IMG/VR virus record: IMGVR_UViG_3300032116_000471
Span: 1 to 41,543 of that record
DNA: 41,543 nucleotides
Strand: one strand, 5' to 3'
Source: a virus
Below, piece by piece: positions 1 through 41,543 of the stretch. Position numbers and translations under genes: made by a program. The stretch's first letter is position 1; each line of letters opens with the position of its first letter. The notes under the pieces are model-generated. The model saw only the letters and a list, made by a program, of their open reading frames with translations. It was not told the origin of the DNA and did not search any database.

Positions 1-128
1 CGATCGTGCCGGACGTGTTCAAACAGTTTCAAGACCGCCGCGATAAAGCGCACGAGCTGGCGCTCGCGCAGCTGCAGGTCGAGCAGCAAAAGCAAGGCCA
101 CGTGCAACGCCTCGAAGAAATCAACACG
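1..128. repeat. Terminal direct repeat (circular closure), left copy
   Basis: Positions 1-126 are identical to 41416-41541. The next base differs (C127 versus A41542) and the last one (G) matches again. The holin reading frame runs through the joint without interruption, so the contig represents a circle of about 41,415 bp. The length of the overlap, about 127 bases, is what a k-mer assembler leaves when it closes a circle. It is therefore more likely an assembly signature than a true packaged terminal redundancy. Confidence 0.93.
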
Positions 129-449
129 CAGGCGGACGTGGCGGAAATGATGTCGCTTGCCGATCGCTTGCCCAAACGCAGCGGCGTGCGCTGGATTGAC
201 GGCATGAACGGCATGGTTCGCCCCGTGGTCGCGTTTTGGTTTATGGCGCTTTATACCTTTTCCAAAGTCGGGCTGTTTGTGTCGATGATTCAATCCGATC
301 CGGCCTTGCCGTGGCTCATGAAAGACTGGACGCAGGCGGCGGTGCTGCTTTGGGGCGCGGAAGATCAGGCTATTTTTGCTGCGATCATCAGCTTTTATTT
401 TGGATCCCGCGCCATGCAGCGCACCCGCGAGGGTAAGCTGAACGGCTGA
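1..449 (+). CDS. Holin-like membrane protein, C-terminal part (gene starts at 41373)
   Basis: This is the rest of a gene whose ATG lies at 41373; joined across the circle it encodes about 164 residues. The N-terminus is a short hydrophobic stretch, followed by a charged Gln/Arg/Lys-rich helix. Then come two clear membrane segments, one around VAFWFMALYTFSKVGLFV and one around AIFAAIISFYFG. The architecture resembles the three-transmembrane holins of gene transfer agents and alphaproteobacterial phages. The gene stops one base before the endolysin start, the classic lysis-cassette arrangement. A holin would permeabilise the inner membrane to release the endolysin. Family assignment is from pattern memory; topology is seen directly. 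Confidence 0.75.
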   Translation, partial: IVPDVFKQFQDRRDKAHELALAQLQVEQQKQGHVQRLEEINTQADVAEMMSLADRLPKRSGVRWIDGMNGMVRPVVAFWFMALYTFSKVGLFVSMIQSDPALPWLMKDWTQAAVLLWGAEDQAIFAAIISFYFGSRAMQRTREGKLNG

Positions 450-450
450 T

Positions 451-984
451 ATGGTTTTTCCCGCACGGATAATCGTTAAACCTCGACCCACGCCGCCGCC
501 GCCGCGCGTTGCCGCGTCTGCGCCAAAAGTGTTGCTTTTTCAACCGCCCAGCACCGGTTCGGACGGCGTAGCGCTGATCACCCGCTTTGAAGGATTTTCC
601 CGCCATATTTATCTTTGCCCAGCAGGCTATCCGACGATCGGCTACGGGCATGTGGTGCTTGAACATGAAAAGGAGCGGTTTTTAGATGGGGTGGACGAGC
701 TGGAAGCCCTAGACCTGCTTCAGGCCGATTTGCCGCGTTTTGAAGCGTCTGTGAAGCGGCTGGTGCAGGTTTCTTTGACCCAGCGACAATTCGATGCGCT
801 GGTGAGCTTTTGTTACAATTTGGGCGGCGGCGCGCTGCAGCGATCGACGCTGCGGCAAAAACTCAATCGCGGCGAATATGAAGAAGCCGCCGAAGAATTC
901 GGTAAATGGGTGTTTGCCGGTGGCCGCAAGCTCAAAGGCCTCGTGATCCGCCGCGCGTTCGAGCGGGCGCTGTTTCTTTCGTAA
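451..984 (+). CDS. Endolysin, T4-type lysozyme (GH24)
   Basis: A 177-residue muramidase that would cleave the glycan backbone of peptidoglycan. The catalytic signature E-8aa-C-5aa-T is present as Glu47, Cys56 and Thr62, the spacing of T4 lysozyme Glu11/Asp20/Thr26. Cys in place of Asp is common in phage members. GYGH follows the threonine and an RR pair lies near the C-terminus. Residues 10-33 are a proline-rich leader without a membrane segment, so there is no signal-anchor and export should depend on the holin. ATG follows the holin stop by one base with no obvious Shine-Dalgarno nearby, suggesting translational coupling. A strong hairpin terminator follows the gene. Confidence 0.92.
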   Translation: MVFPARIIVKPRPTPPPPRVAASAPKVLLFQPPSTGSDGVALITRFEGFSRHIYLCPAGYPTIGYGHVVLEHEKERFLDGVDELEALDLLQADLPRFEASVKRLVQVSLTQRQFDALVSFCYNLGGGALQRSTLRQKLNRGEYEEAAEEFGKWVFAGGRKLKGLVIRRAFERALFLS

Positions 985-987
985 AGG

Positions 988-1005
988 GTTGTCAGCCCGA
1001 TAAAG
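988..1005 (+). repeat. 18-bp direct repeat, copy upstream of the dam gene
   Basis: The sequence GTTGTCAGCCCGATAAAG at 988-1005 recurs as GTTGTCAGCCGGATAAAG at 1886-1903 (17 of 18 identical). The copies bracket the adenine methylase and its terminator. The arrangement suggests a cassette boundary, or a repeated regulatory or terminator element. Confidence 0.7.
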
Positions 1006-1010
1006 CGTCT

Positions 1011-1040
1011 TGCCCGCACGAAACGCGGGCATCCTTTTTT
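1011..1040 (+). terminator. Rho-independent terminator after endolysin
   Basis: A 7-bp GC-rich stem (TGCCCGC at 1011-1017 paired with GCGGGCA at 1025-1031) closes a seven-base loop and is followed by TCCTTTTTT. It ends the late transcript after the lysis genes, and the methylase ribosome binding site lies just beyond. Confidence 0.88.
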
Positions 1041-1054
1041 GAAGGGGCGCTATT

Positions 1055-1870
1055 ATGCAAAATCGTTTTAAACCACTTACACCACCCGCCGCCTGGCAAG
1101 GCGGAAAATCACATCTTGCCACTACGATCACGTCGATCATCGAGCGCGCCGCGCATGACGTGTACGCCGAGCCATTTATCGGCATGGGCGGAATATTCTT
1201 TCGTCGCCCGAACCTTCCCAAACTTGAATTAATCAACGATATCAACGCCGAAATTGTGTGTTTTTTTCGCGTCCTGCAATCGCATTACGGTGAATTTGCA
1301 CGGCATTTGCGTTTTGCAATTAATGCCCGAGAAACCTTTGATCAGTTGAAAGCCCTGACACCTGAATCGCTGACCGACATTCAGCGCGCGGTGCGGTTTT
1401 ATTATCTGCAGCGCCTCGCATTCGGGGGCAAGATTCGGCATCAGGCGTATGGCACTGACCTGCACCGCGCGCGGTTTAATATTCGCAAACTTAAAATCCA
1501 CCTTGAGCAAATTCATGAGCGGCTTTCAAGCGTGGTGATCGAGCGCATGCCGTTTGCCGATTTTATGCGCCATTATGATAGCCCTGAGATATTGTTTTAC
1601 TGCGACCCACCTTACTATGATTGTGAAACGGATTATGGCACGGGCATTTTCAGTAAAGCGGATTTTTCCACGCTGGCCGATATCATGCGCGCTGCCAAAG
1701 GCAAGGTGATGGTTTCAATCAATGATGTGCCGCAAGTGCGCGAGATTTTTAGCGGGTTTCATTTTATCGAGGTCAGCACAATCTACACACTCGGCGATAA
1801 TTCAAAGAAGGCAAGCGAGCTGGTGATTTGTAATTTTGTGCCCGAAGAAAAGCAGGCGCGGTTGCTTTGA
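1055..1870 (+). CDS. dam: DNA adenine-N6 methyltransferase, D12/Dam class
   Basis: A 271-residue S-adenosylmethionine-dependent enzyme that methylates adenine N6. WQGGK at residues 14-18 and PFIGMGG at 40-46 form the SAM-binding region, NDIN lies at 61-64, and the catalytic DPPY is at 184-187. Length fits the Dam family. A good ribosome binding site (GAAGGGG) stands before the ATG. The gene sits alone between two terminator-like structures and a direct repeat, between the lysis genes and attP. It was probably acquired as an accessory unit. A likely role is protecting phage DNA from host restriction or marking it for replication. No partner restriction endonuclease is visible. The target site cannot be read from the sequence. 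Confidence 0.92.
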   Translation: MQNRFKPLTPPAAWQGGKSHLATTITSIIERAAHDVYAEPFIGMGGIFFRRPNLPKLELINDINAEIVCFFRVLQSHYGEFARHLRFAINARETFDQLKALTPESLTDIQRAVRFYYLQRLAFGGKIRHQAYGTDLHRARFNIRKLKIHLEQIHERLSSVVIERMPFADFMRHYDSPEILFYCDPPYYDCETDYGTGIFSKADFSTLADIMRAAKGKVMVSINDVPQVREIFSGFHFIEVSTIYTLGDNSKKASELVICNFVPEEKQARLL

Positions 1871-1877
1871 ATCTGGC

Positions 1878-1954
1878 GACCGGATGTTGTCAGCCGGATA
1901 AAGACGGCTGCGAGGCTTTTAGCATTCGCCTGGACATGGCTCCGCCATCCGGTC
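1878..1954 (+). terminator. Nested stem structure downstream of dam
   Basis: A perfect hairpin, CAGCCG(1891-1896)/CGGCTG(1905-1910), lies inside a 9-bp inverted repeat, GACCGGATG(1878-1886)/CATCCGGTC(1946-1954). The inner hairpin is followed by CGAGGCTTTT, a weak terminator tail. It may act as the dam terminator. The outer pairing suggests a larger folded element. Confidence 0.5.
1886..1903 (+). repeat. 18-bp direct repeat, copy downstream of the dam gene
   Basis: Second copy of the repeat at 988-1005, one mismatch. It overlaps the left arm of the inner hairpin of the dam terminator structure. Confidence 0.7.
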
Positions 1955-1987
1955 ATAGAACCGGCATGATGCGGACATGCCACCGCT

Positions 1988-2152
1988 TTATCGTTTTGAC
2001 GGGTGTAGTTTTATGATTTTGGCGGTGCTGTCAACCGGTGATTGCCAGTTTGCAGGATCATCGAGAATAAACACGCCGCCTTCGCGCGGCATATCAGCGG
2101 TGCTGGCCACAATTCTAACGCCTTCGATCACTTTTTCTTTTTGCTTTTTCAT
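1988..2152 (-). CDS. Small hypothetical protein (54 aa)
   Basis: An open frame on the minus strand begins MKKQKEKVIEGVR and ends IIKLHPSKR. It is hydrophilic, with a central acidic LDDPANW segment and no membrane helix or cysteine motif. I do not recognise it. The composition and a GGA-containing stretch about ten bases before the ATG make it look coding, and the overlapping plus-strand frame reads poorly. It lies between the dam terminator and the attP region, divergent from the integrase. That is a usual place for an excisionase or control protein, but no excisionase signature is visible. Confidence 0.55.
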   Translation of the reverse strand: MKKQKEKVIEGVRIVASTADMPREGGVFILDDPANWQSPVDSTAKIIKLHPSKR

Positions 2153-2236
2153 TGGCCGTTTTTCCGCTAGAAGTTTAAAATCACTGCATTGCCTTTTAGA
2201 TACAAAAAGAGTCCAAAATAGGCACCATAATTATTG

Positions 2237-2258
2237 CGATTACGCATAATTTACGCAG
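2237..2258 (+). promoter_or_regulatory. Left attP arm repeats (candidate integrase arm sites)
   Basis: Two direct copies of TTACGCA occur at 2240-2246 and 2251-2257, exactly 11 bp apart. They match the three tandem copies right of the core (2434-2466). Same orientation and one-helical-turn spacing are typical of arm-type sites bound by the N-terminal domain of a tyrosine integrase. Confidence 0.6.
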
Positions 2259-2294
2259 AAAACATAATATCTTTTTGAATTACATCAATTTTAG

Positions 2295-2314
2295 GAGTCC
2301 TCTCCTGGGCACCA
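2295..2314 (+). other. attP: attP core: 3' end of a tRNA gene
   Basis: GAGTCCTCTCCTGGGCACCA reads exactly as the last 20 bases of a tRNA. GAGT is the 3' half of a T-loop, CCTCT the T-stem, CCTGGGC the acceptor strand, A the discriminator, and CCA the end. No 5' part of a tRNA precedes it. Phages that integrate into tRNA genes carry such a segment to restore the gene. It lies 157 bp before the integrase ATG in AT-rich DNA, flanked on both sides by matching short repeats. The target tRNA should start with GCCCAGG; I cannot name its amino acid. Confidence 0.82.
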
Positions 2315-2433
2315 ATCGATAATTTAATTTTATCCATTTTTTTCTATTTATTCTTATTATTTCTTTACTTAAAGCCATTTCGTGCGATAGGCTGTTAATA
2401 GAAAATTCATCATTATCTATTATTTTCTATTAT

Positions 2434-2466
2434 AATTTACGCACAATTTACGCACGATTTACGCAC
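2434..2466 (+). repeat. Three tandem 11-bp repeats before integrase (right attP arm)
   Basis: AATTTACGCAC, AATTTACGCAC and GATTTACGCAC occupy 2434-2444, 2445-2455 and 2456-2466 without gaps, ending five bases before the integrase ATG. Two related copies lie left of the core. The 11-bp phase puts all copies on one face of the helix. They probably bind integrase as arm-type sites. Since they overlap the place where the integrase promoter or leader must be, they may also give autoregulation. Confidence 0.75.
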
Positions 2467-2471
2467 AGCGC

Positions 2472-3455
2472 ATGGCATCGATTCGGAAGCATAAAAATAA
2501 ATGGCGGGCTGAGGTTCGGATTAAGAAGTTTTTTGCTTCGAAAATCTTTGACACTCAGGCGCAGGCGAAAGACTGGGCGCATGAAATAGAGCGCATGGTG
2601 AAGGGGCATGGTGGGCAGCTGGTTAGCAGCACGCTCGGGCAGGCCATGCAGAAATATGCTGATGAAATATCACCCACGAAAAAAGGCGCGCGCTGGGAGC
2701 TGGTGCGTTTGAAAAAACTGCAGCGCGATCGGCTGGCGGATTTCACGCTGCTTTCGCTGCAAACGCAGGATATTCAAGACTGGATTGAAACGCAGGAAGC
2801 GACGCTTTCTGGTGCGAGCATCAACCGCGAGCTGAATCTTATCGCTGCCGTGCTGCGCGTGGCGCGGCAAAAATGGAAATATATGACAACGGATATCATG
2901 GACGGTGTCGTGCGGCCAAAAAGCACACCGCCGCGTCGGCGCAGGATTTCGGATGAAGAAATCAAAAAGTTGATGCGGGCGCTGGAATATAAAGAAGGAA
3001 AGCCGGTGCAAACGCCGCGTCAACGAATCGCGCTGAGCTTTTTGCTGGCGCTGGAAACGGCTATGCGTCACGGCGAAATTTACGCGCTGGAATGGCAAGA
3101 CGTGTTTTTGAAAGAACGTTATGTGCGGCTGCATGAAACCAAAAATGGCACATCGCGCGATGTCGGGCTTTCGCTGCGCGCGGTTGAGATTTTGAAAATG
3201 TTAAAAGCGGTGGCGGAAGGAAATAAAGTGATCGGAGTGCGGGCGCAAACGGCGGAGGTGATTTATCGCCGTGCAGTGGAGCTGGCCGGAATCACGGATC
3301 TAACGTTTCATGACACGCGCCACGAAGGTATCACACGGCTCGCGCGCAAGCTCGATGTGCTGGATCTGGCAGAAATGGTCGGGCACCGCGATATTCGCAG
3401 CCTGCGAATATATTATAACCCGACCGCAAGTGAGATTGCTAAGCGGCTGGATTAG
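2472..3455 (+). CDS. int: Tyrosine site-specific integrase
   Basis: A 327-residue recombinase that integrates and excises the phage at attP/attB. Residues 1-50 form a basic arm-binding domain (RKHKNKWRAEVRIKK), about 55-150 the SAM-like core-binding domain, and 160-327 the catalytic domain. Catalytic residues visible: Arg199 (TAMRHGE), Lys224 (ETKNG), His280 and Arg283 (HDTRH), His305 (GHRD), and the nucleophile Tyr314 or Tyr315 (RIYYNP). All are intact. No Shine-Dalgarno is visible before the ATG, which follows the tandem repeats directly. The 3' end overlaps the convergent gene at 3439-4083 by 17 bp. Confidence 0.95.
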   Translation: MASIRKHKNKWRAEVRIKKFFASKIFDTQAQAKDWAHEIERMVKGHGGQLVSSTLGQAMQKYADEISPTKKGARWELVRLKKLQRDRLADFTLLSLQTQDIQDWIETQEATLSGASINRELNLIAAVLRVARQKWKYMTTDIMDGVVRPKSTPPRRRRISDEEIKKLMRALEYKEGKPVQTPRQRIALSFLLALETAMRHGEIYALEWQDVFLKERYVRLHETKNGTSRDVGLSLRAVEILKMLKAVAEGNKVIGVRAQTAEVIYRRAVELAGITDLTFHDTRHEGITRLARKLDVLDLAEMVGHRDIRSLRIYYNPTASEIAKRLD

Positions 3456-4083
3456 TTTTTCTAATAAAACTATCAACATTCATTTTGTGGACTTCAAACT
3501 CGATCACCCACACATAGGGGTTTATATCCCATGATTTATCACCGTTTAATGATCGCCATAGGCGAGCGTAATCTTCTTGTGGGCTTATAAGTGGCTGCAT
3601 TTCTAGGCAGCCTACGATTTCAGTATTTTTTTTATCGAAGTATGGTCGGCAACCTTCCGCTATGGCATCGACTTCGCTAATTTCCTGCAACCGCTCAACT
3701 CGCACGTTGGTGATTTTTAGCGTGAGGCGTGAAGCCCAGCGCGGTATATGTATTGAAGGCTTCCACCCTGCACCTTTGTGCCATTCTTCGTCGGCGCGGT
3801 AATAAACGCTTTCTACGGCTGACCTTTCAATTCTAAATGACTCTCGCACCCAAATCAGGTCGTCAACTTTACCGTATGGGCAGTACCAAGAAGCTAATTT
3901 TGGAAAATCTTCAACATGCGTTCCGGCACACCCCTTGAAGCCGCCTAAACAGCCATCCCACCTATAAGATCCATTATCGTGTATAATTGGCTGCGGCTTT
4001 ATTGGTCGTCGGGTTTGTGTTTTACGACCATCAAGCAGCGCGCGTGCCATTGGTGGGGAAAATAAAAGTGGACGGGCTTTCAT
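3439..4083 (-). CDS. ASCH/PUA-like phage protein
   Basis: A 214-residue protein of a widespread phage type, with an N-terminal RPLLFSPPMARALLDGRKTQ stretch followed by TRR, then WVRESF, a central HIPRWASRLTLKI stretch and a C-terminal WVIEFE. From memory this matches a conserved phage family with an ASCH-like RNA- or nucleotide-binding fold; its function is not established. The residues after WVIEFEVHKMN form a short extra tail running into the convergent integrase gene. It is the last gene of the leftward operon, 17 bases after the cytosine methylase stop. An AGAAAG sequence precedes the ATG. Confidence 0.75.
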   Translation of the reverse strand: MKARPLLFSPPMARALLDGRKTQTRRPIKPQPIIHDNGSYRWDGCLGGFKGCAGTHVEDFPKLASWYCPYGKVDDLIWVRESFRIERSAVESVYYRADEEWHKGAGWKPSIHIPRWASRLTLKITNVRVERLQEISEVDAIAEGCRPYFDKKNTEIVGCLEMQPLISPQEDYARLWRSLNGDKSWDINPYVWVIEFEVHKMNVDSFIRKTNPAA

Positions 4084-4100
4084 GATAAAATACTTTCTTG

Positions 4101-5002
4101 TTACGGTTTAATTTGCATCACTGCTTTAATAAATTCTGCTGCGACTTGCGGAACGATTGCGTTGCCGTAGGCGCGGATTTTAGATGCTCCATGCTGAATC
4201 CCATCATCCACGCTGCGAAGTTTGGGTGAATGTACTGGCCATCCCCCGTTGAAGTCCGCAAAACTTCCCGAAGATTGCCGTGACTTTCCTTGCTTCCGCA
4301 AAACCGTTTTGCAGAAGCCCCCTTTGCATCGCTTGTTGTCAGGGTTGGGAGTAGTGGGATTGTTTGTATTGGATGATTCTGATTCCATTTTAGCTGTTCT
4401 GCAAGGCAACCAGGGGTTATCGTTTTTCTTCCAATTTTCTCCCTCCACTGTGATCTTGCTTCCATTGACTCCTTGCTTCGTGTTGATATTGATGTCGCTG
4501 TTAATGTTTGCCACAAAAAAATCCTATCTCTTCCATGTGGTGCCGTGACACTATAAGCTGGTAATACACACGCCGCGCAGGCGTAATTCTCTTTTTCCAT
4601 ATCGCTACTGACATCATCCCACCATCCAGTGGCAATTCCGTCTTCAACTTGTTCACCAAAAATCGTTGTAGGTTTTGACTCTCGGATGAGCCTAAACCAA
4701 TGCGGCCATAAGTGACGCTCATCTGATTGCGCTTTTTTCTTTCCCGCGACGCTAAATGGCTGGCAGGGACAACTTCCTGTCCAAACAGGTCGAGAATCGG
4801 GCCATCTTGCAAGTCTGAGCGCGTAACTCCAGCCTGCGATTCCTGCAAAGAAATGGCACTGAGTGAATCCTTTGAGGTCATCTGATCTGACATCTATAAT
4901 GCTCCGTTCATCAACTTCACCTGACGCAATATGACCGGCGCTAATAAGATTTCGTAACCACTGAGCCGCAAACGGATCAATCTCGTTATAGTAGGCCGCC
5001 AT
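4101..5002 (-). CDS. dcm: DNA cytosine-5 methyltransferase, frame interrupted at a T7 run
   Basis: Residues 1-162 contain FFAGIAG (SAM site), the catalytic PCQPFS with Cys80, FGEQV and HGRDRIF. These read in one frame from the ATG at 5002, which has AAGGGAG upstream. The remainder of the family pattern, including FVANIN after the HGRDRIF motif and motif X GNAIVPQVAAEF, is in the -1 frame and ends at 4101. The change of frame falls at seven T on the coding strand (4515-4521), where ATT TTT TTG forms the heptamer T_TTT_TTG. Either -1 ribosomal slippage or one missing T explains this. Without it, the enzyme would lack motif X. The same DNA carries a second conserved-looking frame (next entry). 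Confidence 0.8.
4118..4893 (-). CDS. Overlapping-frame protein embedded in the cytosine methylase gene
   Basis: A second reading frame begins at an ATG at 4893 with GGAG eight bases upstream. It runs to the same T7 run (stop at 4501 if unshifted), then would continue by the same -1 step to 4118. Its N-terminal half has LDLFGQEVVPASHLASRERK and SVTYGRIGLGSSES. The second half has LPTLTTSDAKGASAKRF and HPNFAAWMMGF. From memory these are motifs of hypothetical or methylase-annotated phage proteins (compare TPTxRDxK and WLMGFP). They are exactly the alternate reading of the methylase codons; for example WPTPT-type motifs arise from the frame beside FVADAD. Whether the protein is made is unknown. 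The well-placed ribosome binding site supports translation. Confidence 0.5.
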
Positions 5003-5024
5003 ATCAATATTACTCCCTTCAAAA

Positions 5025-5294
5025 TTACCGCCAGCGCAGCGCCCAGGCCTTGACCTCTTTGGGAATCCAGCGGCGGCAGCCACGAAGGTTTCCGGTCGGC
5101 AGCGAAACCGCTTTTGGAAAAGCGGGGTGCGTGATGACGTGGCTTTGCACGTAAGTTTTTTTAAGCATGAGATATTGCGCGATTTTCTCGGCGCTCCACA
5201 GCGAATCCTCTTCTTTGCGCTGCGTTTTGATGGCGTCCAACACCAGTTGTGGAATGGTTTGAATCAACGCTTCGATGTTAGTTTGTTTGGTCAT
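5025..5294 (-). CDS. AlpA/excisionase-like HTH protein (89 aa)
   Basis: The segment DSLWSAEKIAQYLMLKKTYV followed by RRWIPKEVKAWALRW fits a MerR/AlpA-type winged helix in which the second part lies against the minor groove. Such small proteins serve as phage excisionases or regulators. The start at 5294 is chosen because its ATG overlaps the upstream stop (ATGA); a longer frame to 5357 would invade the previous gene. It is a candidate for the Xis function missing beside the integrase, but a regulatory role is as likely. Confidence 0.7.
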   Translation of the reverse strand: MTKQTNIEALIQTIPQLVLDAIKTQRKEEDSLWSAEKIAQYLMLKKTYVQSHVITHPAFPKAVSLPTGNLRGCRRWIPKEVKAWALRWR

Positions 5295-5560
5295 GATTTT
5301 TTCTTTTCGCTGGAGTGGATGGTGTAGATCGCCTTTTTGCTGCCGCAAAGCCAGCATGGCGGTTGCGCGCGCGGGTCGAGGCGTTTGATTTTATCTTCTG
5401 AAACCAAGTTGCCGATCGTGACGCGAATGGTTTCGGATTTTGTGTTTGCAAACCGATAGTTTTTGCACACGTTGCTTTCAATTTTCAGCGAAGTGAGGCC
5501 TTCCGGATTGATTGAAAGCAGGTTTAAAATGGCTTGGCGCAGGGACAATTTTTTCAGCAT
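5291..5560 (-). CDS. Hypothetical protein, possible winged helix (89 aa)
   Basis: A small basic protein: an N-terminal helical segment (LRQAILNLLSINPEGLTS), then TIRVTIGNLVSEDKIKR, a layout reminiscent of a winged-helix DNA-binding domain, and a CWLCG pair near the C-terminus. I do not recognise the family. Both ends overlap neighbours by a few bases (ATGA at the 3' end), so it is translated within the leftward operon. Confidence 0.65.
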   Translation of the reverse strand: MLKKLSLRQAILNLLSINPEGLTSLKIESNVCKNYRFANTKSETIRVTIGNLVSEDKIKRLDPRAQPPCWLCGSKKAIYTIHSSEKKKS

Positions 5561-5823
5561 TTATCCTCCAGCGCGGCGCGAGCGCGTTTTCCGGCGTCGA
5601 TAAAAATAGGCGTGGTTTCCATGCCGCGCTCGTCGCGAGTGAGCGCGTAGTTGGGTGCATCAGCGTAAAATTGCAGGGTTTTTTGAAGCGCTGCATGGCT
5701 TTTTTGCAGCGCATAAATATCATCAGTAATTGCTTTGATTTTTTCGTGAGCGAGCTCGTAGTTTGATTTTTTTACAAGCATATATTCAAATAATTGCCCT
5801 AGTTTTATCAAAAGTTTGTTCAT
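5554..5823 (-). CDS. Conserved phage small coiled-coil protein (89 aa)
   Basis: An amphipathic helix covers roughly residues 15-50 (HEKIKAITDDIYALQKSHAA), followed by LQFYADAPNY and a C-terminal IDAGKRARAALE. The combination of a heptad-like helix, a FYADxxNY motif and a GKRARxAL ending is familiar from many small phage early proteins of unknown function. It overlaps its upstream neighbour by four bases and its downstream neighbour by seven. Confidence 0.7.
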   Translation of the reverse strand: MNKLLIKLGQLFEYMLVKKSNYELAHEKIKAITDDIYALQKSHAALQKTLQFYADAPNYALTRDERGMETTPIFIDAGKRARAALEDKC

Positions 5824-6152
5824 AGCTTCACCTCTTTAATGTTGCCGACCCACACGTCGATTTCGTCAAAATCGTCACCGAATTCTTCGTCCGCTTCATC
5901 CTGCGCTTTTTCGGCAAGCAGTCTTTTAGCGGTTCGCTCATCCGGAGCAGCTACAATGACAGTTACATAGTGCGTTTCGCGTTTGATTTTTTCAATTTGG
6001 ACTTCCGCCTTGAAGCCGCGAAGTTCGTCGCCGTGAATGCCCCACAGCGGATCCACTTTCTCGCGCGCGAGTTTTTTGAACGCGCCCAGCGGCAAGTGAA
6101 TCAGGTCTTTGACGTGCGTGCCGTCGATGATGTTGGTCGGGGTGATTTTCAT
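5820..6152 (-). CDS. Hypothetical early protein (110 aa)
   Basis: A highly charged soluble protein with basic residues in the first two thirds (FKAEVQIEKIKRETHYVTVI) and an acidic patch (DEADEEFGDDFDEIDVWVG) near the end. No membrane segment or metal-binding motif. I do not recognise it. The ATGA overlap with the ligase gene and the four-base overlap downstream place it in the operon. An acidic, DNA-mimic-like C-terminus is visible but no function follows from that alone. Confidence 0.7.
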   Translation of the reverse strand: MKITPTNIIDGTHVKDLIHLPLGAFKKLAREKVDPLWGIHGDELRGFKAEVQIEKIKRETHYVTVIVAAPDERTAKRLLAEKAQDEADEEFGDDFDEIDVWVGNIKEVKL

Positions 6153-6979
6153 GCATCATTTCTCCCAATATTTACGCAGACCGGCTCAATCAATGTACCG
6201 TTCATTGTAACGCCTTTGTGCTGTATCGTCGCGAATCTACCTATTAAGCATTCTTTGTGTTCAAATATGCGTTGGCGAGTGGCATAATCCATTTTTAAAC
6301 TTGCGCGGCTTGGCTTTGCATTTTTGTCTTCAAATAAAACCGCACCGGCCTTTCCGCTGCATTTTCCTTTTCCTTCAATAATATTGATAATTAAAAATTC
6401 GTCGTCGAAAAGCAGTTTACGTTTTAGCAAAAATGAAGACCGATAATTTTCATAGTTTTCATCAATTCGAATCATTTGCCCTTCGTATCCATTGCCTAGA
6501 TAAGATTCATATTTCACATCCAGTGACTCTTTGGAAAAGACCGCCGTTGTTTCAACGATTTTGATATATTCGCTGGTGGTTAGCAGTTTTTTCAGCTCTT
6601 CCATGCGCTCGGAAAAACTAAGTGCAGGATCGTTAATAAAAAAAGCATCATAAATATGAAATTCCAGTTCAAACTTCGGCGTGTGCGCTCGCGCTGCACC
6701 AGAAATATGTGCAAGATTGTTTCTAAAACGGTGATTATAAATTTCGCCGTCAAGAATAATTGATTGCGAAAAGCCAAACAATTTTTCAGCGATATGTTCG
6801 CAGCTTAAAATAAGTTTGCCGGTGCGTGTATAAAATCGACCATGTTTAAAAACCGCACGCACCCCATTTAATTTAGGCTGGCTATAGCATTCATCAAATT
6901 CATCCCAGAACTTTTCTGGATTGTATTGTTTAGCCAACATTGGCTGAAAATCGCTGATAGGTAAAAGTATCTCGTTCAT
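6149..6979 (-). CDS. ATP-dependent DNA ligase
   Basis: A 276-residue nucleotidyltransferase that would seal nicks in phage DNA. The adenylation motif is K36-L37-N38-G39, a KxNG variant of the usual KxDG, so Lys36 would carry AMP. Motif III is ILDGEIY (75-81), motif IV EGQMIR (166-171), and motif V LLKRK (184-188). A short OB-like domain follows, making it a compact phage ligase. The codon use is more AT-rich than in the genes around it, which hints at separate acquisition. It is translationally coupled on both sides by four-base overlaps. Confidence 0.9.
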   Translation of the reverse strand: MNEILLPISDFQPMLAKQYNPEKFWDEFDECYSQPKLNGVRAVFKHGRFYTRTGKLILSCEHIAEKLFGFSQSIILDGEIYNHRFRNNLAHISGAARAHTPKFELEFHIYDAFFINDPALSFSERMEELKKLLTTSEYIKIVETTAVFSKESLDVKYESYLGNGYEGQMIRIDENYENYRSSFLLKRKLLFDDEFLIINIIEGKGKCSGKAGAVLFEDKNAKPSRASLKMDYATRQRIFEHKECLIGRFATIQHKGVTMNGTLIEPVCVNIGRNDA

Positions 6980-7188
6980 AGTTGCTCCGGCAAGTTGTAA
7001 GGCGTCCAGGATTCGACGCGCTCAAAGGTTCGTAGTTGTTCGCCGCCGAAAATGACCCAGCGGTTTTCGCCTTCAAAGAATTTGGCTTTTTCTTCGCGCG
7101 AATAGGTGTCGGTGTCGCTCCACCGGATCGTGACCAGACACATCTGGCCAGGATTAGGATCGAATTTGTGAGCAGGGTACCAGCGCAT
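6976..7188 (-). CDS. Hypothetical protein (70 aa)
   Basis: A small aromatic-rich soluble protein (MRWYPAHKFDPNPGQ at the start, ENRWVIFGGEQL in the middle). The composition suggests a compact beta fold. I do not recognise it. The start overlaps the stop of the upstream gene and the stop overlaps the ligase start, so it belongs to the same transcript. Confidence 0.7.
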   Translation of the reverse strand: MRWYPAHKFDPNPGQMCLVTIRWSDTDTYSREEKAKFFEGENRWVIFGGEQLRTFERVESWTPYNLPEQL

Positions 7189-7574
7189 CAGATTCCCCCT
7201 CGCACGCTGCGTTGCGGCTGCGCGCCGTAAGCGTAGCCAGCGGGGTAGCGTTTGATGGTGCGCCCCAGCGCTTCGTCGAACACGACCTGCATGTTTTCTT
7301 CAAACCGGCGGTTGATTTCTTCGGTCGTGCCGGTGACGTTTTTTTGCAGGTTTTTCCAGCCGCGACCGATCACCGCCGTGCGCGCGATGGCCTGCACCCG
7401 CGCCAATTCTTTCGGACGGCGCACGCCTAGTTGCCGCGCCCGCGCCTGAATGCTCGCAACCGTGCGGCCTGGCATCATTTTTTTCATTTCGGAATATCCC
7501 GAGCCCAGCGGATAGTGGTGGGTGATGAGCGCATCTTCCCACGCTTCCCAGCAGCCATATTTGCGCGCAGCCAT
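7188..7574 (-). CDS. Myb/SANT-like DNA-binding phage protein (128 aa)
   Basis: The N-terminal segment W-x2-WEDALITHHYPLGSG followed by MMPGRTVASIQARARQLGV matches the tryptophan-containing helix-turn-helix seen in many small phage proteins (EDxxIxxHYP ... LPGRTxxAIxxRAxxLG). It probably binds DNA. The start at 7574 is chosen because its ATG overlaps the upstream TGA by one base (TGATG). A longer frame exists but would cover the preceding gene. The basic C-terminal half has no known motif. Confidence 0.78.
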   Translation of the reverse strand: MAARKYGCWEAWEDALITHHYPLGSGYSEMKKMMPGRTVASIQARARQLGVRRPKELARVQAIARTAVIGRGWKNLQKNVTGTTEEINRRFEENMQVVFDEALGRTIKRYPAGYAYGAQPQRSVRGGI

Positions 7575-8080
7575 CAGCGAAGCTCCCTGAAATTCGTGTG
7601 AAGCGTGCGACCTGGCATTTTTGGCATCTTCGCCAAACTGCGCGGCTTGCCCCAGTGGCCGCGCTGGCGCGCCCATTTAATGATGTCCAGCGTGCAAAGC
7701 GGTTTAAGCTGCACCAGCACGCGCTCGCACTGCTCGGCGGAAAAATGCGACGTGATGCATTCGACGCCGCGTTCGCTCCAGCCGAGTTTTTCGGCAATAA
7801 AAAGATGCACCAGCATCCGGTAGCGGCGCTTCAAGATTTTGGGCAGGTTACTTTCTTGCTTGCTTAAAATCGCAATTTCAGTGGCGACCAGCCCGCGCAG
7901 ATGGCGGGTGAGTTTATCGACCGGCGCTCCGATCGGCGCGCCGTTTGAATCGGCGGCATGGGTGCCGGTGCAGGTGGGATAATTGCAGCAGCTGAAAAAA
8001 TAGCCGTAGCGACCGTGATTCAGGCGCATGAAAGCATCGCACTCAGGGCAGATGATGGGTTCACTTTGCATCGGCGCCAT
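7574..8080 (-). CDS. Topoisomerase-type C4 zinc-ribbon protein (168 aa)
   Basis: Residues 11-40 read CPECDAFM...GYFFSCCNYPTCTGTH, the zinc ribbon found at the C-terminus of bacterial topoisomerase I and in stand-alone phage proteins, with Cys pairs spaced as in that family. A helical, basic segment follows (residues 60-168) with no recognised domain. It probably binds nucleic acid. Two starts are possible, ATG at 8080 or at 8071; neither has a strong ribosome binding site and both overlap the gene upstream. Confidence 0.8.
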   Translation of the reverse strand: MAPMQSEPIICPECDAFMRLNHGRYGYFFSCCNYPTCTGTHAADSNGAPIGAPVDKLTRHLRGLVATEIAILSKQESNLPKILKRRYRMLVHLFIAEKLGWSERGVECITSHFSAEQCERVLVQLKPLCTLDIIKWARQRGHWGKPRSLAKMPKMPGRTLHTNFRELR

Positions 8081-8354
8081 CCACGGTGATAAGGTCTTTT
8101 TTGTCGATTGCGCGGTCGTTGGAATACCAGTTGGTGTCGTAGCCCTGCCGACTCATTTCGCGTTTGAGCCAAGCGGTGGTGATGGCCGCGTGGTCGGAAT
8201 CTTTTTTAGACGATGCGTACATCGCAAAATTAGCCAGAATCGTCAGGCCGTGGCGCAGCGCAATTTCATCGACCGCATCGCCCAGCTCAGGCAGTTTCAA
8301 ATTCTCGGCGGGGATTTCTTGGTAGTTTAGCAATTCGGTTGCGTCCGTTGTCAT
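8061..8354 (-). CDS. Hypothetical protein (97 aa)
   Basis: A soluble, mildly acidic protein with no recognised domain (central ALRHGLTILANFAMYASSKK, C-terminal NDRAIDKKDLI). The start at 8354 is preferred over a frame opening at 8381 because GGAGGAAAGC lies directly before it. It is the fourth gene of the leftward operon and overlaps the zinc-ribbon gene by 11-20 bases. Confidence 0.75.
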   Translation of the reverse strand: MTTDATELLNYQEIPAENLKLPELGDAVDEIALRHGLTILANFAMYASSKKDSDHAAITTAWLKREMSRQGYDTNWYSNDRAIDKKDLITVDGADAK

Positions 8355-8381
8355 GCTTTCCTCCATTTTAAAATGAAACAA

Positions 8382-8573
8382 TCAGTCGATATTGTGACCG
8401 CCTTGAAAATCGTCGTCGGGAGTCGGTGCAATTTCCGCAGCAACTTTTTGCTTGGAAAGTTTCTGCAGCGTAATCGGGCGGTAGCCGTAAGGACGCAGTG
8501 GGCTGGATGTGACCATGCGGTTATTGATGTTGCGAATCATCACGTCTTCGCGGGAAGGCTCAGCGGGCAGCAT
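8382..8573 (-). CDS. Hypothetical protein (63 aa)
   Basis: A small basic protein beginning MLPAEPSREDVMIRNINN and ending in an acidic DDDFQGGHNID tail. Start chosen at 8573 because GGAG lies seven bases upstream; the frame is open further back but that part is antisense-like and lies in the previous gene. Not recognised. It overlaps the membrane protein gene by 14 bases. Confidence 0.65.
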   Translation of the reverse strand: MLPAEPSREDVMIRNINNRMVTSSPLRPYGYRPITLQKLSKQKVAAEIAPTPDDDFQGGHNID

Positions 8574-8742
8574 GTGCAATCTCCGCCATTTGAATGCTGT
8601 ATGGCGCGATGATCGCGTCGCCAAAAACGAGGATACCGACAAACACCAGCGCCAATAATATCAGCGTGGCCGCTTCACCGTAGCCAGCGCTTTGGTGATA
8701 ATAGTCGGGGGGTATTTGATGATTTTTAACCGGTGATTTCAT
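8560..8742 (-). CDS. Small single-pass membrane protein (60 aa), first gene of leftward operon
   Basis: A 60-residue protein with one strong membrane segment (ATLILLALVFVGILVFGDAI) after a polar N-terminus of about 22 residues. A very good ribosome binding site (AGGAGG) precedes the ATG. As the first gene expressed from the repressor-controlled leftward promoter, it is in the position used by lambda-like phages for host-takeover or exclusion proteins. The function is not known. Confidence 0.75.
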   Translation of the reverse strand: MKSPVKNHQIPPDYYHQSAGYGEAATLILLALVFVGILVFGDAIIAPYSIQMAEIAHAAR

Positions 8743-8764
8743 TTCAGCCTCCTGTTAGGTTGGT

Positions 8765-8820
8765 GAAATAAAATATACCGAAATGGAATTAATATTCAAC
8801 TATAAATAAACCGAAACGGT
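8765..8820 (-). promoter_or_regulatory. Leftward early promoter with repressor operators (PL/OL)
   Basis: On the minus strand TTGAAT (8799-8794) and TATATT (8777-8772) are separated by 16 bp and point into the leftward operon. A palindrome ACCGAAACGGT at 8810-8820 lies upstream of the -35, and a degenerate copy ACCGAAATGGA at 8777-8787 lies between the boxes. The same ACCG-N3-CGGT element occurs three times between the repressor and Cro genes, so this is the second operator region of the lysogeny switch. Confidence 0.78.
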
Positions 8821-8890
8821 GTTTATTTTAAAATCCTATATGTTTCAAAAGATTCCAGTGGGTTTTTTAAAATTATGGTAAGAAAATAAT

Positions 8891-9460
8891 ATGAAAAAAT
8901 GTTTTTTATGGACGGTGTTTTTGGTTTTTATGGCAGGCACGGCTTTTGCTGAACCGCTCGCTTCCGTCACTGGCATTGCCAAAATCAAAGATGGCGACAC
9001 GCTGCTGATTGGGCCGGTCGAAGTGCGTTTTAGCGGCGTGGATGCACCTGAGCATGACCAGTTTTGCACGCAAAAGCAGCAAGACGGATCAACCAAGCGC
9101 GTGGCGGCGGGCGTCCTTGCCACGGAATTTTTAAAGCAGCTGGCGGAGGCAAAGCCGGTGCGCTGCGATATTCATGACAATAAAACCAGCTACAACCGTG
9201 TGATCGGCGAATGTTTTGTGGGTGATGTGAATTTAAGCCAGCAAATGGTGCGCGGTGGCTGGGGGCTGGCGTATGTGCGGTTTTCCTCGGCCTACCTGGC
9301 GGAGGAATTGGCAGCGCGGCAAGAAAATTTAGGGATTCACCGCTTTAAATGTTTAACTCCGGCGTATTTTCGGTGCCGCAATTATAAAAACGAAACGGCA
9401 AGTTTCTGCCGGAAACTTACCAAAGATGATTACCATCGCGAAAGTCGCATCAACCAGTGA
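8891..9460 (+). CDS. Secreted thermonuclease-like nuclease (SNase family)
   Basis: Residues 1-20 are a signal peptide (basic MKK, hydrophobic core, AFA cleavage site). The mature part has the staphylococcal-nuclease pattern: Asp34/Asp36 (KDGDTL), Arg46, Asp51 and Glu54 (RFSGVDAPE), and Arg103 (YNRVIGEC). These correspond to Asp21, Arg35, Asp40, Glu43 and Arg87 of SNase, so the enzyme looks active. It would cleave DNA or RNA outside the cytoplasm. The extra cysteines suit a periplasmic enzyme. It is transcribed away from the leftward promoter on its own, the setting of a lysogenic-conversion gene. The 3' end overlaps the convergent gene by 31 bp. Confidence 0.9.
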   Translation: MKKCFLWTVFLVFMAGTAFAEPLASVTGIAKIKDGDTLLIGPVEVRFSGVDAPEHDQFCTQKQQDGSTKRVAAGVLATEFLKQLAEAKPVRCDIHDNKTSYNRVIGECFVGDVNLSQQMVRGGWGLAYVRFSSAYLAEELAARQENLGIHRFKCLTPAYFRCRNYKNETASFCRKLTKDDYHRESRINQ

Positions 9461-9756
9461 CCATGCCTGCAGCGGCCTCGCCACTGCAGCCAGATTCCAC
9501 TTTTGATGGTTTTTTGCAATTTTGTTTTGATCGCTTCAAACCGGCTGCAAGTTGCTTCGCGGTTTGGCGTGATGATTTCAACGCGCGGTGGGCAATCATC
9601 GTTTGCGGGAACCAAAAGCATGTCCGCGCCCAGGCGGTTCAGCTCGGATATCCAGCTGTCATACGCGCGGTCGTTAGGAAAAATTTTATTGAAAAGTTCA
9701 GGAAGCGACTCTGGTTTAGGGGGAGAATTTTTTTGTTTTTCTAGGCAAACAGGCAT
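9430..9756 (-). CDS. Hypothetical protein (108 aa)
   Basis: A soluble protein with a central SWISELNRLGADMLLVPAND segment and a Trp/Arg-rich C-terminus (LQWRGRCRHGHWLMRLSRW) that reads over the 3' end of the nuclease gene. AAAAGGA stands before the ATG. Unrecognised. The unusual C-terminus may be an extension created by loss of an earlier stop. It stands apart from the leftward operon, with about 90 bases of AT-rich DNA upstream that may hold its promoter. Confidence 0.6.
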   Translation of the reverse strand: MPVCLEKQKNSPPKPESLPELFNKIFPNDRAYDSWISELNRLGADMLLVPANDDCPPRVEIITPNREATCSRFEAIKTKLQKTIKSGIWLQWRGRCRHGHWLMRLSRW

Positions 9757-9846
9757 AAATTCAATCCTTTTTCTGAGTGTTGCTTAATTACAACAAAAGG
9801 ATTTATCCAAAATAAAGATTAAGAAATCGTTAAGAATATTAACTTT

Positions 9847-10221
9847 TTAACGATGGGTAATATAAACTATCGCAGTTATTACTGCCGCGATTGCTGTCAT
9901 TAATGGAAGGTTGCCAAGATCGTCGGAATTTTTGGCTGCCTGTGATAAGTCTTCATTTATCCAGCCCATGCGTAAATATTTTGTTTTAATCATAGATGTG
10001 GCTGTCATGGCCATTATTATGTGCAAAGGAATGGCAATGAGAAATAATTGAATAATCAAAAATGAAAGCGCGTTTAAAATAAACAAAAATATTGCTACAC
10101 CCCAGATGCCGCGCAAGGCAAAATAAATCGGGCCAAGAAGTAATGCACCAAGAAAGGCGGTGGTGGAATTCACCTCTTCGGTGTAGCCGTTGCTAGGGTT
10201 TTTAAATGTCCAGGTTGCCAT
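9847..10221 (-). CDS. DUF2628-like membrane protein (124 aa)
   Basis: Begins MATWTFKNPSNGYTEEV and contains GALLLGPIYFALRGIWG, a long hydrophobic stretch around residues 38-75, and a KYLRMGW segment. A further hydrophobic helix ends the protein. The N-terminal half is clearly paralogous to the neighbouring gene at 10241-10810 (MATWKFKNPANNYIEEV, GPIYFIIKGAW, NYLKRGW). The fold resembles DUF2628 inner-membrane proteins. There is no SHOCT module here. The start at 10221 is set by homology to the paralogue; a Shine-Dalgarno is not obvious. Function unknown; membrane proteins beside a repressor often act in superinfection exclusion. Confidence 0.72.
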   Translation of the reverse strand: MATWTFKNPSNGYTEEVNSTTAFLGALLLGPIYFALRGIWGVAIFLFILNALSFLIIQLFLIAIPLHIIMAMTATSMIKTKYLRMGWINEDLSQAAKNSDDLGNLPLMTAIAAVITAIVYITHR

Positions 10222-10240
10222 AAAGTTTTTATAAAATATT

Positions 10241-10810
10241 TTACGATGCAATTAACTTTGCTTTTGCCGCTGAAAACTCTTCGTCGGTTAAAACGCCGGA
10301 TTTTCTAAGTGAATCCAGTTCGCTAAGGCGTGAAACGAGATCTTGAGGCGCAGCTGGTATTTGAAGCGCGGTTTGTGGTTTTGAATCATTCAGGGGGTGT
10401 CCAGTTTCAGCAACAAGCCTTGCTTTTGCTTCTTCAAATTCAGCCGAGTTTAATTTGCCGGTGTTTTTCATGTCTTGTAGCTCTTTATAGCGGCGATGCG
10501 CGTCCGATAATGAGCTTTGTGGTTGTTCTGAGGGAGCTGTTATATCGACCCAGCCGCGCTTCAAATAGTTGTTTTTTACAATGCCTGGCCCCATAAAACC
10601 GCAAGCAAGCCAAAGAAATGGAAGCGCAATAATTCCGACCATCGATGCAACGAGTACCGTTCCAACGATGAATGCAATAAAAGCTGCTGCCCAGGCACCT
10701 TTGATAATAAAATAAATCGGGCCTAAAATTAAACCGCCAAAAAATGAAGTAACGGTATCTACTTCTTCAATGTAATTATTGGCAGGGTTCTTAAATTTCC
10801 AGGTCGCCAT
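10241..10810 (-). CDS. Membrane protein with two SHOCT modules (189 aa)
   Basis: Residues 1-90 repeat the DUF2628-like membrane domain of the gene at 9847-10221. Two short helical modules follow, one at about 106-134 (RYKELQDMKNTGKLNSAEFE) and one at about 159-187 (LSELDSLRKSGVLTDEEFSA). Both match the SHOCT pattern (L..L...G.LT.EEFE.AK..L), which mediates oligomerisation or tethering. AGGAG lies before the ATG at 10810; the longer frame upstream is non-coding in character. The duplicated module and the paralogue next door point to local gene duplication. Probably expressed with the repressor from the lysogen. Confidence 0.8.
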   Translation of the reverse strand: MATWKFKNPANNYIEEVDTVTSFFGGLILGPIYFIIKGAWAAAFIAFIVGTVLVASMVGIIALPFLWLACGFMGPGIVKNNYLKRGWVDITAPSEQPQSSLSDAHRRYKELQDMKNTGKLNSAEFEEAKARLVAETGHPLNDSKPQTALQIPAAPQDLVSRLSELDSLRKSGVLTDEEFSAAKAKLIAS

Positions 10811-11021
10811 AGATTCTCCTGCGTAGCGGGTGGGTGAAATTGCGTTTTGGGTGGTCTTTGCACTGGTTATAAATTCGGGTGATAATGGCAGCAAGCAAAA
10901 ATGCAGCCAGTGCCAAATTGAGCCATTCACCTGCAGGTGGATAAAATGCCCAGCCGTTAAACACCAGCCAGCCCGCTGCAATAGTAGTGACGATTCCAAT
11001 ATTAGTGCTAAAAAAATTCAT
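10791..11021 (-). CDS. Small two-helix membrane protein (76 aa)
   Basis: Two hydrophobic segments (IGIVTTIAAGWLVFNGWAF and WLNLALAAFLLAAIITRI) are followed by a basic cytoplasmic tail (PKRNFTHPLRRRIYGD). By the positive-inside rule the C-terminus is inside. Its ATG at 11021 lies within the last codons of the repressor gene and its stop lies inside the SHOCT gene, so it is co-transcribed with the repressor. Not recognised; holin-like in shape but placed in the lysogeny block. Confidence 0.65.
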   Translation of the reverse strand: MNFFSTNIGIVTTIAAGWLVFNGWAFYPPAGEWLNLALAAFLLAAIITRIYNQCKDHPKRNFTHPLRRRIYGDLEI

Positions 11022-11610
11022 GCTGAACACCGATCGCGCGGCCTAAAATAGTAAATTCACCGGTGTAAGGCGGTAAAGGCAAAGTGGATTCGCATTCTAG
11101 TCGATCAGGCGATGAAAGATAGCGCCGGAAAACAATTTCGCCATTTGCTTCTGCCAGCACTTTTGCGCCGTTCAGCTTGGTTTTATCGTTATCGGCAAGA
11201 TCAACGATCAGCGCGTGGCCTTCCAGCCCCGCTTTATTCATTGACGCATCTTTGATGATAAACGCGCAAAGATCACCTGAGTGATCATAAACGACGATTG
11301 AATGCGGGTTGCTGGTTTGAAGTTGTGCGTTGCGGTTCATTGGGGCGGGGGCAGGGATATACCCAATCAAAGGCACAATAATTTTGTCTGAAGTAAGGCC
11401 GAATAGATCTTCCGTTTTACATTCGAGGGCTTTTGTAATTTGAGAAATATCTTTCATGTGCGGCGTTCTTTCGCCGGATTCCCAGCGCTGCACCGCAGCC
11501 TGCGTCACACCGATTTTTTCAGCTAATTGCTCCTGCGAAAGTTTTTTTGCTTTTCGCAGTCGCTTTAAGTTGATGTTAAATCTTTGATTTTCGTTTTGAT
11601 TGTTGCTCAT
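11008..11610 (-). CDS. cI: CI-like repressor, XRE HTH plus S24 fold
   Basis: A 200-residue lysogenic repressor. The helix-turn-helix spans about residues 24-48 (LSQEQLAEKIGVTQAAVQRW) and the C-terminal half has the LexA/CI peptidase fold. The catalytic Ser is at 123 (DASMNKAG). At the place of the catalytic Lys the sequence reads VFRRY (Arg162/163), and the linker has IGYIPAPA, with no Ala-Gly or Cys-Gly cleavage site. Self-cleavage is therefore doubtful; the domain may serve only for dimerisation. The ATG lies about seven bases after a possible TATTAT -10 box, so the message may be leaderless. It likely binds the ACCG-N3-CGGT operators here and at 8.8 kb. Confidence 0.88.
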   Translation of the reverse strand: MSNNQNENQRFNINLKRLRKAKKLSQEQLAEKIGVTQAAVQRWESGERTPHMKDISQITKALECKTEDLFGLTSDKIIVPLIGYIPAPAPMNRNAQLQTSNPHSIVVYDHSGDLCAFIIKDASMNKAGLEGHALIVDLADNDKTKLNGAKVLAEANGEIVFRRYLSSPDRLECESTLPLPPYTGEFTILGRAIGVQHEFF

Positions 11611-11616
11611 GCCTTT

Positions 11617-11702
11617 ATAATACCGATTCGGTTTTAATTTATAATAACCAAAACGGTGTTTTTTCTAGTTGACAATACACCGTTTCGGTTTATTTTGGGG
11701 TT
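11617..11702 (+). promoter_or_regulatory. Divergent CI/Cro switch with three operators
   Basis: Three 11-bp operator copies are seen: ACCGATTCGGT (11622-11632), ACCAAAACGGT (11647-11657) and ACCGTTTCGGT (11679-11689). The rightward promoter has TTGACA (11669-11674), 16 bp, then TATTTT (11691-11696), with the third operator filling the spacer. Its start point would fall at or next to the Cro ATG (11703). Leftward, TATTAT (11622-11617) overlaps the first operator and points to the repressor ATG at 11610. The layout equals lambda OR with PRM and PR. Confidence 0.82.
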
Positions 11703-11939
11703 ATGAATTTAAAAACATATCTCAAAAACAAAAATCTTAATGATTCCGAGTTCGCGGTGTTGATCAACACCAGTCAAACGGCGGTTAATCGTTATAAACT
11801 TGGCCGCCGTACACCAAGTCCTGATGTGATGCAGCGGATTATTGATGTCACCGGCGGCGAGGTCACCGCAAATGATTGGTATGATCTGCCGATTGCGCCT
11901 GCGCCGGAAAGCTCTCACGCAGCTACCAATTCGACTTAA
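11703..11939 (+). CDS. cro: Cro-like repressor (78 aa)
   Basis: A small helix-turn-helix protein: NDSEFAVLINTSQTAVNRYK forms the HTH and RRTPSPDVMQRIIDVTGG completes the Cro/XRE domain. It is divergent from the CI gene and first in the rightward transcript. It should bind the same operators and turn off the repressor gene on lytic entry. The ATG lies about seven bases after the -10 box, so translation probably starts on a leaderless message. The last 15 residues are Ala/Ser/Pro-rich and likely disordered. Confidence 0.85.
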   Translation: MNLKTYLKNKNLNDSEFAVLINTSQTAVNRYKLGRRTPSPDVMQRIIDVTGGEVTANDWYDLPIAPAPESSHAATNST

Positions 11940-11952
11940 TGGCTCCCTGTTT

Positions 11953-11984
11953 TGCGGGAGGGTTTCGGCTCTCCCGCATTTTTT
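11953..11984 (+). terminator. Terminator after cro (tR1-like)
   Basis: TGCGGGAG (11953-11960) pairs with CTCCCGCA (11971-11978) around a ten-base loop, followed by six T. It lies between cro and the next regulator, the position of lambda tR1. Readthrough or antitermination would control the replication genes. Confidence 0.85.
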
Positions 11985-12014
11985 ATTTAATATTCATAAA
12001 ACGGGAGAAAACCA

Positions 12015-12479
12015 ATGGGCATTTTTAAAGACATCACCACCGAAATCTGCAAGCAGCGCCTGCGTGAATTGCTGTCTTTGTTTGTCGGGCGCGGCAAGAA
12101 ATTCACCCGCGATGAATTCGCAGCGGTCACCGGCATCGGGCGCGACACGGTCGATAAATATTTAACCGGCGAAAGCATGCCGTGTGTGGCGAAGTGGCTG
12201 CAAATGGTCAAAGCCGTGGACGAGCCGGTGTTTGTGAACGGTATGATTGATCTGGCGGGCTTTAACGCTGCCGCCCGCAGCGACGAAGAAGAGGCAATCA
12301 ACACGGTGGGTATGCGCGCTGCGAACGATGCGCTGGGTTTTGCAGCCTGCATCACCAAAAACCGCATCGACGGCATCGTGACTCCGCAAGAAGAGCTCGA
12401 AGAAGCGCGCAAAGCGGAGTGCGCGGCGGCGGTGCTGACCAATTATTCCAAAAATGTGAGGCGCAAGCACGGGGGCTGA
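12015..12479 (+). CDS. Phage transcriptional regulator in CII position (154 aa)
   Basis: An N-terminal HTH-like region (RGKKFTRDEFAAVTGIGRDT then VDKYLTGESMP) is followed by AKWLQMVKAVDEPVFVNGMI and a helical C-terminus. From memory, proteins of this shape follow cro in many alphaproteobacterial phages and are annotated as regulators. GGGAG precedes the ATG. The position after a Cro-like gene and terminator is that of lambda cII, but no sequence similarity to lambda CII is claimed. A role in the lysis/lysogeny choice is an inference. Confidence 0.7.
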   Translation: MGIFKDITTEICKQRLRELLSLFVGRGKKFTRDEFAAVTGIGRDTVDKYLTGESMPCVAKWLQMVKAVDEPVFVNGMIDLAGFNAAARSDEEEAINTVGMRAANDALGFAACITKNRIDGIVTPQEELEEARKAECAAAVLTNYSKNVRRKHGG

Positions 12480-12487
12480 AATTTTTG

Positions 12488-12564
12488 TGTGGGGGAGATC
12501 GACGGTAGATCGCCTGGCTCATAACCAGGAGGAACTGGGGTTCAATTCCCCAGCCCCGCAACCA
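12488..12564 (+). tRNA. tRNA-like gene, anticodon CAT, with a 6-bp T-stem
   Basis: A cloverleaf can be drawn. Acceptor TGTGGGG/CCCCGCA (12488-12494/12554-12560), D-stem GATC/GATC with loop GACGGTA, anticodon stem CCTGG/CCAGG with loop CTCATAA (anticodon 12520-12522), five-base variable region, T-stem CTGGGG/CCCCAG with loop TTCAATT, discriminator A and encoded CCA. The last 12 bases (CCCCGCAACCA region) equal the 3' end of bacterial initiator tRNA. Oddities: the T-stem has six pairs instead of five, position 8 is G instead of T, and position 14 is G instead of A. The first pair is T-A, unlike the initiator C-A mismatch. It could be a degenerate tRNA-Met, a tRNA-Ile2, or a tRNA mimic. Confidence 0.6.
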
Positions 12565-12623
12565 GAATAATAAAATAACATGGGGAAAACATGGCTAAGA
12601 AAAATAAACAGGCGATTTTAAAA

Positions 12624-12803
12624 TTAGTCACCCGCGAGTTTGCGGGCGAAAGCCTGAAGTTTCTCAAATTCCGCGATCGCGGCGCGCATGGAATCGGCGC
12701 TGGGGTGGCTCGGGTCGCTGGCAAGGGTGCGCTTGAATTCTTCCACCAGTGCAGCCGTACCAGTTTTTTTGGGCTCATCGCCCCGCTTGAAATCTTCAAC
12801 CAT
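12624..12803 (-). CDS. Small hypothetical protein (59 aa), antisense to the replication operon
   Basis: The minus-strand frame begins MVEDFKRGDEPKKTG, continues ALVEEFKRTLASDPSHPSAD and ends EFEKLQAFARKLAGD. The helical, charged composition is strongly protein-like, unlike the overlapping plus-strand frame. AAAGGA lies about ten bases before the ATG. The frame stays open upstream to about 12862 without another ATG (QVAAHVKEIQI directly before the Met), so an unusual start further up is possible. I do not recognise the family. It is the only minus-strand gene inside the rightward replication block, and would give antisense transcription toward the tRNA-like gene. Confidence 0.6.
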   Translation of the reverse strand: MVEDFKRGDEPKKTGTAALVEEFKRTLASDPSHPSADSMRAAIAEFEKLQAFARKLAGD

Positions 12804-12873
12804 TATCTGAATTTCCTTTACGTGTGCTGCGACCTGAGTATCGCCAATACGGGGCGGCAGCGTTTAGGGAATT

Positions 12874-12968
12874 GCGTTTCGCAAGGGGCCGAAGTTAAAG
12901 CTGCAGACAGAGTTGTGCCTGACTGCGCGTCCCACCCATTAGCCATGTGGGGACGCCCTTGCGAACGC
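12874..12968 (+). ncRNA. Candidate three-way-junction structured RNA upstream of primase
   Basis: Three helices fold without conflict. P1 pairs GCGTTTCGCAAGG (12874-12886) with CCTTGCGAACGC (12957-12968), one bulged T. P2 pairs GCAGACAG (12903-12910) with CTGACTGC (12919-12926), one mismatch. P3 pairs GCGTCCCAC (12927-12935) with GTGGGGACGC (12947-12956), one bulge. P2, P3 and the 3' strand of P1 abut with no linker, while the J1/2 strand (12887-12902, GGCCGAAGTTAAAGCT) is long. It ends 50 bases before the primase ATG. The hammerhead core is absent. The class is unknown; it could be a cis-regulator or a small RNA. Confidence 0.55.
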
Positions 12969-13018
12969 ACGCCTATTAAACGCCGCGCGGGCAAAGTGAG
13001 TCAAGGGGCAAAGCGGCC

Positions 13019-13996
13019 ATGAATACCCCCCGAGTTGAATATCGCGGCGGCGGCAATGTTTTGGCCATAAAACAGCGGGTTCGCCTGTCTCAGTGGGTTT
13101 CAAAGCGCGTGCAGCTGCGGCAAAGCAACGGCGAGTTTATCGGGTTGTGTCCATTTCACGAAGAAAAAAGCCCGTCCTTTTCGGTAAATGATAAAAAAGG
13201 ATTTTATCACTGCTTTGGCTGCGGCGCGCACGGCGATATTTTTGAGTGGGTGCAAAAAACCGAGCATTGCAATTTTAAAGATGCGGCGAAAAAGCTCGGC
13301 GAGCATTTTCACGTTACGCCGGATTATCGGCCTGCGCCTGCTGCTGCACCTGCACCTGAAGCGCCGCCAAAGAATGTGGACTGGCTGGCTGGCGCATGGA
13401 CGCAGGCAAAGCCTTCGGACAATTCGCTGGTGCGTGATTATCTCGAAGCACGCGGGATTCGCACGGCGCGGCTTCCTTCGCGGGTGTTTTCGTATTTGCG
13501 CTTTGAGCCGCAGGTGCTGCATCGCGAAAGCGGATTGAAATTGCCTGCGATGCTGGCGCGCATTTCGTCGGTCGATGGAAAAATGATCGGCCTGCACCGC
13601 ACGTTTTTGCAAAACGCGGGCGGCGCGGTGGGCAAGGCAGCTGTTAGCCCCGCTAAAAAAATGTTTGGTTCCTTCACCGGCGGCGCGGTGCAGCTTTTTG
13701 CGCCTGGTTCGACACTCGGTATCGCTGAAGGCATAGAAACGGCGCTTTCGGTGTGGCAGGCGACCGGCCTTCCGGTGTGGCCTGCGCTTTCGATCGCGAA
13801 TTTATCGACGATCAAGATTCCGGCCTGCGTGCGCGAAATTGTTTTGTGCATCGATAACGACATGAAAGACGAAGTTGCAGGCAAGCGCGGCTGGCAGCAG
13901 GCGGCGGTGCGGCATGCGGCAAACGGTCTGGTGATACGGGTGGCAAAACCGCCGCGCGGGCAGGATTTTAACGACATGCTGCGAGGTGCAAAATGA
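13019..13996 (+). CDS. DNA primase, CHC2 zinc finger plus TOPRIM
   Basis: A 325-residue primase that would make RNA primers. The zinc finger uses Cys44, His47, Cys65 and Cys68 (CPFHEEK ... YHCFGCGAHGD), as in DnaG. After a proline-rich linker (105-118), the TOPRIM domain shows Glu237 (GIAEGIE) and the DxD pair Asp279/Asp281 (LCIDND). The helicase-interaction domain of DnaG is missing; the helicase is encoded separately two genes on. AAGGGG stands 11 bases before the ATG. The stop overlaps the next gene by four bases (ATGA). Confidence 0.92.
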   Translation: MNTPRVEYRGGGNVLAIKQRVRLSQWVSKRVQLRQSNGEFIGLCPFHEEKSPSFSVNDKKGFYHCFGCGAHGDIFEWVQKTEHCNFKDAAKKLGEHFHVTPDYRPAPAAAPAPEAPPKNVDWLAGAWTQAKPSDNSLVRDYLEARGIRTARLPSRVFSYLRFEPQVLHRESGLKLPAMLARISSVDGKMIGLHRTFLQNAGGAVGKAAVSPAKKMFGSFTGGAVQLFAPGSTLGIAEGIETALSVWQATGLPVWPALSIANLSTIKIPACVREIVLCIDNDMKDEVAGKRGWQQAAVRHAANGLVIRVAKPPRGQDFNDMLRGAK

Positions 13997-14196
13997 GCCG
14001 CTGGAAAAAAGCAAAGCCGCAAAGCACATCGCTGTTTGATGTGAAAAAAGAAAAGAAAGTGACCGCGCCAAAATGCAAGCACTGCAAGCAATATGCCTTC
14101 TTTGGCATTCGCGGTGAAATGTTCTGCCGGACACATGTTCCAGCGGATTTTTGGCACATCAATGAAAAACCTCAAGCACAACAAAAACAGGCGTGA
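13993..14196 (+). CDS. Small zinc-binding protein (67 aa)
   Basis: A basic N-terminus (SRWKKAKPQ) leads into KCKHCKQYAFFGIRGEMFCRTH, a Cys-X2-Cys ... Cys-X2-His set that fits a zinc knuckle. The C-terminus is Gln/Ala-rich. It starts within the primase stop codon and precedes the helicase. Position between primase and helicase suggests an accessory role in the replisome. Not recognised as a named family. Confidence 0.75.
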   Translation: MSRWKKAKPQSTSLFDVKKEKKVTAPKCKHCKQYAFFGIRGEMFCRTHVPADFWHINEKPQAQQKQA

Positions 14197-14207
14197 AACG
14201 GTAGAAA

Positions 14208-15818
14208 ATGACGCAGGAAAACGATATTTACGAGGGAGAAGACCCCCAAAAAATCGCGAAGGCTTCGCCGCCGGATGAAGGTGCTTTGACGCCCGCCGAA
14301 AATGCAATCGCCGAGGCCGTGTTTGCCGCCGAGGATTTCTTTCCGCATGAAGCGGATGTGGGCTCGGCGAAGGGCAAGAACCTTGATTTGATCTGCGCGT
14401 TTTTCCTGCGAAACGATATCGGCAACGCTAAGCGCCTGCGCGCGCGGTTCGGGCAGGATTTGATGTATGTGCGTGATCACGGCTGGTATGGCTGGACGGG
14501 CACCCACTGGTCGCTGGATGAAGGCAAGATGATCGCCGAGCGCTGCGCGCACGCAACAGCGGACGCGATTTTTCATGAAGTAAAAGCGCTGGAAGATTTA
14601 GCCGCAAAAACCACCGACGAAGAAAAGAAAAAGACGCTGCAGGCTTCTATTCGCGCGCATCGCGGTTATGCGGTGAAGACGGGCAACTCGCAAAAGCTCG
14701 CCTCGATGCTGAATGTGGCTGAGCCGTATTTGACGCACAATGTTTCTGAGCTCGACGCGCAGGTGAATTTGTTCAACGTGAAAAATGGCACGATTGATTT
14801 GTTTAATGTGGAAGCGGGGATTCGCCCGCACAAGCGCGAAGATATGATCACTCGCGTGGCGAACGCATCGTGGAAGGACAACGCGCCTGCACCGACGGAA
14901 TTTGAGCGCTTCATGGCAACGATTTTGCCGGACGAAGACGTGCGAATGTTTATTCAAAAATATTTTGGCTACTGCCTGACGGGGCTCACCACTGAGCAGT
15001 GCCTTGTGTTATTCCAAGGCGGCGGCTCGAACGGAAAATCCACGCTGATGGATTTGATGAAATATATTTTCGGGGATTATTCGAAGATCATCCCGATCGA
15101 TTCGCTGCTTTATCAAGATCGCAACAACGGCGCTGCCGCATCACCCGACATCGCGCGCTTGCCTGGCACGCGCTTGGTGATGGCGTCCGAGCCGGAAGTA
15201 GGCGCTCGGCTTTCAGAATCCCGCGTGAAGAGCTTCACGGGTTCGGAAGAAATATCCACGCGGCATTTGAACAAAGGCTTTTTCGATTTCAAGCCGCAAT
15301 TCAAACTGTGTCTTGCGTTTAACAATAAGCCTACGATTCGCGGGCAGGACGATGGTATCTGGCGGCGCTTGCTGCTGGTGCCGTTCAAGGTGATGATTCC
15401 GCTCGAGCAGCGCGACCATTTGCTGCCCGATAAATTGCGCGCGGAAGCCGATTTGATTATGAGCTGGCTGGTCAATGGCTGCTGGTTCTGGCGCAAAGAA
15501 AAGCTAAGCGCTCCTGATGCGATTGTGACGGCAACGGCGGAATATCGCGCTGAGAATGATCCGGTCGGGCAGTTTCTTGAGTCGGGCACCAAGAAGATGA
15601 TGAACTGCTCGGTGCGCGCGTCCAAGCTATTTGAAGCGTATGAAATGTGGTGTGATGAGAATGGTGCATCCCCGATCACGCAAACGGCGTTCGGCAAACG
15701 CATGCTGGAAAAGGGATATGAAAAATTAAAGTCGAGCACCATTCAATGGAAGGGGCTTTTCATCCTTGATGAGTATGATCCGGATAAGTCGAAGGAGCAA
15801 ACTCATGCAGTGTTGTAA
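14208..15818 (+). CDS. P4-type SF3 replicative helicase (D5 family)
   Basis: A 536-residue superfamily 3 helicase of the phage/plasmid primase P4 type. The N-terminal D5_N region includes YVRDHGWYGWTGTHWSLDEG. Walker A is GGGSNGKST at about residues 271-279, followed by the B/C motifs (PGTRLVMASEPE, FKLCLAFNNKP) and the arginine finger region IWRRLLLVPF. It would unwind the origin and recruit primase. The separate TOPRIM/CHC2 primase upstream supplies priming. The gene is followed directly by a repeat-rich non-coding region, as in P4-like replicons where helicase and origin are adjacent. Confidence 0.9.
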   Translation: MTQENDIYEGEDPQKIAKASPPDEGALTPAENAIAEAVFAAEDFFPHEADVGSAKGKNLDLICAFFLRNDIGNAKRLRARFGQDLMYVRDHGWYGWTGTHWSLDEGKMIAERCAHATADAIFHEVKALEDLAAKTTDEEKKKTLQASIRAHRGYAVKTGNSQKLASMLNVAEPYLTHNVSELDAQVNLFNVKNGTIDLFNVEAGIRPHKREDMITRVANASWKDNAPAPTEFERFMATILPDEDVRMFIQKYFGYCLTGLTTEQCLVLFQGGGSNGKSTLMDLMKYIFGDYSKIIPIDSLLYQDRNNGAAASPDIARLPGTRLVMASEPEVGARLSESRVKSFTGSEEISTRHLNKGFFDFKPQFKLCLAFNNKPTIRGQDDGIWRRLLLVPFKVMIPLEQRDHLLPDKLRAEADLIMSWLVNGCWFWRKEKLSAPDAIVTATAEYRAENDPVGQFLESGTKKMMNCSVRASKLFEAYEMWCDENGASPITQTAFGKRMLEKGYEKLKSSTIQWKGLFILDEYDPDKSKEQTHAVL

Positions 15819-15825
15819 AAATCCC

Positions 15826-16192
15826 CCACACCCCCTTGCACAAAAAACAGGCAAGTTTTGCCTTTGTAGCAAAATTGCAACGGTTTTTATGGGAGGGTTG
15901 GGAGGGTATGGGAGGCTTATGGGAGGGTTTGAGATTGCGAATTACTTATATAATTCATGGTTTTGTTTGATTTATGGGAGGGTTGGGAGGGTTTTCCCCT
16001 ATGCTCGCACGTGAGGGATATACAGGAGCAATTTGTTTTCTCACGCGCGTAACCTACGGTAACCCTCCCAACCCTCCCATAGAATTATAAACAACTGTAA
16101 AACAATAATAAAATATAGGCGATTTCAAAACAAACCCTCCCATAACCCTCCCAAACTATCCCAACCCCGCATAAACCCTAGAAAGTTGATAC
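15826..16192 (+). other. ori: G-rich direct and inverted repeat array, candidate replication origin
   Basis: A gene-free stretch of about 370 bp. Forward copies of GGGAGGGTT-type units fill 15889-15930 (four units) and 15974-15993. The inverse CCCTCCC units fill 16061-16080 and 16132-16166. ATGGGAGGGTTGGGAGGGTT at 15974-15993 and its exact reverse complement at 16061-16080 form a 20-bp perfect inverted repeat with a 67-bp spacer. Inside the spacer CGCACGTGAG faces CTCACGCGCG. Runs of GGG can form G-quadruplexes on either strand. An AT-rich segment (16081-16130) lies between the inverse units. Placement beside the helicase supports an origin. A short hairpin at 15848-15864 may end the helicase message. 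Confidence 0.65.
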
Positions 16193-16816
16193 ATGGTGCA
16201 ATCATCCGCAAAGAAACCAATCGATATCATCAACCTGCTGCGCTGGGTGTATCAGCAGCAAAAGGCGCATGTGATTGTGGATTCAGGTGCGGGGCTGTAT
16301 GGCATCGAAGCGGAATGGGCGGGGCTCGAAGTGCGGGGTGTATCGGGTGATGGCGTGTGCCGTGTGCTGAACAACTGCATGCTTGGCACCAGCATCGATG
16401 GGTCGGGCAAGGCAAGCGGCGCGCTTCACCCCGATGCGATGACCGTGCATTTGCAGCTCAAGCAGATCATTGCGGAATTGAAAAAGCAAAAGCGATACGA
16501 TGAACTCAACAAGCCTGCGCTTGTTTTCAAGCATGCGCTGATGGATCAGCCGCCGGATTGGATGCGCGGGGCAAAGCCGATAATCCAACCAATGCGTAGA
16601 ACCAATGGCGCGATTGCAATGGTGTGGGATAAAAATAAAAACCCTGTTTTATGCAGGCTGATTACGATTTTATCAGCAGAAACCATAAACTTTAACCGTT
16701 CGATTTATTCGGAATGGGTGGATGGATTATTCATGCTGTATGAGCGGCTTTTATTGGCGAAGTTTGTCGAGTATTACTTGAAAGATTTTTCTGTCGCAAA
16801 AACCCCATGGTCTTGA
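16193..16816 (+). CDS. Conserved phage protein before the terminase genes (207 aa)
   Basis: The N-terminus (IDIINLLRWVYQQQKAHV) is helical; the middle has GALHPDAMTVHLQLKQII and the second half PALVFKHALMDQPPDWMRGA. From memory, the DLHPDAxxVH plus HAxxxxxPDWMxGA pattern is shared by proteins that precede terminase in several alphaproteobacterial phages. Their function is not established; their position suggests a late regulator. Start by ATG at 16193 with a weak AGAAAG upstream. It lies between the candidate origin and the late promoter. Confidence 0.65.
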   Translation: MVQSSAKKPIDIINLLRWVYQQQKAHVIVDSGAGLYGIEAEWAGLEVRGVSGDGVCRVLNNCMLGTSIDGSGKASGALHPDAMTVHLQLKQIIAELKKQKRYDELNKPALVFKHALMDQPPDWMRGAKPIIQPMRRTNGAIAMVWDKNKNPVLCRLITILSAETINFNRSIYSEWVDGLFMLYERLLLAKFVEYYLKDFSVAKTPWS

Positions 16817-16831
16817 AACACTAGATTTTGC

Positions 16832-16860
16832 TTGAAAAAACGAAAAAGGCTTGCTATACC
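16832..16860 (+). promoter_or_regulatory. Candidate late promoter
   Basis: TTGAAA (16832-16837), a 17-bp spacer and TATACC (16855-16860) fit a sigma-70 promoter directed at the terminase and structural genes. Transcription should start near 16867. Confidence 0.65.
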
Positions 16861-16889
16861 TGCCGAATACTAGAACTGTAACCAAAACA

Positions 16890-16918
16890 AACCTGCTGGG
16901 AAACCAAGCGGGTTTTTT
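16890..16918 (+). terminator. Terminator just downstream of the late promoter
   Basis: AACCTGCT (16890-16897) pairs with AGCGGGTT (16907-16914) with one T-G wobble, followed by a six-T run. A transcript from the promoter at 16832 would end after about 50 bases unless read through. The layout resembles lambda PR'-tR'. Confidence 0.75.
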
Positions 16919-16929
16919 ATTGCCAAAAG

Positions 16930-17132
16930 CCCAGCCATAGCCGGTGACAGCGTGCCATACACCCACCCTTTGGGTCCTTCCCCGACCTAAAACTTAAGCG
17001 GGTAGGCAAAGCGCGGGAAAGGGCTAGTGCGGATTTTTTTGAGTTTGGGTTTACCGTTAGCGACGGGTTGTCACTGCGGTGGTTTTTTGGTTTACCGATA
17101 GGTTTAAAAAATAAAGGAATTACTGGTTTTTT
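16930..17132 (+). other. Non-coding region before terminase, candidate packaging site
   Basis: No open frame is convincing here. Visible elements: a small hairpin ACCCACCCTTTGGGT near 16960, GC-rich inverted segments up to 17030, and GGTTTACCG twice in direct orientation (17048-17056 and 17089-17097). The place directly upstream of the small terminase gene is where lambda-type phages keep cosN/cosB, and repeated short sites would serve as terminase-binding R sites. This is inference; no cohesive-end sequence can be recognised. Confidence 0.4.
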
Positions 17133-17708
17133 ATGGATGCAGTGAATCTGTTGTCGCAGGCGGATTTTGCGCGTGCGTTGCCTTTGTTGATGCCAAAACG
17201 ATTTAAGGAAGCACCCAGCAGGCAGTACATTTACAAACTGGTGAAATCCAAGCGCATCCCGATGAAGGATGGCATGGTGCCGGTGATGGAAGCAATCACG
17301 GCAATGGAAAAAAGCGCGGATCCGTCAAAGGGGTTTCGCAAAGTGGTGGCAAGTGAGCAGCTCGATCTTGAGCAGCGCATGATGGCACCGGTGATGGCAG
17401 CGCCTGCGGAGGGTGAAGAAGAAAATTCGGCGTCGCCGAGCTTTTCAAGTTTTCGCACTGAGCGCGAAGGGGTGCAGTTGCAACTGCAACGCCTGCAGCT
17501 GCTGCGCGAGCAAGGCGCGGTGGTGGAAAAAGAAGAAGTGGCAAACACCACGCGCAACGTGTTTCGCGCGTTGCGTGATGCGCTGCTGAATATTCCGGCT
17601 CAGGCGGCGTCCAAACTGGCACCGATGACCGATGAACGATTGATTCGTCAAGCACTCGAAGAAGAAATTCGCCGCGTGTTGCATGAAACGGCAAAGGCTA
17701 TCGGGTAG
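17133..17708 (+). CDS. terS: Terminase small subunit, Nu1-like
   Basis: A 191-residue DNA-recognition subunit of the packaging motor. An N-terminal winged-helix-like region (PSRQYIYKLVKSKRIPMKDG) reads as the Nu1 DNA-binding domain, and the middle (SFRTEREGVQLQLQRLQLLR) is the coiled coil used for assembly. The C-terminal part (RNVFRALRDALLNIPAQAAS) matches the phage small-terminase family. It should bind the packaging site just upstream. A short acidic/serine linker lies at residues 90-108. GGA is 17 bases before the ATG, so the ribosome binding site is weak. Confidence 0.85.
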   Translation: MDAVNLLSQADFARALPLLMPKRFKEAPSRQYIYKLVKSKRIPMKDGMVPVMEAITAMEKSADPSKGFRKVVASEQLDLEQRMMAPVMAAPAEGEEENSASPSFSSFRTEREGVQLQLQRLQLLREQGAVVEKEEVANTTRNVFRALRDALLNIPAQAASKLAPMTDERLIRQALEEEIRRVLHETAKAIG

Positions 17709-17710
17709 CC

Positions 17711-19693
17711 ATGCAGGATATGCAGTTTTTAAAAACGGTGATTGCCGATGCAATCTTGCCGCCGGAAATGATCATGCTCGACGAATGGTCGGGAAAGTAT
17801 CGCGTGCTGCCTGCCGAGGCTTCGGCGAATCCTGGGCGCTGGGATAATGAGCGATTTCCGTTTTTAGTGGAAATCATGGAATGTTTATCGCCATGGCATC
17901 CATGCGAAACGGTGACATTTGCAAAATCGGCGCAGGTGGGCGGCACAGAAGTTGGGCTGAACTGGATGATGTATATCGCAGATCAGTTTCCAGGGCCGAC
18001 CTTGATGGTGCACCCGACCATTCAGGCAGGGCAGGCATGGGTGCGAGAAAAACTTTCGCCCAGCATTCGGGTGACGGAAAAGATTCGAAAGATCATCGTC
18101 GATCAAAAATCACGCGATGGCGCTTCGACCACTTTGTTTAAATCGTTTGCCAATGGCTACTGGGTTATCACCGGCGCGAACAGCTCGGTGGATATTTCGT
18201 CTAAGTCCATTCGCTACACGGTGAAGGAAGAATGGGATCGCTGGCCAACCGATGTGGATGGCCAAGGTGATCCGGACAAGCTGGTGGATGAACGCCAAAC
18301 GAGCTTTACACGCTCAGGGCTTGCAAAATCGTATCGCGCTTCGACGCCGACGATCAAAGGCATGAGCCGGATATGGCGTGGGTTTGAAGAGGGCGACAAA
18401 CGGCGTTATCATGTGCCGTGCCCGCATTGTGGGTTTAAGCAAGTACTGCGGTTTTTTCCCGATGCACGCGGCAGGGGCGGATTAAAATTTAATGCGACGC
18501 CGCCGTATCAGGCAAAATATGCGTGTGCGGAATGCGGCGTGCTGATTGAGCATTACTACAAAGATCAAATGTTAAAACGCAAGACCGCCGAGCACCTCGA
18601 AGGTGCCGAGTGGATTGCGGAAAACGCTGACGAAGGACGCCAGCCCAGTTTTCACATCAACGCGCTGTATTCGCCGGTCACGACCTGGGACAAGATGGCG
18701 GAAAAGTTTTTGGATGCCAAAGACGATCCGCGCAAGCTGGTGGCATTTGTGAATTTGTCGCTGGGTGAAGCATGGGAAGAGCGCGGTGATGCGCCGGACT
18801 GGGAGCGGCTCATGGAGCGCCGCTCGGAATATGCGATGCGAACGGTTCCGCCTGGCGTGGTGCTGATCACTGGCGCGAGCGACGTGCAGAAAAACGGTAT
18901 TTATTATGAAGTGGTGGGCTGGGGCATTGCGAAACGCAGCTGGTCGATTGATATTGGATTTATCGAAGGCGATCCGTCTGATCCATCCGACGAAGTGTGG
19001 AAGAAGCTCGACGAGGTACGCAAACGTAAATATCCCGACGCGTTTGGAAATTTGCGTGAGATTGTGTGTTATGGCGTCGATTCGGGGTATCTTGCAGGGC
19101 AGGTCTATAGCTGGTCGAAACGGCACCCGTGGACGTATCCGGTGAAGGGGATGGCAGGATGGTTGCACCCTTCGATTGGAACGCCTACCAAGCAAGAAAT
19201 TACGGTGAATGGCAAAAAGCAGGCAGGTGGGGTGAATTTATGGCCGGTGGGAACCTGGTCTTTGAAATCGGAGCTCTATTCCAATTTGCGTAAAGCAGGT
19301 ATTGCAAGCGGCGAAGAGCAGTTTCCGGCAGGGTTTTGTTTCTTTTCCAAGCAGCATGACCAGCAATATTTCGAGCAGCTCACGGCAGAAGCGCTCAAAG
19401 AAATAACGAAAAACGGCAAAACCCGAAAAGAATGGGATGCAAACGGCAGGCCAAACCATTTTCACGATTGCCGCATCTATAACATGGCGATGGTGGATTA
19501 TTTGATCATGACGCACCGGCTGGATGATGAAATGTGGGAAAAGTTGCGTATCGAAAAAGAGCGCCCACCCGAGCATGGTCAGGTGGATATGTTTGCAAGT
19601 CCGCTTGCACAAAAACAGGATAACAAAAACCAAAATACGTCGGCCAAAACGGCTGACGCTGATTGGATACCCGATAAAGGAGAATGGTTATAA
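17711..19693 (+). CDS. terL: Terminase large subunit, GpA family
   Basis: A 660-residue packaging ATPase and nuclease. The N-terminal signature RVLPAEASANPGRWDNERFP is typical of GpA-type terminases. Walker A is AKSAQVGGTE (residues 71-80), and SIRYTVKEEWDRWP holds the Walker B place. A zinc ribbon follows (CPHCGF and CAECG, about residues 237-280). The nuclease domain begins at ASDVQKNG with an acidic residue suited to metal binding. It forms the motor with the small subunit at the portal. It starts three bases after terS and ends in TAATG with the next gene. Confidence 0.93.
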   Translation: MQDMQFLKTVIADAILPPEMIMLDEWSGKYRVLPAEASANPGRWDNERFPFLVEIMECLSPWHPCETVTFAKSAQVGGTEVGLNWMMYIADQFPGPTLMVHPTIQAGQAWVREKLSPSIRVTEKIRKIIVDQKSRDGASTTLFKSFANGYWVITGANSSVDISSKSIRYTVKEEWDRWPTDVDGQGDPDKLVDERQTSFTRSGLAKSYRASTPTIKGMSRIWRGFEEGDKRRYHVPCPHCGFKQVLRFFPDARGRGGLKFNATPPYQAKYACAECGVLIEHYYKDQMLKRKTAEHLEGAEWIAENADEGRQPSFHINALYSPVTTWDKMAEKFLDAKDDPRKLVAFVNLSLGEAWEERGDAPDWERLMERRSEYAMRTVPPGVVLITGASDVQKNGIYYEVVGWGIAKRSWSIDIGFIEGDPSDPSDEVWKKLDEVRKRKYPDAFGNLREIVCYGVDSGYLAGQVYSWSKRHPWTYPVKGMAGWLHPSIGTPTKQEITVNGKKQAGGVNLWPVGTWSLKSELYSNLRKAGIASGEEQFPAGFCFFSKQHDQQYFEQLTAEALKEITKNGKTRKEWDANGRPNHFHDCRIYNMAMVDYLIMTHRLDDEMWEKLRIEKERPPEHGQVDMFASPLAQKQDNKNQNTSAKTADADWIPDKGEWL

Positions 19694-19893
19694 TGGCCAC
19701 GATTCAAGAACAAATTGATGCGCTACAAAACCAGCTTGCCAGCGGGGTTTCCCGCGTTCGGCACGAAGGAAAAGAAGTGCAGTATATCACGCCGGAGCAG
19801 GCGTTAACGGTGATTTCACATTTAAAAACGCAAGCAAGCTCGGGTTCATCCACAAATAACCGTGTGAATTTTGCCAGCTTTGAGAGGGAATAA
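19693..19893 (+). CDS. Head-tail joining protein, gpW-like (66 aa)
   Basis: The sequence IDALQNQLASGVSRVRHEGK followed by EVQYITPEQALTVISHL matches the small gpW fold (two helices with a beta hairpin, GxxRVRxEGxxVEY). In lambda, gpW closes the portal channel before tail attachment. The ATG at 19693 overlaps the terL stop (TAATG) and is preceded by GGAG; an ATG nine bases earlier is less likely. The Ser/Asn-rich end is disordered. Confidence 0.85.
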   Translation: MATIQEQIDALQNQLASGVSRVRHEGKEVQYITPEQALTVISHLKTQASSGSSTNNRVNFASFERE

Positions 19894-19894
19894 C

Positions 19895-21376
19895 ATGTGG
19901 CTCGACAAGCTGATTGGTAGCATTGCGCCTGAAACCGGCGCGCGCCGCATGATTGCTCGTATAAAAATGCAGCATGCGGCAGAATTGTTGCGCGGCTATG
20001 ATGGTGCCACCAGTGGCCGCCGCACGGATGGCTGGGTGACGGCTTCGAGTTCGGCCAGTGCCGAAATGTTTGGTGCGCGAGGAAAACTGCGCGATCGTGC
20101 GCGCGATTTGGTTCGCAATAATCCGTATGCGACCAAGGCGGTGTCGGATTATCACAATTATGTCATTGGCACGGGGATCGTGCCGCGCGTGAAACTGGTT
20201 GCGGATGAACGCAAAAAATACAAAGAAGTATGGAAACGCTGGTCGAATGAGTGCGACCCTGAAGGCCTGAATGATTTTGGCGGATTGCAATCGCTCATTG
20301 CTGGATCGGAATTTGAAAGCGGCGAAGTGTTTGTGCGTTTTCGCAACCGCTATGCTTCGGATGGACTGAAAATCCCTTTGCAAATTGAAGTGCTTGAAGC
20401 TGATTATCTCGATACGCTGAAAAATAACGAAGGCGTGGGTAACCGCATCATTCAAGGTATTGAGTATAATGTGTTTGGAAAGCGCGTTGCGTATTGGATG
20501 CACAAAGAGCATCCTGGCAACCTATCGAGTTATTCGACGCTGGCATCCGTGCGGATTCCGGCGGAAGACATTATTCATGTGTTTCGCCGCACGCGCCCAG
20601 GGCAACCTGGTGGCGTGACAGCGTTTTATCCTGTGATCACACGCCTGAAAGATTTGGCGGATTATCAAGACGCGGAATTGATGCGTAAAAAAATTGCATC
20701 ATGTTTTGTCGCGTTTGTTAAGCAAGCCGGTGATGCCAGCAGCCCGCTGGGCAATGCCGAGGTGGACAAGAAAAGCGGCGACCGCATTGAAAAAATGAAG
20801 CCTGGCATGATCGGCTATTTGAAGGCAAACGAAGATGTCGAGTTTGGATCGCCTTCTTCGGACGGTGAATATTCGCCGTTTGTGAATTCCAAGCTGCATG
20901 AAGTGGCGGCGGGATTGCTGACCACTTATGATCGCTTAACCGGTGATTTGAGTCAGGCGAATTATTCGTCGCTGCGCGCAGGCGGTCTTGGTTTTAAGCG
21001 CAGTATTGAGCGGGTGCAGTATCAGCTATATTGCTTTCGTCTTTGCCATGCGATTCAAAAGCGCGTGTATGAAACGGCTGCGATCGCAGGCATGATTGAT
21101 AATATTGATGCGCCGACCGACTGGATGCCGCCGCCGATGGATATGGTGGATCCGATCAAAGACGCGCAAGCCGAAATTCTGCTGACCCGCGCTGGCATGC
21201 AAACTTGGAAACAAATGGTGGACAAACAAGGCTACGATCCTGACGAGCAGCTTGCTGAAATTGCCGAAACCAATAAGCAGCTCGATTCTGCCAAAGTGAT
21301 TGTTGATTCGGATCCACGCAACGTGTCGCAAAGCGGTATTTATCAATTCAATAATACCAATAACACGCAATCTTAG
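19895..21376 (+). CDS. Portal protein, lambda family
   Basis: A 493-residue protein that forms the dodecameric ring at one capsid vertex. RGKLRDRARDLVRNNPYATK near residue 65 and GTGIVPRV near 95 are typical of the lambda gpB group. The stem and clip region contains FVRFRNR and IEVLEADYLDT, and the later part contains GDLSQANYSSLRAG and QTWKQMVDKQGYDPDEQLAE. All family landmarks are in order. Start set at 19895 by the GAGGGAATAAC ribosome binding site. An upstream ATG at 19871 lies in the previous gene. Confidence 0.93.
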   Translation: MWLDKLIGSIAPETGARRMIARIKMQHAAELLRGYDGATSGRRTDGWVTASSSASAEMFGARGKLRDRARDLVRNNPYATKAVSDYHNYVIGTGIVPRVKLVADERKKYKEVWKRWSNECDPEGLNDFGGLQSLIAGSEFESGEVFVRFRNRYASDGLKIPLQIEVLEADYLDTLKNNEGVGNRIIQGIEYNVFGKRVAYWMHKEHPGNLSSYSTLASVRIPAEDIIHVFRRTRPGQPGGVTAFYPVITRLKDLADYQDAELMRKKIASCFVAFVKQAGDASSPLGNAEVDKKSGDRIEKMKPGMIGYLKANEDVEFGSPSSDGEYSPFVNSKLHEVAAGLLTTYDRLTGDLSQANYSSLRAGGLGFKRSIERVQYQLYCFRLCHAIQKRVYETAAIAGMIDNIDAPTDWMPPPMDMVDPIKDAQAEILLTRAGMQTWKQMVDKQGYDPDEQLAEIAETNKQLDSAKVIVDSDPRNVSQSGIYQFNNTNNTQS

Positions 21377-21385
21377 GAGTTTTTC

Positions 21386-23371
21386 ATGAGTGTTTCACAG
21401 CAGATGCCTTTGCAGCAACGCAAGGCGGAAATAGGCGCTATTGCCAAAAATTCAGACAGCGGCACCATTGAAGTCGATGTGGTGTGGTCAACCGGTGCGG
21501 CGGTACGTCGCTATGATTATCAAAACCGCGAATATTATGACGAAGTGCTGGTGATGGAACCATCGTCCATTCGCATGGAGCGCCTGACTTCCGGCAGCGC
21601 ACCGGTGCTTAATAGCCATTCAAGCTATTCGCTGGAAAGCGTGATTGGCGCGGTGCGCGGTGAATCGGCGCGCATTGAAAAGGGTCAAGGCCTTGCCACT
21701 TTGAGCGTGGATGCAGGCGGTGAGAATGAATCTATCGCGCGCAAAATTGAAAATAAAATTATTCGAAATGTATCGGTTGGCTACATCGTGCATCAGCGCG
21801 AGATTATTCGCCGCGATGGTGAAGTGCCGGTCTATCAAATTACCGATTGGGAGCCGTATGAGATTTCATTCGTCCCGATTGGAGCTGACGCAGGCGCAGG
21901 CGTGCGCGCAGCAGAAACACTATTTCCCTGCGAAACTATCAACCGGTCGGCGCAAGCGCCTTCCACAACCAACGAGGAAACTATGTCTAATCCAAACGTA
22001 ACTACCGCTGCATCCTCCGGTGTGGCGGAAACGCAGCCAGCAGCCGCGCCTGCGGTGAATGAGCAGCAGATTGCCAGCGAAGCTCGCTCTGCGGAGCTGG
22101 TTCGCATTCAAAGCATTCGCGCTTTGATAACACAAACCCGCACTTCGCACCCATCGCTGGATAAAAATCTGGCTACAATCGAAAACACTGCGATTGAAAA
22201 AGGTGAAACGATTGATGGTGTTCGCGCTAAAGTGCTCGACACGCTGACCAGCCAGCAAGAAAACATCACTACCACCGTGCGTATGGGTGAAGAAGATAAT
22301 CAAAAGATGGGCCGTGCGATTGAATCGGCCATTTTGCACCGTTATGATCCAACCAAATTCAAGTTAGAAGGTGGCGGTGAAGATTTTCGCGGCATGGCGC
22401 TGACTGAAATTGGCCGTGAAGTGCTTTCGCATCAAGGTGTGAAAGTGCGTGGTCTTAGCCGTTCAGAAGTGGCGGGCTTGATGCTGCAGCGCGCCGGTTC
22501 GCACACCACCAGCGATTTTCCTGCAATCCTTGCGAACGTGGCAAATAGAACCGTGCGTATTGCCTATGAAGCAGCACCGCGAACCTTTACCGCCTGGGCA
22601 CGTCAGGTAACTGCGCCGGATTTCAAGATTAATTCCCGCGTACAGCTTTCGGATGCGCCGGCACTTGAAAAAGTGAACGAAAACGGTGAGTTCAAAAGCG
22701 GTTCTTTCAGCGATCAGAAAGAAGAATATGCGCTGGCATCTTACGGTAAAATCGTGCCGATCACCCGTCAGGCGATTATCAATGACGATCAATCGGTGTT
22801 TACCCGCGTGCCTGCTGCGATGGCAACTTCCGCCGCTGCGCTTGAATCGGATATTGTGTATAATATTCTTAAAAACAATCCAAACCTTGCCGACGGCGTT
22901 GCGCTGTTTCATGCAACGCATAAAAACCTCGGCACTGGCGGCGCGATTTCCGTGACCACGCTCAATGAATTACGTCGCTTGGCTCGCACGCAGACTGGCC
23001 CGAACGGCACGATTTTAAATTTGCAACTGGCGTATTTGATTGTGCCTGCGGCGCGTGAAGCGGAAGGCCAGTCCTTCCTTGCTAACACACAGATTCTGGC
23101 CGGAAAAGCAGCGGATTATAATCCGTTTGCCGGATCCATGCAGCTCATCGTCGAGCCGCGCCTTGACGGTGTTGCGCTCAATCCATGGTATGCGGCAGCA
23201 GCAAATGGTGCGATTGATACGATTGAGTATTGCTACCTTGAAGGTCAGGTCGGCGCCTATATCGAAACCAAGATTGGTTTTGATGTGGATGGTATTCAGA
23301 TCAAAGTACGCAATGATTTTGCAGCGGCTCCGATCGATCATCGCGGTCTTGTCAAAAACCCAGGCGTATAA
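21386..23371 (+). CDS. Prohead protease-major capsid protein fusion
   Basis: A 661-residue fusion. Residues 1-190 are an HK97-type (U35) prohead protease with His78 (LNSHSS) and Ser130 (RNVSVGY) as likely catalytic residues. About 200-300 is an Ala/Gln-rich, scaffold-like helical region. The rest is a Mu gpT-like major capsid protein, with TFTAWARQVTAPDFKINSRV, QAIINDDQ and LFHATHKNLGTGGA. An internal in-frame ATG at 21983 (residue 200) has GAGGAAACT in front and could start the scaffold-capsid part alone. The protease would remove the scaffold during maturation. GGAG precedes the first ATG. A strong terminator follows. Confidence 0.92.
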   Translation: MSVSQQMPLQQRKAEIGAIAKNSDSGTIEVDVVWSTGAAVRRYDYQNREYYDEVLVMEPSSIRMERLTSGSAPVLNSHSSYSLESVIGAVRGESARIEKGQGLATLSVDAGGENESIARKIENKIIRNVSVGYIVHQREIIRRDGEVPVYQITDWEPYEISFVPIGADAGAGVRAAETLFPCETINRSAQAPSTTNEETMSNPNVTTAASSGVAETQPAAAPAVNEQQIASEARSAELVRIQSIRALITQTRTSHPSLDKNLATIENTAIEKGETIDGVRAKVLDTLTSQQENITTTVRMGEEDNQKMGRAIESAILHRYDPTKFKLEGGGEDFRGMALTEIGREVLSHQGVKVRGLSRSEVAGLMLQRAGSHTTSDFPAILANVANRTVRIAYEAAPRTFTAWARQVTAPDFKINSRVQLSDAPALEKVNENGEFKSGSFSDQKEEYALASYGKIVPITRQAIINDDQSVFTRVPAAMATSAAALESDIVYNILKNNPNLADGVALFHATHKNLGTGGAISVTTLNELRRLARTQTGPNGTILNLQLAYLIVPAAREAEGQSFLANTQILAGKAADYNPFAGSMQLIVEPRLDGVALNPWYAAAANGAIDTIEYCYLEGQVGAYIETKIGFDVDGIQIKVRNDFAAAPIDHRGLVKNPGV

Positions 23372-23393
23372 TCACGTTTATTAAAGCGACACG

Positions 23394-23422
23394 AAAAGGC
23401 GGGCTTAAAACCCGCCTTTTTT
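23394..23422 (+). terminator. Terminator after the capsid gene
   Basis: AAAAGGCGGG (23394-23403) pairs with CCCGCCTTTT (23411-23420) around a seven-base loop, ending in a T run. A partial stop here would keep capsid messages in excess over tail messages. Confidence 0.88.
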
Positions 23423-23453
23423 GTTGGTTCATTATTTTACAGAAAGGTTTTTT

Positions 23454-23789
23454 ATGAAGAATTTTATTCAAACAGGCGAAACGTTGACGCTGACTGCACC
23501 GTATCAGGTGAATTCTGGTAAAGGTTTCTTAGTCGGCTCTATTTTTGCGGTGGCTGCAAGCACTGCTGCAAACGGCGCGGAAGTTGAAGGCGTTACCACC
23601 GGCGTTTTTGAACTCGATAAAGCCGATTCACAAGCGTGGACGGTGGGTGCAAAGATTTACTGGGATAATACCAATAAAGTTTGCACCACGACTTCAGCTG
23701 GTAACACCTTGATCGGTGTTGCGGTAGCTGCGGTGGCTTCGACTGCCGGTTTAATTCTTGGCAAAGTTCGTTTGAACGGATCCTTCTAA
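23454..23789 (+). CDS. DUF2190-type capsid decoration protein (111 aa)
   Basis: The sequence NFIQTGETLTLTAPYQVNSG, VGSIFAVAASTAANGAEVEG and GAKIYWDNTNKVCTTT is typical of DUF2190 proteins, which are encoded after the capsid gene and probably decorate it as lambda gpD does. The C-terminus repeats small hydrophobic beta segments (LIGVAVAAVASTAGLILGKV). Start at 23454 is preferred over one 33 bases upstream, because AGAAAGG precedes it and the upstream part lies in the terminator. Confidence 0.85.
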   Translation: MKNFIQTGETLTLTAPYQVNSGKGFLVGSIFAVAASTAANGAEVEGVTTGVFELDKADSQAWTVGAKIYWDNTNKVCTTTSAGNTLIGVAVAAVASTAGLILGKVRLNGSF

Positions 23790-23795
23790 TTTTTT

Positions 23796-24116
23796 ATGAC
23801 CGCTTTTACTCAGCTCGCTGCAACCTTGTCTTTGGATGCGAATATGTCCGAAGCGGGGGTGTATGCGCCGAAGGTGGGGGCGGAAGTTTCGGTTCGTATG
23901 CTAATTAGTGATGTGCGGCAGGAAATCGGGTTTTCCGGTCTTTCTGCCGCGCAGGACGCAGTTCGTATTGAAATATCCGGTGATCAGCTTGCCGGAATAA
24001 CGCCAAAAGAAGACGATATCATCAAACGCGGCGAGGTGTATTACAAGGTTCGCACTGCGCTCAAAGATGATGCAGGAGTGTTTTATCGGTTTGATGTGGA
24101 TAAGGTTCGGCCATGA
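23796..24116 (+). CDS. Head-tail adaptor/head completion protein (106 aa)
   Basis: A small beta-rich protein with DQLAGITPKEDDIIKRGEVY and YRFDVDKVRP near the C-terminus, the pattern of short phage proteins that build the head-tail interface like lambda gpFII (a compact beta barrel). Assignment rests on position between the decoration protein and tail terminator genes and on this pattern. The stop overlaps the next ATG by four bases. Confidence 0.68.
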   Translation: MTAFTQLAATLSLDANMSEAGVYAPKVGAEVSVRMLISDVRQEIGFSGLSAAQDAVRIEISGDQLAGITPKEDDIIKRGEVYYKVRTALKDDAGVFYRFDVDKVRP

Positions 24117-24559
24117 GTGAGCCTATCAGCGAGCAGATTGTATTGGCGGTTTTTGAAAAACTATCCGGTATTACTGGCTATGAAGAATTATATATCGAGC
24201 GCAACCGCGATGCAGCGGTGACACGCTTTCCGACGCTGGTGTTGTATGACGGCGATATCACCGTGTCGTATGAAAACACAGGCCGCGTCGAGAATTTTTT
24301 ATCGATTCGGGTGGATGGATATGTCACGCCGATCGGGGATGCACAAACCGGCACGCTGATCAACCGGCTATGCGGGCAGATCGTGCAGGCGGTGCTGGCG
24401 GATTTTACGCTTGGCGGATTATGTTATGATATTGAAGAAGGTGAACGTTCGGTGGTGGTTTCCAATGAAGAAGGCCAGACGCCGCTTTCGTTTTTTTCGA
24501 TGCCCTTTGTGATTAAATATAGCACGGCGTTTGGGGATCCATTTACGCTGGTGCCGTAA
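24113..24559 (+). CDS. Tail terminator/completion protein, gpU-like (148 aa)
   Basis: An alpha-beta protein with an N-terminal helix (SEQIVLAVFEKLSGITGYEE), a strand region RFPTLVLYDGDITVSY, and a C-terminal SFFSMPFVIKYSTAFGDPF. This layout matches tail terminator proteins that cap the tail tube and join it to the head (gpU/minor tail Z type). The ATG overlaps the previous stop (ATGA). No catalytic motif. Confidence 0.7.
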   Translation: MSEPISEQIVLAVFEKLSGITGYEELYIERNRDAAVTRFPTLVLYDGDITVSYENTGRVENFLSIRVDGYVTPIGDAQTGTLINRLCGQIVQAVLADFTLGGLCYDIEEGERSVVVSNEEGQTPLSFFSMPFVIKYSTAFGDPFTLVP

Positions 24560-24594
24560 TTATTTTTGCTCAAGCGCCGCTTCGGCTGCGCTCC

Positions 24595-24692
24595 CACTTG
24601 GTCGCTAGTCGTCGCTGACGGCTCCTCCAAGTGTCCTTATTACCCTCCCGTTGTTATGGCTGGGCGGGCAGCAATGCTCGCCCATTTTTTTT
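24595..24692 (+). terminator. Inverted repeat and terminator before the tail tube genes
   Basis: A 10-bp stem (24661-24670 with 24675-24684, one G-T wobble) closes a GCAA tetraloop and is followed by eight T: a strong terminator. Upstream, CACTTGG (24595-24601) and CCAAGTG (24627-24633) form a second inverted repeat. The 154-base gap holds no gene. Confidence 0.85.
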
Positions 24693-24713
24693 AATTTGTT
24701 TGGAGAAAAAGAC

Positions 24714-24863
24714 ATGTCTGACCCCGAAAATATTCCGTCCCACCGCGCTACGCAGCCACAAAGCGTGGTCGTGCATGAATCTGAAGCGCCGGTGGTGAAA
24801 CCTTTAGAAAAAACCAGCGACGACAAAACCGTCGCTGCGCCCGCAACCAAAAAAACTTCTTAG
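24714..24863 (+). CDS. Small disordered protein before tail tube (49 aa)
   Basis: A polar, Pro/Lys/Ser/Thr-rich peptide (SDPENIPSHRATQPQSVVVH, then KPLEKTSDDKTVAAPATKKTS) with no predicted fold. A good ribosome binding site (GGAGAAAAAGAC) lies before the ATG at 24714, so it is translated. It stands between the terminator and the tail tube gene, and may be a tail-tube chaperone-like or linker peptide. Unrecognised. Confidence 0.65.
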   Translation: MSDPENIPSHRATQPQSVVVHESEAPVVKPLEKTSDDKTVAAPATKKTS

Positions 24864-24878
24864 AAGGAGAAATAAACT

Positions 24879-26030
24879 ATGCCATCCATGATGAGTCGTC
24901 GCTCAGTTATTCTGGCGAAAATTGAAGGAACGGAAGGCGTAGATGCCTCTCCGGTGGGAAACACTGATGCGGTGCTGGTCGAAAATCCAGTTCCAAGTTT
25001 TAACCCGAATTTTGCTGAAACCAATGAAGTGAGCAATTCGCTTGATGGTCAAGGCCCGATCGCCAGCGGCATGACGATGAGCTACAGCTTCCGTGTGGCG
25101 CTCAAAGGCACCGGCACGGCTGGTGTTGCGCCTGAATGGGGCAAGCTGATGAAAGCCTGCGGCATTGCTGAAACGCTTACCGCAACGGGGGTTCCGGCTG
25201 CACCTGAAGCCTTGGCAGCGGGCGGTTCGGCTTTTCTTGCGGTTTTGGGTGCGTCTGCAGTTGGCACGGCGCAGCTTTATCGCGGCATGCCGATTGTATT
25301 TACCGGCGCGGTGCCTGGCACTTCGTTTATCAGTGATTACACTGCTGCAAAAAACGCAACCCTGACCGACACGCTGGGCGGTTCGCTGGTTGCCACCACC
25401 AATTACCAGATTCCGCCAAATGTGCGTTATCAGCCTGGCTCGACCTCGATTCCATCACTGACGATTTACGGCCACCATGACGGTTCCGTATTCAAGATGG
25501 TAGGCGCACGCGGCACGGTGAATTTGACGTTTAACACCGCTGGCGTTGCGTATGCTGAGTTCAACTTCACCGGTATTTTTGCGGGCTACGCCGATATTGC
25601 GAATCCGGCTGCGACCTATGATTTGGGTCGTCCGGTGCCGTACAAAAACGGCAAGTTCCTGCTTGACCGCATTGAGCGCGCGATTTCTGCCGCGTCGTTC
25701 AATTACGGCAACAACGTGGTGTCGTCGGAAAATCCAAACAAGCTAGAAGGCTATGATATTGGCGAGATTGTTTCGCGCAATATCACCGGTCAGGCCGATC
25801 CGCTTTTAACGCCAGTTGCAACGCAAGATTTGATCACCAAGTTCCGCGCCGGCACAACGATGATGCTGCACGGGCGATACGGTGAAACCGCAGGCAACCG
25901 ACTTGCATTTACCGCGCCGAAAATTTTGCAAACCAATAACAATATTGGTGATCGAAACGGCAAATTGAATGTGAATATTCCGTTTGCGGCCACCGGCCCC
26001 GATGCGGGCGTGTTTTTGACGGTGTGGTAG
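24879..26030 (+). CDS. Major tail tube protein (383 aa)
   Basis: The N-terminus SRRSVILAKIEGTEGVDASP followed by NTDAVLVENPVPSF, and ALKGTGTAGVAPEWGKLMKACG, are typical of phage tail tube subunits of the long-tailed type. Later parts contain FKMVGARGTVNLTFNTAG. The protein polymerises as hexameric rings around the tape measure. The size is large for a tube protein, and the segment around residues 120-165 may be an extra exposed domain. AGAAGGAGAAATAAACT precedes the ATG. Confidence 0.88.
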   Translation: MPSMMSRRSVILAKIEGTEGVDASPVGNTDAVLVENPVPSFNPNFAETNEVSNSLDGQGPIASGMTMSYSFRVALKGTGTAGVAPEWGKLMKACGIAETLTATGVPAAPEALAAGGSAFLAVLGASAVGTAQLYRGMPIVFTGAVPGTSFISDYTAAKNATLTDTLGGSLVATTNYQIPPNVRYQPGSTSIPSLTIYGHHDGSVFKMVGARGTVNLTFNTAGVAYAEFNFTGIFAGYADIANPAATYDLGRPVPYKNGKFLLDRIERAISAASFNYGNNVVSSENPNKLEGYDIGEIVSRNITGQADPLLTPVATQDLITKFRAGTTMMLHGRYGETAGNRLAFTAPKILQTNNNIGDRNGKLNVNIPFAATGPDAGVFLTVW

Positions 26031-26033
26031 GTC

Positions 26034-26836
26034 ATGAGCATTCCATTACACACGAGCGAAGTGATGCAATACACGCCGATTCTGGCCAGCGATGAGCTGC
26101 CAAAGCCGGTGTATCACGTGAAAGTACCGAGCGTGTTTGATCGCGCTCGGTACACCCGCGAGCTGATTGGTCATGGTGTTACGTTTGTGACCCGCGACGA
26201 GTTTGCCCGCGAGCTGCGCGCAAGCGTGGAAAAATACACGGCGCAAGATCAGCACGAAGAAATTTTTGCGATTTTGGACGCGCCGGAAAAAGACGAAGCA
26301 CAGCTGGCGCTGATTGAAGAGCAGATTCGCGACATTAGCCCTGAATATTCACGCTTGCTTGGCAAGCGCAGCTTTTACAACGCGATGAGCCCACTCATTG
26401 CGGTGCAGCTGTTTGTGATCAAAGCTGATCATTTGCCGCAACTGGTGCGCGCCGAAGGGAAATTGAGCGAAGATTCGCTGCAATATATTCCGCAGGCGCA
26501 TTTGCAGGAGCTTGGCGGGTTTATTCAAGGCTTGATGATTTTGGATCCCGAGCAAAGAAAAAACTTGCATGCGCTGTCTGGCTCGCAGCTAGACCTGAAG
26601 AATTCGACGGATGGGAATTCGACGAAAGTGGCTGCGAAATCGAAGGGGAAATCTACCAAAAAAACCCGCGCCTGATCACCGCGTCCTGGACGCATGATCT
26701 CGTGCATTTATGGGGTTTTTATCGGCAGACGCCGCCCATGCTTCCTTGCACGGGCGCACCTTCGGAGCAGCCAGCGCTGCTAATGGATGCATTGCAATAT
26801 ATGAGCGCGGTCTATGCGCGGATTCCACCGAGATAA
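26034..26836 (+). CDS. Tail assembly chaperone with -1 frameshifted extension
   Basis: The zero-frame product (26034-26675, 213 aa) starts MSIPLHTSEVMQYTPILASD and ends in a Lys/Ser/Thr tail. The -1 frame is open through the following gap, reading NPRLITASWTHDLVHLWGFY then RQTPPMLP, and stops at 26836. That is the G/GT arrangement of lambda-like tail chaperones, which bind the tape measure. An A7 run at 26658-26664 in ACC AAA AAA ACC is the best slip site, although it is not a perfect X_XXY_YYZ heptamer. The -1 frame is also open and protein-like further upstream (EEFDGWEFDESGCEIEGEIY), so slippage could occur earlier. Confidence 0.75.
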
Positions 26837-26845
26837 TGAGGGAAT

Positions 26846-27496
26846 ATGTTTTTTAAAGCCGCGATCGACGGAAGTTTGACCGCTATTTTAAAAGCGCAAA
26901 CGGACGGCGTGAAAAAGATTGTTCAAGATTCAGTAAAAGAAGCAGCAGAAGCTTTAAAACAGGAACTTCGCAGCCAAACGCGTTCGGCACAATTAGGCGA
27001 CAAACTGGCAAATACTTGGCGTAGCGCGGTTTATCCTAAAAACAAAAACTCTTTAGAAGCAGCCGGTACCGTTTATTCTAAATCTCCACATATTCATCGA
27101 GCTTATTTGCTAGGCTCGGTGATTCGTGGAAAATATGGAAAATTTCTTGCAATTCCTACTGCTGCCGCGCCCAAAAGAATAAACGGTAAAAAACCAACGC
27201 CTCATCTTTACGAATCGTTTATTGGCGAGCTGTTTCTTATTAAAAAAACGGCAAAGCTGGGCTTTTTAATTGCTAAAGATCAGCGCCAAAGAAAAGGCAA
27301 ACGCGGTGGTTTTACAAAAGCATCTGACAAGCAAATAGCTACGGGGCGTGGGCTGGCTAGCGTCATAATGTTTATTCTTGTTCCGATTGTGCGAGTTCAA
27401 AAACGCATCGATCTTCCGTCAGCTATTTCAGCGGCGGAATCCTTTTTAGTAAATTCTTTAAAAGCGCGCCTCGAACAGATTCCTGAGCGGCAGTAA
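26846..27496 (+). CDS. DUF6441-family tail-region protein (216 aa)
   Basis: The pattern LGDKLANTWRSAVYP, VYSKSPHIHRAYLLG, FLAIPTAAAPK and FILVPIVRVQKRIDLPSAIS matches proteins I recall as DUF6441, found between the tail chaperone and tape measure genes in alphaproteobacterial phages. It is probably a minor tail or tail-completion protein. Its codons are more AT-rich than those of the genes around it, suggesting a different history. Start follows the chaperone extension by ten bases. Confidence 0.75.
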   Translation: MFFKAAIDGSLTAILKAQTDGVKKIVQDSVKEAAEALKQELRSQTRSAQLGDKLANTWRSAVYPKNKNSLEAAGTVYSKSPHIHRAYLLGSVIRGKYGKFLAIPTAAAPKRINGKKPTPHLYESFIGELFLIKKTAKLGFLIAKDQRQRKGKRGGFTKASDKQIATGRGLASVIMFILVPIVRVQKRIDLPSAISAAESFLVNSLKARLEQIPERQ

Positions 27497-27523
27497 TTTT
27501 AAAAATATTTATCGAGGTTTTTT

Positions 27524-30500
27524 ATGGCTGAAAAAGGCATCGTTATACGCCTGTCTGTGGCCGATGGCGAAAAAGTAAAGAAAGCTCTCGAGGGGATTGG
27601 CAAGGAAGGGGAAGCTGCGCTTAGAAAAATCACGGCGGCGGGCAAAGAGCCAAGCGCAGGTTTAAAAGCACTTGGTGCCGCGAGCGATGAGCTGCACGGC
27701 AAAATGGGGCAGCTTGCTGGGCAAAGCGGCGCGCTGGGCAACGTGCTTTCGGCATTTGGCCCCGTTGGTGTGACCGTTGCGGCGGGTTTTGCGATCATCA
27801 CCGGCGCGGCAACGAAAGCGCTCACGGCGTTTGCGGAAGCGGAAAAATCGCAATTGCGCCTTGCTGGGGTTTTAAAGGCGACCGGCGGTGCGGCGGGTTT
27901 GACCGCGCAGCAGATCACCGCGTTTAATGACGCGCTCGAGCGCCAGACGTTTTTTACTAAAGAAAATTTAAATCAGGCTTCGGCGGCGCTCGCGACGTTT
28001 AAATCCGTTTCGGGCGACACATTCACCACCGCGATTTCGCTGGCGGCGGATCTAGCGGAAGTGTTTGGCGGGGATGTTTCAAGTTCCGCAACGCAGCTGG
28101 GCAAGGCGCTGGAAGACCCGATCAAAGGCATCACGGCGCTGACGCGCGTGGGCGTGACATTCACCGTCGCGCAAAAAGACCAGATTGAAGCGCTGGTTGA
28201 AAGCGGTGAGCTGCTTAAAGCGCAAGGCATTATTTTAGACACGCTCAAAGGGCAGGTTGGCGGCGCGGCGCAGGCGGTGGCAGGCGGCCTTGCCGGTGCG
28301 TGGGATAATTTAGGTGATTCGGTTGGCGACGCGTTTGAAGCGTTTGGCGAATGGCTCAATTCCGAAGGCGCATTCACTAATTTTATCAATAATATTGCGG
28401 GCGGCATTGACAGTCTTTCCGATAAACTGCTTGAGCTTGCAGGCAATTTACAAGCGTTAAAAGACGCGGATTTAATCAGCCAGATTGCCGATAAAACAGG
28501 GCAAATCAGAGAGCGCGAAAATCAAAATAAAGGATTTACCAATCCAAATGGGTTTGGGATTCGCGCCAATAACGACCAGATCGCGCAAATACGAAAAGAG
28601 CAGGCGGTGTTGCAAGCCGAGCTTGATCGCCGCGTGGCAGATTTTAAATCTGTTCAGGATAAACGAAAAGCCGCCGTTTCAAGCGCGACTAACGATAACG
28701 ACCCTGAAACGCCGAGTGGCCGCACGAAGTTAGCGGCGGCACGCAAGCAAGATAACGACGAGCTGGGCGAATATATTTCGAGCCTAGAAAAACAAAATCA
28801 GCTTTTGCAGGTCGATTCGCTGACGCGCAAAGAAATTGAGGCGGTGAGCAAAGCGCAAAATATCGCGCAGCGCGAAGGCATCAAGCTCACCGGCGAGCAG
28901 GAAGCCCGCATCAAGGCGGCGGTGGCGGCGCAGGAAAAATGGAATACTGAGCAGGAAAACGCCAAGCAGCGCGCCAAAGAAATGGAAGAGGCGAACAAAC
29001 TCGCTATGGCTCCGCTGGTGCGCGGCATTGAAAATGTGCAAGACGCGCTGGCCGACATGCTGGTGGAAGGCAAATTCAGCTTTGAATCACTCGGCAGCAT
29101 TGCCAAGCGCGTGGCGGCGGAAGCGGCGGCGGCGTGGATTATTCGCCCGCTGATTTCCCCGATTTTTGCAGGCATTGGTGGTGGTGGCGGATCGGCTGGT
29201 GGCGTAGCTGGCGCAGGCGGTGGAAGTTTCCTCGGAAGTATTTCGCCGAGTCAGATATTTTCCGCAGCGGGAGCGCTCGGCGGCGGTGGCTCGAATCTCG
29301 GAATGTTAGCAAATAACGCGGTGTTTGGCTTGACCGGAAATTATCAGGCTGCAAGCACCGCTTTTAATCTTGGGAGTAAATTTACACCAGGTGCAGGCCT
29401 TGCCGGACTCGGCGGTGGGTTGCTCGGTGGCGCAGTGTTTGGTAACTCAATAGGCAGCAGCATTGGTAGCACGGCGGGCGGCATCATCGGCACTGCGATA
29501 GCTGGTCCGCTTGGTTCTTTTGTGGGATCATTTCTCGGCAGCGGTGTTGGCTCGCTGTTTGGCGGCGGCAAGCCGTCGAGCAAATTGCAAACCGGCCTTG
29601 TCGATTTAAGCACCGGCGAAGTGGTCGGGCGCACGGGTTTAACTGGCAAGAAATTCAGTCAGGAAAACTATGATGCGGTGACCAGCTTAGCTGGAATTTC
29701 CGCGCAGGTTGCAAAAATACTTGGCGCGGATAACGCCGGAAAGCTCAATTTGCAGGTCGGTAACCGCGACGGGCTTTCGTATAATTTTGAAGGTGGCGCG
29801 CAAAAATCATTTAAAGATGCGGGCGAGTTATTAAAATCACTCACCACAGAGCTGAGCGCACTTGGCAACGCGAGCGCGACGGTAAAAACCGCGATTGAAA
29901 AAATTGATTTTAGCAAAACCGAGCAGGCGATTTCGGATTTGAATTTTGCTGCTGGCTTCGACAAGCTCGGGCAGGCACCGGCAAAGATTTCGCAGCTTGA
30001 AGCGGCGCTGAAGCAAACGGCGGACACGGCTGGAAGGCTTGGACTTTCGGTGGAAAAAGTGAACGCGGCGTTTGCGGCGCAGTTTAACCAGGCGGTGGGC
30101 GGCAGTATTTTGTCGATCACCAACCCGCGCGCGGCGGCGATCGCAGCGGAAGTGGATCGCTACCAGCAAGACCGCGTGGATGCGCTGGCGGTGCAAGGCG
30201 ATCTCGCGCAGGTCGAGTTGCTGCATAAATTGAAGTTGCTGCAAATTGAGCAGCAGACCGCGCCGGTTGCCAGTGAAAACCTCACCCGCTTGCAATCGCA
30301 GCGCGAGGAAATGGCCAAGCTGGTCGATAACTGGGCGGGGCTGTCCAAGCAGCTCGAGCAAACCTACAACGGACTTCGCTTTGGCGAGCTTTCACCGCTT
30401 TCGCCGGAGCTGCAATATCGCGAGGCGCAGGCCAAAGTACGCGATTTAATCGGGCGCGGGCAGCTGGGCGATATTGGCGCGGCGACCGAGCTTAATAGTT

Positions 30501-31267
30501 TTGGCTCGCAGTTTTTGTCGCTGTCCAAAGCGTTTAACGCGACGGGGAATAATCAAGCCTACGCGCAGGATTTTGACCTGCTCGATTCGGGCTTGAAGGC
30601 GGTGAAGGGTACCGCCGATCGGCAGTTAAGTTTGCAGCAGCAGTTGCTGACGGCTGCGGATCGTGAAATTGCAGTGCTGCAAGGCGGGTTTTCCGGTTTG
30701 TCCGATCAGATCGGCAAGCTGATCAACGTGAAGCCGTCGGCATCGACTGCGGGCATTCCTGAACAATATGCGGGCGGTGCGTTTTCGGCGAACAATCCGA
30801 ATGAAATCGTCATTCGCAATTTGGATAAAATTCGTGCGGCGGGGCTGTATGATTCAACCGAAGCGTTGCTCGCATCGCTGACGCCTGGCGTGGTGCCTGG
30901 CGGCGGTCGGCGCTCAGCGTTTTTTGAAACCAACACGTTTGCTTCGCTGCAGGCATCCATGTTGCTTAAAAACGCGGGGATTCCAGGCTTTGCAAATGGC
31001 GGTATTACGCCGGTGAATAGTCCGTTTTTAGTCGGTGAGCGCGGCCCTGAAATTATGCAGCTTGGGCAGCCGTCCACCGTGACGCCGCTGGCGGTGAACG
31101 ATAACCGTTCGCTTGAGCGCGAAGTGCGCGGCTTGCGTTCGGACATTCAAGAGTTGATCCGCGTGCAAATAGCATCGGGTGATCAGCAGATCAGCCTGCA
31201 AAGAAACTTAGCTGGTTCATTTGCAAGTATCGCGCAGCGTTCACAAGTGTTGGCGGCGCGCGCATGA
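27524..31267 (+). CDS. Tail tape measure protein (1247 aa)
   Basis: The longest gene. The N-terminal region has KVKKALEGIGKEGEAALRKI, followed by hydrophobic and coiled-coil helices (residues 60-320). A Gly-rich stretch with membrane-like segments lies at about 545-690 (FAGIGGGGGSAGG, GGGLLGGAVFGNSIGSSIGS), and long helices follow to the end. This is the tape measure architecture: it sets tail length and may cross the inner membrane during DNA entry. At lambda's ratio of length to residues, a tail somewhat longer than lambda's is expected. FANGGITPVNSPFLVGERGP near the C-terminus is a conserved tape-measure motif. The stop overlaps the next ATG. Confidence 0.93.
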   Translation: MAEKGIVIRLSVADGEKVKKALEGIGKEGEAALRKITAAGKEPSAGLKALGAASDELHGKMGQLAGQSGALGNVLSAFGPVGVTVAAGFAIITGAATKALTAFAEAEKSQLRLAGVLKATGGAAGLTAQQITAFNDALERQTFFTKENLNQASAALATFKSVSGDTFTTAISLAADLAEVFGGDVSSSATQLGKALEDPIKGITALTRVGVTFTVAQKDQIEALVESGELLKAQGIILDTLKGQVGGAAQAVAGGLAGAWDNLGDSVGDAFEAFGEWLNSEGAFTNFINNIAGGIDSLSDKLLELAGNLQALKDADLISQIADKTGQIRERENQNKGFTNPNGFGIRANNDQIAQIRKEQAVLQAELDRRVADFKSVQDKRKAAVSSATNDNDPETPSGRTKLAAARKQDNDELGEYISSLEKQNQLLQVDSLTRKEIEAVSKAQNIAQREGIKLTGEQEARIKAAVAAQEKWNTEQENAKQRAKEMEEANKLAMAPLVRGIENVQDALADMLVEGKFSFESLGSIAKRVAAEAAAAWIIRPLISPIFAGIGGGGGSAGGVAGAGGGSFLGSISPSQIFSAAGALGGGGSNLGMLANNAVFGLTGNYQAASTAFNLGSKFTPGAGLAGLGGGLLGGAVFGNSIGSSIGSTAGGIIGTAIAGPLGSFVGSFLGSGVGSLFGGGKPSSKLQTGLVDLSTGEVVGRTGLTGKKFSQENYDAVTSLAGISAQVAKILGADNAGKLNLQVGNRDGLSYNFEGGAQKSFKDAGELLKSLTTELSALGNASATVKTAIEKIDFSKTEQAISDLNFAAGFDKLGQAPAKISQLEAALKQTADTAGRLGLSVEKVNAAFAAQFNQAVGGSILSITNPRAAAIAAEVDRYQQDRVDALAVQGDLAQVELLHKLKLLQIEQQTAPVASENLTRLQSQREEMAKLVDNWAGLSKQLEQTYNGLRFGELSPLSPELQYREAQAKVRDLIGRGQLGDIGAATELNSFGSQFLSLSKAFNATGNNQAYAQDFDLLDSGLKAVKGTADRQLSLQQQLLTAADREIAVLQGGFSGLSDQIGKLINVKPSASTAGIPEQYAGGAFSANNPNEIVIRNLDKIRAAGLYDSTEALLASLTPGVVPGGGRRSAFFETNTFASLQASMLLKNAGIPGFANGGITPVNSPFLVGERGPEIMQLGQPSTVTPLAVNDNRSLEREVRGLRSDIQELIRVQIASGDQQISLQRNLAGSFASIAQRSQVLAARA

Positions 31268-32826
31268 ATATTTTGCTGATTGAAATTACGGTCGCAATCG
31301 ACGCGCTGGGCACGCTGGATGTGGTGCGCCTGAGTACGGGGCGTGGATATAATCACGTCACCGCGCCTGGGCATTACGAAGGCGCAGCGGGCGGCGTGGC
31401 GTGGTTTGAGCAAAGCATTGTCGATGATAACGGCGCGATTTTAACCGGTAACACCAACGCGGGAAACTTTAGTTTCCCGAACACCGGCAAGTTTGATTAT
31501 CTCGCGAATGTGGGTTTCGGGTTTAATTGCCGGTTGCTGATCGGCGATGAATTTTCGCCGTACAACGATTTTGAAGAAGTTTTTTTCGGCATCGCTGAAG
31601 GCATTGAATTTCCGTCTAACACCGAAGCGCAGGTGAAATTGCGCGGGGCGGAATATGAATTAAACAAACCGATGCTGACCGCGACCTTTGCGGGCACCAA
31701 TGACGGCTCTACGATTTATACGGAAGGCACGGCAACCGATATTAAAGGAAGGCTCAAACCCCGCCTTTCGGGGTATCAGTTCAATTTATCTCCGGTGGCG
31801 GTGAATGGCTCGCTTTCAATTTTCGGCTACAGCTGGAAAAAAGACGGCAGTTTTGCACCGGCATCGTTTGTCGGTGATTTTCGTGACGCCGGAACGATCG
31901 TTCCAGCGGACGCACCGGTTGCCGATTTAGCTGCGCTGATTGCCGCAACCCCTGCGGCGGGACGTGTGGTGCACTGCCCGACGCTTTCGCTTTTAAAAAC
32001 TGGCTCCAAACCGCTTTCAGCCACGCTGGATGCGGCTACGCCTGAGCAGTTTTTGCGCGATGTTATTCCGGCAAGGCTCCGTGAAGCGGGCGTGCCGGAT
32101 TCGCGCATCGGTTTTGCGTCGCTAACCGCGCTAGGCGCGCTGGGCGATTATGTGGTGGGCGAGCATGTGCAAAACGATGTGAGTTATTTGCAGCATATTC
32201 AAACGCTGCTTAAATCGATCAACGCAACATTGCTTCCCGATGCAAACAACGTGTTTCAGGCGGTGCGAATTTCATCGCCTGAGGCTGAGCCGCTGCTCAC
32301 GCTTAAACGCCTGGATGGAACCAAGTCGGGCGGCGACGGGGTGTGTGACATGATTTCTTGCGCGCGCATCACACCGACCGATCGCACGCGCGGGATGCCG
32401 ACCAGTAAAGTGACATTAAAATACGCACAAAATGCGACGATTCAGCAAGGCGCGTCAATCGCCGGAAGCGTGGATCCGGATAAACGCGAACGTTACGGGA
32501 AAGATTTTCTCCAGCTTTCCAAAGATCGCGCCGGTGTGCTTACGCAGTTTCCGTTGGCACAACAAATCGAAATCGAAAGTCGTTTGCGCGACGAAGCCGC
32601 AGCGCAGGTGATGCTCGGTTTTTATGACAATTATTACGGCACTGTTTCGCAGTTTTTGCAGACCACCGCAAAAGTGGCGCCTGCCCAGGCAAGGCTTTGG
32701 TTAGCGGGCAGCACGATTCGCATCGAAGATTCGCGTTTTGGAAATGCCTCTGGCCGTAATTATGTGACGCTTTCGAAACAATACAACCCGCTGGCAGGCG
32801 TACTGCTCGCGACACTTAGGGGATAA
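31264..32826 (+). CDS. Tail tip/baseplate-like protein (520 aa)
   Basis: A beta-rich protein placed directly after the tape measure, where distal tail and hub proteins are encoded. It has FEEVFFGIAEGIEFPSNTEA, FGYSWKKDGSF and LRDEAAAQVMLGFYDNYYGT. No NlpC/P60 or peptidase motif is visible. I do not recognise the family with certainty; position and size suggest a tail-tip component similar in role to lambda gpM/gpL or gpJ parts. It starts in an ATGA overlap with the tape measure. Confidence 0.65.
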   Translation: MNILLIEITVAIDALGTLDVVRLSTGRGYNHVTAPGHYEGAAGGVAWFEQSIVDDNGAILTGNTNAGNFSFPNTGKFDYLANVGFGFNCRLLIGDEFSPYNDFEEVFFGIAEGIEFPSNTEAQVKLRGAEYELNKPMLTATFAGTNDGSTIYTEGTATDIKGRLKPRLSGYQFNLSPVAVNGSLSIFGYSWKKDGSFAPASFVGDFRDAGTIVPADAPVADLAALIAATPAAGRVVHCPTLSLLKTGSKPLSATLDAATPEQFLRDVIPARLREAGVPDSRIGFASLTALGALGDYVVGEHVQNDVSYLQHIQTLLKSINATLLPDANNVFQAVRISSPEAEPLLTLKRLDGTKSGGDGVCDMISCARITPTDRTRGMPTSKVTLKYAQNATIQQGASIAGSVDPDKRERYGKDFLQLSKDRAGVLTQFPLAQQIEIESRLRDEAAAQVMLGFYDNYYGTVSQFLQTTAKVAPAQARLWLAGSTIRIEDSRFGNASGRNYVTLSKQYNPLAGVLLATLRG

Positions 32827-32827
32827 G

Positions 32828-33685
32828 ATGGGGAATATTATTCTAGGGGTGCGCGATGTCACCCGCTACTGCACGTTCGACAGCAATGTTGGCAACTGGA
32901 ATGCGGGGTGGCCGATTGCTAATGCAAGCCAGCTACCGTTATCGAAAGTCGCGCGCAGCATTGAACCTAGCTACGTATCCACCAAAATCGGCTGGACATG
33001 CACAACCGATCAGCAGGCGGGGCTTTTTGGATTTATACGCCACAACGCGCCAAACGCACTCATTCGGTTTTATTTGTTTGCCGATGATGAATATGACGTG
33101 CTGGTGAAGGATTCAAACTGGATGGCCATGTCGCCGCCAGTGTATGAAGTGTATGACGATCAGTTCGCGCGCGACGGCTTTTTTGCCGGAACCTATTCGC
33201 CCGATCAGCTTCAAAATAAAGTGCTTCACCGTTTGTGGTGGGCAGGCGAAAACGTGGTGCACAAATCAGGATTATGCATCATCCATGATCCGGACAATGC
33301 CGACGGCTATGTGGAAGTGGGCTTGCTCAAAATTGAATACGGCATGCAGTTTGCCCATAATTTCCGCTACGGCGCGCAGCGCGGCTATCGCAACCGCGAT
33401 GAGAAAATCGAAGCAAAAGGCGGCGCGGTTTATACCGAACGCAACACCGGCAAGCGAATTTTTAAAGGCGAGATTCCGTTTTTGACGGAAAGCCAAGCCG
33501 AAATTTTAGACGAAATGAAAGAAAATTACGGATCGACCGATCCGTTCTTATTCATGGAAAACCCTGAAGACGCCCGCCGCACGCGCGCGTTTTTAGCACG
33601 GTTTTCCGATACCGAGCCGCATTCGCTTGCAGCGTATGCCCGCAACACCTGTCCTATCAGCCTTGAAGAGGTAATCGAATCATGA
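32828..33685 (+). CDS. Minor tail protein (285 aa)
   Basis: Begins MGNIILGVRDVTRYCTFD and contains GWPIANASQLPLSKVARSIE, HNAPNALIRFYLFADDEYD and the C-terminal ILDEMKENYGSTDPFLFMEN. The central part looks like a jelly-roll carbohydrate- or tail-binding module. Co-occurrence with the hub-like gene just upstream suggests a tail-tip role. Not assigned to a named family. The stop overlaps the next ATG by four bases. Confidence 0.65.
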   Translation: MGNIILGVRDVTRYCTFDSNVGNWNAGWPIANASQLPLSKVARSIEPSYVSTKIGWTCTTDQQAGLFGFIRHNAPNALIRFYLFADDEYDVLVKDSNWMAMSPPVYEVYDDQFARDGFFAGTYSPDQLQNKVLHRLWWAGENVVHKSGLCIIHDPDNADGYVEVGLLKIEYGMQFAHNFRYGAQRGYRNRDEKIEAKGGAVYTERNTGKRIFKGEIPFLTESQAEILDEMKENYGSTDPFLFMENPEDARRTRAFLARFSDTEPHSLAAYARNTCPISLEEVIES

Positions 33686-34593
33686 CCGAAATTTTAATTG
33701 AAGGCGTGGATGTTTCATTCGACGCCATGACGACCGGCGACGGCCACAAAAAAGTGGTGCCGGTGCTGGGAAGTTATCCATCCGAACGTTTGTGGGATCG
33801 CGTGATGCGATTCATTTCCGGCACGGCAGCGATGCTCACCAACATTATCGGCACCTCGACCTGCTCGGCGAATTCGACGTCATCGGTCGCGATCGGCACG
33901 GGTTCGAACCGCACATTTGATGTGGGCACCGGCAAGGCTTTCATGCCAACTCAGATTTTAAACACGGTCAAAACATCCGATCCAAGCAACTTCAGAATGC
34001 TGGTTTCGGTGGTGAGTTATTCCGGCTCGACGCTGATTGTTTCACCGATTTCCGCAATCGGCTCGGGCACGCACACTGATTGGTCTATTTTCCCGCAGCA
34101 AGGCGACGTTTCAGGCATTGCCAGCTCCACTGCCAGCGGTTTGATTAAATGGCTTAACACCAGCGGTAAAGCACTGGCGGCGGTCGCGGGCTGGTCGTTT
34201 GATGGCTCGGACAATCTGCAAGGCAGCGGCAAAGAAATTAAAGACGTGCTGCAAGTGAATGTGCGCGACAAAAAGCAGGACGTGACGGCAGCGGATATTT
34301 TAGCGATCGATTGGTCGCTGGGCAGCGTGATCAACCTCACACACGGGGTGAATATCACGGCGTTGTCTTTTACCAATATTCCGTCCACGGGCGCTGCTTT
34401 TTTAGAAATTTATCGCAAGAAAGATGCCTCGGTCACGACTCGCACGATTGCTTGGCCTGCAGGGTTGAAGTGGGAAGGCTCCGCGCCACCTGCGCTCACG
34501 CAAACTACAGGCGCGGTCGATCGCATCATCCTTCGCACCTTCGATGGCGGCACGACGATTTACGGTTCATCCGGCGGCAGCAACTTCGGATAA
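33682..34593 (+). CDS. Putative tail fiber/tip protein (303 aa)
   Basis: A Ser/Thr/Gly-rich beta protein. The N-terminus (VVPVLGSYPSERLWDRVMRF) may attach to the tail; the middle has repeated small-residue strands (TSSVAIGTGSNRTFDVGTGK), and the C-terminus (AVDRIILRTFDGGTTIYGSS) matches ends of phage receptor-binding domains that I have seen as IILxTxDGGTTxYA. ATGA overlap with the upstream gene. Likely part of the adhesion device. Confidence 0.65.
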   Translation: MTEILIEGVDVSFDAMTTGDGHKKVVPVLGSYPSERLWDRVMRFISGTAAMLTNIIGTSTCSANSTSSVAIGTGSNRTFDVGTGKAFMPTQILNTVKTSDPSNFRMLVSVVSYSGSTLIVSPISAIGSGTHTDWSIFPQQGDVSGIASSTASGLIKWLNTSGKALAAVAGWSFDGSDNLQGSGKEIKDVLQVNVRDKKQDVTAADILAIDWSLGSVINLTHGVNITALSFTNIPSTGAAFLEIYRKKDASVTTRTIAWPAGLKWEGSAPPALTQTTGAVDRIILRTFDGGTTIYGSSGGSNFG

Positions 34594-34597
34594 AAAC

Positions 34598-35530
34598 ATG
34601 ATTTCAGCTTTGCTTTCATCCGCAAAACCAAAGGTCGCATCGCTGCAACTTTATCAAGGCAGCGGCGCGGATCAAACCATCGTCACGCCGTTCACGCCGG
34701 ATATGGCGATTATTAAAGACACGTATAATTCTAATCCAGCCGTGATTTTTGATAAAGCCAGCGGCGTCGAACAGCCACTTCGGGTTGTAACGGGCTACAC
34801 GCCAACGCAAGTGATCGGAAGTGGAAAAAGTTTTTCCCCATTTACGATTGGACCGAATGCGGAAATCAACACGAATAACGGCTTTATCAATTACGCCGCG
34901 TTATTTTTAAAAGAGTCGCCAGGCTTTTTCGACATTATCGAGAATTATCTGGGTGATGGTACCACCCGCCAGCTAATTCATAATCTGGGCGTTGTGCCAG
35001 AAATGATTATAACAAAAGCCAATACGTCGTCAGAAGATTTCGCGGTGTATCACAAAAATCTTACCGCAGGCAATTCGCTGCGGTTGAATAAAAGTGACGC
35101 GCAGGCGTCTTTTGCAAATGAGTTTGTGTCGCTCAGCTCGACCGATATTTTTGTGGGAACCGGTGCAAATGTGAACCGCAGCGGTTTTAGGTTTAATGCG
35201 TATCTTTTTGCATCCAAGCCTGGCGTGAGCTGGTTTGGTAGTTACACCGGCAACGGTTCTGCGACCGGTCCCGTGATTGACAATTTGTCATTTTATCCGC
35301 GCACGCTGTGGATCAAGCGAATCGATGTGGCGGCAAACTGGCACTGGTATTCGCGCGCACGAAACAGCGGCGGCGGTTCGCCGGAATATTACTACCTCCG
35401 CACAAACGTGGCTGCGCCTGAAGCATCAGGTGTTTCGGTCAATTTTTTAAACGCAGGATTCCAGCCAAAGTCGGCCAACGCTGCGGTGAACGCTTCGGGC
35501 GGCACCTACATCGTGATGGCGCTGGCTTAA
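34598..35530 (+). CDS. Tail fiber protein with DUF7483-like repeats (310 aa)
   Basis: Two similar modules are visible. The first has GFFDIIENYLGDGTTRQLIH and NLGVVPEMIITK; the second has VSWFGSYTGNGSATGP and FYPRTLWIKRIDV. The C-terminus is NASGGTYIVMALA. The YxGNGxxxxxIxHNLGVxPxMIIxK pattern is the DUF7483-type domain of phage fibers. The start at 34598 is the first ATG after the preceding stop; an upstream ATG lies inside that gene. No clear ribosome binding site, so coupling is likely. Confidence 0.78.
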   Translation: MISALLSSAKPKVASLQLYQGSGADQTIVTPFTPDMAIIKDTYNSNPAVIFDKASGVEQPLRVVTGYTPTQVIGSGKSFSPFTIGPNAEINTNNGFINYAALFLKESPGFFDIIENYLGDGTTRQLIHNLGVVPEMIITKANTSSEDFAVYHKNLTAGNSLRLNKSDAQASFANEFVSLSSTDIFVGTGANVNRSGFRFNAYLFASKPGVSWFGSYTGNGSATGPVIDNLSFYPRTLWIKRIDVAANWHWYSRARNSGGGSPEYYYLRTNVAAPEASGVSVNFLNAGFQPKSANAAVNASGGTYIVMALA

Positions 35531-35547
35531 TTTTAAAGGAGAAAAAC

Positions 35548-35907
35548 ATGACAATCAAAGATGACATCAAAACCGCGCACACCGCGCCTGACGCTTACGT
35601 TGGCGGTGCAGAAAATACCGCTATTCAAGCGCTACGTCTTGAGCTTTTTGGCTTGATTGATGATGCGGTGAAGAATGCGGATAATGGGTTATGCCACCAG
35701 CTTTTGGTGTTTGGTAATCAGGTGGGTGATTATGCAAGACGTGGGCGCTCACAAGCGGAGGCCGCGAATAATCTCGCTAACCCAGTGCTTTCTGAAGCGC
35801 GCAGCGTGATGGAATCCGCAAAAACGCTGCTCAGTAAAGAAGGCGCAATCACCACCGAAGAAAAAGAAGCCTTGCTCAAAGAGATTGAAACCAAGCTGGG
35901 GGCATAA
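35548..35907 (+). CDS. Hypothetical helical protein in fiber block (119 aa)
   Basis: A mostly helical, soluble protein (TAIQALRLELFGLIDDAVKN, LSEARSVMESAKTLLSKEGA). AAAGGAG precedes the ATG. Its place between fiber genes suggests a fiber chaperone or small structural protein, but no family is recognised. Confidence 0.65.
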   Translation: MTIKDDIKTAHTAPDAYVGGAENTAIQALRLELFGLIDDAVKNADNGLCHQLLVFGNQVGDYARRGRSQAEAANNLANPVLSEARSVMESAKTLLSKEGAITTEEKEALLKEIETKLGA

Positions 35908-35910
35908 GCC

Positions 35911-36501
35911 ATGGCTGATAATTTTCAGATTAAGGACGCAGCGGCTGCAAACCAAACGGTTCGCACGGTTGATATAGGCTCGAATACTCATATTCCGCTT
36001 GCGGCATCGGATGCGCTGCCTTTAACATCGGCAACCCTCACGCGTCCAGCGGATGTGGTGCCTTATGCTTCCGGTGATGCAATGACAAACAGCACTACTG
36101 TGCCGGTTGCGCTTACCTTTGCAAATATTGCAAACAGAAATGGCGGTTCATTTGCCATATTTACGGCACATCTTGTCAGCTCGAACCAAGCTGGAACGGG
36201 GCCATTTATATTAGACCTTTACAACGGCGCTTCCGCACCGACGGCTACTAATGACAACGCAGCGTATAATCCTTCGGATGCAGACAGAAACAACTGTATT
36301 GGAACAATTATTTTTCCCGCTGCAAACGTAAATGCTGGCAGCAGCAATAAGGTTATTATTGGTGCCACACCGCCGATAATTATGTCGCGCTGCGATGCAA
36401 GTACGACCAGTATTTTTGGGCTTTTAAAAGCCGGTGCGGCTTATACCCCGATCAGCGCAGAAACATTTAAGATATTCCTTGCAGGGGTGAGAGATAATTA
36501 A
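35911..36501 (+). CDS. Putative tail fiber protein (196 aa)
   Basis: A beta-rich protein: IPLAASDALPLTSATLTRPA at the N-terminus, then VALTFANIANRNGGSFAIFT, and ISAETFKIFLAGVRDN at the end. The Thr/Ala/Asn-rich composition is like other fiber-block genes here. Starts three bases after the helical gene. Function by position only. Confidence 0.6.
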   Translation: MADNFQIKDAAAANQTVRTVDIGSNTHIPLAASDALPLTSATLTRPADVVPYASGDAMTNSTTVPVALTFANIANRNGGSFAIFTAHLVSSNQAGTGPFILDLYNGASAPTATNDNAAYNPSDADRNNCIGTIIFPAANVNAGSSNKVIIGATPPIIMSRCDASTTSIFGLLKAGAAYTPISAETFKIFLAGVRDN

Positions 36502-36503
36502 CC

Positions 36504-37256
36504 ATGGCAAATCGCTTTGGCGCGGCAGCAGCTATTCCGTGGATGAGAATACCGCAAGCAAGCGGCGGTCATTATGGCATGCCAGACCCGAGGGTTGTAT
36601 CGGGCGTAACGCTTTGGATGGATGCAGCAGATTCTAGCACGATTACGCAATCGGCCAATGAAGTGTCACAGTGGAATAGCAAAGTCGGTGGCAGAAATTT
36701 TTCGCAAGCAGGCGCGGGTTTAAAACCACTTACAAACACCGTCACAAAAAACGGCTTGAACGTATTAGATTTTGACGGCGTGAATGATGTGATGAATTGC
36801 TCGGTCACAAATGCAACGCTTTATACCGCTGCCGCACTCACCGTATTTTTGGTGGCAAATGCTGATACAGTGGATGCAACCTATCGCGGGTTTTATGGTG
36901 ATGATAGTGCTTTGGTTATTGATGCACAATCCACTGACAGAATTAGGGTGGGTCATGCCGATGCTGGCGGGTTTGATGTTTTATCGGGCATACCCATTAC
37001 GGCAGGAACATGGTTTATCTTACGCGCAAGACATGACGGTGGCAATATTAGACGCGCAATAAACGCTGCCGCCTACACTTCACTTGCTTCTGCAAACACT
37101 GCGTTATTAACTACAACCTCAAGGGTGGGGCAGGCAAACTCGGCAGGATATTTAGACGGCCAGATCGCCGAGCTTATTGTGACAAACAATTTGCTTTCCA
37201 CCGCCGATGAAGAAGGCTTGCTGTATTACTTAAACCAGAAATGGGCGATTTACTGA
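36504..37256 (+). CDS. LamG/concanavalin-like receptor-binding protein (250 aa)
   Basis: After a short N-terminus, GVTLWMDAADSSTITQSANE and VSQWNSK begin a typical concanavalin/LamG domain (LWLDA.D..T...G.V..W.DKS). NVLDFDGVNDVM, FLVANADTV and DGQIAELIVTNNLLSTADEE complete the pattern, ending in YLNQKWAIY. Such domains bind host surface glycans. It starts three bases after the previous gene and ends one base before the repeat fiber. Confidence 0.8.
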   Translation: MANRFGAAAAIPWMRIPQASGGHYGMPDPRVVSGVTLWMDAADSSTITQSANEVSQWNSKVGGRNFSQAGAGLKPLTNTVTKNGLNVLDFDGVNDVMNCSVTNATLYTAAALTVFLVANADTVDATYRGFYGDDSALVIDAQSTDRIRVGHADAGGFDVLSGIPITAGTWFILRARHDGGNIRRAINAAAYTSLASANTALLTTTSRVGQANSAGYLDGQIAELIVTNNLLSTADEEGLLYYLNQKWAIY

Positions 37257-37257
37257 T

Positions 37258-39171
37258 ATGGCAATTGTCACACGGTATGTCGGAAGGTTGGTTTATACCT
37301 ACGACACCGGCAACGTTGCCGCGCCGTCGATTCGCTCGGAAGCAACCAACACTTTATTGGCTGGCACCAGTTTTACGTTAAACAAAGCAGCCAGCTCTGT
37401 TAATGGCGACGAGTTTTTAATTGCGATCGCGCTTGATGGGATAGGTCACAGCCTGACCACGCCAACGGGCTTTACATCGCAAACAGGTGCAGGCTCCGGT
37501 GAAAATACCGGAACCAGCATGGCGTGGTGTTTCACCAAGACGGTGAATGGTTCGGAAGCGGCCAGCGAAACATTTACGACTGGCTCCAACGAAGACTGGG
37601 CGGGTCGATATTTGTGCATCAAAGACACTGGCGGCGTGGATGTCGTCACTGAAGATGTGAGCGTCGCCAACCGCTTAACGGCCACACTTCCGTCGGTAAA
37701 TGTCACCAAAGACCAGTCGCTCGGCATTTTAATTGTTTATTGCGAAGATGCTGACACGGTGGTTTCCGTGCCAGATGGCTGGACGCGTTACGGCACCGAT
37801 ATTGTGGCCGGATCCACCGGCACCGGCGAAAAGCTTGTGATATTTACTCGCGAGATGGAAGCCGGTTCAACTGGCACGGTCACGGTCACGCAGTCCTTAA
37901 GCCAAGAAATGATTTTGGGGCTGGTGGTCTATAAGCCTGTTTTGGCAGGCGGGGTGATCAGCGCGGGCTTGTCGGCAATATTGAGCAAAGCGTTTCAAAC
38001 GGCGGCGGGACTTTCGGCGGCGATTCAAAAGACCGGCAACACGCAAGCGGTTTCCGCGAGCGCGGTGCTGGCAAAGATACAATCGCAGCAGGCGGCGCTT
38101 TCGTCCGCTTTGCAAAAACAGCAGCAGATTTCGGCCGGCCTGAATCTCGCGGCGCAAAAAACAGCTCTGGTGCAAACTGCATCACTTTCCGGCGTGCTGG
38201 CAAAACAGCAGTCGGTGAGCGGTGCCGCAAACGCCGCGCTGCAAAAAACACAAACGGCAGGCGCTGGTATTTCAGCGGCGCTTCGAAAGAATTTTACAAT
38301 TACGACGGCGCTTTCCACCGCGCTTTCAAAACAATTCACGGCGAGCGTTGGAATTTCGGCCAGCCTGATTTCTGGCTCGGGTGTCACGGTTTCAACCAGC
38401 CTGAATCTGGCGGCGCAGAAAAATCAAACGGTGAGCGCGTCGGTATCCGCTGCGATCGCGAAGGTTCAAGCGCAAACGACTGCGGTTCAAACTGTGCTTG
38501 CCAAGGTGAACTCGGTGGTTGCAGCGCAAAACGCCGCGCTACAAAAAACCAGTTCTGCTTCAACCAGCCTGCAATCGGCGCTGGCAAAAGCGCAAAAGCC
38601 GGTGCATTCGGTAAATGCGGTTTTAGCAAAAGTGACGGCGCTGCAAACCAGTTTGAATCTCGCCGCGCAAAAACTGCAAAGCGTCGGTGCGAATCTTTCG
38701 GTCGCGCTGATTTCGGCATCATCGACCAGCGTGACGGGCAGCTTGAATCTGGTGGTGTCGGCGCTGGTGAAAAACGCCGCGCAGCTTTCCGCCGCGCTTT
38801 TAAAGTTGCAGCAAAATCAAACAGCGCTTTCCACCGCGCTACAAAAGAAAATGACGGCGGCGTTCGTGCTGGATGGTGCATTTGCAAAAACGACGCCTCG
38901 GCAGGTGGCGTTGCAAGGGCTTATCACCGGCGTGGCGCTGTCATCGCATCAATTTAATGCAGCGCTGCAAGGCCAGCGATCGAGTTCGCTGGGGCTTTCG
39001 GTCGCGCTGATTTCACCTTTTACCGCGCCCGAAAGCCGGACGTTCCGCGCGGGTGCTCCAAAGCGTGAAGTGATCGCGCCGCCTGCCCAAAAGCCAAAAG
39101 CAAGCACGCCAAAACGCAACGTGAATGCCCCACCAAAGCCGGTGTTTCGCGCACCGCCTCGAAACAATTAA
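37258..39171 (+). CDS. Long tail fiber with 14-residue repeats (637 aa)
   Basis: Residues 1-230 are a jelly-roll-like domain (FLIAIALDGIGHSLTTPTGF, then LGILIVYCEDADTVVSVPDG). About residues 234-590 consist of some two dozen units mostly 14 residues long with consensus xAALxKxxxxxxxL, such as NAALQKTQTAGAGI and SAALRKNFTITTAL. Every few units a SVALIS or SASLIS turn appears. The last 45 residues are Pro/Lys/Arg-rich (PPAQKPKASTPKRNVNAPPK). The 14-residue period recalls the trimeric beta-roll of YadA-like heads, though the residue pattern differs. Probably a trimeric fiber shaft. Its C-terminal tail is unusual and may be cleaved or bind a chaperone. Confidence 0.75.
   Translation: MAIVTRYVGRLVYTYDTGNVAAPSIRSEATNTLLAGTSFTLNKAASSVNGDEFLIAIALDGIGHSLTTPTGFTSQTGAGSGENTGTSMAWCFTKTVNGSEAASETFTTGSNEDWAGRYLCIKDTGGVDVVTEDVSVANRLTATLPSVNVTKDQSLGILIVYCEDADTVVSVPDGWTRYGTDIVAGSTGTGEKLVIFTREMEAGSTGTVTVTQSLSQEMILGLVVYKPVLAGGVISAGLSAILSKAFQTAAGLSAAIQKTGNTQAVSASAVLAKIQSQQAALSSALQKQQQISAGLNLAAQKTALVQTASLSGVLAKQQSVSGAANAALQKTQTAGAGISAALRKNFTITTALSTALSKQFTASVGISASLISGSGVTVSTSLNLAAQKNQTVSASVSAAIAKVQAQTTAVQTVLAKVNSVVAAQNAALQKTSSASTSLQSALAKAQKPVHSVNAVLAKVTALQTSLNLAAQKLQSVGANLSVALISASSTSVTGSLNLVVSALVKNAAQLSAALLKLQQNQTALSTALQKKMTAAFVLDGAFAKTTPRQVALQGLITGVALSSHQFNAALQGQRSSSLGLSVALISPFTAPESRTFRAGAPKREVIAPPAQKPKASTPKRNVNAPPKPVFRAPPRNN
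37957..39020 (+). repeat. Protein-level repeat array, ~42-bp period
   Basis: About 25 imperfect units of 42 bp encode the 14-residue repeats of the fiber. Nucleotide phrases such as GGCGGCGCAAAAA, AACGCCGCGCTGCAAAAAAC and AGCCTGAATCTGGCGGCGCA recur, which would favour recombination between units and length variation. Confidence 0.8.
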
Positions 39172-39188
39172 CTTTTTAGGAGAGTCCA

Positions 39189-39680
39189 ATGCCAGCAACC
39201 GTACAAATTGCAGAAAAAAATAGTGCGGGGGGAACCCTCACCAACAAAACCAGCGGCACCGTGCGCTTTAAAAACGCCGATAACGCGACCGTCGATCTGA
39301 TTAATCCGCTGGTGATTCCAGGCGCGGGCTTTGATTATTCGTTTGAAAAATGGTTGCGTGCGAACGTCACGGTTGCACCTTCGACGCAGCTTTCGGATTT
39401 CAAATTTTATTCGGACGGCGCAAACGGCATGGGCACTGGCGTCGAAGTGTACGCCAAAGCGGTCGCCTCGTTTGCCACGCCTGCTGAAGCGACCGCCACC
39501 ACCGGTTACGCTGACTTTTTCAGCTACACGTCCGGCTCGCCGCTTTCACTTGGCGCGGGGCCATTTACCGGTACCGGCGAAAAAGGCGACCACGCGGTGC
39601 TGATGGCGCGCTGCGGAACGACCGCGTCACCTGGCGTGACGGCCAGCGAAAACGCGACGCTGGAATATACCGAAATTTAA
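39189..39680 (+). CDS. Putative tail/fiber-associated protein (163 aa)
   Basis: A beta-sandwich-like protein: GTLTNKTSGTVRFKNADNAT at the start, then LIPLVIPG-like strands, KFYSDGANGMGTGVEVYAKA in the middle and a C-terminal SENATLEYTEI. AGGAGAG precedes the ATG. It resembles viral capsid-spike-like or fiber-accessory beta proteins, with no firm family. Located between the long fiber and the adaptor genes. Confidence 0.62.
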   Translation: MPATVQIAEKNSAGGTLTNKTSGTVRFKNADNATVDLINPLVIPGAGFDYSFEKWLRANVTVAPSTQLSDFKFYSDGANGMGTGVEVYAKAVASFATPAEATATTGYADFFSYTSGSPLSLGAGPFTGTGEKGDHAVLMARCGTTASPGVTASENATLEYTEI

Positions 39681-39696
39681 TCGATAGGAGAGCAAC

Positions 39697-39951
39697 ATGC
39701 CTGAAGCTGTAACCGAAGAAAAAGAAATCAAACCCGAAATTTTGCTGGATGTGATCAAAGCCGTGCCGCGCGGCCTGAGCTTCTCCGAAATGGCGGCGGC
39801 ATTTGAAACCACGCCTGAAGCGGTGGCAAAAGCCATGCACGAGCTGAAATTGCAGCGCGCGGTGTTTGGCCGTGAAATGTTTGTGTCGGACGAAGACCCA
39901 CAGCCAGGTGATGCGCGCGAAGTGCGCTGGTTTGCTGAGAAGTCCGAATAA
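39697..39951 (+). CDS. Small winged-helix-like protein (84 aa)
   Basis: A helix-rich segment (EILLDVIKAVPRGLSFSEMA, then FETTPEAVAKAMHELKLQ) is followed by a strand pair (RAVFGREMFVSDED), the order of a winged helix. DNA-binding inside a tail block would be odd, so it could equally be a structural mini-fold. AGGAGAG before the ATG. Its stop touches the next ATG. Confidence 0.6.
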   Translation: MPEAVTEEKEIKPEILLDVIKAVPRGLSFSEMAAAFETTPEAVAKAMHELKLQRAVFGREMFVSDEDPQPGDAREVRWFAEKSE

Positions 39952-40470
39952 ATGGCGATCGTGAAATCCGCCTTTGCCAGCGGCCTTCCGATTCGGTTTG
40001 CTCCTGATTACACCGACGCTGAGCGGTTTGTATTGCCCGACGGCAGTAAATATGGGGTGCTTCCCGACGGCAGGTTTTTAGCGGTGATTGCCGATCAAAA
40101 TCCGGATTTGACCTGTGAAATGGTTCACAAAAACTGGAATTTTAAACGCAACGATCTGGGCTATGAAATGCACCAGCGCGTGCTGGCGGGGCAGCTCGGC
40201 GAGGTGTTTGTGTTTGTCAAAGGCCAGCGCGTGATTGTCGGCTGCAAAAATATTTCACTCAGCTTTTTTGATTTTCCGCCGGTAAAAGAATTAACCGTCA
40301 CCATTTTGCCAGGTACTTTTGCCAGCGAAAGCGATGCGTATTTCGAGTTGCCGCTGCCTGATGGCAGCAAAATCCAAACGATTTGGAAAATGATTGATAT
40401 TCGCGGTGTGCGCGTGATGATTTCGGAGCGGGCGATCGTGATGCAACCGAGCGCGAGGGACATGCAATGA
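39952..40470 (+). CDS. Tail-associated protein (172 aa)
   Basis: Two similar short strands are adjacent (FVLPDGSKYGVLPDGRFLAV), followed by VIVGCKNISLSFFDFPP and LPDGSKIQTIWKMIDIRGVR. Beta-rich with no membrane part. It ends in a four-base overlap with the fiber-tail adaptor gene, suggesting that the two act together. Unrecognised. Confidence 0.62.
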   Translation: MAIVKSAFASGLPIRFAPDYTDAERFVLPDGSKYGVLPDGRFLAVIADQNPDLTCEMVHKNWNFKRNDLGYEMHQRVLAGQLGEVFVFVKGQRVIVGCKNISLSFFDFPPVKELTVTILPGTFASESDAYFELPLPDGSKIQTIWKMIDIRGVRVMISERAIVMQPSARDMQ

Positions 40471-41015
40471 ACGAACCGTTTTACAAAGACCCGCTGGCAA
40501 AACGCACCATCGATTTCAAATTTGCAAAGCTGCTCGGGGCGGACACGATTGCCTCGCAAAGCGTGATTGTGCCCACCGGCCTGACGCTGGCCAGTCCCGC
40601 GCCTTCGCTTTTGGCAGGCAACCAAACCGTGCGGGCGTGGTTTTCGGGCGGGACGCTGGGTGCGGTGTATCCGGTCACTTGCCGCATCGTTACAGCAGCA
40701 GGGCGCGAAATTGATTTGACCATCGATGTGTGCATCGCCCGCAAATATCGCGAAATCGCCAAAGACCCTGATTCGCTGATTGATATTTCGGTGGACTGGT
40801 CACTTTGGCTGGACGGGCAAACCACGCTCGCCACTTCCGCTTGGTCGTCGGACGGCGGAATCAGCGTGTCAGGCGCGGGCATTTCTGGCGCGCGCACTAC
40901 CGGCCTGCTCGATGGCGGCACGCTCGCGAACTGGTACGAAGTGTTAAATTCCATTTCTGCCGCCGACGGCCAGCAGGATGTGTACGCATTTATGGTTTTT
41001 ATTCAGCAACAATAA
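40467..41015 (+). CDS. Fiber-tail adaptor protein, two tandem domains (182 aa)
   Basis: Residues 1-90 have KLLGADTIASQSVIVPTGLT, then TVRAWFSGGTLGAVYPVTCR and IVTAAGREIDL. Residues 100-182 have DISVDWSLWLDGQTTLATSA, then GISGARTTGLLDGGTLANWY and ISAADGQQDVYAF. Both halves follow the DWSxWLxGDTIxxSxW...LSGGTxGxxYxVxxxIxTxxGR pattern of phage fiber-tail adaptor proteins, so this is an internal duplication. Such proteins link receptor-binding proteins to the tail. ATGA overlap upstream. Confidence 0.78.
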   Translation: MNEPFYKDPLAKRTIDFKFAKLLGADTIASQSVIVPTGLTLASPAPSLLAGNQTVRAWFSGGTLGAVYPVTCRIVTAAGREIDLTIDVCIARKYREIAKDPDSLIDISVDWSLWLDGQTTLATSAWSSDGGISVSGAGISGARTTGLLDGGTLANWYEVLNSISAADGQQDVYAFMVFIQQQ

Positions 41016-41030
41016 AAAAAGGGGTCGCGC

Positions 41031-41369
41031 ATGAAAATAGAAAACGATTATCGCAAATGGCATTTCACCAAAACCATTTCGCTGCCGATGTTTGCCGCGT
41101 TTTTGCTGCAATTTGGCGCGATCATGTGGCATGCCTCGACGCTTGCGAATCAGCTTCATGCCAACACGGAAGAAATTAAAAACCTCGCGATTTCGGACAA
41201 AGAAAAAAAAGAAATGGACGAGATTCAAAACCTTAAAATTAGCGATTTAGAATCGCAAATGCGTAATTCAGCCGACAATTTTCGCGAGATTAAAGGCGGG
41301 CTGATCGAGCTGAACCGCAAGTTTGACCAGCTTTTGTATGTGTATTTTGAAAAACCAAAAGGACGGTAA
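41031..41369 (+). CDS. Membrane-anchored coiled-coil protein of the lysis block (112 aa)
   Basis: One membrane segment (ISLPMFAAFLLQFGAIMWHA) is followed by a periplasmic-type coiled coil (residues 45-100: ANTEEIKNLAISDKEKKEMD, QMRNSADNFREIKGGLIELN). The shape suits an i-spanin or accessory holin, a few bases before the holin start. No Rz1-like lipoprotein is seen nearby. The assignment to lysis is by context. Confidence 0.6.
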   Translation: MKIENDYRKWHFTKTISLPMFAAFLLQFGAIMWHASTLANQLHANTEEIKNLAISDKEKKEMDEIQNLKISDLESQMRNSADNFREIKGGLIELNRKFDQLLYVYFEKPKGR

Positions 41370-41372
41370 TTT

Positions 41373-41543
41373 ATGATCAGCACCATTTTAGCAACGATTG
41401 TCGGGCTGCTTGGCTCGATCGTGCCGGACGTGTTCAAACAGTTTCAAGACCGCCGCGATAAAGCGCACGAGCTGGCGCTCGCGCAGCTGCAGGTCGAGCA
41501 GCAAAAGCAAGGCCACGTGCAACGCCTCGAAGAAATCAACAAG
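41373..41543 (+). CDS. Holin-like protein, N-terminal part (continues at position 1)
   Basis: ATG at 41373 starts MISTILATIVGLLGSIVPDV, a short hydrophobic helix, and the frame runs to the end of the window. It continues without break into 1-449. The last bases read Asn-Lys where the other copy reads Asn-Thr, the single mismatch between the terminal copies. See the entry at 1-449 for function. Confidence 0.8.
   Translation, partial: MISTILATIVGLLGSIVPDVFKQFQDRRDKAHELALAQLQVEQQKQGHVQRLEEINK
41416..41543. repeat. Terminal direct repeat (circular closure), right copy
   Basis: Copy of 1-128; 127 of 128 identical, the difference being A41542 for C127. Confidence 0.93.

Follow-up and report, generated by a model that had tools for sequence, protein, structure and literature searches.

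The window analysed here (positions 1 to 41,543 of IMG/VR record IMGVR_UViG_3300032116_000471, 41,543 nucleotides in all) carries, on the minus strand at 4101-5002, the gene for a C5-cytosine methylase, here called alpha (PF00145; PHROG 363), and a second open reading frame, beta (PHROG 1008), which lies in the +1 frame and overlaps alpha for about 775 bp. Both change frame at a run of seven T residues (4515-4521), and in the sequence as given neither is unbroken. The N-terminal part of alpha (4517-5002) holds motif I (HFFAGIAGWS), motif IV (PCQPFS, 4768-4751), a motif VI-like GEQV and motif VIII (HGRDRIF, 4537-4517), with PCQPFS and HGRDRIF in a single minus-strand frame, and was aligned to motifs IV-VIII of M.HhaI by way of alignment A2. 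The C-terminal part (4101-4514) is read in the next frame, where VANIN and GNAIVPQVA (4166-4140) are found, and consists of an unconserved passenger stretch followed by motif X, GNAIVPQVAAEF, with its core at 4140-4166. The C5 motifs I, IV (PCQ), VIII and X are therefore all present in the window copy, motif X in the shifted frame. PF00145 matches alpha at 54.9 bits (cut-off 22), and PHROG 363 matches both of its pieces (E 1.2e-61 and, over profile positions 238-316, 1.5e-9). The exact point at which alpha changes frame cannot be placed, because alpha is not conserved between motif VIII and motif X.

Beta starts with an ATG at 4893-4891, preceded across an eight-base spacer by GGAG at 4905-4902, just as the original prediction had described it; a homologous ATG is found in 58 of 80 relatives. 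The frame contains LDLFGQEVVPAS. The N-terminal part of beta (4504-4893, minus strand) is in +1 within alpha, is predicted to form a helix and a beta-hairpin, and meets a stop just past the T run, the frame being open to about 4501-4504. Owing to the break, the C-terminal part (4121-4516), a member of the cassette family discussed below, lies in the upstream frame of alpha, in which beta runs on through LPTLTTSDAKG (4351-4319) and the motif-IX-like HPNFAAWMMGF (4228-4196) to 4118. PHROG 1008 matches both pieces (E 3.4e-12 and, over positions 259-286, 1e-4), stopping at 4516 in one frame and restarting at 4513 in the next. The predicted change of frame of the methylase motifs at the T run is thus confirmed by reading of the sequence and by the matches of PHROG 363 and PHROG 1008 on both sides of it. 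As sequenced, 5002 to 4118 is one open frame of 294 amino acids, in which motifs I-VIII of alpha are fused to the putative recognition and motif-IX part of beta and motif X is out of frame. Except for the break at the T run, there is no stop within either the alpha or the beta frame, and the catalytic motifs are intact. The gene just downstream of the pair (3439-4083) matches PHROG 874 (E 6e-70), to which no function is assigned. An open reading frame at 1055-1870 has a DPPY motif and the look of a Dam-type adenine methylase, which may be a second methylase of the phage.

The second frame is not peculiar to this phage. Retrieval with alpha only gave 80 viral loci, and in all 80 the beta profile found beta in register +1; retrieval with beta only gave 79 viral loci and 80 loci in bacterial genomes, and alpha overlapped beta in the same register in 79/79 and 80/80, respectively. 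Beta was never found without alpha among the loci fetched by beta. One apparent non-overlapping homologue, in Acidovorax phage Alfacinha3, was rejected when the other frames revealed a different C5 methylase lying over beta, again with beta in +1; homologues of the second frame at separate loci, which would have counted against an overlapping gene, thus did not appear. Throughout the alpha-fetched set most of the gene can be read without a stop in +1 but not in +2. The median open run in +1 is 300 codons in the relatives, against 138 in synonymous-codon shuffles, and the longest +1 run lies beyond 99% of the shuffles in 59 of the 80 loci, compared with none of the 80 for the +2 frame; the shuffle test is conservative, since the shuffled codon usage is already shaped by beta, and several of the single-locus tests were non-significant.

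Beta matches 204 records in named phages of Escherichia, Klebsiella, Salmonella, Xanthomonas, Rhodobacter, Pseudomonas, Vibrio and others, and divergent methylase lineages, such as those of Alfacinha3 and of Synechococcus and Microcystis phages, share the arrangement. PHROG families 1008 and 31772 correspond to beta and are labelled 'DNA methyltransferase', yet they represent the other reading frame and contain none of the catalytic motifs. Both frames have been noted by a few annotators (K1ind1; fTaEco01, as 'Mte8-like'). Public annotations conflict (for example at L002, L095 and L098): some give both frames, in that of Alfacinha3 it is the beta frame that is called the methyltransferase, and many give alpha only.

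The action of selection on the two frames was examined by codon-position divergence in 35 disjoint pairs of loci, with positions numbered in the alpha frame. Before the overlap the pattern is that of an ordinary gene, with a divergence of 0.413 at position 3 and 0.082 at position 1. In the 5' half of the overlap, position 3 is lowered to 0.288, and in the 3' half position 1, which is the wobble position of beta, becomes the most divergent (0.217, compared with 0.117 at position 3 and 0.086 at position 2); after the overlap, position 3 returns to 0.345. Codon-aware rates were obtained from ungapped pairwise alignments, using disjoint pairs instead of a tree and weighting transitions by an assumed factor of 2. 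Per 1000 opportunities, changes silent in alpha and altering beta number 125 before the overlap, 63 in its 5' half, 31 in its 3' half and 174 after it, whilst changes altering alpha and silent in beta number 7.9, 19.8, 73.8 and 8.7 in the same regions. In the 3' half this last rate (about 74) is close to that of doubly silent changes (77). A control family in which the cassettes lie in the catalytic frame has a normal pattern in the same region (position 3, 0.291; position 1, 0.146), as do the genes flanking the loci at 80-98% identity; at 70-80% identity these flanking controls were noisy, probably through wrongly chosen ORFs. Constraint thus passes from alpha in the 5' half to beta in the 3' half, where the rates of the substitution classes mean that alpha is nearly neutral and beta is under purifying selection.

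The beta start is also kept. It overlaps a conserved Asp codon of alpha that is GAT in 57 of 68 cases, compared with 99 of 207 at other Asp codons (P 1e-7), and nine loci that do not have this ATG have one four codons further on. A Shine-Dalgarno match of at least four bases precedes 51 of 65 beta ATGs, as against 143 of 882 other ATGs (P 1e-25). The locus sets fetched in both directions, the codon-aware rates, the start-site evidence and the single-frame control family together support the dual coding over about 770 bp that had been proposed, and the 3' half of the overlap answers the objection that the second frame might be free of constraint. Beta is a real and widespread gene, and one stretch of DNA is put to dual use in hundreds of phages and prophages.

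The C-terminal half of beta is built of one to six tandem '(W/L)PTPxxxD' cassettes, with a median length of 36 amino acids, followed by a motif-IX-like segment, LNPxxSRWLMGxP. In 71 proteins 197 cassettes were found, and the same types recur at different positions in different phages. The window probably has two between motifs VIII and IX, one beginning LWQTLTATS and the other LLPTLTTSDAKG (4319-4354, minus strand), a division made by inspection. In the family of the window the motif-IX-like segment is in the +1 frame and the alpha consensus has no such segment (alignments A1, A2 and A4), so that motifs I-VIII and X fall to the large chain and motif IX to the small one, an assignment of motif IX made by pattern and by in-frame counterparts. 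In the window itself the segment has diverged (WMMGFSMEH, compared with the usual WLMGxPxxW).

The same cassettes occur in more than one arrangement. Mycobacteriophage Yorick and its relatives have them in the catalytic frame, between motif VIII and motif IX (FPEWMMGWP), with motif X following. Papez, CheeseTouch, Darolandstone, ReT1v-2 and a Streptomyces plasmid have the cassettes in +1, with motifs IX and X left in the frame of alpha. In the family of the window both the cassettes and motif IX are in +1. When frame-broken loci are excluded, 16 of 38 in-frame mycobacteriophage cassettes match a +1 cassette, whereas shuffled controls gave 0-1; an example is LPTPSAADGGGGHLTRSGDRSHELLLPGVA of Yorick (frame 0) and FPTPQAADGMGGHLNRSGSRKHELLLPGVA of CheeseTouch (+1). 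C5 methylases carry their target recognition between motifs VIII and IX, and for this reason beta is most likely to be the target-recognition and motif-IX subunit of a split methylase, a role on which the original prediction had made no proposal. The placing of motif IX in beta rests on the LNPxxSRWLMGxP pattern and on the in-frame counterparts in L179 and L183.

Beta has no match to PF00145, and nothing credible was found for it in Pfam, NCBIfam or PDB sequence searches. AlphaFold2 models made with 36 and 80 sequences had low overall confidence (pLDDT 61-63), and comparison of the model with solved structures, methylases included, gave no fold match. The N-terminal helix and hairpin are better defined in the model of a relative, L045 (pLDDT block means 76-96), and are a candidate for the contact with alpha, the remainder of the model being too uncertain for use. 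Several loci depart from the usual form. In Dunaliella viridis virus SI2 (L096:1913-2317) the locus is shortened and most of the alpha catalytic core is missing, and the recognition and motif-IX part of beta and motif X are retained, still in register. In EBPR siphovirus 2 (L093:503-2995), alpha has a long in-frame insertion that matches ribonucleotide reductase and helicase PHROG families, suggesting an intein. L057 has two alpha/beta pairs, the second of which (4593-5367) lies about 1 kb downstream.

The locus is thus very probably that of a two-polypeptide C5-cytosine DNA methyltransferase encoded by one stretch in two frames, with beta as the recognition and motif-IX subunit. The basis of this reading is the presence of both frames, the conserved +1 register, the beta start signals, the relay of constraint and the homology of the cassettes. 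Motifs I-VIII, for catalysis and AdoMet binding, and motif X would come from alpha. Translation of beta would start inside alpha, from its own ribosome-binding site on the same message but one base over, and beta would supply the target-recognition cassettes and motif IX, the two chains assembling in trans. In the 3' half, alpha would read through the beta cassettes as a mostly unconstrained linker on the way to motif X. Tandem cassettes may confer several target sequences, as in the multispecific phage methylases, and the phage genome could in this way be marked against several host restriction enzymes. We infer that beta is expressed and joins alpha, that activity depends on it and that it determines the specificity, with one target per cassette, and that the enzyme has an anti-restriction role.

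Conservation of the second frame could in theory be passive, beta being no gene but a by-product of reading conserved, GC-rich methylase codons one base over. Most of the loci have a GC content of 0.55-0.65, and open frames are longer at such GC; several of the single-locus tests were, as noted, non-significant, and in the 5' half the likeness of the beta frame between methylase families may indeed be partly passive. Passive conservation, however, is the reverse of what is found in the 3' half, where beta is the constrained frame and alpha nearly neutral; the +2 frame shows no such excess, the beta start codon and Shine-Dalgarno sequence are kept beyond the needs of alpha, and the single-frame control family has an ordinary codon pattern. 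This explanation is extremely improbable. That beta is real but has some other function, for instance as an anti-restriction or regulatory protein whose overlap with the methylase is due to chance, is less easily dismissed, given that beta has no structural or Pfam match and that its N-terminal 120 amino acids are unlike any methylase part found. It too is unlikely, in view of the single-chain methylases that have the beta cassettes in their catalytic frame, between motifs VIII and IX, of the motif-IX-like segment that beta has and alpha lacks, and of the presence of alpha at every locus fetched by beta.

The split enzyme, on the preferred reading, is interrupted in the window copy, where a one-base difference in the length of the T run breaks both frames. 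The original prediction had set a widespread overlapping gene against a local accident: the overlap is indeed general, but the break itself is probably local, either an indel or other mutation or an assembly error. The T run could instead be a working slippery site, at which programmed frameshifting or transcriptional slippage yields both a fused chain of 294 amino acids and the split pair. A run of seven T is plausibly slippery, a single slip would suit alpha and beta alike, translation without a slip would yield a long fused chain, and a general fault in the assembly of homopolymers is not evident, as the window has two dozen other runs of at least seven bases, some of them in open ORFs. On the other hand, the relatives examined have no T run at the motif VIII junction (nearby runs of at least five bases are mostly G or C, and elsewhere), a pattern search of viral contigs gave no second copy of the T7 stretch, and a small share of other loci are broken in frame elsewhere, the pattern expected of single indels. 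A functional slippery site is accordingly very unlikely. Decay of the window copy to a pseudogene is rather doubtful, though a good deal less so: both frames are interrupted and the motif-IX-like segment has diverged, but a single break is all that interrupts frames otherwise free of stops, and no catalytic motif is damaged. Alpha matches in two frames were also seen at L012, L036, L050, L056, L129, L230, L237, L290, L292 and L296; in the viral loci among these beta is in two frames as well, and indels, real decay or a second copy are possible causes.

With regard to evolution, it is reasonably likely, though far from assured, that cassettes have moved between the catalytic and the +1 frame, giving three layouts (everything in-frame; only the cassettes in +1; motif IX in +1 as well). 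Beta would then be a separate specificity subunit, with up to six shuffled tandem cassettes lying over a near-neutral alpha linker, and the loci would form a large and mostly unrecognised class of split multispecific phage methylases.

Outside small viruses, to our knowledge, two functional proteins seldom overlap at length on the same strand. Here such an overlap takes up the greater part of an enzyme gene, in hundreds of phages and prophages, with constraint handed from one frame to the other, and the locus provides a clean natural system for the origin and upkeep of overlapping genes. Should beta prove to be the specificity subunit, an annotation with alpha only overlooks the region that chooses the target, and PHROG 1008 and 31772 carry the wrong label. 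A methylase cloned without beta would then not work, and the methylation motifs of phages could be predictable from their cassettes. No description of the widespread +1 beta was found in the literature searched, most of it outside subscription journals; the scale of the overlap, the relay of constraint, the cassette arrays and the occurrence of cassettes in either frame are new with respect to that literature.

A second frame hidden in a phage methylase is also found in ShiLan, where the out-of-frame HNH element is an inserted homing endonuclease (PMC11855218). Beta, in contrast, is not an insertion, and 36 beta members gave no match to an HNH domain.

The closest precedent for the alpha/beta pair is M.EcoHK31I, whose small ORF is nested within the large one but read in a different frame. 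In the published account M.EcoHK31I is a two-polypeptide C5 methylase (YGGCCR) with motifs I-VIII and X in the large subunit and motif IX in the small one, the layout of chains that is also assigned here; the recognition domain is predicted there in the large subunit, whereas here the rates place recognition in beta, and the passages on this enzyme make no mention of tandem cassettes, a feature of the beta family (PMC3404938). Searches of plasmids for a recognisable EcoHK31I locus returned only generic methylase names. M.AquI resembles alpha and beta in that two subunits share the C5 motifs (PMC3404938). It has a single cut in the variable region and both motifs IX and X in the small subunit, whereas here motif IX is in beta and motif X in alpha, and, unlike the subunits of M.AquI, beta lies wholly or almost wholly within alpha.

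The cassettes have their own parallels among single-chain enzymes. The C5 methylases of Bacillus phages (SPR, phi3T type) have several tandem recognition cassettes between motifs VIII and IX and are multispecific; there the cassettes are in the catalytic frame, whereas in the family of the window they are in +1 and would form a separate polypeptide. Among the mycobacteriophages, the Yorick-type methylases (L183, L188-L206) have the same PTP cassettes and the same motifs IX and X as the family of the window, but have everything in one frame, with no cassettes in a second, overlapping one.
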